Assembly: GCF_000488215.1 (NCBI RefSeq)
Contig: NZ_KI530712.1
Location: 1,182,881 to 1,246,880, forward strand
Direction of reading: 5' to 3'
Source: Acinetobacter nectaris CIP 110549
GTDB taxonomy: Bacteria > Pseudomonadota > Gammaproteobacteria > Pseudomonadales > Moraxellaceae
Length of the DNA stretch: 64,000 bases
The notes under the pieces were generated by a model. That model ran no database searches and was not told the DNA's origin. It saw only the letters and a list, made by a program, of their open reading frames with translations. The translations under genes were made by a program, and so were the position numbers. Within the stretch, counting starts at the first letter, position 1. Every line of letters starts with the position of its first letter. Below, one piece after another: positions 1-64,000 of this stretch.

Positions 1-488
1 GTCATATTATTGCGTGTTTTGGTGATCCTGCTTTACATGCAGCAAGAGAAATTGCGACAGCACCTGTGATTGGTATTGCAGAAGCAGCTTTTCATATGGC
101 AACACTTGTTGCAACGAAGTTTAGTATTGTTACCACACTTGCACGTACAAAAATTATTGCTGAGCATTTATTACATGAATATGGTTTTACTCAAAAATGT
201 GCAAAAATTCGTTGTATCGATTTACCTGTACGTACCTTAGAAGAACAAGAAGATGTTGCTTATGCACAATTACGTGCAAGCTGTATCGAAGCAAAAGAGC
301 ATGATGATATTGGTGCTATTGTGCTAGGTTGTGGCGGTATGTCAAAAATGGTAGAACAGCTTTCTAAAGAAGTCGGTATTCCAATTATTGATGGTGTAAC
401 GGCAGCCGTAAAACTGATCGAAAGCCTACATGCTTTAAATATTAAAACAAGTAAGTGGGGAGATTATGCCCCACCTACAGTAAAGTAA
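1..488 (+). CDS. Asp/Glu/hydantoin racemase family protein, probable allantoin racemase (5' truncated by window)
   Basis: Open reading frame enters the window at base 3 and runs to TAA at 486-488, so the N-terminus is missing. The visible part has the two halves typical of the hydantoin/Asp-Glu racemase fold: ACFGDP near the left edge followed by PVIGIAEAA, and the second-half VLGCGGM motif, each carrying a Cys expected to act as one of the two catalytic bases. Family members interconvert enantiomers of hydantoins or allantoin. The convergent neighbour is PuuE-type allantoinase, 7 bp away, which makes allantoin racemase the likely role (inference). Hydantoin racemase of another specificity remains possible. 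Confidence 0.85.
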   Translation, partial: HIIACFGDPALHAAREIATAPVIGIAEAAFHMATLVATKFSIVTTLARTKIIAEHLLHEYGFTQKCAKIRCIDLPVRTLEEQEDVAYAQLRASCIEAKEHDDIGAIVLGCGGMSKMVEQLSKEVGIPIIDGVTAAVKLIESLHALNIKTSKWGDYAPPTVK

Positions 489-495
489 TTTACGC

Positions 496-1449
496 TTAAG
501 GATAATGGTGACGATACCAATGCTCTGCAATATCCTGCCGACGGCAAATCCATACATCATCATGCGACTGAATATAGTCTAGAAATTTTTGTAAGGCTTT
601 AAATCGTGCAGGACGACCCAAAATACGGCAGTGCATGCCAATAGATAACATTTTTGGTGCATGACTCCCTTCCTCATAAAGCACATCAAATGCATCTTTA
701 AGATACTCATAGAACTGGTCTGCATTACTAAAACCATTGGGTGAGCAGAACTTCATATCATTGGTATCAAGTGTATAAGGTATAATAAGATGTGGTTTTT
801 TCTCAGCACCTAATGATGTCCAAAATGGTAAATCATCTCCGTAATAATCACTGTCATATTGAATATCAGAGAACTCGGCAAGCAGTCCACGCGTATTTGG
901 GCTATCTCTTCCTGTATACCAGCCTATTGGTGCATGACCAAAAAGTTCTTTCAGTACAGACATGGCTTGGTGCATATACTGACGTTCTTGCTCTATGCTC
1001 ATGTTCTGGTAATGAATCCAACGTTGCCCATGTGAAACAACATCATAATTTGCTTGTTTAATGGCTTCTACAATTGGCGTATGGCGTGCCAATGCCATAC
1101 CTACACCGAATATTGTGAGTGGTAAATTTCTTTTTTGAAACTCCTCATGAATACGCCAAAATCCTGCACGAGAACCATATTCATAAATAGAATCCATAGA
1201 GCGATGAATATCGGGATAGCTTGCAGCCCCAATAATTTCAGATAGGAATTGTTCAGACCCTTCATCACCATGCTCTACATGGTTTTCGCTGCCTTCTTCA
1301 TAATTTAAAACAAATTGCACTGCGATTTTTGCACCGTTAGGCCAATTGGCCTGTGGATACTTACCACTGTACCCAATTAAATCACGTGAAGATGTTTGAG
1401 CTTGAATATCCTCAATCAGAGATTTTCCTGTTAAATATGAATTGGTCAC
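496..1449 (-). CDS. puuE: Allantoinase, PuuE type (polysaccharide-deacetylase fold)
   Basis: 317 residues, normal for PuuE, the cofactor-independent allantoinase that opens allantoin to allantoate in purine nitrogen recovery; it is unrelated to the amidohydrolase-type AllB. Family hallmarks are GYSGKYPQANWPNGAK (residues 26-41), VQFVLNYEEGSE (44-55), SHGQRW (139-144) and GWYTGRDSPNTRGLL (176-190). Start is GTG at 1449, with AGGA on the minus strand about 8 bases upstream. It is convergent with the racemase gene to its left, so the two are neighbours in function but not one transcript. Cytoplasmic; no signal peptide. Confidence 0.93.
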   Translation of the reverse strand: MTNSYLTGKSLIEDIQAQTSSRDLIGYSGKYPQANWPNGAKIAVQFVLNYEEGSENHVEHGDEGSEQFLSEIIGAASYPDIHRSMDSIYEYGSRAGFWRIHEEFQKRNLPLTIFGVGMALARHTPIVEAIKQANYDVVSHGQRWIHYQNMSIEQERQYMHQAMSVLKELFGHAPIGWYTGRDSPNTRGLLAEFSDIQYDSDYYGDDLPFWTSLGAEKKPHLIIPYTLDTNDMKFCSPNGFSNADQFYEYLKDAFDVLYEEGSHAPKMLSIGMHCRILGRPARFKALQKFLDYIQSHDDVWICRRQDIAEHWYRHHYP

Positions 1450-1591
1450 GATCTATTCCTATATTTTTATTCAATCTATTACGCTAGATACAAGCAAGAA
1501 ATACACCAAACTGTTTTTCGCTTGAGTCAATCAGTTATAATATACTCACCATTTCCTCTCTATTGTAGAAACATACTCCTAGGTGAACTAT

Positions 1592-2620
1592 ATGACTGAA
1601 GTACATAAAGATTTTATTAATTCTAAAAACTTTAGAGTTTCAGTCGCCCCGATGATGGACTGGACGACCAAAGATTACCGATTTTTTGCTCGTCTATTTA
1701 ACCCCAATATTATTTTGTATACAGAAATGGTGACGACAGGTGCAATTTTATTTGGGGATGCAAAACGCCACTTAGATTTCAATCAACAGGAACATCCTCT
1801 TGTACTTCAACTCGGTGGCTCCGATCCCAAAGATCTCGCTTTATGTAGTAAAATGGCGCAAGATTGGGGATATGATGAAATTAATCTCAATGTCGGCTGT
1901 CCAAGTGACCGCGTACAGAACAATAAAATTGGTGCTTGCCTCATGGCTGAGCCTGATCTTGTTGCAACATGCATAGAACAAATGCAACAAGCTGTTCAAA
2001 TTCCTGTACATGTGAAACATCGTATTGGCATTGATGACATGCAATCATATGAAGAAATGCTCCATTTTGTAGATACTGTTGCTAAAACAGGTTGTACTTA
2101 CTTTGTCGTACATGCACGTATTGCTCTACTCAAAGGACTGTCACCAAAAGAAAATAGAGATGTTCCACCTTTACGCTATGAAGATGTATATCGCTTAAAA
2201 CAAGAACGTCCTCATTTAACCATTGAAATTAATGGTGGTATTAAAACAGTTGAAGAAACACAACAGCATTTAAAACATGTTGATGGCGTGATGATTGGGC
2301 GTGAGGCATATCATAACCCTTACCTACTTGCAGATTTAGGTGAATCTCTTTGGCAGCTTCCACCGCCTGACCGCTTCGATATTATCGAACAAATGATTCC
2401 TTACATTGAAAAACGTCTAGCTGAAGGTGCACCACTTTCAATCATTACACGTCATATTTTAGGCTTATTTCAAAACCTTCCAGGTGCGAGAAAATGGCGT
2501 CAAGCACTCAGTGGTGGTCAGGCAAAATCATTAGATGATATCAAACAAGCAACAAAGAATATGAAAGAAGCAATTCTTCGTACAGAAGCATATATTGCAG
2601 ATAAACAAAGCGAATCTTAG
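1592..2620 (+). CDS. dusA: tRNA-dihydrouridine(20/20a) synthase
   Basis: FMN-dependent reductase that makes dihydrouridine in the tRNA D-loop. The protein begins with the family's VAPMMDWTT motif (about residue 17) and continues with NLNVGCPSDRVQ, the KIGACLM segment holding the expected catalytic Cys, VKHRIGID, and INGGIKT plus GVMIGREAYHNPY of the phosphate-binding end of the barrel. The DusA-type C-terminus LGLFQNLPGARKWRQALS is present. ATG at 1592 is preferred to the in-frame GTG at 1583: the AGGTG at 1581-1585 is well spaced for the ATG but overlaps the GTG. About 342 residues, the usual length. Confidence 0.95.
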   Translation: MTEVHKDFINSKNFRVSVAPMMDWTTKDYRFFARLFNPNIILYTEMVTTGAILFGDAKRHLDFNQQEHPLVLQLGGSDPKDLALCSKMAQDWGYDEINLNVGCPSDRVQNNKIGACLMAEPDLVATCIEQMQQAVQIPVHVKHRIGIDDMQSYEEMLHFVDTVAKTGCTYFVVHARIALLKGLSPKENRDVPPLRYEDVYRLKQERPHLTIEINGGIKTVEETQQHLKHVDGVMIGREAYHNPYLLADLGESLWQLPPPDRFDIIEQMIPYIEKRLAEGAPLSIITRHILGLFQNLPGARKWRQALSGGQAKSLDDIKQATKNMKEAILRTEAYIADKQSES

Positions 2621-2695
2621 ATATTTTTAGAGATATGATTGCAATTTCAATATTGGAATTGCATGATATTTTAAAGAAAAATTTAGAGAACGTAT

Positions 2696-3370
2696 GTGAA
2701 CCTCTTTCAAGGCTGGACAACATTTGAAAAAACTTGGCTGATTGTATTTACCATTATTCAGCTTATTTTATTTTTTTGGTGGCAACAAACAGCAGTTGAC
2801 CTTATTTGTGCCCTCACCAATATGCTTTGCGTTGTTCTTGTTGCAAAAGGAAGAATGGAAAACTTCTTCTTTGGTATCATTGCCACTGCACTTTACGCTT
2901 ATATTTCATATAACAATAAAATTTTTGGTGAAGCCATGCTCAGTGGGCTTTTCTACTTACCAATGCAATTTATTGGCTTATTCTTTTGGCTAAAACATAA
3001 AAACAAGCAGTCAGAAAAACAAACAGATATTCAGGTAAAAAATCTTTCTGTAAAAGGCTGGATAGTTATGCTGACTGTGGTACTTACCTGCTCTTTTGCA
3101 TATGCAGAATTTCTCTCATATCTCAATGCACAGCAAGTTCATTTAGACTCATTTACAGTCGTCATCTGTATTATTGCCCAAATACTCATGACGATGCGCT
3201 ATTCTGAACAATGGTTTTTATGGATTAGTTCCAACATCCTAGGCATTATTATTTGGATAAACGCAGGCAACTATGCCATGGTAATGATGACCTGTGCCTC
3301 TTTATTTAATGCACTCTATGGCTGGTATCACTGGCATAAAAGTGCGTTAAGCACTAAAGAAGTCATTTAA
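2696..3370 (+). CDS. pnuC: Nicotinamide riboside transporter PnuC-family membrane protein
   Basis: 224 residues with about seven hydrophobic helices. The segment around residues 44-75 (LVAKGRMENFFFGIIATALYAY) and the LFFWLKHK region match PnuC facilitators, which import nicotinamide riboside (or a related vitamin) across the inner membrane. The C-terminal helix pair ending NALYGWYHWHKS is also typical. Start is GTG at 2696, preceded by AGAG. It follows dusA by 75 bp and precedes the HIT gene by about 60 bp on the same strand, so co-transcription is possible. Substrate is assigned by family only; PnuT (thiamine) relatives look similar. Confidence 0.85.
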   Translation: MNLFQGWTTFEKTWLIVFTIIQLILFFWWQQTAVDLICALTNMLCVVLVAKGRMENFFFGIIATALYAYISYNNKIFGEAMLSGLFYLPMQFIGLFFWLKHKNKQSEKQTDIQVKNLSVKGWIVMLTVVLTCSFAYAEFLSYLNAQQVHLDSFTVVICIIAQILMTMRYSEQWFLWISSNILGIIIWINAGNYAMVMMTCASLFNALYGWYHWHKSALSTKEVI

Positions 3371-3429
3371 ATTTAACGTAAAACATTTATTTTATTTATC
3401 CGAATTAAATGTTTTGATTGAATAAAATC

Positions 3430-3888
3430 ATGAACTGTATCTTCTGCAAAATGGTCAATAAAGAAATAGAACATCACATTGTTGCAGAAGATGAAAAATT
3501 TCTTGCCTTTTTATCTTTATATCCCAATACACGTGGTACAACCGTAGTTATTCCAAAACAACACTTTAATAGCTATGCATTTGACTTAGATGACTCCGTT
3601 TTATGTGATCTGATCAAATTCACAAAACAAGTTGCCAAGAAACTCGACCACTACTTTGAGGATGTTGGCAGAACAGCAATGGTATTTGAAGGCTTCGGTG
3701 TAGACCATGTTCATGCCAAATTATTCCCAATGCATGGCACTGCTCAAGCACAAGAAAACTGGCAATGCATTAAATCTTCTGTAGATCACTATTTTGAACA
3801 GTATGAAGGCTATATTTCATCGCATGATTATAAGCAAGCTGACCATATAGACTTAGCAAATTTAGCGCGCCACATCCGTAAAAACTAA
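3430..3888 (+). CDS. HIT-family nucleotide-binding hydrolase
   Basis: Histidine-triad protein of about 152 residues. The N-terminal CIFCKMV holds a CxxC pair common in HIT proteins, followed by FLSLYPNTRGTTVVIPKQH and the active-site triad HVHAKLFPMH near residues 96-105. HIT enzymes cleave nucleoside phosphoramidates or adenylates; the physiological substrate cannot be told. ATG at 3430 is chosen because homologues begin close to the CxxC motif; an in-frame TTG lies at 3418. Cytoplasmic, no signal peptide. It converges on tcdA with 11 bp between stops. Confidence 0.88.
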   Translation: MNCIFCKMVNKEIEHHIVAEDEKFLAFLSLYPNTRGTTVVIPKQHFNSYAFDLDDSVLCDLIKFTKQVAKKLDHYFEDVGRTAMVFEGFGVDHVHAKLFPMHGTAQAQENWQCIKSSVDHYFEQYEGYISSHDYKQADHIDLANLARHIRKN

Positions 3889-3899
3889 CCAACCAAATG

Positions 3900-4664
3900 C
3901 TATTGGGCTTTTTTATCCAACTTTTTTAAAACCTCTGCAACCGCAACCATCGCAAAACTTGAAGTAACAACTACTGCCGAACCATAGCCACCACAGCGCA
4001 AACCTGCTGTGGCACAAACTTCTGCGCTAGAAAATGGATTATCAATCGAATAAACACATGTAATGCCAAACTTTTCTTTTGGTTTTTTACAAATGCCTTT
4101 TGCACGCAGTTGGCTACGTAATTTTGCAAGCATTGGGTCTTGCTCTGTTTTAGATAAATCTGCCACTCTAATTTTGAGCGGGTCTAATTTCCCACCTGCA
4201 CCACCTGAAACAATAAGTGGAATTTTATTAAAGCGACAATGTAGCATCAATGCAAACTTTGCTTTCACATCATCAATACAATCTAAAACAACATCAGGCT
4301 TAGATGCCATTATTTCTTTTAGATTATCATCAGATAAGTAGTCATCTACTAAATTGATTTGAATTCGAGGATTAATTTCGCGGCAACGCTGTGCCATCAC
4401 TTCAATTTTTTCATGTCCTAATGTTGAAGTGAGTGCAGGTAATTGACGGTTAATATTCGATGCAGCAAGCACATCCATATCAATTACAGTGAGTTGCCCA
4501 ACACCTGTGCGTGCCAATGCTTCAACAGCCCAACTTCCTACACCACCAATACCAATCACCATGACATGACTCTGAGCATATTGCTCAAAAGAAGATGTTG
4601 TATAAATCTTTTCTACACCTGCAAAACGGCGCTCGTATTCATCATCTTTGCTTAAGTCAGTCAT
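3900..4664 (-). CDS. tcdA: tRNA threonylcarbamoyladenosine dehydratase
   Basis: E1-like ATP-dependent enzyme (also called CsdL/YgdL) that dehydrates t6A37 of tRNA to cyclic t6A. The first third has RRFAGVEKIYT and the Rossmann motif GIGGVGSWAVEALARTGVG (about 37-55), then DMDVLAASNINRQ and DCIDDVKAKF. The Lys-rich KAKGICKKPKEKFGITCVYS segment is typical. 254 residues, close to the usual length. It is last of a minus-strand series (lipoprotein, TatD nuclease, tcdA), with 67 bp to the tatD-like gene. Its functional partners csdA/csdE are not in the window. Confidence 0.93.
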   Translation of the reverse strand: MTDLSKDDEYERRFAGVEKIYTTSSFEQYAQSHVMVIGIGGVGSWAVEALARTGVGQLTVIDMDVLAASNINRQLPALTSTLGHEKIEVMAQRCREINPRIQINLVDDYLSDDNLKEIMASKPDVVLDCIDDVKAKFALMLHCRFNKIPLIVSGGAGGKLDPLKIRVADLSKTEQDPMLAKLRSQLRAKGICKKPKEKFGITCVYSIDNPFSSAEVCATAGLRCGGYGSAVVVTSSFAMVAVAEVLKKLDKKAQ

Positions 4665-4731
4665 GCAATTTCATATCTTCTATATTTGTGACATCACTAT
4701 TTTAACGTGTTTTCAGAAACTCGTCATTTGT

Positions 4732-5559
4732 CTATGATGCTTTTATACGTAATACTTGCATCGAATTTTCCCAAAGCTTTTCTGCTAAAATCCTTTGGTT
4801 CATATTTAAAGCTTCGGCAAGCCCTTCTAAAACATAGTATAAATTTTCAGGGGTATTTCTTGTTCTCATTGTATTTGAAACTTGGCAGCACAACGGTGTC
4901 ATATCTGGGCAATCTGTTTCAATGACTAAGTTTTCATAACCGACTGCTTGTATCACCTGATGTAACTTTCTAGCATTTAAATTCGTGACTTGCCCTGTTA
5001 CTCCAATTTTAAATCCAAGTTTGATAAATGCTTTAGCTTCTTCTACACCACCACTAAAAGCATGTGCAATCCCACCCTGCTTAAATTTGACTTTCTTAAG
5101 CTGCTGTAAAACATCTGCATGGGACTTTCGAATATGTAGCAACACAGGTTTATCAAACTGTTCTGCCAATAACAATTGCTGTAAGAAATAATCTTTTTGC
5201 TTTTCATATACGGCAGTTACTTTATGCTGTTTTAAGAAAGTATCTAAACCAATTTCACCAATAGCAACGCAGTCATGTGTATTTAGTAATTGTTCAAGCA
5301 AATATAAGTCATGTTTTTCATGCTGCTCTATATAAAATGGATGTAACCCGGGCGCTAAATGGCTTTTAGGTACAGTCTCACCCTGAGTATTTAGCCACTT
5401 ATGTGTTTCAACCAAATCTGCAAAGCGCTCACGCAGAAAACCGATTAGAATAAGTGCTTCCACACCGCGTTTTTTTGCTTGCTCTGCTAATATTTGACGG
5501 TCTACATCAAATTCGGGAACATCAAAATGTGTATGTGTATCAAACAATTTTATTTTCAT
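4732..5559 (-). CDS. TatD-family metal-dependent hydrolase (DNase-like)
   Basis: 275 residues with the TatD amidohydrolase-like barrel: DTHTHFD at residues 7-13 supplies the first metal ligands, then GLHP (about 93), IGEIGLD (about 120), LLHIRKSH (about 160), HAFSGG (about 187) and IETDCPDMTP (about 233), all in family order. Members are 3'-5' DNases or D-aminoacyl-tRNA/DNA-repair nucleases; the short form here is closest to YjjV/YcfH-like proteins, so tatD itself is not asserted. ATG at 5559. It lies 17 bp downstream of the lipoprotein gene and is probably co-transcribed with it. Confidence 0.88.
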   Translation of the reverse strand: MKIKLFDTHTHFDVPEFDVDRQILAEQAKKRGVEALILIGFLRERFADLVETHKWLNTQGETVPKSHLAPGLHPFYIEQHEKHDLYLLEQLLNTHDCVAIGEIGLDTFLKQHKVTAVYEKQKDYFLQQLLLAEQFDKPVLLHIRKSHADVLQQLKKVKFKQGGIAHAFSGGVEEAKAFIKLGFKIGVTGQVTNLNARKLHQVIQAVGYENLVIETDCPDMTPLCCQVSNTMRTRNTPENLYYVLEGLAEALNMNQRILAEKLWENSMQVLRIKAS

Positions 5560-5576
5560 ACTTTAGCGAGTATTCA

Positions 5577-6464
5577 TTACATATTCTTAGGTAAATAATT
5601 TGGTTTAACCACGCCAACCAACTGCTCATAACCGATTGTAAAACTTGGCATACCCACAACATAAGGCCCTATTTCGTACTCTCCATACTGAAGTACTAAC
5701 CCTTTATCATTAAAATAAAAATTATTAGAAAGTTTAAATGCCCATGCTTCCTCATAATCACTAATGCTATCTGCTAAGTTTTCACGTTTTATCCATTTTT
5801 CAAATTGATCATGTGCGAGCTTCTCAAGTTCTTTTTCTTTGCCCTGCTCTAAAATATCACTCAGTTGTAATTGTTGTTTTGTTTTTAAGTTAAAGTTGAA
5901 ATATTGCTGTGAAGCTGAACCATGTGCTCCACCTAAAAAGCTGTCTGTACTTAACTGTACAACGACCATCTGTGGCGTTTGTTTAATAATTTTTGGTTCG
6001 ATATGTAAACTGATATTTCCATTCGCACTTAGCTTTTTTAACTCCTGATCAAGTGACATAAATGCATCAGCATACTGTTGAACCTGTTCCACATAAGAGT
6101 CTTGACTTTGCTGTACTGTACTAGCAACAGCCTTATTCATCGATGGTGTTGCATCAGAGCTATCTAAAATCTGCTTTAACTGATCTAAAGATGCCTGTTC
6201 AATGGTTTGATCGATAAATTTAAAATTACTTTGGAGACGTTTCACAGAAAACTCAGGACAATTGTTACCTGAACAGTTATTTAAAGAAATAGGAAAAGTC
6301 GTAATCTGACCATTAAAAGTAATTTCAGCTGGTTGAGTTATTGGTTGGGATGCCGCTTGCGCTTCAGTATGATGAGATTCATTTTTTTGACATCCTGCCA
6401 TAATAAAAGTACTTCCTAAAATGAAGCAGGATAAATAAAATAATTTTATTTTAGAAGAATGCAT
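5577..6464 (-). CDS. Lipoprotein with DUF3298/RsiV-like domain
   Basis: 295 residues. A lipoprotein signal peptide occupies residues 1-24, with lipobox IMAGC and the lipidated Cys at 25. The second half shows the DUF3298 pattern seen in RsiV and heat-shock-like periplasmic proteins: SLGGAHGSASQQYFNFNLKT followed by LQLSDILEQG and, near the end, LVLQYGEYEIGPYVVGMPSFTIGYEQL. That domain is a periplasmic/extracytoplasmic fold, bound to lysozyme in RsiV; the function in proteobacterial lipoproteins is unknown. The protein is likely anchored to an envelope membrane facing the periplasm. It is 17 bp upstream of the TatD-like gene. Confidence 0.75.
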   Translation of the reverse strand: MHSSKIKLFYLSCFILGSTFIMAGCQKNESHHTEAQAASQPITQPAEITFNGQITTFPISLNNCSGNNCPEFSVKRLQSNFKFIDQTIEQASLDQLKQILDSSDATPSMNKAVASTVQQSQDSYVEQVQQYADAFMSLDQELKKLSANGNISLHIEPKIIKQTPQMVVVQLSTDSFLGGAHGSASQQYFNFNLKTKQQLQLSDILEQGKEKELEKLAHDQFEKWIKRENLADSISDYEEAWAFKLSNNFYFNDKGLVLQYGEYEIGPYVVGMPSFTIGYEQLVGVVKPNYLPKNM

Positions 6465-6584
6465 AGTATTTTCCTACGAAATATAGCTCATCACGCTAAA
6501 GTTAAGAAAAATAATATACAACAGTGTGTATGTAATTTATGTAAGTATTTCTAAACAATACTCAGACGTTATAAAGCACAAATA

Positions 6585-6612
6585 AAAACAGCCCCTATAA
6601 AGAAGCTGTTTT
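6585..6612 (-). terminator. Rho-independent terminator downstream of prfC
   Basis: On the minus strand AAAACAGC at 6612-6605 pairs with GCTGTTTT at 6592-6585 around a 12-base loop, followed by further U-rich sequence. It lies 17 bp past the prfC stop and fits a terminator for prfC. Confidence 0.65.
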
Positions 6613-6629
6613 ATCACTAATGCTATTTA

Positions 6630-8219
6630 TTAGTGTTCTCTTGTATTTCTAAATTCAACTTCAGGCCAACGCTCTTGCATAATTTGCAAATTAACACGAC
6701 TTGGTGCCAGATAAGTTAAATGCCCACCACCATCGACAGAAAGCTGATCATGTGCTTTTTTCTTAAAGTCGTTAAGCATTTTCTCATCGTTGCAATAGAT
6801 CCAACGCACTGTATTTACATTTACAGGCTCATAAACACAATCTACTTTGTACTCTTCTTTTAAACGATATGCCACAACATCAAATTGTAGTACACCCACA
6901 GCACCAACAATCAGATCATTATTAATTTGAGGCATAAATACTTGTGTTGCCCCTTCTTCTGACAGCTCCTTCAAGCCTTTTTGCAACTGCTTAGACTTCA
7001 AAGGATCTTTCAAACGAACACGGCGGAACATTTCAGGTGCAAAGTGAGGAATCCCTGTAAAGTGCAGATTCTCACCATTCGTAAATGTATCACCAATTTG
7101 AATTGTACCGTGGTTATGTAAACCAATAATATCACCCGGCCAAGCTTCTTCTAAATGCTCACGCTCTCCTGCTAAGAAAGTTAGAGCATCTGAAATACGT
7201 ATATCTTTACCAATACGCACATGGTTCATTTTTAGACCACGCTCATACTTACCCGAGCAAATACGCATGAAAGCAATACGGTCACGATGCTTAGGATCCA
7301 TATTGGCTTGAATTTTAAAGACAAAGCCTGAGAAGCCTTCTTCTGTTGAAGAAACAGTACGTTCCTGCGTAGGATGATCTTTAGGTGTTGGTGCCCAATT
7401 TACAAATGCATCTAATACATGGTCTACGGCAAAGTTACCAAGTGCTGTACCAAACAGTACAGGTGTTTGCTTACCTTGCAAGAAAAGCTCTTGGTCAAAT
7501 GGATCAGATGCCATTTGCACAAGTTCTAAAGACTCCTCAAAAGCCTTAAATGCCATATCACCAATCTTTTCGCGAATATCTGGGTAGTCATAACCATCAC
7601 GAACTTCAATCTCGGTAATTGTCGAGCCAAAACCTGCTTTATATAAGTAAGTTTTATTTTCGGCAAGATGATACACACCTGCAAAATCACGTCCCATACC
7701 AATTGGCCATGTCATAGGAACACAACGAATTTTCAAGACATTTTCAATTTCATCTAACAACTCTAATGGCTCACGAATTTCACGATCCATCTTGTTGACG
7801 AAAGAAATAATAGGTGTATCACGCATACGACAAACATCCATCAGTTTGATCGTACGTTCCTCGACACCTTTTGCCCCATCAATCACCATAAGTGCAGAGT
7901 CAACCGCTGTTAGGGTACGGTAGGTATCTTCCGAAAAGTCTTCATGCCCCGGTGTATCAAGCAAGTTAATTGTATGTTGCTTATAAGGAAACTGCATCAC
8001 GGAGGTAGTAATAGAGATTCCACGCTCTTTTTCCATTTCCATCCAGTCAGATGTTGCAGAACGATCTGACTTACGGCTTTTTACCATTCCTGCAACTTGG
8101 ATGGCCTTACCCCATAACAGCAGTTTTTCTGTCATGGTTGTTTTACCCGCATCGGGGTGAGAAATAATCGCAAAAGTTCTACGTGCTTTTACTTCTTTAG
8201 CTAACTGCTCTTTAAACAT
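6630..8219 (-). CDS. prfC: Peptide chain release factor 3
   Basis: 529 residues, standard for RF3, the GTPase that recycles RF1/RF2 from terminated ribosomes. G-domain motifs are in order: [14 protein letters not shown] (G1, about 21), GISITTSV (G2, about 66), [14 protein letters not shown] (G3, about 88) and NKMDRE (G4, about 142). The C-terminal domain [18 protein letters not shown] and [20 protein letters not shown] are RF3-specific and separate it from EF-G. Start ATG at 8219 is followed directly by the conserved [10 protein letters not shown]. It is a single gene with its own downstream hairpin. Confidence 0.97.
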
Positions 8220-8404
8220 TTAAATAATCTTCAATCTGTACACACATCTGTACACTTTTAAAAAGTAACTCAACATGTGAAGTGCATATAAAAAAACTAA
8301 AAAGATTATATCTGATTCGATACCCTGTCGCTATATTGAACCTGATACTGTATGCATCATAGAAAACTTACATTGGACGATATTCCTTCATTTTAAAATC
8401 TATG

Positions 8405-10495
8405 TTAATGTTTTTTCATTGCATTTGCTGCAATTTTACTTGAAAGAAATTGTATTTTTAACACTTCTTTAGGAACAGGCTTTCCAAGTAAAAAGCCCTG
8501 AAAGCTATAACAACCAAGTCGTTTTAAAATTTCAAACTGCGCCTCAGTTTCAACACCTTCCGCAGTAATAGACAATCCTAAATGCTGTGTTAGTTTTATA
8601 ATACTATCTAAAATTGCCTCATCTTTAGAGTGAGGTTCTAAATTTTTAATAAATGCGCGATCAATTTTAAGCTCATTCACAGGTAAGTCTTTTAAATATA
8701 AGAAACTAGAATGTCCTGTCCCAAAATCATCAATAGAAAGTCCGACCCCAAGCTCACGAATTTTCTTAAAAATATGAATACTGAAATCGATATGATGCAT
8801 TGCTGTCGTTTCAGTGACTTCAATCATTAAATGATTTGGATCAATTTCATATTGAGTGATTTTCTCTTCTAATGTCTGAATTAAATTCTTATGTTCAATT
8901 TGCAGTGCCGATAAATTAATAGAAATTGGATACAAATCTAACCCTTGTTTCTCCCATAAACTAATTTGCTTACAAGCCTGATCAAGCACCCAATAACCTA
9001 TGGGAATAATAAAGCCTGTCTTTTCTGCTAATGGAATAAATTTATTTGGCGTCAGTAACCCTAATGTTGGATGTTGCCAACGAATAAGTGCTTCAACGCC
9101 ACATATATTTTTATTCTGATCAAATTTTGGCTGATACAATAAAATAAACTGTTCATGACCAATCGCGGAAAATAAATCATTCATTAACTTAGATTGATGT
9201 CTTTCAGCATATTCTTCCGTTTGATAGTCAAATACACTATAGGTGTTTCTGCCCTGTTCTTTTGCAACAAGTTTTGCAATATCTGCATGCATCATCAGAT
9301 TTTGTAGGTTTTCGCCAGAGTCAGGGAAAATAGCAATGCCGATACTCAATGTAATATTAATCGTATGTCCTGAAATGCTAAAACCGTCTTGGACATTTTC
9401 TAAAATACTTTGTGCTAAAAGCTCTGCTTGCTCCAAATTTGTATGTTCAGCGACAAATAGAAACTCATCACCACTAATTCTAAATACTTTTTTATTATGC
9501 GATGCAAACTGACTCATTTTATTAGCAAACTGTATAAGAAGCTCATCACCAATATAATTACCAAATGCATCATTAATTGATTTAAAACGGTCTAAATCAA
9601 TAAATAATACAGCCAATTTCTGCCGATGTAAGCGATGCTCAGAAAGTGTTATTTTTGCATAATCGACCAAATAAGAACGGTTTGGTAATTGTGTCAAATG
9701 ATCATGAAATATAAAATGTTTTAGCTTTTTATTGGCTTGATGCAATTGGTTGTTTCTTTTTTCTAAGCTTCCCTCTAGTAGGCAAATGAACAACACCATA
9801 ACAAATACAGCAAATACAATAAAAATAAGACCAACCACAATCGTATTATCTTGGTCTGGTAATTCACTATAAATAATACCGGGCACTTTATATAAATTAG
9901 ATGCTGCCATTCCTAGATAATGCAGTCCAATAATAGTACTTGTCAGTAAAACCGTTGCAGCACACCTTAAAAATAAAACATGATGTTTTTCGGTTTTAAC
10001 TTTATATGCAATCCACAATGTACATCCAGATCCAAGCACAGCCCAAACCATAGAGGCCAATACTATTTTTTCATCATAATCAAATATATATCCTTCAACA
10101 TGGATGGAAAACTGACCAGTATAATGCATACCTATAATACCTGCACCAAGCACAAAAGCACCAAGTACAAGTTTAGGAAAAGACATTTTAGGTCGAGTGG
10201 TTAACCAAATTGAGAATATTGAAGCCAGTAAAGCAATGAGATATGATGCAATTACAAGCTTCACATCAAAATGAAATTTGTCAGGATACTGACATGCAAA
10301 TATAGCAATAAAGTGCATACACCAAATGGATGCGCTAAGTAAAATACCAGTGGTTAATACCACTAACTTCTCATCTTTTTTATTATAAAAATGCTTAAAT
10401 AAGATTCTTTCCGTTGCAAATGTTGCATAGCAAGTAATCAAAGTCACAAGAACTGAGCCAATGACTAACCAAAAGTCATACCCTAATGCAAACAT
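8405..10495 (-). CDS. MHYT-GGDEF-EAL membrane signalling protein (cyclic-di-GMP turnover)
   Basis: About 696 residues. The N-terminal MHYT sensor has seven membrane helices with three motif copies (MHFIAIF, MHYTGQF and LHYLGMA), proposed in this family to bind a metal and sense oxygen, CO or NO. It is followed by a GGDEF domain whose signature is degenerate (ISGDEF, so SGDEF) and an EAL domain with intact EALIRW, NLS, ETTAMH and DDFGTGHSS motifs. This suggests a c-di-GMP phosphodiesterase with possible residual or regulatory cyclase activity (inference). ATG at 10495 is preferred (MFALGYDFW, usual MHYT start); an in-frame GTG lies at 10525. Neither has a strong RBS. Confidence 0.9.
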   Translation of the reverse strand: MFALGYDFWLVIGSVLVTLITCYATFATERILFKHFYNKKDEKLVVLTTGILLSASIWCMHFIAIFACQYPDKFHFDVKLVIASYLIALLASIFSIWLTTRPKMSFPKLVLGAFVLGAGIIGMHYTGQFSIHVEGYIFDYDEKIVLASMVWAVLGSGCTLWIAYKVKTEKHHVLFLRCAATVLLTSTIIGLHYLGMAASNLYKVPGIIYSELPDQDNTIVVGLIFIVFAVFVMVLFICLLEGSLEKRNNQLHQANKKLKHFIFHDHLTQLPNRSYLVDYAKITLSEHRLHRQKLAVLFIDLDRFKSINDAFGNYIGDELLIQFANKMSQFASHNKKVFRISGDEFLFVAEHTNLEQAELLAQSILENVQDGFSISGHTINITLSIGIAIFPDSGENLQNLMMHADIAKLVAKEQGRNTYSVFDYQTEEYAERHQSKLMNDLFSAIGHEQFILLYQPKFDQNKNICGVEALIRWQHPTLGLLTPNKFIPLAEKTGFIIPIGYWVLDQACKQISLWEKQGLDLYPISINLSALQIEHKNLIQTLEEKITQYEIDPNHLMIEVTETTAMHHIDFSIHIFKKIRELGVGLSIDDFGTGHSSFLYLKDLPVNELKIDRAFIKNLEPHSKDEAILDSIIKLTQHLGLSITAEGVETEAQFEILKRLGCYSFQGFLLGKPVPKEVLKIQFLSSKIAANAMKKH

Positions 10496-10686
10496 ATTAC
10501 AACCCAAAAAATTAATTAATTTCACTTATATTTCAAATAGAAATATAAAAAATAAAAATGTTTTTCCGCAGAAAAATCAAAAACTAAAAACCGCCATATT
10601 TGGCTAAAATTACAATCAATATCAAGTATATTATACTTATTATACGCAATTATTGTGATCAATATATAACAATAAAAAAATTAAAT

Positions 10687-10720
10687 GAAGAGGTCTACAA
10701 TTTCTATTGCAAACCTCTTC
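10687..10720 (-). terminator. Probable terminator downstream of prc
   Basis: On the minus strand GAAGAGGT (10720-10713) pairs with ACCTCTTC (10694-10687) through an imperfect inner helix, followed by a T-rich stretch toward 10670. It sits about 20 bp beyond the prc stop. Confidence 0.6.
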
Positions 10721-10737
10721 AAGTCTTTCAGAACTTT

Positions 10738-12924
10738 TTATTTATGCTGCTGTAGCTTCGCATAATCTAATAAAACATTTGCAGCCTCTGTTACAAATGC
10801 TTGTTCTTCAGGTAAAGGTGGTCTTTGTCCTACCTTCATTTTTGCACGTGCTTCAGCCAAAGCATCTAAAGAAGCCTGATATGTTTCCCAATTCGCATAT
10901 GGTTTCAAATCAGTTAACTTACGACGTTGATTCTCAGCATCTAGTGTTTTTTGCTCCATACGATCAATTTCAGCACGGCGGCTATTAATATCTAACTCTA
11001 AACGCTTTGTATCATCTTCTTTTTTCGTAATTTGACTGCGTGTTTGTAAGTAATTAAATTGTGGATCACTTGCTACACGCACTGCCGAAAGTTTATCAAG
11101 TTGTGGCATGTATTGTTGCCAATCACCTTCTCGCTTAAATGCTGCTGTTGGAATCGTATCCCATTTCAAGGCATTTTTTGCTTTACGCTCTCCAAACTCT
11201 TCATTGTAAATATCTACAAGCTTAATGTCGGGCACAACACCTTTATTCTGCGTACTTCCACCAGTAATGCGGTAGAACTTACGCTGAGTCAGTGTCGCTT
11301 GACCATACGCTAAGTTATCTAGCTGCACCTGAGCTGTTCCCTTACCTAGCGTTGTACTACCGATAATAACCCCACGTCCATAATCTTGGATTGCCGCAGA
11401 GTAAATTTCACTCGCAGAAGCAGAAGCTAAGTTTACAAGTACCGCAAGTGGACCAGAATAAATCTGCTTACCACCATCATTATCTTCAAAGACATTAACA
11501 TTGCCATTGCCATCACGAATTTGAACGACAGGTCCTGTTTTTATGACTTGGGCAATCATTCTGGCAACTTCTTCTAAAGAGCCACCGGGGTTATTTCGTA
11601 AATCGATAATAATCCCTTCTACATTTTGACTCTTTAAGGACTCAAGTGCTTTTGCCGTATCTTGGGCAACTGAACGATAGTCTGCACCATCACGACGTGC
11701 TCTATAGTTTAAGTAAAATGATGGAATTTCAAGTACACCAAACTTATGCTCTTTACCATCTCGTGATAAATCGACAGTACGTGTACGAACACCTTCATCT
11801 TCTTCTTTAATAATATCTCGTGTTAATGTTACATTGCGAGCTTGGCTCATCGGAACGCTTGCACCCCATACGCGAATGGTAACCTTCGTTCCTCTTTTCC
11901 CACGAATTAAACCAACAATTTCCTGACTTGACCAACCAACGACATCTTCCATTTTCTTGCCGTCTTGAGCAACGCCAATAATACGATCGCCGGGATGAAT
12001 TTGTCCTGATTTACTCGCAGGCCCACCCTCTACAATGGTTTCAACCTTTGTATAATCTTCATTTCTACGTTCAGGTCGAATAGAAACACCAATCCCTTCA
12101 AGCTGTAAAGTGGTTTGACGATTCAACTCCATCGCATCAATTGGTGGGAAATAATTACTATGCGGGTCATAGGTTAACGTCATTGCATTTAGAATTTTTT
12201 CTAAAACATCATCACTTTTCAAGCGACTAATTCTTTCTAGCTTACGTGTATAACGTTTCTTTAGCGTCTGTGCAGGTGTTACATCTTCACTGCTCGTTAA
12301 ATCTTGCCCATTTGCTAAAGAAGGATCAGCTTTCAGTACTTTTTGTTTTGCATCATCTTCTTGTTTTGTAATCGTTAAATTAATGAGTTGTGATACAAGA
12401 ATTTTATGCCAATAATCACGGCGTTCAGCATCTGTTTTGAAATATGCTGCTTTTTCACGATCAATATCTAAATAAACCCCTTTTTGCTCTAAATTTTGTG
12501 GTTTCTTTAGTTCATCTAACATGTAGTTATAGAAATCAACCAAATGCTGACGATATTGTGCATGAATATCATATGCTGCCGTCAAATCACCTGCTTTTAA
12601 AGCAGCGCCAAGTGTTGCACCATACTGCTGCTTATAACGATCAATATCTGATGCTAAAAATAAAGTATGGTCAGGGTCAAGGCTGTCTAAATACATATCT
12701 AAAACACGCTGCGAAGTGGGTGCATCTAAGCGCATATTTAAGTAGTGTTGACGATCAATAAGCGTTGCTAACTGTCGTGTAACAAGTTTTTGTGCTTGCG
12801 TTGGTTCTATACTTTGGCGTGTTACTTCTGCGGTATTCGCTGCAACCGCATTAGAAATGGTGTTATTAAAAAACAAACCACCAGTTGCTAAAGCAACGGC
12901 ACAAGCGATTATTTGAAGTTTCAT
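10738..12924 (-). CDS. prc: Carboxy-terminal (tail-specific) processing protease
   Basis: 728 residues, the long Prc/Tsp form. A signal peptide covers about residues 1-28 (ending NAVAA), so it acts in the periplasm, where Prc trims PBP3 and degrades ssrA-tagged proteins and, with NlpI, MepS. After the N-terminal Tsp region come a PDZ domain (about 235-330; GIGVSI, GGPASKSGQIHPGDRIIGV) and the S41 protease core with LRNNPGGSLEEVARM, the nucleophile Ser in ASASASEIYSAAIQDYGRG and the Lys in GKGTAQVQ. A charged helical tail ends the protein. Starts at ATG 12924 after a T-rich leader. Confidence 0.96.
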   Translation of the reverse strand: MKLQIIACAVALATGGLFFNNTISNAVAANTAEVTRQSIEPTQAQKLVTRQLATLIDRQHYLNMRLDAPTSQRVLDMYLDSLDPDHTLFLASDIDRYKQQYGATLGAALKAGDLTAAYDIHAQYRQHLVDFYNYMLDELKKPQNLEQKGVYLDIDREKAAYFKTDAERRDYWHKILVSQLINLTITKQEDDAKQKVLKADPSLANGQDLTSSEDVTPAQTLKKRYTRKLERISRLKSDDVLEKILNAMTLTYDPHSNYFPPIDAMELNRQTTLQLEGIGVSIRPERRNEDYTKVETIVEGGPASKSGQIHPGDRIIGVAQDGKKMEDVVGWSSQEIVGLIRGKRGTKVTIRVWGASVPMSQARNVTLTRDIIKEEDEGVRTRTVDLSRDGKEHKFGVLEIPSFYLNYRARRDGADYRSVAQDTAKALESLKSQNVEGIIIDLRNNPGGSLEEVARMIAQVIKTGPVVQIRDGNGNVNVFEDNDGGKQIYSGPLAVLVNLASASASEIYSAAIQDYGRGVIIGSTTLGKGTAQVQLDNLAYGQATLTQRKFYRITGGSTQNKGVVPDIKLVDIYNEEFGERKAKNALKWDTIPTAAFKREGDWQQYMPQLDKLSAVRVASDPQFNYLQTRSQITKKEDDTKRLELDINSRRAEIDRMEQKTLDAENQRRKLTDLKPYANWETYQASLDALAEARAKMKVGQRPPLPEEQAFVTEAANVLLDYAKLQQHK

Positions 12925-13114
12925 AAACGAATTATATTTCCTTGGTTTTTAGCCAATGTTCACACACTTATAAATATATGAAGTATGAAAATGTTAAATA
13001 CACTATACCTTCTATATTGTGTAGTTTTATCATATTCTGTATTGGCAGAATGTAGCAAATCATTGCAAAATTTACTCAATTTTTAAATCTATACAATAAA
13101 CGGAAAGTATTATT

Positions 13115-14140
13115 ATGATTGGCGCACTCATGTTCGACATAGAAGGTACATCTCTAACACAAGAAGATATTGAAATTTTAACAAACCCTCAAGTGGGTGG
13201 CGTCATTTTATTTTCTAGAAACATCGAGTCTCCAAAGCAAGTACGTCAACTTACCGACCATATGCGAGAAATTAGACCTAACATTCTGATTGCAGTCGAC
13301 CAAGAAGGTGGACGCGTACAACGGCTCAAAGTGGGCTTCACACGCTTGCCTGCCGCAGGAAAATTGGGAGAACTGTATACAACAGATGCTCCTCTTGCAC
13401 TTGAGCTAGCAGAAAACTGTGGATGGCTCATGGCAACAGAGGCGCTTGCTGTCGGCATAGACTTTAGCTTTGCACCAGTGCTTGACTTAAATAATATTAG
13501 TGATGTTATTGGTGATCGTAGCTTTTCAACACAGCTTGAAGATATTCCACCTTTAGCCAAAGCTTTTATGAGTGGTATGCATAATGCAGGTATGGCAACA
13601 ACAGGAAAACACTTTCCCGGTCACGGTTCGGTAAAAGCAGACTCGCACGTTAGTGCTGCAATTGACCATCGCAGCTTTGATGAAATATCTGACAATGATA
13701 TGCAAGTTTTTAGTGACCTTATGCCTGAACTCAATGCAATTATGCCTGCTCATGTCATTTATCCACTTGTAGACCGAAATCCTGCAGGATTCTCTAGCTA
13801 TTGGTTACAAGAAATTTTGCGTAAGCACCTCAACTTTGATGGTGTTATTTTTTCTGATGATTTATCTATGCAAGCAGCATGTATTGCAGGTGGTGCAGAT
13901 GCACGTATTCAAGCTGCTTTAAGCGCAGGTTGCGATATAGGACTTGTATGTAATGATCGCCAAGCTGCATTACTTGCGCTTTCTGCAATACAAGAAAGTG
14001 ACTTGCCTGATCAAACACGATTAGAGCGTATGCGCGGTAAAATTCCAACAGATATTGAAATAGCAGATACACTACAACTTGGTGAACAATGGCAAGAAAT
14101 CAAAAATAAAGTGGAGAACTTTGTTCAAGAGAAAGTCTAG
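13115..14140 (+). CDS. nagZ: Beta-N-acetylhexosaminidase (peptidoglycan recycling)
   Basis: GH3 enzyme of 341 residues that releases GlcNAc from GlcNAc-1,6-anhydroMurNAc-peptides in the cytoplasm. Its products can induce AmpC-type beta-lactamase in species with AmpR. Motifs: GVILFSRN (about 29), AVDQEGGRVQRL (about 62), FAPVLDL, IGDRSFS, the catalytic loop KHFPGHGSVKADSHV with its Asp-His dyad (about 165-179), and the nucleophile-bearing FSDDLSMQAA (about 248). No signal peptide, as expected. Start ATG 13115 opens directly with MIGALMFDIEG, the usual NagZ N-terminus, preceded by GGAAAG. Confidence 0.96.
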   Translation: MIGALMFDIEGTSLTQEDIEILTNPQVGGVILFSRNIESPKQVRQLTDHMREIRPNILIAVDQEGGRVQRLKVGFTRLPAAGKLGELYTTDAPLALELAENCGWLMATEALAVGIDFSFAPVLDLNNISDVIGDRSFSTQLEDIPPLAKAFMSGMHNAGMATTGKHFPGHGSVKADSHVSAAIDHRSFDEISDNDMQVFSDLMPELNAIMPAHVIYPLVDRNPAGFSSYWLQEILRKHLNFDGVIFSDDLSMQAACIAGGADARIQAALSAGCDIGLVCNDRQAALLALSAIQESDLPDQTRLERMRGKIPTDIEIADTLQLGEQWQEIKNKVENFVQEKV

Positions 14141-14154
14141 TTCTTTGATATAAA

Positions 14155-14200
14155 AGATAGAGTGACTATACGCTATACCTAGAAAATAGTGGCTCTATCT
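14155..14200. repeat. Inverted repeat downstream of nagZ
   Basis: AGATAGAG at the left end pairs with CTCTATCT at the right end, and ACTAT with ATAGT further in, separated by a small internal mismatch and a 16-base loop. It begins 14 bp after the nagZ stop. No run of T follows, so it may be an mRNA 3' end stabiliser or a T-less terminator; the role is inferred. Confidence 0.5.
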
Positions 14201-14344
14201 CAACCAAAATCTTACTTTAGTCAAAGCGTTTATAGTACAAATGACAAACTTGCTTTGACATAATATTCTAAATGCGATCTCTGTCAAACAAGTTAGTTTT
14301 TTAAAGTAGAAAGTAAAAAATAGAAAGCTATTTTAATTTTACTT

Positions 14345-14411
14345 AACTTGCAAAACTAAAAATAAATGGATGCAAAAGCAGTCTCTGAAACATCACTTAT
14401 CTTTATAAATA
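14345..14411 (-). pseudogene. Remnant 5' end of a paralogue of the broken gene at 14623-15432
   Basis: On the minus strand an ATG at 14393 opens a 16-codon frame starting MFQRLLLHPF, ending at TAA near 14345. The DNA at 14365-14411 repeats that at 15404-15453, where the start of the frameshifted membrane gene reads MFQRLFLYPL, with about eight differences over 47 positions. It is best read as the surviving first codons and upstream leader of a second gene copy whose body has been lost. It could alternatively be a small recombination scar. Confidence 0.5.
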
Positions 14412-14622
14412 TGAGGGTGTGTTGAGAGTTAATCACACTTACACATAGATAAATCATTGAAAAAAGAATTATATCTAATTTATCACTACGCAATACTATT
14501 CTTTTGAATTCTATCAACCTAGAAAAGTAAAACTCAATCAAATTATACGTGCACCTACCGAAAGAACATTGAATTTTTCGATTATATTTTAATGACTATT
14601 CAGTGAATATTTGGCTCTTTTT

Positions 14623-15432
14623 TCATTTTTCCTTAACAATAAAAGATTGAATCAATTTTTCTGAATCTTGTACTAACTCTTGCCAATGGGGTAATAGCCC
14701 AGCTTGAAAAGTAAGCTTTAATGAGGTCATACTCCAACCTATTGGTAAATAGTTAACTTTTAGATTGCAATTTGTAGTACCTATCTTGAAATATAAACAA
14801 CTAATGACTAGAGTAACTTTCTTATTTGCTGTCTCCTGCCAATAGACTTTCTTTTGGTTTCCCTCTGGCTCAACAACATCTACCTGATACAATCCTATTT
14901 TTTATTAAAATGTCGTTTCTGTTCAAACTCTTTCTCAGACATTTTTTCACCAGAACCTATAATACTTTTCTGCATTTCAAATTCGAGTTCATCTGTCATA
15001 TCATTATTTTCAAATCTTCTTTTTATATTATTCCTATTAGGGCCACTTAGTATCCATTGCTCCAATGAAATATTAAGATCATCAGGTTTTTCGAAATAAC
15101 TAGAATGCCCTATCGGACTCATACTAGGCCAAGTTGTCATAACAGTGGCACTACTTATTGGATCATTACAGCCTTTAGATGCATGTTTCTTAGTAACGTT
15201 TTGCCCCCAATAATCTATACATTGATACTCAACCCTAGCAAAAAACAAGTATCGACGATCGATACGCATTGTCTGATCACGAAACAGACCACACTCATAA
15301 GGCTTTTCTTCTAAACTCGGACTAGCATCTTTGGATGCCCTTCCATAAGCAACTCGCAATTAATGTGATAAATATCAAAGTGGAGCTAAAAAAAATGAAT
15401 CTTAATGGATACAAAAATAGTCTCTGAAACAT
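14623..15432 (-). pseudogene. Frameshifted membrane-anchored protein gene, unknown family (immunity-like)
   Basis: Three minus-strand frames join into one reading of about 268 residues. ATG at 15432 gives MFQRLFLYPL and a hydrophobic segment (FIFFSSTLIFITL); one extra base near 15360 then moves the reading to the 154-codon frame (LRVAYGRASKD... ending FNKK). That frame stops at 14895 in a run of six A; one more A would continue as KKIGLYQVDVVEPEGN to the stop at 14623. The open parts have no proper starts of their own: one is bounded by TAA just before TTG, the other opens with TTG inside the A-run context. The C-terminus (LLPHWQELVQ) resembles that of the lipoprotein at 15863 (LKDWQIIQSK). 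No family recognised; sequencing error in the A-run cannot be excluded. Confidence 0.6.
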
Positions 15433-15453
15433 TACCTTATCTTTATAAGTATT
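15404..15453. repeat. Imperfect direct repeat, copy 2 (copy 1 at 14365-14411)
   Basis: Roughly 47-50 bases shared by the two sites, with GTCTCTGAAACAT as the longest common core and ATCTTTATAA shared after it. It covers the leader and first codons of the frameshifted gene on the minus strand. The repeats bracket about 1 kb containing the pseudogene. Confidence 0.65.
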
Positions 15454-15503
15454 AAAAAAAAATCAAAATAGTTTAAAACAAGTTACAACTTAACCAGTGT
15501 TAT

Positions 15504-15743
15504 CTAAAAAAACAAACCGACAAAAAACAATAACAACCCTATAGCACATGCATAAGGAGAATATGTATTAAAAAAAACTTCAATTTCATGGTATAAAACT
15601 TCTCCTTTATCATTTCTCTGTTGTGCTTTCAAAAGCCTTTTTTTATTCAACTTTGAGAATCCTAGATTCCCCAGTTGTAACCAAAAAAGAAAACCTCCTG
15701 CCACTAAAAACAACCCAATTTTTGATATCAAAGATAATTCCAT
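15504..15743 (-). CDS. Small two-helix membrane protein, unknown
   Basis: 79 residues with two hydrophobic helices (about 7-25 and 62-79) joined by a basic/polar loop (KLNKKRLLKAQQRNDKGE), so both ends likely face the same side of the inner membrane. GGAG on the minus strand eight bases before the ATG at 15743 supports translation. Not recognised. It lies between the orphan lipoprotein (15863-16693) and the frameshifted membrane gene, on the same strand, and probably belongs to the same accessory unit. Confidence 0.55.
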   Translation of the reverse strand: MELSLISKIGLFLVAGGFLFWLQLGNLGFSKLNKKRLLKAQQRNDKGEVLYHEIEVFFNTYSPYACAIGLLLFFVGLFF

Positions 15744-15862
15744 GAATAAAACTCCAAATATACTGATTATTAAATAGTTTTATGTAATGAAATCTAGCGA
15801 TTTAGGCTAAAGTAAAAATTTAAAAACCCAGTTGTAAGTGTTTGACGTGACATATTGTTCCC

Positions 15863-16693
15863 CTATAAAACTTTTAAATGATTAATTTGCTTGAGTACTT
15901 TGCTTTGAATAATTTGCCAATCTTTTAAATGCACCGATTGATATTTGGCATCAATATTGACATGCGTATCTTCAGATAAAATAAACTGCTGATCGCAATA
16001 ACGTGCTTTTGGATACTGTGACCGATCGGCACAAGTGATGAGTGTACTCACATCTCCGTTACTGTTGTAGCCAACATATATATCTGTTGTATCTTTATAA
16101 CCATAACTTTCTATCCATCTAGGATGGGGCTTATATTTTTGTAACCCATATACATATTCTGTGGTTTTTTCATAAGTGTTGATATAATTGACTTTCTCTA
16201 AATGATCTTTATCTGAAAGACGAGTTTCTATTGTTTGGTTGCGTAGAATTTCTTTTAAATACCCTGCTTGAACGTGCTTATTGAACTCCACTGAAACATC
16301 AACCCACTGATTATTTGCATCATTTTTTTCTGCTTCATACTGTAGTTTGGAAGTATTCATTGATTTATAACGATAAGAATCTAGCAGTAAAGTATCTGTT
16401 GGGTAATATAGCGTAAAATAAAACCTCAAAAACCGAGAGTCATAAGTACGTTTAGGTTTCGGCTTACACTTTGGATCTACTTCATCAAATGTCCACACTG
16501 GACAAATTTCGTAATCAATATACTTAATTTCACTACCAAGTTTCATTTTGATGCTATCAAGGTTACCTATATAGTATAGCTGACCATATGGATCTTTATC
16601 CTCTTGTGGGCTATCTTTTGTAGGCTCTTTTTGATGACATGCTATAGTCATGAGTGACAAACACAAAAGTGAGATCTTTTTTAATTTAGACAC
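15863..16693 (-). CDS. Orphan lipoprotein, unknown family
   Basis: 276 residues. Lipoprotein signal 1-18, lipobox-like TIAC with Cys19, then a polar, KDSPQEDKDPYGQ-rich linker. The body is rich in Tyr, Asp and aromatic beta-type segments (FYFTLYYPTDTLLLDSYR). The C-terminal portion (DVSTLITCADRS ... LKDWQIIQSKVLKQINHL) shares its spacing of LxxC and the WQxxQ helix with the restored end of the neighbouring pseudogene, so the two look like diverged paralogues. Start GTG at 16693 with AGGGA about 8 bases upstream. Periplasmic, lipid-anchored immunity proteins of Acinetobacter secretion loci look similar in style, but no toxin gene is next to it; function unknown. Confidence 0.65.
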   Translation of the reverse strand: MSKLKKISLLCLSLMTIACHQKEPTKDSPQEDKDPYGQLYYIGNLDSIKMKLGSEIKYIDYEICPVWTFDEVDPKCKPKPKRTYDSRFLRFYFTLYYPTDTLLLDSYRYKSMNTSKLQYEAEKNDANNQWVDVSVEFNKHVQAGYLKEILRNQTIETRLSDKDHLEKVNYINTYEKTTEYVYGLQKYKPHPRWIESYGYKDTTDIYVGYNSNGDVSTLITCADRSQYPKARYCDQQFILSEDTHVNIDAKYQSVHLKDWQIIQSKVLKQINHLKVL

Positions 16694-16873
16694 TATATTT
16701 CCCTAAATAAGATTTGAGCTATTACATATTTCACTTTTAAAGTTAAAAAATTAGCGCTACAACTCAACTAGCCAATATAAAGTTACAATAAATAGTATAT
16801 GAACTTTTCTGCTATGTTTTTGAACTGGCATAAAATATAAAATTATATTTTATGCTTTATAAACACAGATCAT

Positions 16874-17782
16874 ATGACAAAACATATTATTTCTCATCTT
16901 GATGAAAACACTCCGTATATCAATGAAGAACGTATTGCTACGTTAAAAGCAAGAATTGAAAAAGATTTTGATCGTGAAACGGCTTCAAATCTTATTCAGC
17001 AACTCAATGATTTAAATGAATTTGAATTAGGTCAATTCCTCATTCAGCATGAAGGTCTAAATGGTCACTGGACACATGAAGTGGTCACATGGGATGTAAA
17101 TCACCCCACAAAAGATTTAAAAAATACTTTAGAAAAATGCTTATTTGAAAAACTTCCTGCAACGCTTGCAACACGCCAAAGATTTCATATCTTTCAACAA
17201 GCTCTAGAACCATTATTAGAAAAAAATACTGTATTTGCATCTATTCCATCAGGATATATGTCCGAACTACTTTTATTAAATCGTGAAAAATTAAAAGATA
17301 CCCAACTCATTGGCATAGACCTAGATAACAATGCTCTAAAGGGCGCTTTAACACTTGCAGAAGAAAAAGGCATAGCAGATAACTTACAACTTATCCATGA
17401 AGATGCATGGAATATTCAACTACAAGAAGAGATTGATGTTATTACCAGTAATGGCTTAAACATCTATGAGCATGATAATGATCGTGTGATTCAACTCTAC
17501 CAAAAATTCTATAATGCGTTAAAAACAGGTGGCACACTGATTACAAGTTTCCTCACACCTCCTCCAACGTTATCACCAACATCCCCATGGAAAATGGAAA
17601 AGATTGACCTCGCATCACTCCAGTTACAAAAAGTTATTTTTATAGATATTTTACAAGCAAAATGGAGTTCGTATCGCTCTGTTGAACTCACCACAAAACA
17701 ACTAGAAGCCGTTGGTTTTAAAGAGATAGAGCTCATTTATGATGATGCTTATTTATTCCCAACAGTTATTGCAAAGAAATAG
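16874..17782 (+). CDS. Class I SAM-dependent methyltransferase, unknown substrate
   Basis: 302 residues. After an N-terminal helical region (1-110) comes a Rossmann-type methyltransferase core: FASIPSGYMSELLLLN (motif I position, about 121-136), LIGIDLDNNALKGALTLAEEKG (acidic residue of motif II, about 144-165), LIHEDAWNI (motif III) and SNGLNIYEHD, then the hydrophobic strand TGGTLITSFLTPP (motif V). Motif I lacks the usual GxGxG and has PSGY in its place, which occurs in several families. Substrate cannot be deduced. It is 98 bp upstream of proA on the same strand. Confidence 0.75.
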   Translation: MTKHIISHLDENTPYINEERIATLKARIEKDFDRETASNLIQQLNDLNEFELGQFLIQHEGLNGHWTHEVVTWDVNHPTKDLKNTLEKCLFEKLPATLATRQRFHIFQQALEPLLEKNTVFASIPSGYMSELLLLNREKLKDTQLIGIDLDNNALKGALTLAEEKGIADNLQLIHEDAWNIQLQEEIDVITSNGLNIYEHDNDRVIQLYQKFYNALKTGGTLITSFLTPPPTLSPTSPWKMEKIDLASLQLQKVIFIDILQAKWSSYRSVELTTKQLEAVGFKEIELIYDDAYLFPTVIAKK

Positions 17783-17880
17783 GCTTAATATCTCTTTTAC
17801 GAGTACATTCAATGAATTAAATTTGCTTTATTTCAATAGACTGCTACTATTTAAATAAGATTCTTGATTTAATTTTAGTC

Positions 17881-19146
17881 ATGCAACAATCTATTGAACA
17901 GTATATGCAACAACTCGGAAAGCAAGCCCGTGCAGCTGCACAAGTGCTTGCTTTTGCTTCAACAAAAACTAAAAACAATGCCTTACAAGCGATTCACGAT
18001 GCATTGGTTGCCCATCAGTCCCAAATTCTTGCAGCCAATAAAATTGACATGGAAAAAGGTCAACAAAACTCGCTAGATGCAGCGCTTTTAGATCGTCTTG
18101 AACTCACACCAAAACGCTTCGAAGGTATGCTACAAGGTCTAAAAGATGTGATTGGCCTTACCGACCCGATTGGTGAAATTACTGACCTTGCTTACCGACC
18201 GTCTGGTATCCAACTTGGTAAAATGCGTGTACCTCTTGGCGTTGTTGGAATGATTTACGAATCACGCCCAAACGTAACGCTTGAAGCTGCTTCCTTGGCA
18301 CTCAAATCTGGTAATGCGATTATCCTACGTGGTGGTTCAGAGGCATTAGAGTCAAATAAAGCACTTGCTCAAGTCATACAAAATGCGCTTAAGACCACAG
18401 AGCTTCCTCATGAAGCAGTTCAGGTCATTGAAACATCAGATCGTGCAGCAGTTGGTGAGCTAATTACACTCACAGAATATGTCGATGTGATTATTCCTCG
18501 TGGTGGGAAAGGTCTCATTCAACGTATTACCAATGAAGCTAGAATTCCTGTGATTAAGCATCTAGATGGCAACTGCCATGTTTATGTTGAAGCACAAGCA
18601 GATATGACCAAGGCTCTACCTATTGCGCTCAATGCAAAAACACATCGATATGGTGTTTGTAATGCAATGGAAACCCTTTTGGTTGATCAAGCAATTGCAA
18701 CAACTTTCTTACCAGAAGTTGCCAAGCTTTATTTAGAAAAAGAAGTTGAACTGCGTGGCTGTGAACAGACACAAGCTATTCTAGGTGATGCTGTCAAAGC
18801 AGCCACTGAAGATGACTGGCATACCGAGTATCTTGGTCCAATTTTAGCAGTTAAAGTGGTTAAAGATATGAATGAAGCAATTCAACATATCAACCATTAT
18901 GGTTCACACCATACAGATGCAATTATTACCGAAAACTTTAGCTTGGCTCAACAGTTTCTAGCACGTGTGGACTCAAGCTCAGTAGTCATCAATGCCTCGA
19001 CGCGCTTTGCTGACGGTTTTGAGTATGGTCTAGGTGCAGAAATTGGTATTTCAACCGATAAAATTCATGCACGTGGGCCTGTTGGACTCGAAGGGCTAAC
19101 CTCACAAAAGTGGATTATTTTGGGTCACGGCGAAATTCGCGAATAA
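17881..19146 (+). CDS. proA: Gamma-glutamyl phosphate reductase
   Basis: 421 residues, standard ProA. It reduces gamma-glutamyl phosphate with NADPH in proline synthesis, downstream of ProB (not in the window). An aldehyde-dehydrogenase-like fold is shown by [36 protein letters not shown] (about 118-153), [22 protein letters not shown], and the catalytic Cys in [14 protein letters not shown] (about 257-270). The final [28 protein letters not shown] is the ProA signature. No RBS stands out just before the ATG at 17881. Confidence 0.97.
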
Positions 19147-19155
19147 TGAAAGCGT

Positions 19156-19185
19156 ATATTGAGGTTCTATAGTGAACCTCAATAT
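19156..19185. terminator. Perfect 12-bp hairpin between proA and an orphan gene
   Basis: ATATTGAGGTTC (19156-19167) pairs exactly with GAACCTCAATAT (19174-19185) around TATAGT. It starts 9 bp after the proA stop and ends 6 bp before the stop of the convergent gene at 19192, so it could serve both. No T-tract follows on the plus strand; a terminator role is probable but not certain. Confidence 0.6.
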
Positions 19186-19191
19186 CACCTA

Positions 19192-19554
19192 TTAAGATGT
19201 CTTGTCTGTAATTGATTCAATCATCAATTTATATGCATAAATATCATCAAAAATATATGACTTAGACTTACCTGTTTTTGCTTTTTCAGTTTGGCAATAT
19301 GAAATCATTTGGTCTGTTGGAATCTTAGGTGCATAAACCAACTCTGGATTCTCAATTTTTTCGACCTTATCCATACTATCTTGTTTCAATAATGCACAAG
19401 CCTGCCATGTATGCCAGCATTCTTCAATAGATGCAATTCTATAAACATTGTCATCATCTTCTTGCTTCTGAGTTAAAATCTTTGCTGAACGATGTGGATG
19501 CTTTTTAATAATGTAGTCTTCAAAAGCAATACGCTCTTTATCTAAATTAAACAT
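19192..19554 (-). CDS. Hypothetical protein with phage-type ExxAFExY...W..WQA pattern
   Basis: 120 residues, soluble, charged. The opening ERIAFEDYIIKK followed by ECWHTWQACALLKQ recalls the layout of many small phage and plasmid proteins in which an early AFExW/Y is followed by a WxxWQA helix; that is a resemblance in pattern, not an identification. Two Cys occur, in ECWHTWQAC. No operon partner: it is a lone minus-strand gene between proA and fumarase. Start ATG 19554. A stray phage-derived gene is a reasonable inference; function unknown. Confidence 0.5.
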   Translation of the reverse strand: MFNLDKERIAFEDYIIKKHPHRSAKILTQKQEDDDNVYRIASIEECWHTWQACALLKQDSMDKVEKIENPELVYAPKIPTDQMISYCQTEKAKTGKSKSYIFDDIYAYKLMIESITDKTS

Positions 19555-19754
19555 AATAATTACTTACTAAATTTTCATCTATTTACATCAACGATACTAT
19601 ATTACAAATAATAAAATTTAATGAATTCTTATATAAATTTTAACAAGTTTCTATTTTTCAAACCTTAATGAATCTCTCCCTAACAACCACAAGGGTAGAT
19701 TTTTACCTTATACTTACTCTCGCTAGCTAACAGCCCGCTTATAGAGAATTGAAT

Positions 19755-21278
19755 ATGACCACGATTATCAAGCAAGAAGACTTGATCACTTCAGTCAAGG
19801 ATGCACTGCAATTTATTTCTTACTATCACCCACAAGACTTCATTCAAGCAATGAGTCGTGCATATGACTATGAAGAAAATCAGGCAGCAAAAGATGCCAT
19901 TGCACAAATTTTGATTAACTCTCGCATGTGTGCAGAAGGACACCGTCCAATCTGCCAAGATACAGGCATTGTTAACGTCTTTCTTGAAGTTGGGTTAGAT
20001 GTGAAATTTGACCTTCAACTTAGCTTAGATGATGTAATTAATGAAGGCGTCCGCCAAGGCTACTTAGAAAACTCAAACATTTTACGCGCTTCTGTATTAG
20101 CAGACCCTGCCTTTGGTCGTAAAAATACAAAAGACAATACACCTGCGGTCATTCATTACAAGTTAGTACCAGGCAACAAGGTTGATATTACTGTTGCAGC
20201 AAAAGGTGGCGGCTCTGAAAACAAATCTAAGCTTGCAATGCTTAACCCATCCGATTCAATCGTAGACTGGGTGCTCAAAACTGTACCAACAATGGGTGCA
20301 GGATGGTGTCCACCGGGTATGCTAGGTATTGGTATTGGTGGTACTGCTGAAAAAGCCATGATGCTTGCAAAAGAAGCACTCATGGAAGAAATTAATATGC
20401 ATGAACTACTGAAACGTGGGCCAAACAGTAAAATTGAAGAACTTAGAATCGAGATCTTTGAAAAAGTAAATGCGCTTGGCATTGGTGCTCAAGGCTTAGG
20501 CGGTTTAACTACTGTCTTAGATATTAAAATTAAAGACTATCCTTGCCATGCAGCAGGAAAACCTGTGGGTATGATTCCAAACTGTGCAGCAACACGCCAT
20601 GCACACTTTCAACTCGATGGTTCAGGCCCTGCCCATATTCAAGCACCAAAACTTGATGATTATCCTGAAATTACATGGTCTACCTCTAAAGCAAAACGTG
20701 TAAATTTAGATACCATCACCCAAGAAGAAATGAATACTTGGCAGCCCGGCGATACTTTACTTCTAAATGGCACAATGTATACAGGGCGTGATGCAGCACA
20801 CAAGCGCCTTGTTGAAATGATTGATCAAAATCAGCCTTTACCTGTCGACTTAAAAGGAAAATTTATCTATTACGTTGGTCCTGTCGACCCTGTAGGTAAT
20901 GAAGTTGTTGGTCCTGCTGGTCCAACGACTGCAACACGTATGGATAAATTCACACGTAAAGTATTAGAGAATACTCAACTATTCGGCATGATTGGAAAAG
21001 CTGAACGTGGTCCAATGGCAATTGATGCAATAAGAGATAACCAAAGTACATATCTTATGGCAGTTGGTGGTGCGGCTTATCTTGTATCCAAAGCTATCCG
21101 TCAAGCTGAAGTTGTTGCTTTTGAAGATTTAGGTATGGAGGCAATTTACAAATTTGTTGTCGAAGATATGCCAGTTTCTGTTGCTGTAGATGTAAATGGT
21201 ACATCTATACATGCAATCGCACCTAAAATTTGGCAAGAAAAAATTGGCAAAATCCCTGTGATTGATGCAATGTCTTGA
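19755..21278 (+). CDS. fumA: Class I fumarate hydratase (4Fe-4S)
   Basis: About 507 residues in two parts: the alpha half with RPICQDTGIVNVFLEVG (first cluster Cys, about 62), SVLADPAFGRKNTKDNTPAV, GGGSENKSKLAML and GWCPPGMLGIGIGGTAEKAM, and the beta half with the swivel domain TGRDAAHKRL, KGKFIYYVGPVDPVG, GPTTATRMD and KAERGP. It interconverts fumarate and malate in the TCA cycle and is oxygen-labile. FumA and FumB cannot be told apart by sequence alone. ATG at 19755 is chosen (AGAG at 19743-19746); an in-frame TTG lies at 19749. Confidence 0.95.
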   Translation: MTTIIKQEDLITSVKDALQFISYYHPQDFIQAMSRAYDYEENQAAKDAIAQILINSRMCAEGHRPICQDTGIVNVFLEVGLDVKFDLQLSLDDVINEGVRQGYLENSNILRASVLADPAFGRKNTKDNTPAVIHYKLVPGNKVDITVAAKGGGSENKSKLAMLNPSDSIVDWVLKTVPTMGAGWCPPGMLGIGIGGTAEKAMMLAKEALMEEINMHELLKRGPNSKIEELRIEIFEKVNALGIGAQGLGGLTTVLDIKIKDYPCHAAGKPVGMIPNCAATRHAHFQLDGSGPAHIQAPKLDDYPEITWSTSKAKRVNLDTITQEEMNTWQPGDTLLLNGTMYTGRDAAHKRLVEMIDQNQPLPVDLKGKFIYYVGPVDPVGNEVVGPAGPTTATRMDKFTRKVLENTQLFGMIGKAERGPMAIDAIRDNQSTYLMAVGGAAYLVSKAIRQAEVVAFEDLGMEAIYKFVVEDMPVSVAVDVNGTSIHAIAPKIWQEKIGKIPVIDAMS

Positions 21279-21299
21279 TAAATTCATAAGCTATACGAA

Positions 21300-21328
21300 T
21301 AGACATCGTGTAAGTTACATGATGTCTA
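21300..21328. terminator. Hairpin downstream of fumarase
   Basis: TAGACATC and GATGTCTA flank an inner TGTAA/TTACA pairing, giving an almost continuous stem. It begins 22 bp after the fumarase stop. There is no clear T-run, so terminator strength is doubtful. Confidence 0.45.
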
Positions 21329-21429
21329 CTTAATTCTAGTACACTAAATTGATTTCATATAGCAAATCATAGTATTTTAAATAAAAACATATTTATAAAA
21401 TAGTTCAATATAATGAAAAGGCACTCAAA

Positions 21430-21963
21430 ATGATGAAATTTATTAAACCACTCGCTCTTGGTATTCTTGCATCACAAATGATTTCAATCGCTTTTGCAAG
21501 CCCTGCACAAGTTACAACAGCACAAAAAATTGTTGATTTAACTCATTTAGAATCTGACTTTAATAATAATCTTAAAGATTTACAATCTATGTATTTAAAT
21601 CAAGCTGTCACTTTAGTGAAGCAGCATACAGGACACCAAACACTGACTGCTCAAGATAATCAAGCGATAGAAAGAATTATTCAAGTCTATAATAAGAATA
21701 CAACTACTATATCGAAATCATTAGATATCAAAAAAATTGGAACAGATATCTACCTAAAAAATTATTCAGAAGAAGAACTAAAAGCATACCAAAAATTCTT
21801 AGAAACTCCTGAAGGTGCATCTATTGTTCAAAAAATACCTATGTTTTCTGTAGTATTTAATCAGGAAGTCGCTAAATATACTCAAGCTATTAATGTACAG
21901 AACAGTATTAGTCAAAAAACAAATACTGAAGTCGGCCAAATTTTAGCAACACTTCCAAAATAA
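21430..21963 (+). CDS. Secreted DUF2059 protein, tandem paralogue 1
   Basis: 177 residues. Signal peptide about 1-23 (cleavage after SIAFA), so periplasmic. The body is all-helical. HTGHQTLTAQDNQAIERI (about 65-82) is shared with paralogues 2 and 4, and the DUF2059 core is YSEEELKAYQKFLETPEGASI (about 115-135). Function of the family is unknown. AAAAGG at 21416-21421 is a good RBS for ATG 21430, with a second ATG at once after it. It is followed by its own strong terminator at 21988, so it is transcribed apart from paralogue 2. Confidence 0.8.
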   Translation: MMKFIKPLALGILASQMISIAFASPAQVTTAQKIVDLTHLESDFNNNLKDLQSMYLNQAVTLVKQHTGHQTLTAQDNQAIERIIQVYNKNTTTISKSLDIKKIGTDIYLKNYSEEELKAYQKFLETPEGASIVQKIPMFSVVFNQEVAKYTQAINVQNSISQKTNTEVGQILATLPK

Positions 21964-21987
21964 TATTAATATTTAAAATTTTTAAAT

Positions 21988-22019
21988 AAAAAGGCATATC
22001 AAAAGTAATATGCCTTTTT
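21988..22019. terminator. Rho-independent terminator after DUF2059 paralogue 1
   Basis: AAAAAGGCATAT (21988-21999) pairs perfectly with ATATGCCTTTTT (22008-22019), 8-base loop, ending in a T-run on the plus strand. Confidence 0.88.
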
Positions 22020-22132
22020 ATATTCTTAAGTATGAATAAAAAATATAAATTTTTAAATTAATTAAATAGATAATAATTTTGACAAGTTTTAATTATATAC
22101 TTTTATTTTAATAAAATTTAAATGGAAAAACC

Positions 22133-22678
22133 ATGCTAAAAAAAATTCTTACCATTAGCCTTTTTACATTTTCACTCAGTACTTCAGTTTTTGCCTCTGC
22201 ACCACAAGAAGCATCTATTAAACAAGCCATTGAACTTTCTCATGTTAGTGAAATACTTACCAAAACAATGGATGTAACAAATGCAACCTTTCATGAACAA
22301 GCAACACAGAGAGTAAAAAGAAGAACGGGGCATACTGAATTAACAGCCCAAGACATAGAAGCTGTAGATAAAATCTCAAAAATTATGAGTCAAAGTCTAA
22401 GCAACATGATGCAAACTATCAATATCACCCAACTTACAGAAAATGCATTTCGTAAATATTACACTGAAGAAGAACTGCAAGTTTATATTAAGTTTTTATC
22501 TAGCCCTGAAGGACAATCAATTAATAAAAAATCACCTCTTTTAATACAAGATGTTATGAAAACTTTCTCAGATACACTTCAAAATAATACAGGACTACAA
22601 ACACAATTAAAATCTTCAGATAATGAGATTAAATCTATCATCAACAGTCTACCAAAAGCTGAGAATCAGAAAAAATAA
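22133..22678 (+). CDS. Secreted DUF2059 protein, tandem paralogue 2
   Basis: 181 residues. Signal peptide about 1-22 (ending SVFAS). It shares with its neighbours RTGHTELTAQDIEAVDKI (about 62-79) and the DUF2059 core YYTEEELQVYIKFLSSPEGQSI (about 112-133). GGAAAAA lies just before the ATG at 22133. The gene is separated from paralogue 1 by a terminator and a very AT-rich 110-bp stretch that probably holds its promoter. Periplasmic helical protein of unknown role. Confidence 0.8.
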   Translation: MLKKILTISLFTFSLSTSVFASAPQEASIKQAIELSHVSEILTKTMDVTNATFHEQATQRVKRRTGHTELTAQDIEAVDKISKIMSQSLSNMMQTINITQLTENAFRKYYTEEELQVYIKFLSSPEGQSINKKSPLLIQDVMKTFSDTLQNNTGLQTQLKSSDNEIKSIINSLPKAENQKK

Positions 22679-22684
22679 ATATGC

Positions 22685-22709
22685 ATACTCCCCTCCCAAT
22701 GGGGAGTAT
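22685..22709. terminator. GC-rich hairpin after DUF2059 paralogue 2
   Basis: ATACTCCCC (22685-22693) pairs with GGGGAGTAT (22701-22709) around a 7-base loop; only TT follows before A. Probable terminator with a weak tail. Confidence 0.55.
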
Positions 22710-22801
22710 TTACTAATAACTTACGGAACTACATCAAAATTTTGCAGTCATGTTTTGTAATTAAACTACATTAGATAAAATACTCTACAGAGCTTTTTAT
22801 T

Positions 22802-23215
22802 ATGCAACTTAAAAGTATTCATCAAATTGTTTTATTACTAGGTGGAATTTTTCTCTGCCAGCTTAGTCAAGCAACTCCTGCCTCACAAGCATCTATAGAC
22901 CAACTATTTAATACCTTACAAATAAAACAAAATACGCAAGCAATGGTTAAGCCACAAGAGCTAAAACTTCTTGGTCTAGATAAAGAATCTTTTTGGAATA
23001 GTGTTGAACCTCAATTAAAAACACTTTATAAAAACAATTTATCAGAAGAGGAAATTCAAGCATTAGATCGATTCTATCAAACGCCTGAAGGAAGAAGTTT
23101 ATCTGAAAAAATGCCGCAGCTTAGCCAGCAGACATATAAAGTTGTCATCAAAAATATGATGAATAATAGTAATATTAGTAAAGGACTTTTTAATGTTCTT
23201 GGTATTGATCAATAA
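22802..23215 (+). CDS. Secreted DUF2059 protein, short paralogue 3
   Basis: 137 residues, about 40 shorter than its three neighbours. A signal peptide (about 1-24, ending SQA) and the DUF2059 core NLSEEEIQALDRFYQTPEGRSL (about 80-101) are kept, but the TGHxxxTAxD block found in the other three is absent and the region before the core is compressed. It reads as a complete small protein rather than a truncated copy: the start at ATG 22802 and stop are clean. Unknown function, predicted periplasmic. Confidence 0.75.
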   Translation: MQLKSIHQIVLLLGGIFLCQLSQATPASQASIDQLFNTLQIKQNTQAMVKPQELKLLGLDKESFWNSVEPQLKTLYKNNLSEEEIQALDRFYQTPEGRSLSEKMPQLSQQTYKVVIKNMMNNSNISKGLFNVLGIDQ

Positions 23216-23297
23216 TGTTTTATCGCTCTTTACTTAAATGTTATTTATAATAAAAATATTCATTTCATCTTAAATACTAACTTTCTAAGGATAACAG

Positions 23298-23828
23298 ATG
23301 ATTAAAAGATATCTTACATCTGCTTCAGTAGCCTTTTTATTTGCTGCTATAAATACAACATCAATACAAGCAGCCTCACCTACAGAAGAGCTTTTAAGCC
23401 TCACCAATGTTCAAGGCACATTAAACCATACCTTCGACAGTATTCTACCCATGTATAAACAACAAGCCATTCAGCTTGTACAGCAACATACAGGGCATAC
23501 AAGCTTTACTGCAAGAGATCAGCAGGCTGTAGAAAGAATTACACAAAGTATGTTAGCCAACTCTCAAGCATATTTACAACGCATGAACATTATGCAAAGT
23601 ATTCAAGGTGTTTATGCAACTTACTATACAGACCAAGAAATTCAGGCATATGTTAAATTCCTAAAGTCACCTGAAGGACGCTCTATTATGAGCAAACAAA
23701 ACCAATTAAACACAGCCGTAGAGCAACAAATTGCAATGGCTATATCTACCGTTGCAAAAAGCCCAGGGTTTCAGCAAAAAATTGCACAAGATACGCAAAC
23801 GATTTTGGCAGAGCTACCTCGTAGATAA
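23298..23828 (+). CDS. Secreted DUF2059 protein, tandem paralogue 4
   Basis: 176 residues. Signal peptide about 1-25 (ending SIQA). HTGHTSFTARDQQAVERI (about 63-80) and YYTDQEIQAYVKFLKSPEGRSI (about 112-133) align with paralogues 1 and 2, and the last helix ends QTILAELPR, like the TNTEVGQILATLPK end of paralogue 1. AAGGA precedes the ATG at 23298 with good spacing. It closes the array and faces clpX across a shared terminator. Confidence 0.8.
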   Translation: MIKRYLTSASVAFLFAAINTTSIQAASPTEELLSLTNVQGTLNHTFDSILPMYKQQAIQLVQQHTGHTSFTARDQQAVERITQSMLANSQAYLQRMNIMQSIQGVYATYYTDQEIQAYVKFLKSPEGRSIMSKQNQLNTAVEQQIAMAISTVAKSPGFQQKIAQDTQTILAELPRR

Positions 23829-23829
23829 T

Positions 23830-23858
23830 AAAAAGCGTGCTATAAAAGCACGCTTTTT
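23830..23858. terminator. Bidirectional terminator between DUF2059 array and clpX
   Basis: AAAAAGCGTGC (23830-23840) pairs with GCACGCTTTTT (23848-23858), 7-base loop, with A-run and T-run on the two sides, so it works on either strand. Confidence 0.88.
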
Positions 23859-23875
23859 AAAACACCTAAACTCGC

Positions 23876-25186
23876 CTATGCTGACTTTGAGTCAACAACT
23901 TTAAGTTCAGATTTTTCTACTACATGTTCTACATCTTTTTTAGGCTGGCGCTCTTTTTTAAACTCAGGTTGAGCTCCTTTACTTACCACATCATCATTTA
24001 CCACAACTGTGCCTACATCGGTACGGCTTGGTAAATCATACATGGTTTCAAGTAACACATTTTCTAAAATAGAACGTAACCCACGTGCACCTGTATTGCG
24101 ATCTAAAGCTTTCTTAGCAACAGCACGTAAAGCAGATGTTTCAAAAATTAAGTCAACATCTTCCATATCGAACAAGTGTTGATACTGGCGTGTTAAAGCA
24201 TTCTTTGGCTCTGTAAGAATTTGCATAAGTGCTTCTTCATCAAGCTCTTCAAGCGTTGCTAAAACAGGTAAACGACCAATAAATTCAGGAATTAAACCAA
24301 ATTTAACAAGATCAGTTGCTTCAACTTGACTAAAGAGTTCAGATACCAGTTTCGTATCATCCTTTTTCTTCACTTCCGCGTTAAAGCCAATACCGCCCTT
24401 TTCTTGACGTTGTTGTACAATCTTCTCTAACCCAGCAAACGCACCACCACAAATAAACAATATATTTGAGGTATCTACTTGAATAAGCTCTTGTTGCGGA
24501 TGCTTACGCCCACCTTGTGGTGGAATAGATGCAACAGTCCCTTCAATCATTTTTAAAAGTGCTTGTTGTACACCTTCACCAGATACATCACGTGTAATAG
24601 ATGGATTTTCAGCTTTACGCGTAATCTTATCAATCTCATCAATGTAAATAATGCCTTTTTGAGCCTTTTCTACATCGTAGTCTGATTTTTGCAAAAGCTT
24701 TTGAACAATGTTTTCAACATCTTCACCTACATAACCTGCTTCTGTAAGCGTTGTTGCATCTGCCATTGCAAATGGTACATCTAGTAAACGAGCAAGTGTT
24801 TGTGCAAGTAATGTTTTACCTGAGCCCGTTGGGCCAACCAATAAAATATTACTTTTTGCGATTTCTACATCATCATTTTGATATTCTACTTCAGATGCTT
24901 TTAAACGCTTATAATGGTTATATACTGCAACTGATAGTGTTTTCTTCGCAGTGTCTTGCCCAATTACATATTGATCAAGTGCCGCACGAATTTCATGTGG
25001 CTTTGGAAGTGGCTTATTTGCCCATTCTCCTGAATCAACTTGTTGACTGGTTTGAACTAAATCTAGGCATACGTCCACACATTCATTACAAATGTATGCG
25101 TCCTCACCTGCGATTAGCTTACCCACTTCAGCTTGTGTTTTTCCGCAAAATGAACAATGTTTTTGTCCTTGAGGATTGTCGGACAT
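23876..25186 (-). CDS. clpX: ClpX ATP-dependent unfoldase
   Basis: 436 residues. AAA+ specificity partner of ClpP. The N-terminal zinc-binding domain has [11 protein letters not shown] and CNECVDVC (about 11-40). The ATPase has Walker A GPTGSGKT (about 116), Walker B IIYIDEID (about 180), [10 protein letters not shown] with the pore/GYVGEDVE loop, and the sensor region [10 protein letters not shown] with the Arg finger. IGF-type loop sequence IGFNAEVK (about 270), which docks in ClpP, is seen. The C-terminal tail after 410 is highly charged and longer than in E. coli. 26 bp downstream of clpP in one unit. Confidence 0.97.
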
Positions 25187-25212
25187 ACTTACTCCAATAA
25201 CTAATTCTTAAC

Positions 25213-25818
25213 TTATGGGCGTTTATTTAATACAGCATCTACAAGACCATACTCTTGTGCTGCTTGAGCAGTCATGAAGTTATCACGATCTGTATCACGC
25301 GCAAGAGTTTCATAGTCTTGCCCACTATGCTCTGCCATTAAACGGTTCAAACGTTCTTTAATAAATAGAATTTCGCGCGCATGAATTTCAATATCAGATG
25401 CTTGCCCACGGAAGCCACCTAATGGCTGATGGATCATAACACGTGCATTTTCCAAGCAATAACGCTTACCTTTTGCACCAGCATTTAATAAGAAAGCACC
25501 CATAGATGCTGCTTGTCCCATGCAAATTGTAGATACATCTGGTTTAATAAACTGCATTGTATCGTAAATTGCCATACCTGCTGTTACTGAACCACCAGGA
25601 GAATTAATATAAAGGTGTATGTCTTTATCTGGGTTTTCAGCTTCTAAAAATAACATCTGTGCGACAATCAAATTCGCCATGTTATCTTCAACTTCACCCG
25701 TTAAGAAAATTACACGTTCACGTAACAAACGAGAGAAAATATCAAAAGAACGTTCTCCACGAGAAGATTGTTCAACAACCATCGGAACAAGCGCATTTTC
25801 TATATTTGGAACATACAT
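25213..25818 (-). CDS. clpP: ClpP serine peptidase subunit
   Basis: 201 residues, the tetradecameric proteolytic chamber of ClpXP/ClpAP. The catalytic triad is seen in [11 protein letters not shown] (Ser about 105), [10 protein letters not shown] (His about 130) and DTDRDNFM (Asp about 179). The N-terminal [22 protein letters not shown] matches housekeeping ClpP, with a short propeptide. Start ATG 25818. It precedes clpX and follows tig with 194 bp between, the classic tig-clpP-clpX order; all three are on the minus strand. Confidence 0.97.
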
Positions 25819-25972
25819 GAGTTATTTATTCCTAAAATTTTTGTTACTTACTTACGATAACAATATGAGGGATATTTGCTAAAATTGCAAAAATATTCCT
25901 TGTTTTAATTTTGAATATTTTTAAAAGTTAAAGTTTATTTTATACAAAATTAACAAACGAACAGCAACATAA

Positions 25973-25998
25973 AAAAAGGCGCAATTGAGCGCCTTTTT
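25973..25998 (-). terminator. Terminator between tig and clpP
   Basis: AAAAAGGCGC (25973-25982) pairs with GCGCCTTTTT (25989-25998) around AATTGA, with A/T runs on both sides. Located 15 bp past the tig stop, it suggests clpP-clpX has its own promoter. Confidence 0.85.
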
Positions 25999-26012
25999 AT
26001 CAATACAAGAAC

Positions 26013-27350
26013 TTAACCTTGTTGTTGACGAGCTTGTTGCTCTTTTAATAACTCTTCATAAGAAACTGATGTTTCAGTTACTTTTGCAGTAGCTAAGATA
26101 TGATCAACGACTTGATCTTCTAAAATAACAGCTTCAATTTGTGAACGTTGTTGCTTGTCATTTTTGAAGTATTCAATCACTTCCGTTGGATCTTCATAAG
26201 AAGAAGCCATATCTGCAATATATGCATCAACACGTGCAGGATCTACTTCTAGTTTAGCATCAGCAAGTACTGTGCTTACAAGTACACCTAATTTCACAGA
26301 ACGTTCAGCTTGTTCTTTGAATAAGTCATCTGGAAGCATGCTTGAATCAAATGCTTTTGCACCTTCAGCACCAAACTGTTGTGTAAACTGTTGAATCATT
26401 TGCTGACGTTGACGGTCAATTTCTTGAGCAACCATAGCAGATGGTAATTCAACTTCATTTGCTGCAACAAGTGCATCAAAAGTTGCTGCTTTAATTTGGT
26501 TACGTAGACCATTTTTCACTTCACGTTCCATATTTTTGCGAACATCAGCTTTTAATTTTTCTACGCCATCTTCTTCAGTTAAACCAAAAGTTTCTAAGAA
26601 TTCAGCATCAATTTCTGGAAGCTTAGGCTTTTCAACTTTTTTCACATTAATTTTGAATTGCGCTTGCTTACCTGCAAGGTTTTCAGCTTGGTAATCTTCT
26701 GGGAAAGTAACATCAATTACTTTTTCTTCCCCATTTTTCATACCAATAATGCCATCTTCAAAACCAGGAATCATTTGACCAGAACCTAACACAAGTGTGT
26801 AGTCTTGTGCAGCGCCGCCTTCAAACTTTTCACCGTCAATTGAACCTTCAAAATCGAAAGTTACTTGCATGTCTTTTTTAGCCATACCTTTGGTATTAGC
26901 CCAAGTTTGACGTTGCTTACGTAAGTTCTCGATCATTTGATCTACATCTTTATCATTAATTTCAGATGTTTTACGTTCAACTTCTAAGCCATCAAATGCT
27001 TTAACTTCAACTTCTGGATATACTTCCACAGTTGCTTCGTATACTAAAGCATCTTCTTTGTTCTCAACTTTTTCGATATTTGGCATACCAACAGCATTAA
27101 TTTTTTCTTGTTGGATTGCTTCAAATACAGTGTCACGGATAACGTCATTGACAACTTCTTGATAAACACTTGCACCATATTCACGGCGTACAACATTCAT
27201 CGGAACTTTACCCGGACGGAAGCCGTTGATTTTCGCAGTTTTGGCAGTGCGCTTCAGACGAGCTTCAAATTGCTCGTTAATACGAGTCGTCGGTACAGAT
27301 ACGTTTAAACGACGGGCAACACCCGAAACCGCTTCAGTCGTTACTTGCAT
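26013..27350 (-). CDS. tig: Trigger factor, ribosome-associated chaperone
   Basis: 445 residues. It binds the ribosome near the exit tunnel and shields nascent chains. The N-terminal domain contains [17 protein letters not shown] (about 44-60), the ribosome-docking loop. The FKBP-type PPIase domain follows ([17 protein letters not shown], about 167-183, and [24 protein letters not shown]), then the long helical C-terminal substrate cradle ending with a Gln-rich tail (EEQARQQQG-like). Start ATG 27350, preceded by AGGAAG. First gene of the tig-clpP-clpX run. Confidence 0.97.
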
Positions 27351-27733
27351 GGCTTCCTCTATTTACTTAACTGGTTAGTAGTAACAATTTTTAAAAAGTG
27401 CCACATTATATTCTATAGCAACAAGATATACAAAGTTTTGCTCATTTTTTGTATTTAGTAGCACACTTTACAAATATGTAGATCAAATTTCATACTGCAT
27501 ATTTAACTTAAATAAGAATTAATAACATTTAAATTATTGATGAATAATAATTCTTATTTCAATAAAAGTTATTGTTAAATAAAATGAACTCTATATTACT
27601 AATATTTATATTTTTTTTATAAAAAATACTACTTTTCATACAATTTTCATTCATTTAAGTTACTTAACGTATAGCTAACTTAACAATAATCATTATTATT
27701 TAGAAAATACTTACATTCATTTACGAGTAAAAC
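27351..27733. promoter_or_regulatory. Divergent promoter region, tig / siderophore receptor
   Basis: 383 bp without a gene, very AT-rich, carrying the tig promoter on the minus strand and the receptor promoter on the plus strand. A Fur-like site lies at 27679-27697. Further ATAATTCTTATT-type imperfect repeats near 27541-27560 could be weaker Fur contacts. Confidence 0.55.
27679..27697 (+). promoter_or_regulatory. Putative Fur box upstream of siderophore receptor 1
   Basis: 14 of 19 bases agree with the GATAATGATAATCATTATC consensus, including an unbroken ATAATCATTAT. It sits 37 bp before the receptor's ATG at 27734, where Fur-Fe would repress transcription in iron-rich conditions. Confidence 0.65.
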
Positions 27734-30019
27734 ATGTCATTTATAAAGACTCGCAAAAAAATTGTTACCTCAACAATTGCCTCTTCCCTCTCTATTATTG
27801 CAGGCCATGCAATTGCTCAAGATAATACAAATCAACTACCTACAATAGATTTGCACTCTTCTGCTGCTGTCGACTATGACGATACACAAAGCTTTAAAAC
27901 AGATAAGTCTTCAAATTCAAAATATGTTGCCCCACTTTTAGATACTCCTAAAAGCGTAAATGTAATCTCACAAAAATTATTAGCAGATACTAACTCCAAC
28001 ACCCTTACGGAAGCATTACAAAACACACCAGGCGTTACACTTGCTGCGGGTGAAGGCGGAACACCATTTACAGATATGCCATATATTCGTGGCTATAGCG
28101 CACAATCATCAATTTATATAGATGGTATTCGAAACTCAGTATCTCAAAACCGTGATATGTTCGATGTTGAAAAAGTTGAAGTCACTAAAGGTTCTAGTTC
28201 TGCAATTTCTGGTGGTGGTGGTGCAGGCGGTAGCATTAACCTCATCACAAAAGAAGCACATGCAGGCGATAAATATGAAGGTACAATTGCAGGTGGTACA
28301 GCCGATTACCGACATATTAGCTTAGATGCAAACAAAGACTTTGGTAATGGTATTGCAGGTCGTGTTGTTGTTATGGGTCACCAAAATGATAAACCTGGTG
28401 AACAAAATGGCGCTGAGTATAATCGTATAGGTATTGCACCAAGCATTGTCTTTGGTCTAGGTACGCCAACAAGAGCACGTTTAAGCTATTACTACATACA
28501 AAGCGATGACAAACCCGATGCAGGTATTCCATTCCCAACAACAGGTGGTGCACCTTACAATGTAGCAAGAGGAACTTACTACGGTTGGAAAGGAAGGGAC
28601 TTCGACCGTCGTCAAAATCAGGTTGGAACATTTAAGTTAGATCATGACTTTAATGACGATCTGAACCTATCCAATACCTTTAACTACAACTACGCATCTA
28701 GCAATTACATTATGACGAATCCAGATGATTCTCAGGGTAATATTAGCAAGTATGGAAGTGTTTTCCGCCGCGCTGTTAGCCAGATTTCTTCGACCAATGC
28801 ATATAGCGATCAAATGGCACTATCAGGAAAGTTTAATACTGGTGGCATAAAACATAGCTTTAGCACAGGTGCGGACTGGACATATCAAGAAACAGATACT
28901 GGTATTTATTCATTTAATGGATTTAATCCCAACAAAAGTTTAGATATTCAAGATCAAACAAATAATGGTAGCTCTGAAAGCTGTAAAAATCCAAACCTAG
29001 GATATTGTACAACTTTAAACAACCCAAACCCTTACGATACTTATAGTGACAAAGCAACGGCCGTTAAAGACTTTGCAACAACACGCAACCGTAATGTAGG
29101 TTTATATGCTTTAGATAGCATAGAATTTACCCCGCAATGGCTATTAAACTTAGGATTACGTTGGGATCAATTTAATACAAGTATTAAGTATAACTACCCA
29201 ATAACTCTACGAGGCACACAATATACAGCTGGACAAGGTGCATCTAATAATAAAAGCTTCTTCTCTTATCAAGCAGGTTTAGTATTTAAACCAACTGAAA
29301 ATGGCAGTATTTATGCAAGTTTTGCAACCTCTGCTATTCCAGTTGGTTCAGATCAATTCGACCAAACAGCAACAAGTGCAATTATTTCAGCAAATGATTT
29401 GAAACCTGAAGAAGCCCGTACTTATGAGGTAGGTACAAAGTGGAATGTTCTAGATAACAAGGCAAACTTAACTGCTGCAGTATTTAGAACTGAGAAACAA
29501 AATACACGTATCGGTGTTACAAATACAACAACAGGTATCACAACACTTTCAAATGTAGGGACAAGTCATGTAAATGGCTTTGAACTCGGACTTAATGGTA
29601 ATCTAACTGATAAATGGGATATTTCAGCAGGATACAGTTACTTAGACAGCAAGCTTACTAGAACTTCTCCTGACCTTAAATCTCTTGCAGGGTTAGGCAA
29701 AGCACTTCCTTATGTTTCAAAAAACAGTGCTACTTTATGGACAACGTATAAAGTGCTACCAAAACTGACTGTTGGCATTGGCTCACAATACAATGAGCGC
29801 TCTGTTGTATCTTATGTTGCAAATAGTTCACTACCAAAATATATTCCAACTTATACCATCTACAACACGATGCTGAAATATAATGTGAATGACAATATTA
29901 ACTTACAACTTAACGTAAACAATATTACAGACAAACGCTACTACTCTACTGGCCACTATCACTATGCAATGCAAGGTGATGGGCGTAATGCAGTACTTGC
30001 CTTGAACTTTAAATACTAA
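27734..30019 (+). CDS. TonB-dependent siderophore receptor (catecholate/Fiu type), copy 1
   Basis: 761 residues. Signal peptide about 1-28 (GHAIAQ), then a plug domain with LDTPKSVNVISQKLL (about 70-84), LTEALQNTPGV, the GEGGTPFTDMPYIRGY segment and VEVTKGSSSAISGGGGAGGSINLITK (about 147-172), and a 22-strand outer-membrane barrel ending in NAVLALNFKY with a C-terminal aromatic. Layout and motifs fit Fiu/PiuA-type receptors for ferric catechol siderophores. It is behind a Fur-like site and followed by a strong terminator. The exact ligand is not determinable. Confidence 0.9.
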   Translation: MSFIKTRKKIVTSTIASSLSIIAGHAIAQDNTNQLPTIDLHSSAAVDYDDTQSFKTDKSSNSKYVAPLLDTPKSVNVISQKLLADTNSNTLTEALQNTPGVTLAAGEGGTPFTDMPYIRGYSAQSSIYIDGIRNSVSQNRDMFDVEKVEVTKGSSSAISGGGGAGGSINLITKEAHAGDKYEGTIAGGTADYRHISLDANKDFGNGIAGRVVVMGHQNDKPGEQNGAEYNRIGIAPSIVFGLGTPTRARLSYYYIQSDDKPDAGIPFPTTGGAPYNVARGTYYGWKGRDFDRRQNQVGTFKLDHDFNDDLNLSNTFNYNYASSNYIMTNPDDSQGNISKYGSVFRRAVSQISSTNAYSDQMALSGKFNTGGIKHSFSTGADWTYQETDTGIYSFNGFNPNKSLDIQDQTNNGSSESCKNPNLGYCTTLNNPNPYDTYSDKATAVKDFATTRNRNVGLYALDSIEFTPQWLLNLGLRWDQFNTSIKYNYPITLRGTQYTAGQGASNNKSFFSYQAGLVFKPTENGSIYASFATSAIPVGSDQFDQTATSAIISANDLKPEEARTYEVGTKWNVLDNKANLTAAVFRTEKQNTRIGVTNTTTGITTLSNVGTSHVNGFELGLNGNLTDKWDISAGYSYLDSKLTRTSPDLKSLAGLGKALPYVSKNSATLWTTYKVLPKLTVGIGSQYNERSVVSYVANSSLPKYIPTYTIYNTMLKYNVNDNINLQLNVNNITDKRYYSTGHYHYAMQGDGRNAVLALNFKY

Positions 30020-30031
30020 TCAAAACTACAT

Positions 30032-30066
30032 AAAAAAGCCCATCATTAAAAATGATGGGCTTTTTT
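30032..30066. terminator. Strong bidirectional terminator after receptor 1
   Basis: A 16-bp perfect stem (30032-30047 with 30051-30066), A6 on one side and T6 on the other, loop of three. It serves both the receptor and the convergent histidine-rich gene. Confidence 0.92.
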
Positions 30067-30078
30067 ATAATAGCAATA

Positions 30079-30408
30079 TTATTTCTTAACAACCTCAATT
30101 GGCCCATGATTGTCACAATGACCATCGTGTTGATGATGCAAATGACCATCTACTAAATAGTCTATATGATCCCCATGAGGTACAGCCTCATGACCACAAT
30201 CTGGTCCATGTACATGACCTTTTTCATGCCCTGAACATTCATGTCCTTGCGTGCATTCTGCAGGATTTTTTCCGTCTACAGAAATTTTATGTTCCTCTTT
30301 CGAGTCACTTTGTAAATGACCATTAACCAAATAGTCTACATGGTCTTCATGCTTAATTGCTGTATGCCCACAACTTTCGCCATGAACATGATTTTTTTCA
30401 ATACTCAT
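30079..30408 (-). CDS. Histidine/cysteine-rich duplicated protein, probable metal binder
   Basis: 109 residues with 20 His and 5 Cys. Two 26-residue repeats (7-32 and 65-90) of pattern HVHGxxCGHxAxxHxDH followed by DYLVxGHL agree at 18 positions. They are joined by a Lys/Glu-rich linker with ECTQGHECSGHE, and a further HHQHDGHCDNHG cluster ends the protein. There is no signal peptide or membrane helix, so it should be cytoplasmic. Binding of zinc, nickel or a similar metal is a strong inference from composition; no enzymatic motif is seen. It sits convergent to receptor 1 in an iron-uptake block. Start ATG 30408. Confidence 0.75.
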   Translation of the reverse strand: MSIEKNHVHGESCGHTAIKHEDHVDYLVNGHLQSDSKEEHKISVDGKNPAECTQGHECSGHEKGHVHGPDCGHEAVPHGDHIDYLVDGHLHHQHDGHCDNHGPIEVVKK

Positions 30409-30905
30409 TTACACAACCCTCATTATAATTTGAACATTTTATATACTACACATCTACATTAGCATAAAATTTAATTGTTGCAATCTCACACCTACCCAAA
30501 ATTAATTTACTTATTTTTTATAAAAAGAAAGTTTCCGATGTAGAAATTTAGAGTTTTATTTCCATAGCAACAATATCAATTTCTCAGATCCAAAAATTAT
30601 CATTCTTGTATACAACTCTAAAAATAGATCAAAGCCACAAATAGATAAATATAGTTTTTAACTAATAGTTTTATTAAGAATTCCTTAGGTTAATTTACTC
30701 AACATTGTTAGTTTCAATCAAAAATTAAATTACAAACTGTTTCTACAATACAATTACATCATAAATATCAATAATATAAATAAAAGATCTATATAAAATT
30801 ATATTTTGCAAATAAAAGTAATTATCATTTATAATAACATTATCAATACATAGATTAACAATTTGTCTTTATGAATACTTTATTCATACATGAGAGTTTC
30901 AAGAA
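30409..30905. promoter_or_regulatory. Divergent intergenic region, His-rich gene / receptor 2
   Basis: 497 bp, extremely AT-rich, no gene recognised. It must contain the promoters of both flanking genes. AATTATCATT-type half-sites occur near 30591-30604 and at 30818-30844; the latter are the best Fur candidates. No RNA gene recognised. Confidence 0.5.
30818..30844 (+). promoter_or_regulatory. Putative overlapping Fur sites upstream of receptor 2
   Basis: Two overlapping 19-base windows each match the Fur consensus at 11 positions, one carrying CATTATC intact and the other TATCATT. About 60 bp upstream of the ATG at 30906. Weaker than the site at 27679 but in the expected place. Confidence 0.45.
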
Positions 30906-33146
30906 ATGAAGAAAACTATTAAAAAACGTAGTTATACAGCTCAAACTGTAGCACTTGCAATTACACTACCTAATCTTGCATTTGCTGCTGGAAATATTAC
31001 AGACCTACCCACTATTGAAAGTTCTTCACACACAGACAATAGCTACTATAAAAAGAACAGCTCATCAGATAAACGTGCACAATCTATATTAAATACACCT
31101 AGAACAACTCAGGTTATTACTGAAAAAACCCTAAAAGAACAAAACTTACTTTCTTTACAAGATGCCCTCTCCACAACCCCTGGAATTTCTTTTGGAGCAG
31201 GTGAAGGTGGCGGTGGTTACGGCGATAAAATTACACTACGTGGTTATGATGCAACCAGTAATATTACTGCGGATGGTCTTCGAGATACGGCTTTAACAAC
31301 TCGCAGTGACTTATTCAACTATGAAGCGGTAGAAGTCACAAAAGGTGCTAACTCCGTTGAAAATGGCGCAGGACAAGTCAGTGGTGGCATCAATCTTGTC
31401 ACTAAATCTCCAAAAGATCATGATTTTAATAACCTTTCTGTAGGTCTAGGTACAGATGACTACACACGTATTACAGGTGACTTCAATAAAGTTATCAATG
31501 ATGACGTTGCATTTCGCCTAAATGTCATGGGACATAAAAACACATACCCTGGACGTGATGAAGAATTGAAACGTTGGGGTATCGCACCTTCTATTTCTTT
31601 TGGTATTGGCGAAAATACAAAAGCAACCCTTTCATATGTACATCAAGAAGATAACAACGACCCACAGTATGGTGTGCCATACTATAATGGACATGCAGTA
31701 CCAGGTATCTCTAATAAAAATAACTATGGCTATACAGACCTAGATAATATCCGTATTACCAATAATACTGGTTTATTAAAAGTAAAAAGTGAAATCACTG
31801 ACAATATTAAATTTAACTCTGTCACTCGCCTAAGCGACATACACCAAATCTCTACTATTTCAGCACCACAAGGAACGTTTTGTCTTGCAAATGGTATGGC
31901 ACCAACGGCTTACACCAATGCCAACACAACTGGTTATGTTAAATGTACAGCTTCTGGACAGTACATTGTAAGTGGACCACGTGGGTTCAAAAGAGATACC
32001 GAAACAAAGCAACTCGCAAATGACAGTAATTTCAAAATTAATTTTGGTTCAGAGCATATTAGAAATACTCTTATTATTGGCGGTGGTTTTAGCCAAGAAG
32101 ACTATACACTCAAAAGTGGTAGCTACTTAAATAATGCTAATGGTTCAACAAGTACACGTCCAAATATGGATATTTACAACCCAAATCATGTTTGGAATAA
32201 CACTACAAACTATATTCAAGCAGATAGTCGCAGTGGATCAGGTAGCTTAGACACTTATTACGGTTATATTTTTAATAACACTAAATTTGGTTCGCATTGG
32301 TTACTTGATTTAGGCGCACGTTACGACCGTACAGACGGTGTATATCGTGATATCAATGGTGCGGTTACTGGTTCACAGAATGCCAATCTATTTAGCTATA
32401 ATGGTGCAATCACTTTTAAACCAACCCATTCAACAAGCTTATATATTAGCTATGCTAACTCTCAAAAACCAACCATTGGTATAGCGAGCGAAACATGTAC
32501 AAGTAGTGCAGCAAATAATACATGTAATGTTAAACCAGAAAGTGCTGTTACTTATGAAATAGGCGCAAAATGGGAAGTAAACCCTAACCTACTTCTTACA
32601 ATTGCAGGGTTTAGAAATGAGCGTAATAAAGTACGAATCCAAGGCGCAGATGGCTTTAACTACGTGCTAGATGGTAAAAACTATGTAAATGGTGTTGAGG
32701 CTGGTCTTGTTGGAAATATTACACCAAACTGGGATATTACAGCGAGTATGGCTTGGATGAAAGGCAAGTTTAATCAAACTGCCGCTAATGGAGTTCAGGA
32801 CTTCTCTAAAGGAGACTATGTCACACAAGTTCCAGAATACTCGGGAAGTGTATGGACAACTTACAAATTAAATAGTCAATGGCAAGTTGGATACGGCGCA
32901 ACATATCAAGGTAAAATGTACCTAAGTACACATACTTCAGCAAACAACCAAACTGCACAGGTAAAATCTGAAGATTACTTATTACATAACGCATCAATTA
33001 CATACGCAATGAATAAGAGTTTAAATTTCCAACTCATTGGACGCAATCTTGCCAATAAAGTTTACTATACTCATATTCGTAACAATGGTTGGGCTATGCC
33101 AGGCGAAGGGCGACAAGCTGTGTTTAATATTAACTATAATTTCTAA
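30906..33146 (+). CDS. piuA: TonB-dependent siderophore receptor, PiuA/Fiu type, copy 2
   Basis: 746 residues. Signal peptide about 1-27 (PNLAFAA). Plug motifs: ILNTPRTTQVITEKTL (about 60-75), LQDALSTTPGISFGAGEGGGG, ITLRGYDATSNITADGLRD and VEVTKGANSVENGAGQVSGGINLVTK (about 137-162). The barrel ends in GRQAVFNINYNF with terminal Phe. Only 74 bp separate its stop from piuC, the usual partner of PiuA-type receptors, which is the basis for the symbol. PiuA receptors import ferric catechol complexes and, in Acinetobacter and Pseudomonas, siderophore-conjugated beta-lactams. Paralogous to the receptor at 27734. Confidence 0.85.
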   Translation: MKKTIKKRSYTAQTVALAITLPNLAFAAGNITDLPTIESSSHTDNSYYKKNSSSDKRAQSILNTPRTTQVITEKTLKEQNLLSLQDALSTTPGISFGAGEGGGGYGDKITLRGYDATSNITADGLRDTALTTRSDLFNYEAVEVTKGANSVENGAGQVSGGINLVTKSPKDHDFNNLSVGLGTDDYTRITGDFNKVINDDVAFRLNVMGHKNTYPGRDEELKRWGIAPSISFGIGENTKATLSYVHQEDNNDPQYGVPYYNGHAVPGISNKNNYGYTDLDNIRITNNTGLLKVKSEITDNIKFNSVTRLSDIHQISTISAPQGTFCLANGMAPTAYTNANTTGYVKCTASGQYIVSGPRGFKRDTETKQLANDSNFKINFGSEHIRNTLIIGGGFSQEDYTLKSGSYLNNANGSTSTRPNMDIYNPNHVWNNTTNYIQADSRSGSGSLDTYYGYIFNNTKFGSHWLLDLGARYDRTDGVYRDINGAVTGSQNANLFSYNGAITFKPTHSTSLYISYANSQKPTIGIASETCTSSAANNTCNVKPESAVTYEIGAKWEVNPNLLLTIAGFRNERNKVRIQGADGFNYVLDGKNYVNGVEAGLVGNITPNWDITASMAWMKGKFNQTAANGVQDFSKGDYVTQVPEYSGSVWTTYKLNSQWQVGYGATYQGKMYLSTHTSANNQTAQVKSEDYLLHNASITYAMNKSLNFQLIGRNLANKVYYTHIRNNGWAMPGEGRQAVFNINYNF

Positions 33147-33220
33147 TAGTTATTGGAAGTATCAAAAAGCGTTTGCTACTCTAAAGAGCAGCAAACGCTT
33201 TATATTTTTTAGAGATTCTT

Positions 33221-33904
33221 ATGCTTATACATGTGCCACAATTACTGACTCTAGATAAAATCAATGAATGCAGAAAAATCTTAGAAGTAGCACCATGGGT
33301 TGATGGAAAAACTACAGCAGGACACCAATCTGCAGAATTAAAAAACAATTTACAGCTACCACCAGATTGCGAAGAAAGTCTATTTCTCGGACAAACAATT
33401 TCACAAGCGCTCAAAAGCAATCCAACAGCATTTAGCGCCTCGCTACCTAAAACAATTCTTCCGCCAATGTTTAACTGCTACCAAAATAGTGGTCACTTTG
33501 GTAATCACATTGATAATGCCATTCGCCATCATAGCCTAACCAATACATACATGCGTACAGATGTTTCATGCACTGTGTTTCTTACAAACCCAGACGAATA
33601 TGAAGGTGGAGAACTTATTATTGAAGATACCTATGGTACACATAGCGTCAAACTTCCTGCAGGAGATGCAATTTTATATCCATCAACAAGCTTACACCAA
33701 GTCACACCCGTAACTCGTGGTGCACGTATCTCTTCATTTTTTTGGATCCAAAGCTTTATTCAATCTGATGCGCAAAGACGAATGATGTTTGAACTTGATC
33801 AATCTATCCAATCACTTACACAACAATTAGGCAACAACCATGATGATGTTGTGAAACTGACAGGTTTGTACCATAATTTATTGCGACAATGGAGCGATAT
33901 GTAA
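33221..33904 (+). CDS. piuC: PKHD-type Fe(II)/2-oxoglutarate dioxygenase PiuC
   Basis: 227 residues of the YbiX/PiuC family. The jelly-roll iron ligands are in HFGNHIDNAIRH (HxD, about 96-107) and LHQVTPVTRGAR (distal His and the 2-oxoglutarate-binding Arg, about 158-169); EYEGGELIIEDTYG (about 127-140) is the core strand motif. The C-terminus LTGLYHNLLRQWSDM is typical. Substrate of the hydroxylation is unknown; the gene is linked to siderophore receptors across proteobacteria. It follows receptor 2 on the same strand and is likely co-regulated by iron. Confidence 0.93.
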   Translation: MLIHVPQLLTLDKINECRKILEVAPWVDGKTTAGHQSAELKNNLQLPPDCEESLFLGQTISQALKSNPTAFSASLPKTILPPMFNCYQNSGHFGNHIDNAIRHHSLTNTYMRTDVSCTVFLTNPDEYEGGELIIEDTYGTHSVKLPAGDAILYPSTSLHQVTPVTRGARISSFFWIQSFIQSDAQRRMMFELDQSIQSLTQQLGNNHDDVVKLTGLYHNLLRQWSDM

Positions 33905-33931
33905 GATCAATAAATAGAGTACTTATAAATT

Positions 33932-35032
33932 ATGACAATTCAGCCACCACTGACCAAAATCCCGCCTCATTTGCTCACGCTCTTAGATTATGAAAAGCAG
34001 GCACAAAATCACCTGCCTGCATCCTATTGGGCATACTTACAAAGTGGTGCAATGAATGAAGTTAATTTAAAAAGAAACCTACAACAGTTTGCTGATATCA
34101 GTATTTTACCCCGTGTTTTGAACGACCTCACACACGGCAATACACGCTGTAAAATCTTTGGACAACACTACCCCCACCCTATTTTTCTTGCACCGATTGG
34201 TCATCAAGCACTATTCCATCCCGATGCAGAACAAGCAACGGCATTAGCTGCCGAAGTGATGCAAAGTAATATTATTTTAAGTACATTTACCAATACACCA
34301 CTACGAGCACTTAAAAAAGAAAACCCTTTCAAATGGTTTCAACTTTACTGGCAAGGTAACAGAGAAAAATCATTACAACTCATTCGACTCGCAGAAGAAC
34401 ATGACTACAAAGCCATTGTCATTACAGTAGATGCGCCACACAAAGGTATTAGAGACACTGAAAGACATGCACAGTTTGACCTTCCTGCAAATATGCATCA
34501 CCCTCACACGAAAACACATTTGGTCGCAGAAAATTTGCAACCACACCAACATCCACTTTTTGATGGTCTGATGCAACTTGCACCGAAATGGGCAGATATT
34601 GCGTGGCTAATTCAGCAAACAAAATTGCCTGTCGTTTTAAAAGGGATTCAACATCCTGCCGATGCCAAAATTTCCATAGAACAAGGTGTTCAAGGGATCA
34701 TTGTTTCCAATCATGGTGGACGTGTTTTAGACACTACCCCCACGACACTTTCATCACTACAAAAAATTCGTCAAGTTGTACCACACAACTATCCTCTTTT
34801 ACTCGATGGTGGTATTCGACGCGGAACCGATGTCTTTAAAGCAATTGCTTATGGTGCAAATGCCGTGTTAATTGGACGACCATACATCTATGGTCTCGCA
34901 ACAGCGGGGGCTTTGGGTGTAGCACATGTGATTCGGACACTCAAAGAGGAGTTCGAAATTACAATGGCTTTAGCAGGAACAGCTACCTTAGAGGATATTT
35001 GTTTAGATTACATTGCCTCAGAAAATTATTGA
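33932..35032 (+). CDS. FMN-dependent alpha-hydroxy acid oxidase/dehydrogenase
   Basis: 366 residues of the lactate/glycolate oxidase-LldD family. It has the full barrel series: PASYWAYLQSGA (about 24-35), PIFLAPIGHQALFHPDAE (about 87-104), WFQLYWQ (about 136), VITVDAP, LPVVLKGI (about 231-238; Lys), SNHGGRVLD (active-site His, about 258-266) and LLDGGIRRGTDVFKAIAYGANAVLIGRP, which binds the FMN phosphate. Cytosolic or peripheral; no membrane-binding insertion evident. Substrate may be lactate or another 2-hydroxy acid. It starts 27 bp after piuC, so iron-linked expression is plausible (inference). Confidence 0.88.
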   Translation: MTIQPPLTKIPPHLLTLLDYEKQAQNHLPASYWAYLQSGAMNEVNLKRNLQQFADISILPRVLNDLTHGNTRCKIFGQHYPHPIFLAPIGHQALFHPDAEQATALAAEVMQSNIILSTFTNTPLRALKKENPFKWFQLYWQGNREKSLQLIRLAEEHDYKAIVITVDAPHKGIRDTERHAQFDLPANMHHPHTKTHLVAENLQPHQHPLFDGLMQLAPKWADIAWLIQQTKLPVVLKGIQHPADAKISIEQGVQGIIVSNHGGRVLDTTPTTLSSLQKIRQVVPHNYPLLLDGGIRRGTDVFKAIAYGANAVLIGRPYIYGLATAGALGVAHVIRTLKEEFEITMALAGTATLEDICLDYIASENY

Positions 35033-35093
35033 CAGCTTTTTAAATATCACTTAATTTAGGCATACACCCCCCTAAAACTTACTCCCTAATAAA

Positions 35094-35134
35094 ATTAGAT
35101 TGTCTATCTATATAGATGATACAGACAGCCTAAT
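35094..35134 (+). promoter_or_regulatory. Hairpin in the leuA leader
   Basis: ATTAG...TGTCT on the left pairs with AGACA...CTAAT on the right, enclosing the perfect palindrome ATCTATATAGAT. It ends 72 bp before the leuA start, with no poly-T, so it may be an operator or leader-RNA structure rather than a terminator. Role inferred only. Confidence 0.35.
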
Positions 35135-35206
35135 GCCACAAATTTAATAATGTAGCTTTGCAATAACTCTACCCATCATGCAGGGCTACGAACAGGAGTA
35201 CTTCAA

Positions 35207-36901
35207 ATGTTGGCTGACCCAAGCACAAAATACCGTCGCATGTATCAACGTGTTGACTTGCCAGATCGTCAGTGGCCAAATAAAGAAATTACACAGGCCC
35301 CTATTTGGATGAGCACGGATCTGCGTGATGGGAACCAAGCAATTTTTGAACCAATGGACATCGAACAAAAATTTAAAATGTTCCAAATGCTTGTCAAAAT
35401 TGGTTTTAAACACATTGAAATTGGTTTTCCATCTGCATCTCAAATAGATTTTGACTTTACAAGAAAACTCATCGAAGAAAACCACATTCCTGAAGATGTA
35501 TACATCGAGGTTCTTGTACAAGCACGCGACCATTTAATTGCACGTACTTTTGAAGCACTCCAAGGTGCAAAGCGTGCAATTGTGCATATTTATAACTCGA
35601 ATTCGCCAACATTTCGTGAAAAAGTACTCAATGTAGATATTGCTGGTGCAAAAAAACTTGCAACCAATGCTGCTGAAAAAGTTAAAGAATATGCAGCAAA
35701 ACAACCTGAAACAGAATGGGTTTTCCAGTATAGCCCTGAATGCTTCTCTGCTACAGAATTAGAAGTTGCAAAAGATGTTTGTGATGCAGTGACAGAAATT
35801 TGGGATGCACGTCCAGAACAAAAAGTGATTTTAAACCTTCCTGCAACCGTTGAAGTTTCAGGTCCAAATGTCTATGCAGACCAAATTGAATGGATGCACC
35901 GTAACTTAGCACGTCGTGATGGTGTAATCATTTCTGTGCATTGCCACAACGACCGTGGCTGCGGTATTGCAGCATCTGAGCTTTCCATCTTAGCAGGTGC
36001 AGACCGTGTCGAAGGCTGTGTATTTGGTAATGGTGAACGTACAGGTAATGTCGACATTGCCGCAATTGCCTTAAATATGTATACACAAGGGGTTTCTCCA
36101 AAGTTAGATTTCTCAAACATTAACGAAATCATTGCAACTGTTGAGGAATGCACAGGACTTCCTGTTCACCCACGCCACCCATATGCAGGCGACCTTGTAT
36201 TTACAGCATTTTCAGGCTCGCACCAAGATGCAATTAAAAAAGGTTTTGAATTCCAAAAAAATCAAGAAGTTTGGGATATGCCTTACTTACCAATCGACCC
36301 TAAAGATTTAGGTCGTGACTATGATGCTGTCATTCGTGTAAACAGCCAATCAGGTAAAGGCGGAATTGCTTACTTATTAGAGTCGAACTTTAATGTGACA
36401 TTGCCTCGTCGTGTACAAATTGAATTTAGTCAAATTGTGCAGGCGCATACAGACAATACTGCAAAAGAAATTACAGCAGACGAAATTTGGAAGCTTTTCA
36501 AAGCGACTTATGTCGATATCAAAGACAAACACTACAGTGCAAAAACATATCGTCTTTCTACAGAAAACAATGACCAAGTGATTGATCTAGAAATTGAAGT
36601 AAATGGTGAAACGCAGCACTTACAAGGTCGTGGTAATGGCCCAATTTCAGCAATTATCAATGCACTCAAACTTCCAATTGATGTCTTAAATTATGAAGAG
36701 CGCAGTATTAGCTCTGGTGCAGATGCAAAAGCTTTGGCCTTACTTGAAATTCAAGTGAAAGGCAGTGGACGCAGCGCATTTGCAGCAGGTATTCATAGCA
36801 ATACGATTACCTCACCAATTGAAGCCATTATTGCATGTACTAACCGCTTAATTGACCAAGGTGTTCTCAGCACATCAGATATTATTTCTGAAGCTGTTTA
36901 G
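35207..36901 (+). CDS. leuA: 2-isopropylmalate synthase, long form
   Basis: 564 residues, the longer LeuA subclass (as in actinobacteria) that begins with an extended N-terminus (KYRRMYQRVDLPDRQWPNK). It condenses acetyl-CoA and 2-oxoisovalerate in the first leucine-specific step. The catalytic barrel shows STDLRDGNQAIFEPM (about 35-49), HIEIGFPSASQ, VHCHNDRGCGIAASELSILAGADRVEGCVFGNGERTGN in pieces from about 246 and the metal-binding HCHND. The C-terminal regulatory domain (about 440-560) should mediate leucine feedback inhibition. CAGGAG gives a strong RBS for ATG 35207. Its own terminator follows. Confidence 0.96.
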   Translation: MLADPSTKYRRMYQRVDLPDRQWPNKEITQAPIWMSTDLRDGNQAIFEPMDIEQKFKMFQMLVKIGFKHIEIGFPSASQIDFDFTRKLIEENHIPEDVYIEVLVQARDHLIARTFEALQGAKRAIVHIYNSNSPTFREKVLNVDIAGAKKLATNAAEKVKEYAAKQPETEWVFQYSPECFSATELEVAKDVCDAVTEIWDARPEQKVILNLPATVEVSGPNVYADQIEWMHRNLARRDGVIISVHCHNDRGCGIAASELSILAGADRVEGCVFGNGERTGNVDIAAIALNMYTQGVSPKLDFSNINEIIATVEECTGLPVHPRHPYAGDLVFTAFSGSHQDAIKKGFEFQKNQEVWDMPYLPIDPKDLGRDYDAVIRVNSQSGKGGIAYLLESNFNVTLPRRVQIEFSQIVQAHTDNTAKEITADEIWKLFKATYVDIKDKHYSAKTYRLSTENNDQVIDLEIEVNGETQHLQGRGNGPISAIINALKLPIDVLNYEERSISSGADAKALALLEIQVKGSGRSAFAAGIHSNTITSPIEAIIACTNRLIDQGVLSTSDIISEAV

Positions 36902-36917
36902 CAAAAATAGTTATTTT

Positions 36918-36945
36918 AAAAGGATACCCAAGTTGGTATCCTTTT
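36918..36945 (+). terminator. Rho-independent terminator after leuA
   Basis: AAAAGGATACC (36918-36928) pairs perfectly with GGTATCCTTTT (36935-36945), loop CAAGTT, running into T5. It separates leuA from metX. Confidence 0.92.
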
Positions 36946-36984
36946 TATTACTCATGATTTAAAAAAATAAGGCGATTCATACAC

Positions 36985-38151
36985 GTGTCTTTTGCATCTG
37001 ATTCAGTGGGTATCGTAACTCCACAAAAATATTCTTTTGAACAACCTCTCGAACTCGAGTGTGGCCGTGTTTTACCACGTTTTGAACTGATGGTTGAGAC
37101 ATATGGTGAACTTAATGAAACAAAATCGAATGCCATTTTAATTTGTCATGCACTCTCTGGGCATCATCATGCTGCGGGTTATCATCATGAAGATGACAAA
37201 AAACCCGGTTGGTGGGATGCATGTATTGGGCCCAATAAAGCAATAGATACCAATAAATTCTTTGTTGTTGCAGTGAATAATATTGGTGGATGTCATGGTT
37301 CTACAGGACCTATTTCACCAAACCCTGAAAATGATAACTTACCGTATGGCCCCGACTTCCCACTTGTGACCGTACGAGACTGGGTACGCACACATATTTT
37401 ACTGTCAGACCAACTCGGTATAGATAAATGGTATGCCATTGTTGGTGGCTCGCTCGGTGGCATGCAAGCACTTCAGTGGTCAATCGACTACCCTGACCGC
37501 CTTGAACGCTGTGCAATTATTGCCAGTGCACCAAAACTTTCTGCACAAAATATTGCATTTAATGAAGTTGCAAGACAATCCATTTTGTCAGATCCAGACT
37601 TTCATCATGGTCAATACTTGTCTAAAGACAGCTATCCAAGACGAGGTCTTATTCTTGCACGTATGGTTGGTCATATTACCTACCTTTCCGAAGAAGCCAT
37701 GAAACAGAAATTCGGACGTGACTTAAAATCTGGCAAGTTTATGTATGGCTTTGACGTAGAATTCCAAGTCGAGAGCTACTTACGTTATCAAGGTGAGCGC
37801 TTTAGCCGTAACTTTGATGCGAATACATACCTTATTATGACCAAAGCACTTGATTACTTTGACCCTGCACGTGAATATGAGTCATCACTTACCAAAGCTT
37901 TAGCCAATACAAAATGTCGCTTTCTTGTCATTTCCTTTACAACAGACTGGCGCTTTAGCCCTAAACGATCCGAAGAAATTGTGAATGCACTCATTACCAA
38001 TCACAAACCTGTCAGTTATGTAGACATTGATGCCGAGCAAGGACATGACTCCTTTTTATTTCCGATTCCACTCTATGTAAATACGCTACGTGCATTTCTA
38101 GGAGGAGAAGCTCACCTTCGTTCCGCAAGTACATTTCAGGAGCCTAAATAA
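36985..38151 (+). CDS. metX: Homoserine O-acyltransferase MetX
   Basis: 388 residues, alpha/beta-hydrolase fold. It activates homoserine (acetyl or succinyl transfer) for methionine synthesis. Motifs: [18 protein letters not shown] (about 50-67), [16 protein letters not shown] (about 98-113), the nucleophile elbow [13 protein letters not shown] (about 153-165) and the C-terminal QGHDSFLF carrying the catalytic His. The start is GTG at 36985 (AAGG at 36969-36972); the resulting [14 protein letters not shown] matches usual MetX N-termini. Stop overlaps metW start by one base (TAATG), pointing to translational coupling. Confidence 0.95.
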
Positions 38152-38744
38152 TGCGTTTAGACCAACAACTAGCAGAAAAGTGGATTAGTCCTGGTTCAAA
38201 AGTACTCGACTTAGGTTGTGGCGATGGCGAGCTCCTTGCACATATGAGCAAAAAACATAATATTAGTGCATATGGACTCGAAATAGATCAAGAAAAGATT
38301 GCAATTGCCGTCAGTCGAGGGTTAAATATCATACAACAAGACCTCAACATTGGCTTACATCGCTTTGATGACCAGAGCTTTGACTATGTCGTTATGGCAC
38401 AAGCTTTGCAAGCAGTTGATGCACCTGATGTTTTATTACGGGATATGGTCCGTGTAGGGAAACAAGCAATTATTACCTTCCCCAACTTTGCGCATTGGAA
38501 GACTCGCTCTTACCTTGCACTTAAAGGAAGAATGCCTGTATCTAATGCACTACCTTATATGTGGTACAACACGCCCAATATCCATTTGTGTACTTTCCGT
38601 GACTTTGAAGCACTTTGTGCCGAAAATAATATTCGGATTATTAATCGACTTGCTGTCAATGTAACCCAAAAAGACAGCTTACTCAGCAAAAAAGTTCCAA
38701 ATTTATTTGCTGAAGTCGCTATTTATCGAGTGAGCGCTCTATGA
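38151..38744 (+). CDS. metW: Methionine biosynthesis protein MetW, methyltransferase-like
   Basis: 197 residues with a compact SAM-binding fold: KVLDLGCGDGELLAHM (about 18-33), YGLEIDQEKIAIAVSRGLNIIQQDLN and FDYVVMAQALQAVDAP, then ITFPNFAHWKTRSYLALKGRMPV and MWYNTPNIHLCTFRDFEALC, which are MetW-specific. MetW assists MetX in homoserine acylation in many proteobacteria; its own methyltransferase activity is unproven. It overlaps metX by one base and the following Sel1 gene by four (ATGA), so all three form one operon. Confidence 0.95.
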   Translation: MRLDQQLAEKWISPGSKVLDLGCGDGELLAHMSKKHNISAYGLEIDQEKIAIAVSRGLNIIQQDLNIGLHRFDDQSFDYVVMAQALQAVDAPDVLLRDMVRVGKQAIITFPNFAHWKTRSYLALKGRMPVSNALPYMWYNTPNIHLCTFRDFEALCAENNIRIINRLAVNVTQKDSLLSKKVPNLFAEVAIYRVSAL

Positions 38745-39340
38745 AGAAATTTTTTGTAAGTACCCTGCTGTTTGGACTGTCTGTGCTGTCACATGCAGAC
38801 TATTTGCTTACTACACCGCAACAGCAGCAACCTAGTGCTGCTTCACAAGCTGCACGTTATTCAACAATGAATATTAACGACTTATTAACTGAAGCAAATG
38901 CAGGACAAGCTGCTGCTCAGTTTTATGTAGCAACACATTACCAATTTGGTAAAGGTGTACAAAAAGACTTAGGTCAAGCATTTTCTTGGTATAAGAAAGC
39001 TGCCGATCAGGGTATTCCTTCTGCACAATTAAATGTTGGCCGTATGCTAGCAGATGGTATTGGTACAAACAAAAATATGATTTTGGCTCGCACTTACTTA
39101 GAAAAAGCAGCAAGCCATGGCGATAACCGTGCTAGCTTTAACTTAGCACTGATGGAAGAGCAGAAAAAAGATTATATGGGTGCATACCAATGGTATGAAC
39201 TTTCAACACGTGATGGCATGTTAGATAACAAAGTGATTAACATGTCTGAAAACAAAAAAACTGCACTTGCAGCAAACTTGACACCAGATCAAATTCGTCA
39301 AGCAGTTGACCGTGCTGATAAATGGATTCAAGCACAATAA
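38741..39340 (+). CDS. Secreted Sel1/TPR-repeat protein
   Basis: 199 residues. Signal peptide 1-19 (VLSHA), so likely periplasmic. After a Gln/Ala-rich linker, three Sel1-like repeats span about 50-165 (AAAQFYVATHYQFGKGVQKDL, SWYKKAADQGIPSAQLNVG and the YLEKAASHGDNRASFNLAL region). Sel1 repeats mediate protein contacts; no partner is evident. The ATG overlaps the metW stop (ATGA), so it is translated with metX-metW, an association with no obvious functional link. A clear terminator follows. Confidence 0.85.
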   Translation: MKKFFVSTLLFGLSVLSHADYLLTTPQQQQPSAASQAARYSTMNINDLLTEANAGQAAAQFYVATHYQFGKGVQKDLGQAFSWYKKAADQGIPSAQLNVGRMLADGIGTNKNMILARTYLEKAASHGDNRASFNLALMEEQKKDYMGAYQWYELSTRDGMLDNKVINMSENKKTALAANLTPDQIRQAVDRADKWIQAQ

Positions 39341-39361
39341 TCTATTTCTCAGCTCACTCAT

Positions 39362-39385
39362 AAAACAGCACTTACGTGCTGTTTT
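39362..39385 (+). terminator. Terminator closing metX-metW-Sel1 operon
   Basis: AAAACAGCAC (39362-39371) pairs with GTGCTGTTTT (39376-39385) around TTAC and continues into a T-run. Confidence 0.92.
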
Positions 39386-39474
39386 TTTATGCCTCAAACA
39401 TTACTAGATAAGTTGTCAACGCTCACTCATTTTGTGCATAATCAAAATAATTTTTATTCAAATAATGCTTTCAT

Positions 39475-40113
39475 ATGACACAATCGACATGGCTAGATGC
39501 AGGTGAGCTAATACTTGCAAGTAACAACAAGGGAAAAATTGCAGAGTTTGAAACACTCTTTCAAGATTTAAATTTGCCTATTAAGGTTACACCACAAGGT
39601 CAACTAAATATTCCAGATGCCATTGAAGATGGACTCAGCTTTATAGAGAATGCCATTTTAAAAGCACGTCATGCCTCTAAAATTGCAGGGAAACCTGCAA
39701 TTGCCGATGACTCTGGGCTATGTGTGCCATTGCTAGGCGGCGCACCGGGCATCTACTCTGCACGTTATGCAGGTGATCATGGCAATGATACTGCCAATAA
39801 TCAAAAACTCATCTCTGAACTGCATACCTACCGCGATACACACCAACCTATTCAAGGTATGTTTGTCTGTGTTTTGGCATTTGTTGAACATGCCGATGAT
39901 CCTCTACCACAAATTTTCCAAGGTACTTGGCAAGGTGAAATACTCCCTGAAATTCGTGGCGAAAATGGTTTTGGCTATGACCCACTCTTTTGGTTACCTG
40001 AACTTAATAAAACCAGTGCAGAACTGACCAAATCAGATAAAAACAAAATTAGCCATCGTGGCCAAGCAATGCAAAAGTTTCGCGAGAGTTTAATTGCTAC
40101 TCACACTAAATAA
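39475..40113 (+). CDS. rdgB: Non-canonical purine NTP pyrophosphatase (dITP/XTP, RdgB/HAM1)
   Basis: 212 residues. It hydrolyses dITP, ITP and XTP to keep deaminated purines out of nucleic acid. Family motifs: LASNNKGKIAEFETLF (about 13-28), GLSFIENAILKARHA, AIADDSGLCVPLLGGAPGIYSARYAG (about 79-104, with the metal-binding acidic residues) and GENGFGYDPLFW plus SHRGQAMQKF at the end. ATG at 39475. The final 13 bases overlap the 3' end of the convergent AEC permease gene. Confidence 0.95.
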   Translation: MTQSTWLDAGELILASNNKGKIAEFETLFQDLNLPIKVTPQGQLNIPDAIEDGLSFIENAILKARHASKIAGKPAIADDSGLCVPLLGGAPGIYSARYAGDHGNDTANNQKLISELHTYRDTHQPIQGMFVCVLAFVEHADDPLPQIFQGTWQGEILPEIRGENGFGYDPLFWLPELNKTSAELTKSDKNKISHRGQAMQKFRESLIATHTK

Positions 40114-40973
40114 ACCAATGCAAAAGCAATCATGATAATCATACTCGTGATTGTACCTGCTGCAATATAACGTGCGGAATGCCCTGTTCCCTGATAATGG
40201 GTTTCGATCGCAACAATATTTGCAGCAGGAGGTAAGCAAAATAAGAAGAATAAAACAGCAATATGTTCCTTAAAATATATAACAGGCAGTGCAAAGTAGC
40301 ATAGTGAACAAACCACTACTCCCATGATGAGCTTATAAAACATCACTTTGAGGCTAAACTTTAGGTCGGAAAAACTTACTTTTGTTTGACTGAGCCAAAT
40401 GCCTAAAATTGCCATTCCCGCAAAAACCATTCCAAACTTCGCAAAAGCATATAACTCAGTAACCCAGCGACCTAAATGCCAGTTTTGAACACCAAGTAAT
40501 CTACATAGTAGCGCTACGATCAACGCAATTACTGGCGGAGACTGCAAAAGTTTTTGCGCTGTTTGCTTGAGAGAGCGTATCTCTGTGCTTACTGCATTCA
40601 CAGCCCAAACATTACCAAAAATTGAACCTCCAATGTATAAGGCAATCATTGGAGCACTCACAGATGGGCCAAAAATAAGTAGTGAAAAAGGAAAACCAAG
40701 CCAGCCAATATTGACATAGCTGCCACATAATGCCACAAGACGATCTTTAAATATAAACACTAAAAAAATATAAGAAATGGTTGCAGCAGCACAACTAAAA
40801 AGCATCAGCGAGAAGCTACCTGCTTGGTAGTAAACCATATTATAAATAATCACAAATGGTATAAAAAATCTTGCCAGACTGCTTGCAAGCCATTTTTTTA
40901 GCGTATCTACAAATGTATACGGCGAGCTTACCCAACCAAATAAGAAAGCAACAAGTGGCAGTAATATAGACAT
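40101..40973 (-). CDS. AEC-family (auxin efflux carrier-like) permease
   Basis: About 290 residues with some nine to ten hydrophobic helices, including an N-terminal segment LPLVAFLFGWVSSPY and the mid-protein pair around FAKFGMVFAGMAILGIWLSQTKVS. It ends with PPAANIVAIETHYQGTGHSARYIAAGTITSMI, the region conserved in AEC transporters such as MdcF/YfdV. Substrate not deducible; malonate and other carboxylates are known for relatives. ATG at 40973 is preferred because AGGTGA lies eight bases upstream; in-frame GTG/ATG at 40985/40982 overlap that RBS. Its 3' end overlaps rdgB by 13 bp. Confidence 0.8.
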   Translation of the reverse strand: MSILLPLVAFLFGWVSSPYTFVDTLKKWLASSLARFFIPFVIIYNMVYYQAGSFSLMLFSCAAATISYIFLVFIFKDRLVALCGSYVNIGWLGFPFSLLIFGPSVSAPMIALYIGGSIFGNVWAVNAVSTEIRSLKQTAQKLLQSPPVIALIVALLCRLLGVQNWHLGRWVTELYAFAKFGMVFAGMAILGIWLSQTKVSFSDLKFSLKVMFYKLIMGVVVCSLCYFALPVIYFKEHIAVLFFLFCLPPAANIVAIETHYQGTGHSARYIAAGTITSMIIMIAFALVYLV

Positions 40974-41084
40974 TTTATACATCACCTTTTTTATAATAAC
41001 TTTTCTTTATCACATATTTAACAATTTCAAACAAGACAATCTTCAAACAAAAAACATTATACTTTTCCTTAAAATGAAACAAAA

Positions 41085-41102
41085 TTGTCATCTAAGTGTC
41101 AC
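41085..41102 (+). promoter_or_regulatory. Putative Pho box upstream of tatABC
   Basis: TTGTCATCTAAGTGTCAC has two TGTCA direct half-sites 11 bp apart and agrees with the CTGTCATAAATCTGTCAT pattern at 12 of 18 positions. It is 41 bp before the tatA ATG. PhoB control is inferred; a stronger site precedes phoX. Confidence 0.5.
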
Positions 41103-41142
41103 GCTAAACTGCTGAGATAGTCACAAATTTTAGGAGAACGAA

Positions 41143-41361
41143 ATGGCTGGCTTATCAATTTGGCATGTAATTATTTTTTTAATAGTCGTGGTTCTACTTT
41201 TCGGCACATCAAAGCTTAAAAACTTAGGTAAAGATGTTGGCGGTGCTGTGAAAGACTTTAAAAAATCGATGAGTGAAGATGAAACCAATCACTCACTTAA
41301 AGAACCACGTACTGTAAATGCAGATCCTGTAAAAACTGCTTCTTCTGCAAAAACTGAGTAA
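41143..41361 (+). CDS. tatA: Twin-arginine translocase subunit TatA
   Basis: 72 residues: a short N-terminal helix (about 5-20, [16 protein letters not shown]) followed by the amphipathic [24 protein letters not shown] (about 21-44) and an acidic, low-complexity tail. TatA oligomers form the pore for folded proteins. Strong RBS AGGAG at 41132-41136. Directly followed by tatB with 3 bp between stop and start. Confidence 0.95.
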
Positions 41362-41364
41362 CTT

Positions 41365-41763
41365 ATGTTTAATGTCGGGATTTCTGAACTTCTCGTCTTT
41401 TCTATCATTGCCATTGTCATTCTTGGCCCAGATAAACTGCCTCAAGCAATTCGTTTTGCAAGCCAATGGTATAGCAAAGGAAAGCGCTTCGTTGGCAATA
41501 TTCAAAATGATATCGACCGCGAACTACGTCTATCTGAGCTGAAAGAGCAAATGGATAAAGAAATGCAACGCATTGCTGAACTAGAGCAAAAAATGCAGGC
41601 GCAAATGCAAGAAATAGATCAAAGCATAAAATCTAGCAACATGTTAAAAGATAAAGTTACTACCTTTGTCCCACTAGAAAACATTTGCTATGTCTATAGA
41701 ACAGATTATCAGTTTATAACAGCACCTATACCCTCCCCACCTCAATTAAAGATCGCGGTATGA
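41365..41763 (+). CDS. tatB: Twin-arginine translocase subunit TatB
   Basis: 132 residues. The N-terminus MFNVGISELLVFSIIAIVILGPDKLPQAIR (read in two parts) has the TatB-type Glu in its helix and the GPxxLP hinge, followed by an amphipathic and coiled-coil-like region rich in Glu/Gln/Met (about 48-92). TatB with TatC forms the signal-peptide receptor. The stop overlaps the tatC start by four bases (ATGA). Confidence 0.94.
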   Translation: MFNVGISELLVFSIIAIVILGPDKLPQAIRFASQWYSKGKRFVGNIQNDIDRELRLSELKEQMDKEMQRIAELEQKMQAQMQEIDQSIKSSNMLKDKVTTFVPLENICYVYRTDYQFITAPIPSPPQLKIAV

Positions 41764-42518
41764 CAACGGCACGAGAATCTACAGAAAATCAATTACCTCC
41801 TCTTGAGGAAATGCCCATTCAAAAGCATTTGGTTGTTTTAAGAAAGCATCTACTCAAAATTATTATTGCGCTTGTTGGGTTATTTCTATGTTTATTGCCT
41901 TTTGCAAATCAAACATATCAACTGTTATCTAAGCCACTTCGCGCACAGCTTCCTGCAAGCTCATCCATGATTGCAACAGATGTGGCTGCTACATTTTTAG
42001 CGCCATTTAAGCTCAATTTATTTGTGTCTTTAATGCTTATCATGCCATTTATTCTGTACCAAATTTGGACATTTATACGCCCTGCTTTATACGATAAAGA
42101 AAGAAACCTCACATTTCCGCTTATGGCAGGAAGTATTAGCCTATTTTATTCAGGCATTGCTTTCGCTTACTTTATTGTATTGCCTTCAATCTTACATTTT
42201 TTCATTAGTGTTGCACCTGAAAGTGTTGCACCAATGACTGATATCAACAGCTATTTAACATTTTGTTTGAAACTATTCTTAGTATTTGGACTTACTTTTG
42301 AAATTCCAATTATTACATTACTTCTGATTTTAGCAGGTATTGTGACTACCGAAAGCCTCGTACAAAAACGACGTTTTATTATTGTCGGCTGTTTTTTTGT
42401 TGCCATGTTTGCAACTCCACCCGATGCAATATCAATGATTATGCTTGCTGTTCCTATGTGGCTTCTTTTTGAAATAGGTCTTTTCATTGGAAAAATGCTT
42501 GAGAAAAGCAAATCATAA
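41760..42518 (+). CDS. tatC: Twin-arginine translocase subunit TatC
   Basis: 252 residues with six membrane helices. It binds the SRRxFLK signal together with TatB. Conserved features: PIQKHLVVLRKHLLK at the N-terminus (about 19-33; HLxELR-like, here LVVLRKHL), PFILYQIWTFIRPALYDKER (about 98-117), FGLTFEIPIITLLL (about 179-192) and RFIIVGCFFVAMFATPPDAISMIMLAVPMWLLFEIG (residues 207-242, read in pieces). It is translationally coupled to tatB. The next gene, phoX, encodes a Tat substrate. Confidence 0.95.
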   Translation: MTTARESTENQLPPLEEMPIQKHLVVLRKHLLKIIIALVGLFLCLLPFANQTYQLLSKPLRAQLPASSSMIATDVAATFLAPFKLNLFVSLMLIMPFILYQIWTFIRPALYDKERNLTFPLMAGSISLFYSGIAFAYFIVLPSILHFFISVAPESVAPMTDINSYLTFCLKLFLVFGLTFEIPIITLLLILAGIVTTESLVQKRRFIIVGCFFVAMFATPPDAISMIMLAVPMWLLFEIGLFIGKMLEKSKS

Positions 42519-42528
42519 TTTCATAGTT

Positions 42529-42546
42529 TTGTCACAAATCTGTCAG
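42529..42546 (+). promoter_or_regulatory. Putative Pho box upstream of phoX
   Basis: TTGTCACAAATCTGTCAG matches the CTGTCATAAATCTGTCAT pattern at 15 of 18 positions, with both TGTCA half-sites spaced 11 bp. It is 71 bp before phoX and 10 bp after the tatC stop. Expected to bind PhoB under phosphate starvation. Confidence 0.7.
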
Positions 42547-42568
42547 ATAGGTTTCACAACAAACCTAT
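42547..42568 (+). repeat. Inverted repeat directly after the Pho box
   Basis: ATAGGTTT (42547-42554) and AAACCTAT (42561-42568) form a perfect 8-bp stem around CACAAC. It overlaps the start of the longer repeat below, so alternative pairings are possible. Confidence 0.55.
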
Positions 42569-42608
42569 AGATTATAGAAACTTTAAATATTTTTATATAA
42601 TCTATAGG
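42564..42608 (+). promoter_or_regulatory. 13-bp hairpin covering the phoX ribosome-binding site
   Basis: CCTATAGATTATA (42564-42576) is the exact reverse complement of TATAATCTATAGG (42596-42608), loop 19 bases. The right arm contains the AGG of the phoX Shine-Dalgarno sequence (AGGA 42606-42609, seven bases before ATG 42617). If transcription starts upstream of 42564 the stem would mask the RBS; if it starts inside, the repeat may instead be an operator. Undecided. Confidence 0.5.
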
Positions 42609-42616
42609 ATTTTAGC

Positions 42617-44800
42617 ATGACCGAGCAGACGCCATATCATGAAGAGCAAGAGTTAGATAATAACACCTCTGCAAACACACATTTTAATGATATTTTGGAT
42701 CAATACATCTCTCGTCGTGATCTTATAAAAAGAACTACCAATGGTGCACTTGCTCTAGCTCTTGCAAGCACAGTAACAGGCTATGCAAATGCACAATCAA
42801 GTACAGTACAAAAAAGTACATCACCTACAGCAAAACGTCCAGAAAAGCTGACTTTCCAACCTGTTGCAAAAAATACACTTGATATTGTTACCGTACCTGA
42901 AGGATACCAAGTCAATGTTCTATACAAACTTGGTGACTCAATTAATCCAGCCTACGCAGATTGGGATGACAATAGTATTCCATCAGGCCCAAGCTTCCAA
43001 TTCCGCTCAGGCGACTGCCACGATGGTATGCACTACTTCGGTTTAAACAGTAAAACCAAGCATATGGATGACAATATATCCTCTGAAGGTTTATTGGTCA
43101 TGAACCATGAGTATATTAACCCAACATTTTTACATCCAAAGGGCCCAACTAAAGTAAATGGTCATCGTCCTGAAGATGAAGTCATTCGTGAAACAAATGT
43201 TCATGGTGTCTCTATTATTCATATTAAAAAAGACCCAAAAACACAGCATGTTTCTGTATTAAAAGATTCAGTTTTTAACAGACGTATTACTGCAACCACG
43301 CCTATGGATTTTTCAGGCCCTGCAAAAGGCTCATCACTTTTATCTACGCTTTTCTCACCAAAAGGCTTGCAAACTCGTGGCACACATAACAACTGTGGCA
43401 ATGGATATACACCTTGGGGAACATATCTCACAACTGAAGAAAACTTCATTGGTTACTTCCAACGCGATGCAAAAGATGATGAACAACGCCAACCGCATGA
43501 AGTTGCTGCGCTCAAACGCTACGGCCTGAAGGCAGGATCAAGCTCAAAATATGAGTGGGATACAGCCATTGGACAAATCCAATCACAAGACTTATATGAC
43601 CGTTGGAAAGCGAATGTAACTGCGTCAAATTCAAATCAAGATTATCGTAATGGGCCAAATACCTTTGGTTGGATGGTTGAAATAGACCCATTTAACATTA
43701 AGCACAACCCTGTAAAACGTACAGCAATGGGCCGTTTTGCACATGAAGATAGTGCTTGTCGTGTTGTAGATGGTGCACCTCTTGCCTTTTATATGGGTGA
43801 TGATTCAAGAGGCGAATATATTTATAAATTTGTTTCTGATGCAAAATGGAACCCTAAAGATACCAACGCAGGCTACAAGGCTGGAGACAAGTATCTAGAC
43901 AAAGGAACACTTTATGTTGCTAAGTTTAATCAAGATGGTTCAGGACAATGGATTGAACTGACATATGGTAAAAATGGTTTAGATATTACAAATAAACGCT
44001 ACCCTTTCAGTAGCCAAGCCGATGTTGTGACATTTGCACGTTTAGCAGCAGACAGTGTTGGTGCTACCAAAATGGATCGCCCTGAATGGTGTACGGTTCA
44101 CCCTGAAAATGGCGAAGTGTATGTCACACTTACCAACAACTCAAATCGTGGTATCGACTATCCAACAGATGCAGCTAATCCACGAAGCTATGAAGACCTT
44201 TATGCAGGTAAAAAGCTTCAAAAAGGCAATGTAAATGGTCATATCATTCGCTTTAAAGAGAAAAATGATCAAACTACAGATACAGAATTTCAGTGGGATA
44301 TTTACTTGTTTGGTGCAGAAGCAGGCATGGCTTCAAACATCAACTTATCTGGTTTAACAGATAACAATGACTTTTCAAGTCCTGATGGCATGGCATTTGA
44401 TTCACGTGGTATCTTATGGCTTGAAACAGATGACAGTGCTTATACAGATGTCACGAACTGTATGATGCTTGCAGCCATTCCAGGTCATGTCGGTGATGGT
44501 ACAAAAGCCGTCTCTTCAAATGGTCAAGAAACCATTGTTGGCGCTAAAATTAATGATGACAATTTACGTCGTTTCTTGGTTGGACCTAAAGAGTGTGAAA
44601 TTACAGGTATTGCAATGACACCTGACAACAAAGCAATCTTTGTAAATATTCAACATCCGGGTGAAGAGTCAGCAAGCTTTGATAAGCCAAGCAGTCACTG
44701 GCCTGCAACGCAAGCAGATCCATCAAATAGTACAGCAAGACCTCGGTCTGCAACAATTGTGATTACGCGCAAAGACGGTGGTCTCATCGCAGGCGAGTAA
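42617..44800 (+). CDS. phoX: PhoX-family alkaline phosphatase/phosphodiesterase, Tat-exported
   Basis: 727 residues. An unusually long leader precedes a twin-arginine signal, SRRDLIK at residues 32-38, with hydrophobic ALALALAST and cleavage near ANAQ (about 60). The PhoX (DUF839) body has GLLVMNHEYINPTFLHP (about 155-171), RGTHNNCGNGYTPWGTYLTTEEN (about 255-277, read in two parts), MGRFAHEDSACRVVDG (about 373) and LETDDSAYTDVTNC. PhoX enzymes use a Ca-Fe cofactor, releasing phosphate from organic esters in the periplasm. It lies 98 bp after tatC behind a Pho-box-like site. Confidence 0.93.
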   Translation: MTEQTPYHEEQELDNNTSANTHFNDILDQYISRRDLIKRTTNGALALALASTVTGYANAQSSTVQKSTSPTAKRPEKLTFQPVAKNTLDIVTVPEGYQVNVLYKLGDSINPAYADWDDNSIPSGPSFQFRSGDCHDGMHYFGLNSKTKHMDDNISSEGLLVMNHEYINPTFLHPKGPTKVNGHRPEDEVIRETNVHGVSIIHIKKDPKTQHVSVLKDSVFNRRITATTPMDFSGPAKGSSLLSTLFSPKGLQTRGTHNNCGNGYTPWGTYLTTEENFIGYFQRDAKDDEQRQPHEVAALKRYGLKAGSSSKYEWDTAIGQIQSQDLYDRWKANVTASNSNQDYRNGPNTFGWMVEIDPFNIKHNPVKRTAMGRFAHEDSACRVVDGAPLAFYMGDDSRGEYIYKFVSDAKWNPKDTNAGYKAGDKYLDKGTLYVAKFNQDGSGQWIELTYGKNGLDITNKRYPFSSQADVVTFARLAADSVGATKMDRPEWCTVHPENGEVYVTLTNNSNRGIDYPTDAANPRSYEDLYAGKKLQKGNVNGHIIRFKEKNDQTTDTEFQWDIYLFGAEAGMASNINLSGLTDNNDFSSPDGMAFDSRGILWLETDDSAYTDVTNCMMLAAIPGHVGDGTKAVSSNGQETIVGAKINDDNLRRFLVGPKECEITGIAMTPDNKAIFVNIQHPGEESASFDKPSSHWPATQADPSNSTARPRSATIVITRKDGGLIAGE

Positions 44801-44818
44801 CTTGTAATTTATAAAAAT

Positions 44819-44850
44819 AAAAGCTGGCCTAAAATTGGGTCAGCTTTTTT
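44819..44850 (+). terminator. Terminator after phoX
   Basis: AAGCTG...CC pairs with GG...CAGCTT with one bulge, followed by T7. About 20 bp past the phoX stop. Confidence 0.8.
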
Positions 44851-44958
44851 TATGACTTGAATACTGGTTAAATAGCATTCATTTTACACATTGAAAATAC
44901 AACACTTTTAAGAATGTTCAGATAGAATCTTTTAAATTATAAATGAAAAGGATTATCC

Positions 44959-45780
44959 ATGCTGACCTACCCCAATATTAACCCTATTGCGCTCGAGCTC
45001 GGGCCATTAAAAGTTCATTGGTATGGCATCATGTACTTACTTGCGTTTTTATGTGCATGGGGACTTGCAACTTACCGAAGCAAACAGCGCACAGATTGGA
45101 GCTCTGAAATGATTTCAGACCTGATCTTTTACGGCGCGCTTGGTGTCGTGGTTGGTGGTCGTATTGGATATGTACTTTTTTATGAGTTTGACCAATTCAT
45201 TGCCAATCCATTATGGCTTTTCCAAGTTTGGACAGGCGGTATGAGTTTTCATGGCGGTTTTATTGGTGTCATGATCGCAATGATTCTATGGTGTCACAAA
45301 TACAAAAAAACATGGTTTCAAACCATGGACTTCATTGCACCCTGTGTACCAACAGGCTTAATGTTTGGTCGAATTGGTAACTTTATTGGCGGTGAATTAT
45401 ACGGTCGTGCTGTCACTGACCCAAACTACCCATTTGGGATGATTTTTCCAACAGACCCGCTTCATTTGGTAAGACATCCATCACAAATTTATCAAGCATT
45501 TTGTGAAGGCTTACTACTATTTATTATTTTATGGTGGTTTAGTGCAAAACCACGTCCAAGAATGGCGGTATCTGCTCTATTTCTAATTGGTTATGGTTTT
45601 GCCCGCTTCGCAATGGAATTCTTTAGAGAACCTGATGCAGACCAAGGCTACATCTTATTTGGATGGATGACCAAAGGACAAATGCTATCATTCCCAATGA
45701 TTATTGCAGGTATATTACTCATGGTTATTGCCTACAAACGTAAAATTTACGATTGGGGTCCAAACAGAAAAATTCACTAG
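44959..45780 (+). CDS. lgt: Phosphatidylglycerol-prolipoprotein diacylglyceryl transferase
   Basis: 273 residues, seven membrane helices. It transfers diacylglycerol to the lipobox Cys of prolipoproteins, the first step of maturation used by the lipoproteins elsewhere in this window. Signature motifs: LKVHWYGIMYLLAF (about 18-31), GGRIGYVLFYEFDQF, GGMSFHGGFIG (about 95-105), GRIGNFIGGELYGR (about 137-150, the Lgt signature with catalytic Arg) and HPSQIYQAFCEG. AAAGGA before ATG 44959. Confidence 0.96.
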   Translation: MLTYPNINPIALELGPLKVHWYGIMYLLAFLCAWGLATYRSKQRTDWSSEMISDLIFYGALGVVVGGRIGYVLFYEFDQFIANPLWLFQVWTGGMSFHGGFIGVMIAMILWCHKYKKTWFQTMDFIAPCVPTGLMFGRIGNFIGGELYGRAVTDPNYPFGMIFPTDPLHLVRHPSQIYQAFCEGLLLFIILWWFSAKPRPRMAVSALFLIGYGFARFAMEFFREPDADQGYILFGWMTKGQMLSFPMIIAGILLMVIAYKRKIYDWGPNRKIH

Positions 45781-45790
45781 ACAAAAGCAA

Positions 45791-45806
45791 GGGAGCAAAT
45801 GCTCCC
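45791..45806 (+). terminator. Short hairpin after lgt
   Basis: GGGAGC pairs with GCTCCC over AAAT, 11 bp past the lgt stop; the tail is only CACTTTAT, so termination is likely partial. Confidence 0.4.
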
Positions 45807-45848
45807 ACTTTATGCTAAAATACACAAAATTTTATTACTTTACTTGCT

Positions 45849-46211
45849 ATGCTTGAATTTTGGTTTAATCATACTATTCCAACATATCGTAAGTTATTTT
45901 TTCTTACTACAGCAATAATACTTGCATATATCTTCTATCAATTTTCCCCTATGCCTTACCCATTAATTACACTTTTTATAGGTGCAGGCATTATTTTTCT
46001 GATTTGTCGCTTTTGTAAAACATACATTACAAGTAATAACCCTAAAAATCTTCTTTATAGAGTCTTTACATGGATTCCTCTCGCATTCTTATGTGCAGTT
46101 ATTTTTACACATGCTACTCAGAACCTACTTGATTGGGGCATACAAGGTATACTACAGATGATTATCACGATCTGTGTTTTCTCACCCCAAGCTTTATTTC
46201 AAAAAAAATAG
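45849..46211 (+). CDS. Small membrane protein, unknown, copy 1 of a pair
   Basis: 120 residues with four hydrophobic helices (about 15-32, 38-55, 73-92 and 98-115). It starts MLEFWFN and has short basic loops. No domain recognised. It shares the ML-x-W-aromatic opening, length and helix layout with the next gene, suggesting an old tandem duplication. Separated from lgt by 68 bp and from the second copy by 10 bp, so the pair is probably translated from one message leading toward thyA. Confidence 0.6.
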   Translation: MLEFWFNHTIPTYRKLFFLTTAIILAYIFYQFSPMPYPLITLFIGAGIIFLICRFCKTYITSNNPKNLLYRVFTWIPLAFLCAVIFTHATQNLLDWGIQGILQMIITICVFSPQALFQKK

Positions 46212-46221
46212 ATCTAATATC

Positions 46222-46572
46222 ATGCTTTCACTTTGGTATTCTAAAAAATGTACTCGGCAGACTAAATTTATTATTACAATTTTCGTCTGCGCAACTATCC
46301 TACTTTTGCAATCGGTTGTTGAACTGTCACCGCTTTGGATTGCTATTAGTGTTGCTGTCGGTTTAGCAATGCACTTCTATATAACACATCATGAAAAAAT
46401 GAAATTATCTGAACATTTAGTTTGGTTACCAATTATTGCCACAATGTTTTCATTTTTCTACTTAAATACTCATACATCATTGTTCTTACTCGGGCAAATC
46501 TTTTTGTTCTGCTTTTTAGGCTTTTCACTTGCGTCTATTTACATGAACCGACAACCTAGAAATCCGTCTTAA
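46222..46572 (+). CDS. Small membrane protein, unknown, copy 2 of a pair
   Basis: About 116 residues beginning MLSLWYSKK, with hydrophobic helices at about 16-35, 39-53, 64-80 and 84-104. ATG 46222 is chosen over the longer in-frame ATG at 46174, because the latter lies inside the upstream gene and the shorter product aligns end-to-end with copy 1. No family recognised. It ends about 105 bp before thyA. Confidence 0.55.
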   Translation: MLSLWYSKKCTRQTKFIITIFVCATILLLQSVVELSPLWIAISVAVGLAMHFYITHHEKMKLSEHLVWLPIIATMFSFFYLNTHTSLFLLGQIFLFCFLGFSLASIYMNRQPRNPS

Positions 46573-46676
46573 AAGCAAACCTAATATTAAACAATGGCTT
46601 CATTTGATATAAACTGCAAGGTTTGCAAAACTTCATCCACACTCCCAAATACTTTGGGTCGCATGATAGGAATACT

Positions 46677-47519
46677 ATGAAAACGTATCTTAATTTAATC
46701 CAACATATCTTAGATAACGGTGGTGATAAAGGTGACCGTACAGGCACTGGTACTCGCTCAGTATTTGGACATCAGATGCGTTTTGACTTATCAAAAGGAT
46801 TTCCTCTACTTACAACTAAAAAAGTTCATTTTAGATCTATTGTTATCGAACTTTTATGGTTTCTCAAAGGAGATACCAATGTTAAATATCTACAAGACAA
46901 TAAAGTAAGTATTTGGGATGAATGGTCAACTGCTGAACAAACTGCGCGCTTTCATCGCCCAGCAGGAGAACTGGGGCCTGTTTACGGCCACCAATGGCGA
47001 AACTTTGGTGCAACACAAAAAGAAGATGGTAGCTATGCTCAAAATGGATTTGACCAAATCCAATGGCTCATTAACGAAATTAAAACCAATCCAAACTCCC
47101 GTCGTCTCATTGTTTCAGGTTGGAACCCATTAGAAGCAAATAAAGTCGCGCTCCCACCTTGTCATACGATGTTCCAGTTTTTTGTACATAATGGAAAACT
47201 GTCTTGCCAACTTTATCAACGCAGTGCAGATGTCTTCTTAGGTGTACCTTTTAACATTGCAAGTTATGCCTTACTCACACATATGGTTGCACAAGTATGT
47301 CACTTAGAGGTAGGAGATTTTATTTGGACAGGTGGAGATACTCACCTATACACCAATCATTTTGAGCAAGCAAAAGAACAACTCTCTCGTGAACCACTTG
47401 AGTTATGTCAGCTACATCTTAATCCAACAGTTACCAATATTTTTGACTTTACATTCGAAGATATCGAGATTAAAAATTATCAATCACATCCTGCAATTAA
47501 AGCACCGGTGGCTGTATGA
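46677..47519 (+). CDS. thyA: Thymidylate synthase
   Basis: 280 residues. It methylates dUMP to dTMP using methylene-tetrahydrofolate, producing dihydrofolate. The start [12 protein letters not shown] at ATG 46677 (AGGA just upstream) is the conserved ThyA N-terminus; in-frame codons further upstream are not homologous. Motifs: [20 protein letters not shown] (about 19-38), [10 protein letters not shown], the catalytic Cys in [12 protein letters not shown] (about 161-172), [20 protein letters not shown] (about 181-200) and GDTHLYTNH. It overlaps folA by four bases (ATGA). Confidence 0.97.
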
Positions 47520-48031
47520 GTTTTAAAAATATTGAAATTGTACATGTTGTTGCAATGGATCGTAATCAATGTATTGGCAAAAATAATGATCTGCCTTGGC
47601 ATCTTCCAGCCGATCTCAAACACTTTAAAGAGATCACCCAAGGTGGTGTAATTATTATGGGACGTAAGACCTTAGAGTCTATGGGAAGAGCTCTACCCAA
47701 ACGTATGAATTGGGTCATTACACGCGATGCCTCTTGGCAGTTCGACGGTGTAAAAACCGCCTCTTCAATAGAGGAAGCTTTAGAAAATTCTTTAGATGAT
47801 GTGGAAAATAGTACTCAACCCTCTAAAGTCTTTATTATCGGTGGTGGTGAAATATTCACACAAACGATTAATATTGCTGACTGCTTAGAGCTGACCCATA
47901 TAGACCTCGCTGTCGAAAATGGCAATGCCTACTACCCAAACATTCCAAACGAATTTCATAAAGTCTCTAGTTCAGAGCATTATGATGAAACCAATAACAT
48001 CCATTTTGAGTTTGCAACCTATAGAAAATAA
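47516..48031 (+). CDS. folA: Dihydrofolate reductase
   Basis: 171 residues. It regenerates tetrahydrofolate from the dihydrofolate made by ThyA, encoded just upstream with an ATGA overlap. Motifs: [28 protein letters not shown] (about 10-37, read in parts; acidic active-site Asp after PA), [21 protein letters not shown] (about 43-63), NWVITRD and [12 protein letters not shown] (about 103-114). It is the chromosomal trimethoprim target. No acquired-resistance features are seen. A 21-bp gap precedes the DUF4105 gene. Confidence 0.97.
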
Positions 48032-48052
48032 AGACGAAGTGGATAAATAATA

Positions 48053-49117
48053 ATGATAAAAAAAGAAAATTTATTCAGCACACTTTCAGCCCTAAGCTTA
48101 GGGCTGATTCATTTCTTATTTAGCCTTACAGTTTGTATATTTGGTATATGGCTCATTTTTGCATTATGGGTTCATAAGCCATTAGGACGATTCTTTACTC
48201 CTTGTATCATCGCTGTATGGATCATCTTTTCTTTAAGTATCATTGGTATTTACTTTTCAGAGCTATTCTTTAGCCGAAAAGTAGATATTGCTATTTTTCT
48301 TATTGGTGTACTGCTTAGTCTATTATGGTATTTCAACATTACTCCCCAACAAAATAGACAATGGGCACCTGAGGTTTCTCGTTTACTCAGTTATTCTCAA
48401 CATGGCAATCTTGTCACTTTAAATAATGTTAGAAATTTTAAATGGCATCAAGATAAAAGCTATGAAATACATTGGGAAACGCGTACATTTGACTTAAGCC
48501 AAATTACAGGGGTAAATATTATTACATCGTATTGGATGGGGCCTCAAATTGCACACACTCTAGTCAGCTTTAACTTTGAAAACCAACGCCCTATTGTATT
48601 TTCTATTGAAATTAGAAAAGAAGCCAATGAAAATTTTTCTGCAATAGGTGGTTTTTTTCGTCAGTTCGAGCTTAGTCTAGTTGCCTCAGATGAAAAAGAT
48701 ATTTTATATACCCGAAGTAACATCCGAAAAGAAAAAGTTTTTTTCTTTCCTATTCGTATGCAAAAGCAAGAAATGCGTAACTTATTTGAAGAATACTTAA
48801 TAACTGCTGATCAACTTAAAAAGACACCCCAGTGGTACAACACACTTACAAGTAACTGTACAACTATCGTTTTTGATATGGTACAAGCGGTTAACCCTCA
48901 CGAGCTTCCTAAAGATTATCGTATTTTACTTTCAGGTTATTTACCCAATTATTTATATGATACTGGTGCGTTGGATCGGCGTTGGAGTATTAAAGAATGG
49001 TATGAGCATGCTTACATCAACCCACGTACACAAGATTTTTCACAGTTTAAAGATCAAAGTAGCGAGCATTTTTCTCACCTTATTCGGCAAGGTCTTCCCC
49101 AAGCAACATCCTCTTAA
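48053..49117 (+). CDS. Membrane protein with DUF4105 (Lnb-type) domain
   Basis: 354 residues. Three N-terminal membrane helices (about 12-40, 47-68 and 74-95) lead to an extracytoplasmic domain. The C-terminal DUF4105 core has WYNTLTSNCTTIVFDMVQ (about 262-279; a Cys following Asn, as in NlpC-like cysteine hydrolase folds), NPHELPKDYRILLSGYLPNYLYDTGAL and YEHAYINPRTQD. Earlier, VRNFKWHQDKSYEIHWETRTFDLSQI and FEIRKEANENFSAIGGFFRQFEL are also typical of the family. Function unknown; relation to Lnb suggests a hydrolase or lipid-modifying enzyme. It follows folA closely. Confidence 0.8.
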   Translation: MIKKENLFSTLSALSLGLIHFLFSLTVCIFGIWLIFALWVHKPLGRFFTPCIIAVWIIFSLSIIGIYFSELFFSRKVDIAIFLIGVLLSLLWYFNITPQQNRQWAPEVSRLLSYSQHGNLVTLNNVRNFKWHQDKSYEIHWETRTFDLSQITGVNIITSYWMGPQIAHTLVSFNFENQRPIVFSIEIRKEANENFSAIGGFFRQFELSLVASDEKDILYTRSNIRKEKVFFFPIRMQKQEMRNLFEEYLITADQLKKTPQWYNTLTSNCTTIVFDMVQAVNPHELPKDYRILLSGYLPNYLYDTGALDRRWSIKEWYEHAYINPRTQDFSQFKDQSSEHFSHLIRQGLPQATSS

Positions 49118-49167
49118 TATCAATAATTTTCGCTAAAAGTAACTTTTATCGTGCGTTTTTACACAAA

Positions 49168-49184
49168 TTTAATCAATGCTTAAT
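49168..49184 (+). promoter_or_regulatory. PmrA-box-like site upstream of the sugar-transfer cassette
   Basis: TTTAAT-CAATG-CTTAAT fits the YTTAAK-N5-YTTAAK pattern of the PmrA box exactly. It is 94 bp before the first gene. A TATAAT at 49222-49227 is 37 bp downstream, longer than the usual PmrA-box to -10 distance, and AT-rich DNA makes chance matches more likely, hence moderate confidence. Confidence 0.45.
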
Positions 49185-49278
49185 CCATTTCAGGAATAGT
49201 TAAACAATATTTAATTATCACTATAATTAAGTATTACTTTAATATACGCATGTATAATCGACCGAATGGAATTTAAAC

Positions 49279-50073
49279 ATGAAATTGGTTTGCTATTGTG
49301 CTGATGATTTTGCCATGAATGCTGAAATCAACCATGCAATTCTTAACTTACTTCGTCAGCAAGTCCTACACGCAACCTCATGTATGACACAATCTCCTTA
49401 CTGGTTTCATGATGCCCATGAATTATTATCTATAGATCATCCTATTGAAATAGGTCTTCACCTAAATTTTACTCATGACTTTAAAACAGAAGATGTCACT
49501 TATAATTTAAATGAACTTATTGCCAAAGCTTGGGGACGCTCGTTAGACCCAAATAAAATTAAAGAAAGTATTGCTCATCAATGGCAACGTTTTATACAAG
49601 CAACAGGAAAAGCACCTGATTTTGTTGATGGGCATCAGCATGTTCATCAATTTCCTGTTATTCGTGAAATTCTACTCGATTTTTTAAAAGAACAAAATTT
49701 CAAAGGTTGGGTCAGAAGTTTAGACAAACCTCTTTATATTCATGGTTATAAAATAAAAACAGGCTTATTACATTTACTTGGTGCAAAGAAATTCCAACAT
49801 CTTTGCCATAAAAACCAAATTTTCACCAATACTTATTTCGCAGGCGTATACGATTTTTCTCCAAATGTAGACTATGCAACACTGAACCGTGAATGGTTAA
49901 AAAAAGCAGAACAGAAAACCCTCATCATGTGTCATCCAGCAATTGAGCAAGTCATTCATCATGACCCAATTCATACCGCAAGAGTTAATGAATACAATTA
50001 CCTTAAATCCAAGCAATTTCTAGAAGATTGCCAAACTTTTAATATTCAGCTAAACCCGATCGGAGCAGTATAA
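49279..50073 (+). CDS. YdjC/ChbG/HpnK-family sugar deacetylase, NaxD-like
   Basis: 264 residues. Metal-dependent carbohydrate deacetylase: CADDFAMNAEINHAIL (about 7-22; first Asp pair), EIGLHLNFTHD (about 60-70; His ligand), DGHQHVHQFPVIREIL (about 116-131) and LIMCHPAIE (about 215). Relatives remove acetyl from chitobiose, hopanoid sugars or, as NaxD in Francisella and A. baumannii, from undecaprenyl-phosphate-linked N-acetylgalactosamine before its transfer to lipid A. The NaxD role is favoured because ArnC-like, GtrA and ArnT-like genes follow immediately. ATG at 49279 with GGA upstream. Confidence 0.8.
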   Translation: MKLVCYCADDFAMNAEINHAILNLLRQQVLHATSCMTQSPYWFHDAHELLSIDHPIEIGLHLNFTHDFKTEDVTYNLNELIAKAWGRSLDPNKIKESIAHQWQRFIQATGKAPDFVDGHQHVHQFPVIREILLDFLKEQNFKGWVRSLDKPLYIHGYKIKTGLLHLLGAKKFQHLCHKNQIFTNTYFAGVYDFSPNVDYATLNREWLKKAEQKTLIMCHPAIEQVIHHDPIHTARVNEYNYLKSKQFLEDCQTFNIQLNPIGAV

Positions 50074-50076
50074 ATA

Positions 50077-51015
50077 ATGAGCCGAGAAAAACCATTTCTA
50101 TCTTGCATCGTGCCCGCTTTCAATGAAAGTGAAAACTTGCAAAAGTTTATTCCTGCGCTCGCAACCACGCTTGAAGAACAACAGATTGATTATGAGATTC
50201 TTGTTGTTGATGATGGTAGTAAAGACAATACTATTGCTGTCCTTACACCTATGCTTGACCAGTACCCTTTACGTGTTCTAGAACTTTCTCGTAACTTTGG
50301 CAAAGAGGCTGCGCTCAGTGCGGGTATAAATCATGTCAAAAATAATCTGACTTTATTTATCGATGCAGATTTTCAACACCCATTAGATGCTATACCCACC
50401 ATGATTTCTTTGTGGGAAGGCGGCTATGATATGGTTTACGGTATCCGTAACCGTAGCACTGAATCTCCGCTTAAAAAGTTTCTTACCAATGCCTACTATA
50501 AGTTTTTAAACTTTAGCTCTGATATTGAAATTCCTGAAAATGCAGGTGACTTCCGACTATTAGATGGCAAAGTCATTACAGCACTTCAAGCTTTACCCGA
50601 AAAAAATCGCTACATGAAAGGATTATTTGCATGGGTTGGCTTCAAATCAATTGGCGTGCACTTCTCTGAACTCGAGCGTCAAAGTGGGAAAACTAACTTT
50701 AATGTCAAAGCATTATTTAATTTAACACTTGCAGGCTTAACAGGCTTTTCTAATCTTCCTTTAAGACTATGTATGGGTTTTGGTGCTCTTTTAGCTCTTT
50801 GTTCTATGGGTTATGGCATTTGGATTATTATAGAAACGATATTTACAGGTATTGATGTTCCAGGTTGGGCAACGCTCATCGTTGCAATTAGCCTATTAGG
50901 TGGAATTCAATTGCTCTTTTTAGGTATCGTTGGTGAATATATTAGCCGAATTTATACCGAAACCAAAAGTCGTCCTCAGTATATTATTGCTCAAGAGCAT
51001 ACACACCAGTCATAA
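50077..51015 (+). CDS. ArnC/DPM1-like family 2 glycosyltransferase (polyprenyl-phosphate sugar synthase)
   Basis: 312 residues. A cytosolic GT2 domain has CIVPAFNESENL (about 10-21), VVDDGSKDNT (about 45-54), LSRNFGKEAALSAGI (about 72-86), IDADFQHPLDAIPTMI (metal-binding DAD, about 95-110), GDFRLLD and the acidic-box region KNRYMKGLFAWVGF (about 175-188). Two C-terminal membrane helices (about 230-260 and 265-290) anchor it. Such enzymes load a sugar on undecaprenyl phosphate. It starts 3 bp after the deacetylase gene and is the second cassette gene. Confidence 0.9.
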   Translation: MSREKPFLSCIVPAFNESENLQKFIPALATTLEEQQIDYEILVVDDGSKDNTIAVLTPMLDQYPLRVLELSRNFGKEAALSAGINHVKNNLTLFIDADFQHPLDAIPTMISLWEGGYDMVYGIRNRSTESPLKKFLTNAYYKFLNFSSDIEIPENAGDFRLLDGKVITALQALPEKNRYMKGLFAWVGFKSIGVHFSELERQSGKTNFNVKALFNLTLAGLTGFSNLPLRLCMGFGALLALCSMGYGIWIIIETIFTGIDVPGWATLIVAISLLGGIQLLFLGIVGEYISRIYTETKSRPQYIIAQEHTHQS

Positions 51016-51027
51016 CCTTAATTTATT

Positions 51028-51408
51028 ATGTTCGAATTTATTAGATTTTGTTGTATTGGTCTATGTGCTGCAGCCACACACTATGCCATTGCACTTACAT
51101 TATATCAGCATTACAACAAACCGCTCAGTCTGAGTAATTTAATTGCATTTTGTATCGCGCTTTGGGTTAGCTATTTTGGGCATAAACTATTTACCTTTCG
51201 CACCGCTTCTGAGCACACTTCTCATACTTTTTTAAAATTTGTTATTGTTGCTTCTTTAGGTTTTCTCTTTAATGAAGGTTTTTTACTCCTAAGCCACAAA
51301 TTTTTTGCAACGCTTCCTATTCAAATACTCATTGCAACTGCGATTATTTTTACAGCAGTGCTTACTTTTTTTCTAAATAAGTTTTTTACTTTTAAGACTA
51401 TGGAATGA
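51028..51408 (+). CDS. GtrA-family membrane protein
   Basis: 126 residues, four membrane helices (about 4-26, 34-53, 70-90 and 98-118), the GtrA/DPMS fold. The pattern IRFCCIGLCAAATHYAI, ALWVSYFGHKLFTFR and a final AVLTFFLNKFFTF repeats the duplicated GtrA motif (FxxNxxxTF). GtrA proteins are thought to flip polyprenyl-phosphate sugars to the periplasmic face. In this cassette it would carry the product of the upstream GT2 to the ArnT-like enzyme. 12 bp after the GT2 gene and 6 bp before the next. Confidence 0.88.
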   Translation: MFEFIRFCCIGLCAAATHYAIALTLYQHYNKPLSLSNLIAFCIALWVSYFGHKLFTFRTASEHTSHTFLKFVIVASLGFLFNEGFLLLSHKFFATLPIQILIATAIIFTAVLTFFLNKFFTFKTME

Positions 51409-51414
51409 TTCAAC

Positions 51415-53055
51415 ATGCATCCATTTTTTAAATCTTCCAAAATTCTTTTGTGGTTTTTATCAGTTTGGCTTTTCATCATGTCTACTATCCGCCCAATGTC
51501 TGTTCCAGATGAAGGGCGATATGCTGATATCAGTCGTCGTATGATGGAAACAGGAGATTGGCTAATTCCCCGTCTCAATGATTTACCATTTATGCATAAG
51601 CCACCTCTGCTCCACTGGCTAACAGCATGTTTAATGGAGCTATTTGGCCCACACCTTTGGGTCGCTCGCCTAGTACCCACACTATCTGGTATTGCACTCA
51701 TGTGTGGGTTATTCATTTTTACCAAGAAATATTTAAATGAACGTATTGCTCAAATTGTAGCAACTATTTGTGCAACCAATTTACTTGTATTTGGCAGTGC
51801 CCAATATGTCAACCATGATCTACTTGTGGCGACTTGGATTAGCTTAACTGTATTGTGTTTTGTAGATTTTATTCTTTCTCACAATAAAAGAATCTTATTT
51901 TTGGGTTATGTTTTTTGTGCCTTAGGTTTTTTAAGTAAAGGCCTCATTGGTTTACTTATTCCCGGAATGATTATTTTACCTTGGATGCTTTACATCAAAG
52001 AATGGAAAAAAATTCCATCGGTTCTCCACCCACTCGGGCTACTTATTTTTGCATGTATCGCATTACCTTGGGTTATTAATGTTCAAATGCATGATGCAAA
52101 TTTTGTAAACTACTTTTTTATTGAACAACAATTTAGCCGATTTAACTCAGGTGAATTCAACAATAAACAGCCATGGTTTTTTTATGCACTTATCGTATTG
52201 GTTAGCTTTTTCCCTGTAATGCTCATAAATCGCTTTAGTTTCTCTAAAGCTGCGCTCAGTATTATTCCTAAACCAATACTCAGTTTACTAATCTGGTGGA
52301 GCTGTTCAGTTCTGGTCTTTTTCTCAATTCCACCTTCAAAACTCGCTGGCTATATTCTGCCAATTATGGCACCACTCATTATTTTAATAGCTTCATATAC
52401 AGCGTATAACCTAGAAAACTTGAAAAGAAACAAATTACAAGTTTATGCACTCCCTGTACTGTTATTTACTTGTTTTTGTGCTTTAGTTATTTTTTCTTTA
52501 ACTAAAAAGCATATTCCGTTTATTCAAACACAACAGACAGCGATATGGTTAACAACAGCCATTTTAGCAGGAGTATTAGTTTTACTTATTGCAAGTTACC
52601 GTAGACATAAGCTCAGCTTTTTACACTATAGTTTTGGCTGTTTACTCCTTTTATGTACTACCGTGACTTTTGCTGTAAATTTCTTAGATATGAAGTCCAA
52701 TCGTGATCAATTAAATTTTTCTCAATACATTCAAACTAACCAAAAAATTGTATTTTATCGGTTTTATTTTTACGATCTTCCATTTTTACTAGACCTAAAG
52801 TCTCCTACTTATGTTGTTAATGATTGGAAAGAGGTAAATACAGACAGTTCAGCATTAGAGTTAAAAGATGGATTATTATTTGATCCTGATAAAAAGCAAT
52901 ATTTATGGGATGAAAGCGCGTTCCAACAACAGCTTCTAAGCAACCAAAAACTCATGATCTTTGCTAAACCGGGTAGCCTTAAAATTCCTGCAAGTGTTAA
53001 AAACTGTCGTGTGCTATCATTTAGAAACTACGACATTTACTTAATTAATGAATAA
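51415..53055 (+). CDS. ArnT/PMT-like family 39 glycosyltransferase (lipid A modification-type)
   Basis: 546 residues, roughly 11-12 membrane helices and a C-terminal periplasmic portion. The first periplasmic loop has SVPDEGRYADISRRMMETGDWLIPRLNDLPFMHKPPLLHWLT (about 26-67, read in parts), the ArnT/FlmK signature in which the DE pair is catalytic. Further conserved parts are LSKGLIGLLIPGMIILPW and WSCSVLVFFSIPPSKLAGYILPIM (about 300-323). It uses a polyprenyl-phosphate sugar to decorate lipid A or another envelope acceptor. The acceptor is inferred, not shown. Last gene of the cassette, closed by a terminator. Confidence 0.88.
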   Translation: MHPFFKSSKILLWFLSVWLFIMSTIRPMSVPDEGRYADISRRMMETGDWLIPRLNDLPFMHKPPLLHWLTACLMELFGPHLWVARLVPTLSGIALMCGLFIFTKKYLNERIAQIVATICATNLLVFGSAQYVNHDLLVATWISLTVLCFVDFILSHNKRILFLGYVFCALGFLSKGLIGLLIPGMIILPWMLYIKEWKKIPSVLHPLGLLIFACIALPWVINVQMHDANFVNYFFIEQQFSRFNSGEFNNKQPWFFYALIVLVSFFPVMLINRFSFSKAALSIIPKPILSLLIWWSCSVLVFFSIPPSKLAGYILPIMAPLIILIASYTAYNLENLKRNKLQVYALPVLLFTCFCALVIFSLTKKHIPFIQTQQTAIWLTTAILAGVLVLLIASYRRHKLSFLHYSFGCLLLLCTTVTFAVNFLDMKSNRDQLNFSQYIQTNQKIVFYRFYFYDLPFLLDLKSPTYVVNDWKEVNTDSSALELKDGLLFDPDKKQYLWDESAFQQQLLSNQKLMIFAKPGSLKIPASVKNCRVLSFRNYDIYLINE

Positions 53056-53063
53056 ATAGACCT

Positions 53064-53088
53064 AAGGGAGTAAATCATTTACTCCCTT
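53064..53088 (+). terminator. Terminator closing the sugar-transfer cassette
   Basis: AAGGGAGTAAA (53064-53074) pairs with TTTACTCCCTT (53078-53088) over TCA, continuing into T7. It marks the 3' end of the four-gene unit. Confidence 0.92.
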
Positions 53089-53181
53089 TTTTTGATAAAA
53101 ATAAATCACATCATGCCCATTTCCATTTCATTTTAAAGTTTATATGATAACCATTAGACTATTATTGAAAGAAGGTTTCTC

Positions 53182-53700
53182 ATGCAACAAGCATTGTTTG
53201 GCGGTGGTTGCTTTTGGTGTATTGAAGCGGTTGTACTTGAGCTAAAAGGTGTCATAAAGGTAGAAAATGGCTATGCTGGTGGCACTACAACCAACCCTAC
53301 TTATGAAGCAGTATGTGGAGGAACAACCGAGCATGCTGAAGTTGTATATATTGAATATGATGAAAGCCAAATTACATACCAAGACCTACTCAATGTATTC
53401 TTTGGTATGCACGACCCAACCACACTCAACCGTCAAGGCAATGATATTGGTACACAATATCGTTCTGTCATTTTTTATTATGATCTTGAACAAAAACGCA
53501 TTGCTCAAAATATGATAGATGAGCTTAAAGCAGATGGTATTGATGTCGTTACACAGCTCGTAGCTACTCCTACTTTTTATAAAGCAGAAGAATATCATCA
53601 AAACTTTTACGCTAAGAATCCTGAACAAGGTTTTTGTAACTTCTCAATTCCGCCGAAATTGCTAAAGCTTCGTAAAAAGTTTCAAAATCTAATGAAATAA
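53182..53700 (+). CDS. msrA: Peptide methionine sulfoxide reductase A
   Basis: 172 residues. It reduces the S form of methionine sulfoxide in proteins. The N-terminal [12 protein letters not shown] (about 6-17) holds the catalytic Cys, with CFWC rather than the usual [31 protein letters not shown] (about 30-56), [10 protein letters not shown] (about 92-101) and KAEEYHQNF (about 134-142) are typical. No signal peptide, so cytoplasmic. AAGG precedes the ATG. It converges with exbD across a shared terminator. Confidence 0.95.
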
Positions 53701-53727
53701 AAAAAGACTGGCATAGCCAGTCTTTTT
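53701..53727. terminator. Bidirectional terminator between msrA and exbD
   Basis: AAAAAGACTGGC (53701-53712) pairs with GCCAGTCTTTTT (53716-53727) over ATA, abutting the msrA stop and 3 bp from the exbD stop. Confidence 0.92.
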
Positions 53728-53729
53728 TC

Positions 53730-54134
53730 TTAATGCTCACTTACAAAGGAGATATCACTTAAACCTGCCTCACTTGCGCGAGACATTACCTGTGCAACTG
53801 TATCATAGCGAGACTCTTTATCTGCACGAAGTTGGACAGTTGGTTTTTGTTCAGCAGTACCCGCTTCTTGAAAACGTTTTGCTAACTCATCCAAAGAAAT
53901 CATTTGGTCATTCCAAGCAACTTCTCCTTTGGCATCAATACTGACAGTAATTGCTTTTGGCGGCGGAGTTGTTATTTCCGCTGTCGTTTTGGGTAAAGTC
54001 AGCGGAATTGATGGATTTGCGACAGTCGCTGTAACTAAGAAAATGATCATCAATACCAGCATAATATCGATAAGTGGAATGAGGTTCATCTCATTCATAC
54101 CAGAATCTTGATCTTCACCCAATTGAAAAGCCAT
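53730..54134 (-). CDS. exbD: ExbD, TonB-system motor subunit
   Basis: 134 residues: a single N-terminal helix (about 17-39) carrying the proton-pathway Asp in NLIPLIDIMLVLMIIFL, followed by a periplasmic domain with IPLTLPKTTAE, ITVSIDAKGEVAWND and VQLRADKESRYDTVAQVMSRASEAGL. With ExbB it harvests proton-motive force for TonB. The exbB stop and exbD start overlap by one base, so they are coupled. Confidence 0.93.
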   Translation of the reverse strand: MAFQLGEDQDSGMNEMNLIPLIDIMLVLMIIFLVTATVANPSIPLTLPKTTAEITTPPPKAITVSIDAKGEVAWNDQMISLDELAKRFQEAGTAEQKPTVQLRADKESRYDTVAQVMSRASEAGLSDISFVSEH

Positions 54135-54733
54135 TATGCCTGACCTCCAGTTTGTTTTGATGATATTTGATTTTCTGACAACAACATCGTATCAATAAGT
54201 AAATGATGTGCTTTATCTTGTAAACCATGTGATAGCGAACGATTTGCACGTAAGCAGATGTTATAAGCAAGTACCGCAGGAATTGCAACTGCAAGCCCTA
54301 AACCAGTCATAATGAGTGACTCACCCACAGGGGTTGCAACCTGTGCAAGTCCAGCTTGTCCACTGCTACCGACAGCAACAAGTGCATGAAAAATACCCCA
54401 AACAGTACCAAATAGACCAACAAACGGCGCAAGAGATGCGATTGTGCCTAGTACAGGTACACCTTTTTCAGCAGCAGATTTTTGCTCTGAAATTTCACGC
54501 AATAATGCTTGCTCAGCAACGGCTTTACGCTGATCTAAATCTAAATGCAAAAACTTTGTTTTAAAGGATGCAAGTGACTGCTCTAATTTTGTAAGCGCAT
54601 GCTGTTTTAATTGACGTGTACCTAATAAACGTACAATAAACAATGTCCATGTAATAATAGACATCGTGAGTAGAATAAAGTAAAGCGTTTTACTTACTGC
54701 ATCTGCACTTTGCCAGTAAACTGAAAAGTTCAT
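54134..54733 (-). CDS. exbB: ExbB, TonB-system motor subunit (MotA/TolQ/ExbB family)
   Basis: 199 residues, three membrane helices. The core has LGTIASLAPFVGLFGTVWGIFHALVAVGSSGQAGLAQVATPVGESLIMTGLGLAVAIPAVLAYN (about 105-168, read in parts), the ExbB/TolQ hallmark. Its position between tonB and exbD assigns it to the Ton rather than the Tol system. Start ATG 54733; 39 bp after the tonB stop. Confidence 0.93.
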   Translation of the reverse strand: MNFSVYWQSADAVSKTLYFILLTMSIITWTLFIVRLLGTRQLKQHALTKLEQSLASFKTKFLHLDLDQRKAVAEQALLREISEQKSAAEKGVPVLGTIASLAPFVGLFGTVWGIFHALVAVGSSGQAGLAQVATPVGESLIMTGLGLAVAIPAVLAYNICLRANRSLSHGLQDKAHHLLIDTMLLSENQISSKQTGGQA

Positions 54734-54772
54734 TCTTGGATTTCCTAATTTTAAGTTAGCCGTAATTTTGAA

Positions 54773-55549
54773 TTAAGTTAAATCAAATGGTTGTTGCGCT
54801 TTAATTGGGTAAGCAACGCCATTTTCCATATATGGTTTAAATTTCGCACCACGTACCGCACGTAAGATTTTTTCATCTAACGCAGGTACACCACTACTTT
54901 TCACCACACTTACACTGACAATTTTCCCTTTCTCATCCGCCTCAATTAAAACAACAATTGAACGAGGTTCACCTTTTAAATCGCTTGGCTCATAAGAAGG
55001 CTTAGGTGAGCGGCTCCACTGCACGCCACTGCCACCAATCGTCACATCTTTTGCTGTCTTCTCTGTAGGTTCAGCAGATACAGGTGGTGCTGGAGGTGTA
55101 GGCGCAGGTTTCGGTGCTGGTTCAGGTGTAGGCTCAGGTTGTGGTTTTGTTTCTACATGCGTCACAACAGGTGGAACAGGTACAGGCTGTGGTTTTTCAA
55201 CTTGCTGCACAACTTTCTTCGGCTCTTCAGCCTTTTTCACATGCTGAATCTTTTCCACTTTTTTTGGTGGTGGTGGCAAATCTTTAACAATCTTTACCTC
55301 TTTCACTTCTTTCTTTGGCTTTGGTTTTTCCTTAGGCTCAGGTGGAAGAGGTTTAGGTGGTTGTTGAATCTTAACAAAGTGAACTTGCATTGGCTCTTTA
55401 TGAATTGGCTTAAGCTCAGGTTTTTTCATCTGACCTAAAGCCAATAAAACACCAATGTGCCCTATAACTACTGCCGTAACAGCAATAATCACTTTTTTCT
55501 TCATATTATCAGGAGGAGGGTTCGCATTTAGTACGGAAGAATGACTCAT
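54773..55549 (-). CDS. tonB: TonB energy-transducing protein
   Basis: 258 residues: an N-terminal membrane anchor (about 18-37), a long Pro/Lys/Glu-rich spacer (about 45-160, PKPLPPEPKEKPKPKKEVKEV and repeated PxP) that spans the periplasm, and a C-terminal TonB domain (about 175-258) with YEPSDLKGEPRSIVVLIEADEKGKI and the SSGVPALDEKILRAVRGAKFKP motif. It delivers energy to outer-membrane receptors such as those at 27734 and 30906. First gene of tonB-exbB-exbD; a Fur-like site lies about 93 bp upstream. Confidence 0.94.
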   Translation of the reverse strand: MSHSSVLNANPPPDNMKKKVIIAVTAVVIGHIGVLLALGQMKKPELKPIHKEPMQVHFVKIQQPPKPLPPEPKEKPKPKKEVKEVKIVKDLPPPPKKVEKIQHVKKAEEPKKVVQQVEKPQPVPVPPVVTHVETKPQPEPTPEPAPKPAPTPPAPPVSAEPTEKTAKDVTIGGSGVQWSRSPKPSYEPSDLKGEPRSIVVLIEADEKGKIVSVSVVKSSGVPALDEKILRAVRGAKFKPYMENGVAYPIKAQQPFDLT

Positions 55550-55641
55550 AGCACAATGATGACCTTAGGCATACAACATGATTTATCATAGATATAACAA
55601 TATTGTATGATTCAAATTAGAGAGTAGTTCCCATTATAATA

Positions 55642-55660
55642 AATGAGAATAGTTTTTATT
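55642..55660 (-). promoter_or_regulatory. Putative Fur box upstream of tonB-exbB-exbD
   Basis: AATGAGAAT-A-GTTTTTATT: the left half is a perfect AATGAGAAT half-site and the right half matches the palindromic ATTCTCATT at six of nine positions. Placed about 93 bp upstream of the tonB start, fitting iron control of the Ton motor. Confidence 0.6.
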
Positions 55661-55803
55661 TGCAACCTCTTTTAAAAAATCTGTATTTTCCAAAAAGTTA
55701 CGCCAACTTATAAAATATATCTAAATGTATAGTTATAACATAACAAAAAAGATTATATATTCATATAATTATTGTAAATAGTTTTCAATTACTATTTTTT
55801 ATA

Positions 55804-55831
55804 AAGCATATCCTAAGTCAAGGATATGCTT
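55804..55831 (-). terminator. Terminator downstream of the dicarboxylate symporter
   Basis: AAGCATATCCT (55804-55814) pairs with AGGATATGCTT (55821-55831), 6-base loop, about 43 bp past the symporter stop on the minus strand, with TATAAAAAAT after it. Confidence 0.7.
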
Positions 55832-55873
55832 ATTTCAAATGCTTATTTTTTATCTTAAAGTAAATGAGATTAT

Positions 55874-57172
55874 CTACTTAAGATCAGTCTCAGTTTGTAG
55901 TTTTTGCTCAGGCTCTCGTGTAAAACGATCTACAACAACACTAATCATCATATCCCCTTGCACATTCACAACTGTACGCACGGTATCTAAGATACGATCA
56001 ATGGGCAGTAAAATTGCAATCGCTTCGGCAGGCAGTCCAACAGATTGCAGTACCATAATCATTGTTACCATACCTGCGCTTGGGATTCCCGGTGCACCTA
56101 ATGATGAAATCATTGCTGTTAAACAAACAATGATCTGCTGCCCTAGACTTAAATCGAGTCCAATCAAGTTGGCAATAAACAATGCTGCTGCTGCCTCATA
56201 CAGTGCAGTACCATCCATATTTAAATGCGAACCTAAAGGAATAACAAATCCTGAGATCTGAGGTCTTACGCCTAAATTCTCCTGCACACACTTCATACTT
56301 AGTGGCATTGTTGCAGAGCTTGAACTTGTTGCAAATGCAGTAATGAGTGCCAATCTTGTCCCTTTGAAAAATTTCAACGGCGACATTTTTCCAAAAATCC
56401 ACAACAACGTTGGAAGTATCACAAGACCGTGAAAAATCGTTGTTCCTGTTACTATGGTTGCAAACTCGGCTAAGCGACTTAAAACCGAAAGGTCTTCTTT
56501 TGCAATCAGTTTAGCCATTAAAGCAAAAATACCAAAAGGCGCGATTTTCATCACCCATGAAACAAGCATCATCACAAGATGAAAGAACTCTTCATTCACA
56601 GCTCTAATCTGTTGAAAACGTTTTCCACCATATACCAGTGCAAGCCCAATCAGCATTGCAAATACAACAACAGATAATACATTCCCATCACTAAATGCTT
56701 GGAATGGATTGATCAAGGTATGTTGAATAAAGTTTGTAATAAAGGAAGAAGCATCTAAATTTGGTGCTGTAGAATGATACTGCTGCATTGAGTTTTTGAA
56801 TAAAGAGATATCTACCCCTTTTCCAACTTCAAAAATATGCGCACAGCCAAGCCCCAATAACAATGATAAGCTGACTGTTGTAAAGCTACACAATAGCGTC
56901 ACTTTCCAGACTTTACCAAGCTGTTGGCCTGATTCTAAACTCGCAACGCCCACGACAATAGACGTGAATATCAGTGGGACAAGTAGCATTTTTAAGAAAC
57001 CAATAAAAATACTACTAATAATGCTTAAGCCATAAATACTTGTCGTAAAAATACTTGTATCGGGATACAGTCGCAACACGAAACCAAGAGCAACCCCCAG
57101 TATTGCGGCAATAAAAATTTGAGTATTTAAGCTCATCTTTATCCATTTTGTCTTTTTCTTATCGGCCATCAT
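55874..57172 (-). CDS. Dicarboxylate/amino acid:cation symporter (GltP/DctA family)
   Basis: 432 residues, eight helices plus two re-entrant hairpins of the DAACS fold. Signatures: LKMLLVPLIFTSIVVGVASLESG (about 60-82), TAFATSSSSATMPLS (hairpin 1, serine-rich, about 275-289), PLGSHLNMDGTALYEAAAALFIANL (about 313-337, with NMDGT) and SLGAPGIPSAGMVTMIMVLQSVGLP (about 356-380). It imports glutamate/aspartate or C4-dicarboxylates with protons or Na. Specificity not assigned. Start ATG at 57172 or the adjacent ATG. Single gene. Confidence 0.9.
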   Translation of the reverse strand: MMADKKKTKWIKMSLNTQIFIAAILGVALGFVLRLYPDTSIFTTSIYGLSIISSIFIGFLKMLLVPLIFTSIVVGVASLESGQQLGKVWKVTLLCSFTTVSLSLLLGLGCAHIFEVGKGVDISLFKNSMQQYHSTAPNLDASSFITNFIQHTLINPFQAFSDGNVLSVVVFAMLIGLALVYGGKRFQQIRAVNEEFFHLVMMLVSWVMKIAPFGIFALMAKLIAKEDLSVLSRLAEFATIVTGTTIFHGLVILPTLLWIFGKMSPLKFFKGTRLALITAFATSSSSATMPLSMKCVQENLGVRPQISGFVIPLGSHLNMDGTALYEAAAALFIANLIGLDLSLGQQIIVCLTAMISSLGAPGIPSAGMVTMIMVLQSVGLPAEAIAILLPIDRILDTVRTVVNVQGDMMISVVVDRFTREPEQKLQTETDLK

Positions 57173-57218
57173 ACGACATGCTCAACATTTTCTATTTCTT
57201 TTTTTTACATAAGTATAT

Positions 57219-57242
57219 AAAAGCCACGTAAAAGTGGCTTTT
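57219..57242 (-). terminator. Terminator downstream of tesB
   Basis: AAAAGCCAC (57219-57227) pairs with GTGGCTTTT (57234-57242) around a 6-base loop, 9 bp past the tesB stop. Confidence 0.8.
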
Positions 57243-57250
57243 ACGCATTA

Positions 57251-58126
57251 TTAGATCTCATTATCTCGTAAACGCATTAAACCTTCTTGCACTGTGCTAC
57301 ATACCAGTTGACCATCTTGCCACATGTAGCCATAGTTTAGCCCTCTCGAGTTTGAAGTCACTGTGGCTTCCATATCATAAAGTGTCCATTCATCTGCACG
57401 TACAGGCTTATGAAAGTATAAACTATGATCAATACTTGCACACTGTAAATGTGGTGATAAATAACTTAAACCATGTGGACGTAATGCGGTCGTCATTAAA
57501 GTAAAGTCAGAATAAAAAGCAATAACAGCTTGGTGCAAAGCAACATTATCTTGCTCACCCATTAGCTTCCCATGTGTTTTTACATAGTGTGCGTAAAATG
57601 GTGGTTCAGGCTGAGGGTTGAAAAAGTTTCTCACATCATGAATTGGTTTTAACTCAATATGACGTTCTCTCATAAAGCTTTCTTGTAAACTTTTTGGAAT
57701 AAAGCGTACCAAGCTCTCTTTAAGCTGTTGCTCACTTTGTAAATCGTTTGGTGCAGGATAATTCGGTGCTTCTTTTTGAAAATCCAAACCTTGCTCAGGT
57801 GCAGCAAAAGAAATCATTGCCGTAAAAATCATTCGACCATTTTGGATTGCACGTACTTGTCGGCTTACAAAACTTTTACCATCTCTTAGTCGATCAACTT
57901 CATAAATAATTGGCGCATTAACATCACCGCCAAATAAAAAATAAGCATGTAATGAATGAGCAGGTCGATCTGTGGTATACGATGCTGCACGTAGCGCTTG
58001 CCCAAGTATTTGACCACCAAATACGCGCTTACCTACAATATTACGGCTCTGCCCACGATAAATATTTTCATCTAATTTTTCTAAAGTGAGTAATTCAACG
58101 AGCTCTTGAGTCAGTTTTGTCATCAT
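57251..58126 (-). CDS. tesB: Acyl-CoA thioesterase II
   Basis: 291 residues with a double hotdog fold. It hydrolyses medium- and long-chain acyl-CoA. Motifs: YRGQSRNIVGKRVFGGQILGQALRAA (about 19-44, read in parts), HSLHAYFLFGGDVNAPIIYEVDRLRDGKSFVSRQVRA (about 57-93), FFNPQPEPP, and in the second half CASIDHSLYFHKPVRADEWTLYDMEA and SRGLNYGYMWQDGQLVCSTVQEGLMR with the catalytic Asp/Thr/Gln set expected for TesB. Cytoplasmic. Divergent from plsB, which also handles acyl-CoA. Confidence 0.94.
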   Translation of the reverse strand: MMTKLTQELVELLTLEKLDENIYRGQSRNIVGKRVFGGQILGQALRAASYTTDRPAHSLHAYFLFGGDVNAPIIYEVDRLRDGKSFVSRQVRAIQNGRMIFTAMISFAAPEQGLDFQKEAPNYPAPNDLQSEQQLKESLVRFIPKSLQESFMRERHIELKPIHDVRNFFNPQPEPPFYAHYVKTHGKLMGEQDNVALHQAVIAFYSDFTLMTTALRPHGLSYLSPHLQCASIDHSLYFHKPVRADEWTLYDMEATVTSNSRGLNYGYMWQDGQLVCSTVQEGLMRLRDNEI

Positions 58127-58405
58127 TAACCTTAATTTTATATAGAATCTTTTAAAGACAATATGGCATTGCTATGATCATTTTTCATTATTTTGCCATA
58201 GATTACTCCTAATTATTGAGCTAATTCACCAAACCAAATGGCAAAAATCATCGTTTCACTGAATAAAAACTGCTTTTTTCAACTTTAGTTGTCCTAAAAT
58301 GCCAATTTTTGGTTAAAATTGCTCATCCAAATTTTCTATACGATAAAATTCGTCACTTTCTAATATTGTTATCTTTTATAAAGTGGCGTTTAACTAGGAG
58401 TCTTT

Positions 58406-60976
58406 ATGTCCAAGAATAGCTTTGGTCAGGTCTATCGCAGATTATCAAGTAAAGTACTTGATCTTGTGGTGAAGCCACGTGTTCTTGGCGAAGTTCCATC
58501 AAAAAAAGTGACTGAAACACCTACTGAAGTCCCTACATCTCCTCAAGCGGTATGCTATGTTTTACAAACTTACTCACGCAGTAATGCACTCGTTATCGAT
58601 GGTGAAACACGTCGTTTAGGGTTACACCCTGCTTTAGAGCCATTACAACTTAACGAGTTAAGCGAAAAAACATCGGTATTTTTTTTACAGCAAAAAGAAA
58701 CCACCTATACCACAGATAATAAGCACTCTCTTCCACCTAAACTGGTTCACCTTGTCGAATTTTTAGAAAAGCATCCAGAAGCAGATATTCAACTGATCCC
58801 TGTCACTGTTTTATGGGGGCGCGCACCAGACAAAGAAGACTCTCTGCTTAAACTTCTATTTACAGATACTTGGGCAACACCAAGCAAGTTTAAGCAATTG
58901 GTAAATATTGGTGTACATGGTCGTCAGTCTTTCTTAGAGTTTCATCCAGAACAATCTCTGAAAACACTCATTCAAACAGCAAAAGAACAAAATACAAATC
59001 TCGCTCCAAGTACATATATTGTTCATCACCTTAACCAATATTTAGACCGCCAACGTGAAGCGGTTCTTGGGCCTGATTTATCTGACCGTCGCAATGTCAT
59101 TCAGTCAATTATCAAATCAACCAATATTCAAGATTCTATTCGTCGAGAAAGTTTAAGAAGTAAAATTAGCTTGTTTGAGGCAGAAAGACGCGCAGTTGGC
59201 TATATTAATGAAATTGTTTCAGATTACTCTTATTCAACTGTGCGTTTTGCAGATATGGCACTTACACGTCTATGGACACAACTCTATGACGGCGTAGAGG
59301 TGCACAACTTCAATACCGTACGTGAACTTGCTAAGGACTACGAAGTCGTATACACCCCTTGTCACCGTAGTCATATCGACTATCTCCTCTTGTCATATAT
59401 TATTCACAGACGTGGATTGATGGTGCCATATATTGCTGCGGGCGATAACTTAAATTTACCTTTAGTGGGTCAATTCCTTCGCGGTGGTGGCGCATTCTTT
59501 ATTCGTCGCTCTTTCCGCGGAAATGGCCTATATACATCAGTCTTTAAAGAATACCTTTACAGTATCGTTTCGCGTAATACACCTTTAGAGTACTTTATTG
59601 AAGGTGGTCGCTCACGTACAGGACGCTTGCTACCACCTAAAACAGGTATGCTTGCCATGACTGTGCATAGCCACCTACGTAACAAAGGAAAGAATAAACC
59701 TATTGTATTTATTCCTACCTATATTGGTTATGAACGCCTTATGGAAGGTTCAACATATATTGGAGAGCTACAAGGTAACCCTAAAGAAGCTGAATCCGTT
59801 TTAGGCTTAGTCAAAACATTACGTAAAATTGAGCGTATTTTTGGTAAAGTTCACTTAAACTTCGGTGAACCCGTTTTCTTAGATGATGTACTAAAAGCAC
59901 ATCAAGCAGATCAGATTACAATTGAAAAAAATGACGACCCAATTCCACCTGAAGTTTCAACGGCGATTACAAGTTCAGCCTATGAAATTTTAGAAAAAAT
60001 TAATAATGCGGCAGTCATTAATCCTGTTTCTCTTATTTCTCTGATTTTACTTGCTACTGAAAAACATACGCTTGATGAAGAGCTATTTATTAAACAGCTT
60101 GATACTTACCGTAATTTAGCAACACATCTACCTTATGATGACCGTACAGAAGTTACCTCATTATCAGGTAAAGAAATTATTCGTCACGGAATCAAACTCA
60201 AACTACTCAAACGTGTGCAGCATGCGCTTGGTGATATTATCGCTATTGAAGACAATCAAGCTGTTCTACTGACATACTTCCGCAACAACATCTTACACTC
60301 ATTTATTTTGCCTTCACTCATTGCATCACTTGTCGAGTTAAATGGCAAAATTGGTCGTAAAGATTTAGTCAATGTTATTAGTATGCTCTACCCTTTCCTA
60401 AAAGCTGAACTATTTATGAAATGGGATGGAGAAACACTTAAACCTGCTATTGAGCAATATATTGATGCGCTCACCGATGCTCAACTCATTCTTAATGAAG
60501 ACAACATCCTTTATAGTCCACAACCCAATACGATTGCACACAATCAGCTTGTTATTTTAGGCGCATCTGTTAAACAAAGCCTTGAACGCTATTACATGAC
60601 ATTGGCAATTATCACACAACGTGGTTCAGGCAATATTTCAGCAAAACAAGCAGAAGACCTAAGCTATCTGCTTGGTCAGCGTTTCTCTGTTTTATATGAA
60701 TACAACTCACCTGAATTCTTTGACAAGTCACTTTTCCAAGGCTTTTTAAAAGTACTCAGTCAAAAAGACTATATACGCACCAATGAGAAAGGCTTCATTG
60801 AATTTGATGAATACCTAACCAATGTTGCGCAATATGCAAATCTTGTTCTTGATGATGTTACATTACAAATGCTTCAGCACATTACACAATTTAGTGATGA
60901 AGAACTGAAAGAAGCACTCGATGCTTTAGCCGCACAAAATGCAAAACGTCGTCTAAAGCGTAAAGCAAAAAAATAA
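58406..60976 (+). CDS. plsB: Glycerol-3-phosphate 1-O-acyltransferase
   Basis: 856 residues, the long membrane-associated PlsB that makes lysophosphatidic acid from acyl-CoA/ACP and glycerol-3-phosphate. Acyltransferase blocks are in order: CHRSHIDYLLLSY (HX4D, about 312-324), GGGAFFIRRSFRGNGLY (about 363-379), YFIEGGRSRTGRLLPPKTGML (about 397-417) and PIVFIPTYIGYERLMEGSTY (about 432-451). The rest of the protein is the PlsB-specific C-terminal helical part ending in a basic LKRKAKK. Start ATG 58406 with TAGGAG upstream. Confidence 0.96.
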   Translation: MSKNSFGQVYRRLSSKVLDLVVKPRVLGEVPSKKVTETPTEVPTSPQAVCYVLQTYSRSNALVIDGETRRLGLHPALEPLQLNELSEKTSVFFLQQKETTYTTDNKHSLPPKLVHLVEFLEKHPEADIQLIPVTVLWGRAPDKEDSLLKLLFTDTWATPSKFKQLVNIGVHGRQSFLEFHPEQSLKTLIQTAKEQNTNLAPSTYIVHHLNQYLDRQREAVLGPDLSDRRNVIQSIIKSTNIQDSIRRESLRSKISLFEAERRAVGYINEIVSDYSYSTVRFADMALTRLWTQLYDGVEVHNFNTVRELAKDYEVVYTPCHRSHIDYLLLSYIIHRRGLMVPYIAAGDNLNLPLVGQFLRGGGAFFIRRSFRGNGLYTSVFKEYLYSIVSRNTPLEYFIEGGRSRTGRLLPPKTGMLAMTVHSHLRNKGKNKPIVFIPTYIGYERLMEGSTYIGELQGNPKEAESVLGLVKTLRKIERIFGKVHLNFGEPVFLDDVLKAHQADQITIEKNDDPIPPEVSTAITSSAYEILEKINNAAVINPVSLISLILLATEKHTLDEELFIKQLDTYRNLATHLPYDDRTEVTSLSGKEIIRHGIKLKLLKRVQHALGDIIAIEDNQAVLLTYFRNNILHSFILPSLIASLVELNGKIGRKDLVNVISMLYPFLKAELFMKWDGETLKPAIEQYIDALTDAQLILNEDNILYSPQPNTIAHNQLVILGASVKQSLERYYMTLAIITQRGSGNISAKQAEDLSYLLGQRFSVLYEYNSPEFFDKSLFQGFLKVLSQKDYIRTNEKGFIEFDEYLTNVAQYANLVLDDVTLQMLQHITQFSDEELKEALDALAAQNAKRRLKRKAKK

Positions 60977-60997
60977 CGGTCTGACACTAAAAGTATC

Positions 60998-61027
60998 AAA
61001 ATAGGTATGCTCAGTCATACCTATTTT
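60998..61027. terminator. Bidirectional terminator between plsB and the epimerase gene
   Basis: AAAATAGGTATG (60998-61009) pairs with CATACCTATTTT (61016-61027), loop CTCAGT, then T-run on the plus strand. Its right arm overlaps the last codons of the convergent gene. Confidence 0.88.
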
Positions 61028-61824
61028 TTTAACAAGTCTTCATAGTCCTGAAAAAAATCTTGATGCACTAACTGAAAGCCAGAAGCTTGTAATGCTGTTG
61101 CATAAATTTTCTTACCTGAGACCGTTAGTGGTTCATACTTCAATAAAGGCAAATGAAGTTGTTTTTGAAACCACTGAATCACTTCATGCAATAGATAGGG
61201 TTTTGAATTGCTGACAATATAGCTCTTTTCCATCACATCTTTTTCCGCTAAAAAAGCTAGAAAATTGGCTAAATCATCAACATGGATACGATTACTCCAA
61301 TGACATTTGCTGTAATTCGTAGTCTTGCTCGCCAGCGTAACCATACGTGCAGCACTATCGCCATAAATCCCTGAAGGACGAATCACAACTGTCTGCTGAG
61401 GATAAGCACTTTGGTAGAGTTGCTCCATCCTCTGTAACAGCTCACCTTGCTCATCATTAGGTTGGGGCATCGTTAAATCATTTACTTCCTGTCCCTCATT
61501 TACACCATACACGCGAGTGGAAGAAACAATAAATAATCTTTTTACAGGATGTGACTGCAATGCTTCTACGATTGGTGCAACGGTATCGACATACGTCTTT
61601 TGATACCCTTCTACGGTACTTTCTTGTGGACTAAGTAATACATAGACAATATCAACATCATGAACGTCCTTTAAATCAAGTGTATGTACATCTTGTTGTA
61701 AGTGATGAACTTCTGTATCTACCTTCTTTGTCGTACTTATGGCTGTAATTTGATGACCTTGTGCAAATAGTTGTTTTGCAATACGCTTTGATGTTTTACC
61801 ATAACCAATAAATAAAATATGCAT
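61021..61824 (-). CDS. NAD(P)-dependent epimerase/dehydratase-like protein (YeeZ type)
   Basis: 267 residues. Rossmann N-terminus MHILFIGYGKTSKRIAKQL (GxGxxS in place of GxGxxG), DIVYVLLSPQEST (about 60-72), LFIVSSTRVYGVNEGQ (about 100-115) in the place of the SDR Ser-Tyr region, VVIRPSGIYGDSA (about 145-157) and NRIHVDDLANFLAFL (about 180-194). This matches the YeeZ/extended-SDR group; substrate unknown. Divergent from recG with 18 bp between start codons, an unusually short shared promoter. Confidence 0.82.
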   Translation of the reverse strand: MHILFIGYGKTSKRIAKQLFAQGHQITAISTTKKVDTEVHHLQQDVHTLDLKDVHDVDIVYVLLSPQESTVEGYQKTYVDTVAPIVEALQSHPVKRLFIVSSTRVYGVNEGQEVNDLTMPQPNDEQGELLQRMEQLYQSAYPQQTVVIRPSGIYGDSAARMVTLASKTTNYSKCHWSNRIHVDDLANFLAFLAEKDVMEKSYIVSNSKPYLLHEVIQWFQKQLHLPLLKYEPLTVSGKKIYATALQASGFQLVHQDFFQDYEDLLKK

Positions 61825-61842
61825 GATATTACCTGAGTTGAG

Positions 61843-63888
61843 ATGGCTTTAATTCATGAGATAAAAGGCATTGGTCGTGCTGCCAGTGCATTACTTGAAA
61901 AACTTCATATCTTTACCACAGATGATTTATTATTTCATCTACCACGAGATTATGAAGACCGTAGCACCATTGTACCAATGAATCAAATTCATGTTGGTCG
62001 AAGCTACTTGCTTGAAGGTGAAGTACAGTCAGTTGACTTCCCACCGGGTAAAAGAAAGTCGATGGCCGTGGCGGTTGCAGATGACTTTGGTAAAGTAACT
62101 TTGCGTTTTTACCATATTTATAAATCACTTACAGATCGATTACAGCCCCATCACCGTGTTCGCATATTTGGTGAAGTTCGACTTGGTGCACGTGGCTTAG
62201 AGCTTTATCACCCTGAAATCCAAAAAGCTGATGGATATCGACCACCACAAAATATTCGCCTCACCGCAATCTACCCAAGCACAGATGGACTCACTCAACC
62301 CAAATTACGTGAATATATTCAACAAGCAAGAGCCTACCATAGTCATCAACTTCCCGAATTATTACCCTCAAAATTTACACATAACTATTCTTTAAAAGAT
62401 GCCCTAAACTATATTCATGAGCCTCCTTTAAGTGCAAATATGCAGCAACTTACACAAGGGACGCATCCAGCACAGCAAAGGCTTATTTTTGAAGAGTTAA
62501 TTGCGCATCAAATTAGCTTACTTACACGGCGTGCATATATTCAACAAGTGAAAGCACCCGCTTTTAAGCAAAGCACATCTTTAGCACCTAAATTACTTTC
62601 ATCACTTCCCTTTTCACCCACAGGTGCACAGCAAAGAGTATCTCAAGAAATTCTTCAAGATCTCTCTCAAAGCAAACCCATGTTACGTTTGGTACAAGGC
62701 GATGTTGGTGCAGGTAAAACTCTAGTTGCAGCTCTTGCAGCATGCCATGCCTTAGAATCGAACTGGCAAATTGCACTTATGGCACCTACCGAAATTTTGG
62801 CAGAACAACATTATCTTAATTTTAAAAAGTGGTTTGAGCCTTTAGGTAAGCAAGTCGCTTGGCTCTCAGGAAAGCAAAAAGGTAAAAAACGCACCTCTAC
62901 GGAGGAATCTATTGCACAGGGCGAAGCACAAATTATTGTAGGTACACATGCTATATTTCAAGAAAGTGTTCACTTTGCAAAACTAGGCTTGGTTATTATC
63001 GATGAGCAACATCGTTTTGGTGTAGATCAACGCCTTGCATTACGAGATAAAGGTTATAAAGGCACAACACCGCACCAATTGGTCATGACTGCAACGCCTA
63101 TTCCTCGCACGTTGGCTATGAGTGCTTATGGTGACTTAGATACATCTATTATTGATGAATTACCCCCCGGTCGTACACCTATTCAAACTGTGACTATTCC
63201 ATTAGAACGGCGTGAGGAAGTATTACAGCGTATTGCCAATAATTGTTTGACAGGTAAACAAGCATATTGGGTATGTACCCTTGTCGAACAGTCAGAGACT
63301 TTAGATGCTCAAGCTGCCGAAGCCACATATACAGAAATTCAAGAAAAATTTCCGACTCTTGCCATTGGCATAGTCCATGGAAAAATGAAAGCCACAGAAA
63401 AACAGGCAGTGATGCAAGCATTCAAAGATAATCAACTGCAGTTGCTTATTGCGACCACTGTTATTGAAGTCGGTGTGGATGTTCCTAACGCAACCATCAT
63501 GGTCATTGAAAATGCTGAAAGGCTTGGACTCTCTCAGCTACACCAACTCCGTGGTCGTGTTGGACGCGGTGCACAAGCGAGTTTCTGTGCATTGCTCTAT
63601 AAAACACCTTTATCTCAAAATGGTCATGAACGATTATCTACATTAAGAGAAAGTAACGATGGCTTTGTCATTGCAGAAAAAGATCTTGAAATTCGTGGGC
63701 CGGGAGAGCTTCTTGGAATAAAACAAACAGGTGATATGGGCTTTCGTGTAGCAAATCTAGAAAGAGATGGACACCTACTCAACCAAGCACATTATGTTGC
63801 ACAAGAAATTTTGCAAAAAGACAAAGAAAAAGCTGAAGCGCTGCTCAATCGTTGGCTTCCACATGCTCCAAGATATGCTTATGTTTAG
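61843..63888 (+). CDS. recG: ATP-dependent DNA helicase RecG
   Basis: 681 residues. Branch-migrating helicase acting on stalled forks and Holliday junctions. An N-terminal OB/wedge domain (about 5-180) with IFGEVRLGARGLELYHPEI is followed by the helicase core: GDVGAGKTLVAALAA (Walker A, about 286-300), MAPTEILAEQH (Ia), IIDEQHRFGVDQR (DEQH box, about 386-398), MTATPIPRTLAMSAYGDLD (III), TVIEVGVDVPNATIMVIENAERLGLSQLHQLRGRVGRG (V-VI, read in parts), then the RecG C-terminal motif GFRVANLERD. Start ATG 61843. Confidence 0.97.
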   Translation: MALIHEIKGIGRAASALLEKLHIFTTDDLLFHLPRDYEDRSTIVPMNQIHVGRSYLLEGEVQSVDFPPGKRKSMAVAVADDFGKVTLRFYHIYKSLTDRLQPHHRVRIFGEVRLGARGLELYHPEIQKADGYRPPQNIRLTAIYPSTDGLTQPKLREYIQQARAYHSHQLPELLPSKFTHNYSLKDALNYIHEPPLSANMQQLTQGTHPAQQRLIFEELIAHQISLLTRRAYIQQVKAPAFKQSTSLAPKLLSSLPFSPTGAQQRVSQEILQDLSQSKPMLRLVQGDVGAGKTLVAALAACHALESNWQIALMAPTEILAEQHYLNFKKWFEPLGKQVAWLSGKQKGKKRTSTEESIAQGEAQIIVGTHAIFQESVHFAKLGLVIIDEQHRFGVDQRLALRDKGYKGTTPHQLVMTATPIPRTLAMSAYGDLDTSIIDELPPGRTPIQTVTIPLERREEVLQRIANNCLTGKQAYWVCTLVEQSETLDAQAAEATYTEIQEKFPTLAIGIVHGKMKATEKQAVMQAFKDNQLQLLIATTVIEVGVDVPNATIMVIENAERLGLSQLHQLRGRVGRGAQASFCALLYKTPLSQNGHERLSTLRESNDGFVIAEKDLEIRGPGELLGIKQTGDMGFRVANLERDGHLLNQAHYVAQEILQKDKEKAEALLNRWLPHAPRYAYV

Positions 63889-64000
63889 TTTATTAAATCG
63901 GCTGAAACCCTGTTACCTTTGTAGTGAATTCAATCTAGAAAATATACACCCTTTATGTATAACTTGTTGGAAGCAGCTTGAAGTCAATCCTAGATATATT
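63881..64000 (+). CDS. comF: ComF-family phosphoribosyltransferase-like protein (3' truncated by window)
   Basis: Only 40 codons are visible. ATG 63881 overlaps the last 8 bases of recG in another frame and opens MFSLLNRLKPCYLC, followed by HPLCITCWKQL. The CxxC...CxxCW arrangement is the zinc-ribbon start of ComF/GntX proteins, whose C-terminus is a phosphoribosyltransferase fold. ComF proteins are needed for DNA uptake in naturally competent bacteria, and Acinetobacter is often competent. The rest of the gene lies beyond the window. Confidence 0.75.
   Translation, partial: MFSLLNRLKPCYLCSEFNLENIHPLCITCWKQLEVNPRYI

Follow-up and report, generated by a model that had tools for sequence, protein, structure and literature searches.

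The 109-residue protein encoded at positions 30079 to 30408 of the window, as we call the whole stretch of 64,000 nucleotides of Acinetobacter nectaris DNA analysed here, has relatives in many bacterial phyla that share its two His/Cys-rich repeats, and we consider it rather likely to bind zinc in the cytoplasm as a folded, His-dominated buffer or store of this metal. Since these relatives often adjoin a zinc-sensing switch, the protein probably holds zinc in the cell rather than serving the iron genes among which it lies. We infer zinc binding, buffering and stoichiometry as well as operon transcription. The gene and the parts of its product are as follows.

30079..30408, minus strand: gene of the two-repeat His/Cys protein, 109 residues, ATG start (from the ORF list, composition and alignment)
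30313..30390, minus strand: repeat 1, residues 7-32, with H7, H9, C13 and H15, followed by H20, H23 and D25; predicted strands 16-20, 23-28 and 31-33
30139..30216, minus strand: core of repeat 2, residues 65-90, with H65, H67, C71 and H73, followed by H78, H81 and D83; predicted strands 74-78 and 81-86
30085..30138, minus strand: distal strands of repeat 2, residues 91-108, with H91, H92, H94, H97, C98, D99 and H101; predicted strands 89-94, 97-103 and 105-108

As an earlier sequence-only reading of this DNA had claimed, the protein contains 20 His and 5 Cys among its 109 residues, and residues 7-32 and 65-90 form two 26-residue repeats in which 18 of the 26 letters are equal. When the same residues were shuffled 1000 times, the best 26-residue self-match had a mean of 6.9 and a maximum of 11 compared to the 18 of the real protein, and BLASTP aligns repeat 1 with repeat 2 at E = 2e-12. 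No hydrophobic or signal-like N-terminus is seen in the sequence of the window protein, which agrees with the export signal having been reported as absent. Repeat 1 of the window protein lacks the distal strand carrying H..H that is present in most relatives.

The window protein carries both units of the family pattern HxHG..CGH....H..H.DY...GHL. This repeat extends as HHxHxDHxDEH in most relatives, and the window copy lacks the extension in repeat 1 alone. Duplicate loci of one gene (L001, L019-L021, L033-L042) and the viral fragments L124 and L125 were excluded before counting; the 109 remaining loci include both L069 and L015, which represent one genome, and the counts on 107 members were also made without L015, the single-repeat L010 and L007, whose first repeat was missed by the pattern. 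Among 85 members, 15 columns are invariant. Eleven of them are His or Cys (nine His and one Cys in repeat 1, repeat 2 adding further His), and the remaining four are two Gly, an Asp and a Tyr. In the larger set, H13, H15, C19, H21, H26, H29, D31, C61, H82, H87, H90, H103 and H106 (L069 numbering) are kept in 107/107 members, where C61 is no longer invariant once L007, which stands outside this set and lacks it, is counted. Of the remaining ligand-type positions above 70%, most are retained by more than 100 of the 107 members. These many His, Cys and Asp residues that are invariant or nearly so in 85-107 relatives support the earlier proposal of a regular metal site in each repeat.

Repeat 2 is the stricter conserved half of the family. 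The distal H..H of repeat 1 is absent by pattern in 33/107 members, among them many Planctomycetota, the window copy and its counterpart in the sister species G129 (there are 34 pattern-negative rows, of which L089 keeps the motif by eye, and 73 rows that are positive by pattern alone), and it is not a strict family criterion. From the pair of window and G129 copies, the HH that follows GHL and the His that precedes the DG turn have been lost as well. Judged from its sequence, the window copy is expected to hold fewer metal sites than canonical members.

AlphaFold models computed with 60 aligned sequences and no metal reached a pLDDT of 83.8 and a pTM of 0.76 for the window protein, and of 85.1 and 0.78 for its relative from A. 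rathckeae. The predicted architecture consists of two small beta-meanders whose strands are mostly linked via two-residue turns; in the A. rathckeae model the strands comprise residues 22-26, 29-34, 37-41 and 46-49 in the first half, and 83-87, 90-95, 98-103, 106-112 and 114-116 in the second. In the window protein H78, H81, H94 and H97, all of them invariant, would lie side by side across adjacent strands on one face, an arrangement derived from predicted strand borders and turn lengths and not from atom coordinates. D83, H92 and D99 would form the next row on these strands, and H65, H67, C71 and H73 a second cluster. Repeat 1 of the window protein retains just H20 and H23 of the corresponding His row. 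Each repeat may thus be pictured as a small beta-meander in which an HxH..CxH cluster and a His/Asp row across adjacent strands would serve as metal sites. Foldseek and VIA-align returned no significant PDB match for either model (best Z 2.1), and searching the PDB by sequence at E 1 or 10 gave none beyond one chance-level match at E 0.37. Absence of a fold match is no proof of a new fold.

The streptococcal histidine triad domain (PhtA, PDB 2cs7; PF04270) is likewise a short His-rich zinc fold, and the HGDHxxY string of the two-repeat protein resembles, as we assume, the histidine triad motif. PDB 2cs7 appears in the Foldseek list of the A. rathckeae model at E 8.3 and a TM score of 0.14 on the query, and no pair reached Z 2 in a structural alignment of 23 chains. 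PF04270 is absent among the families found for 60 members at E 10 and has no match at the window gene, and the two-repeat protein differs from this domain in having no export signal. Elsewhere in the source genome, a 375-residue frame contains a weak Strep_his_triad match below the cut-off (E 0.0089; L148, G000:C26:6076-6168).

None of 60 members matches a curated Pfam or NCBIfam model at E 0.01, Pfam at E 10 yields just weak sub-threshold names for them, and 0/60 match PHROG. We found no paper on a two-repeat His/Cys family in the open-licence PMC literature, and term searches of PMC5387054, PMC5346208 and PMC4176598 brought up nothing recognisable as this protein. Within the searches made, the two-repeat family is apparently without name, model or paper. 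A Rhodococcus plasmid protein of about 50 residues (WP_125053458, locus L010) contains the same repeat in one copy compared to two in the window protein, which suggests from sequence that the repeat unit can stand alone. Its label 'zinc transporter permease' is unfit for a protein of this length without membrane segments.

The family is widely spread. A profile scan of GTDB genomes confirmed at least 532 related stretches among 597 pattern matches, and the best 80 of these come from Planctomycetota, Acidobacteriota, several Proteobacteria classes, Myxococcota, Gemmatimonadota, Verrucomicrobiota and others; ranked by similarity to a query that the window protein heads, these 80 loci are a non-random sample. 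On plasmids, tblastn found 15 records ranging from Pantoea and Paraburkholderia to Pediococcus, Streptomyces and Rhodococcus, with 44-68% identity over the matched part, and three loci with relatives lie on viral contigs, one of them a full-length match. With the window protein as query the gene was found in 8/149 Acinetobacter genomes and in 12/369 genomes of the class, and with alignment A2 as query in 7/398 genomes of the phylum, the source genome being included each time. It is also present in A. rathckeae (NZ_VTDO01000002.1). In a short and poorly resolved tree of 107 members, again without L010, L007 and L015, three changes are required to account for the Acinetobacter copies, and well-supported branches force two or more of these; the window and G129 copies pair with a support of 100/99. 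Since the tree requires these changes and the spread is patchy, the sequences point to lateral transfer into Acinetobacter, with losses as the alternative. The window copy is an orphan whose first repeat is shortened, and it was probably acquired by lateral transfer.

The gene next to many relatives encodes an ArsR/SmtB-type regulator. Gene calls on the best 80 loci place an ArsR-type gene immediately upstream, in the same orientation, in 37 and fused in frame in 5; it lies elsewhere in 2, is absent in 34, and 2 loci end at a contig edge. Six-frame reading raises the loci with an ArsR/SmtB-type domain upstream or fused to 54/80 and leaves 26/80 without one upstream, 2 of these at a contig edge. 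Across the 109 loci 49 ArsR proteins were called, 42 adjacent, 5 fused and 2 in other positions, and the 47/49 that are adjacent or fused provide a partial internal control, as the ArsR profile derives from partner-type regulators and may undercount other ArsR kinds. The DxHx10HxxE signature is present in 39/42 adjacent, 4/5 fused and 2/2 other regulators, a tally of the 49 gene-called regulators without those added by six-frame reading. PMC8790569 describes this as the alpha5 signature of SmtB-like sensors, and alpha5 members as sensing Zn, Cu, Co and Ni; it therefore speaks for zinc, while cobalt, nickel or copper would also be compatible with it. Aligned adjacent regulators (42) further show an N-terminal Cys in 31/33 rows with a letter at this position, a His in 28/33 and a later-helix Cys in 33/42, conserved residues that recall the second (alpha3N) site of SmtB.

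Like SmtB-SmtA and BxmR-BmtA, many relatives thus combine a small metal-ligand-rich protein with an alpha5-type SmtB sensor encoded beside it. PMC8790569 also describes metallothioneins as Cys-rich and their genes as lying in operons or divergons with such regulators or at a distance from them. Cys dominates in SmtA-type metallothionein, whereas the protein described here has 20 His, 5 Cys, a two-fold repeat and a predicted beta fold, and its membership of this group fails on composition, on profile match and on the regulator neighbouring the window copy. By analogy with SmtB-SmtA, zinc in excess would, in these many relatives, derepress its own sink. The sequence-only reading had proposed that the protein buffers or senses zinc, nickel or iron in the cytoplasm: cytoplasmic metal handling gains support from the SmtB-type sensor genes beside many relatives, zinc is favoured among the metals, and a sensing role is less likely since a separate sensor gene often adjoins.

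The SmtB-type operator TGAR-N6-YTCA was found in 5/47 ArsR-linked regions compared to a shuffle mean of 1.2 and a maximum of 5, which by count lies within chance. Upstream of arsR in the Acidobacteria loci L044, L070 and L084 we observed the inverted repeat TTGAAyAGTTrTTCAAGTGAA, a candidate SmtB-type operator; these loci are related and may share it through descent. Its portion TTGAAyAGTTrTTCAA presumably resembles the Synechococcus smt site, and a literature search with the letters of that site returned nothing related.

An SmtB-type regulator beside the gene is absent in the window and at the gene in its congeners. A distant partner regulator for the window gene was considered and rejected, as 0/5 ArsR proteins tested in the source genome carry the alpha5 signature; 3 further weak PF01022 matches in this genome did not fit the partner profile. 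With the partner from L022 as query, the best proteins in the gene-bearing congeners were 28-31% identical, and 2/8 of these genomes gave none.

A second kind of regulation may apply in some lineages. The Zur-type box GTTATAnTATAAC, with at most one mismatch, was detected in 3/47 ArsR-linked upstream regions (shuffle mean 0.0, maximum 0) and in 2/60 other upstream regions (shuffle mean 0.08, maximum 1), hence in 5/107 regions scanned; the 60 regions counted as having no ArsR follow the gene calls and include loci with a regulator by six-frame reading. A looser Zur pattern, at 2/60 other regions, equals the shuffle maximum of 2 and gives no excess. The boxes upstream of the gene in the Acinetobacter genomes G077 and G032 are the sole such sites in 15.0 and 14.7 kb. 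Of the 7 other congeners with the gene, just 2 carry a box at it; none is present in the congener loci L126, L127 and L129, and that of L128 lies far from the gene. The L120 box separates the gene pair from a divergent Fur-family gene and that of L112 precedes a divergent porin gene, and each may serve the divergent gene instead. The source genome has two perfect Zur boxes between znuA and a divergent 163-residue frame, a putative Zur by reading. Zur control of the window gene itself was rejected, as no Zur-like site with 3 or fewer mismatches lies in its upstream region (30380-30900).

A Zur box implies that a gene is expressed when zinc is short, which is a poor fit with a detoxifying buffer. 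The protein might be a zinc reserve or metallochaperone for shortage that is made on Zur release and holds zinc or hands it to CobW-type (COG0523) GTPases or client enzymes, an alternative that we regard as unlikely but worth weighing. Besides the boxes in the two Acinetobacter species, it is favoured by zinc-related neighbours: the best 80 loci include CobW-type genes in 6, ZnuA in 2, ABC-3 in 2 and DUF1826 in 4, and CobW, ZnuA, ABC-3, ZIP, DUF1826 or Fur-family genes together occur in 12/80, a count without background rate in which a Fur-family gene need not be Zur. On a Paraburkholderia plasmid the gene lies beside ZnuABC-like genes and a gene for a GTP-binding protein on the other strand. 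COG0523 proteins share neighbourhoods with the two-repeat gene and, according to PMC2770081, contain His stretches as the two-repeat protein does; they differ in that the latter has no GTPase domain and no sequence relation to them. Against a role confined to shortage, the prevailing partner is an SmtB-type sensor, which is expected to act on zinc excess, and the boxes are few, two of them next to divergent genes. Judging by the boxes, the protein may serve some lineages as a reserve or donor when zinc is scarce, and one zinc buffer would be compatible with both uses, in excess and in shortage.

The protein could also be an accessory of the SmtB sensor, either setting its metal threshold or stripping it of metal, with the occasional single polypeptide as a consequence. 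The five in-frame ArsR fusions among the best 80 loci (L073, L074, L076, L101 and L122), two from Planctomycetota and two from Alphaproteobacteria, speak for this role, although they are candidates in which sequencing errors at the junction are possible. Copies without an upstream partner are however common among these loci, and the window copy, which is outside the 80, lacks one too; we consider an accessory role improbable.

The immediate surroundings of the window gene, which is solitary and preceded by a long intergenic region (30409-30905), are those of an iron-uptake neighbourhood.

27734..30019, plus strand: convergent TonB-dependent receptor, a neighbour judged to be outside the system
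30029..30069, minus strand: terminator-like hairpin of 19 pairs between the 3' side of the window gene and the convergent receptor
30430..30452, minus strand: promoter-proximal stretch common to the sister species G129, TGTGTAGTwTATAAAATGTkCAA
30906..33146, plus strand: divergent TonB-dependent receptor, a neighbour
33221-33904: PKHD-type hydroxylase gene after the second receptor

Two terminator-like sites were found in 29900-31000, compared to 0.1 expected from shuffles. The gene had been described as convergent to a Fur-controlled receptor; the convergence is correct, while Fur control is weakly supported, as the best Fur-like site before the first receptor (position 27679) has 5/19 mismatches to the Fur consensus. 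Across the 64 kb, 6 positions reach at most 5 mismatches to this consensus, and between the window gene and the second receptor the best sites have 6/19.

An iron buffer or iron sensor of the neighbouring siderophore-receptor block would fit the position of the gene between two TonB-dependent receptors, and the order receptor, gene, receptor, hydroxylase is common to the window and G129. A ferritin-like gene precedes the His-rich gene in G020, and in Hyphomicrobium (L099) it comes after a TonB-dependent receptor and a Fur-family gene. In G129, however, about 2.7 kb of other genes (L126 5757-8441) separate the first receptor from the His-rich gene, compared to about 60 bases in the window, and in six other congeners that carry the gene, its surroundings yielded neither receptor. 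Among these genes between receptor and His-rich gene in G129 are one of the glutathionylspermidine-synthase family and one of the small multidrug-resistance family. The second receptor was detected at E 1e-100 in 1/38 genomes, the source genome itself (G129 was outside that sample). Since the receptors were not found around the gene in the six congeners and extra genes intervene in G129, there is no evidence that the gene belongs to an iron-uptake block. Together with the mismatched Fur-like sites this makes an iron function very doubtful, and the iron-uptake surroundings look incidental; of the metals named in the earlier reading, iron is hinted at just by the surroundings in the window and in G129, and nickel just by the urease-type neighbours of one Acinetobacter group.

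In a more distant part of the window, a perfect Zur-type box, GTTATAACATAAC, is located at 55732-55744, upstream of a TonB-type gene on the minus strand (54773-55549) and of a gene of the MotA/TolQ/ExbB family (54134-54733). Receptors of the outer membrane might thus be supplied with energy under zinc control.

A nickel store for urease is suggested by UreF and UreG-like genes (the latter named by a CobW/HypB/UreG profile and their position beside UreF) that A. rathckeae and G099 carry upstream in the same orientation, and by a UreF-type gene and similar DNA before the gene in G148, but is highly improbable given that this arrangement is confined to one Acinetobacter group and 1/80 best loci, and that SmtB-type sensors or zinc-type genes accompany the gene in other relatives.

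Returning to the zinc buffer as the preferred reading, to our knowledge few bacterial zinc stores are known besides metallothioneins. We tentatively propose, as a bolder view that may well not hold in full, that the family represents a widespread undescribed class of bacterial zinc-storage proteins with a new fold, in which a beta-meander repeat with His aligned across strands would replace the Cys-based metallothionein, and which would have spread between phyla as a putative two-gene cassette with its own SmtB-type sensor, sometimes fused to it. By analogy, its way of working resembles that of a bacterial metallothionein with its repressor. The family occurs in Proteobacteria, Planctomycetota, Acidobacteriota, Myxococcota and others, often has a clear sensor partner and is directly testable, and its recognition could supersede annotations like 'hypothetical protein' or 'zinc transporter permease'.
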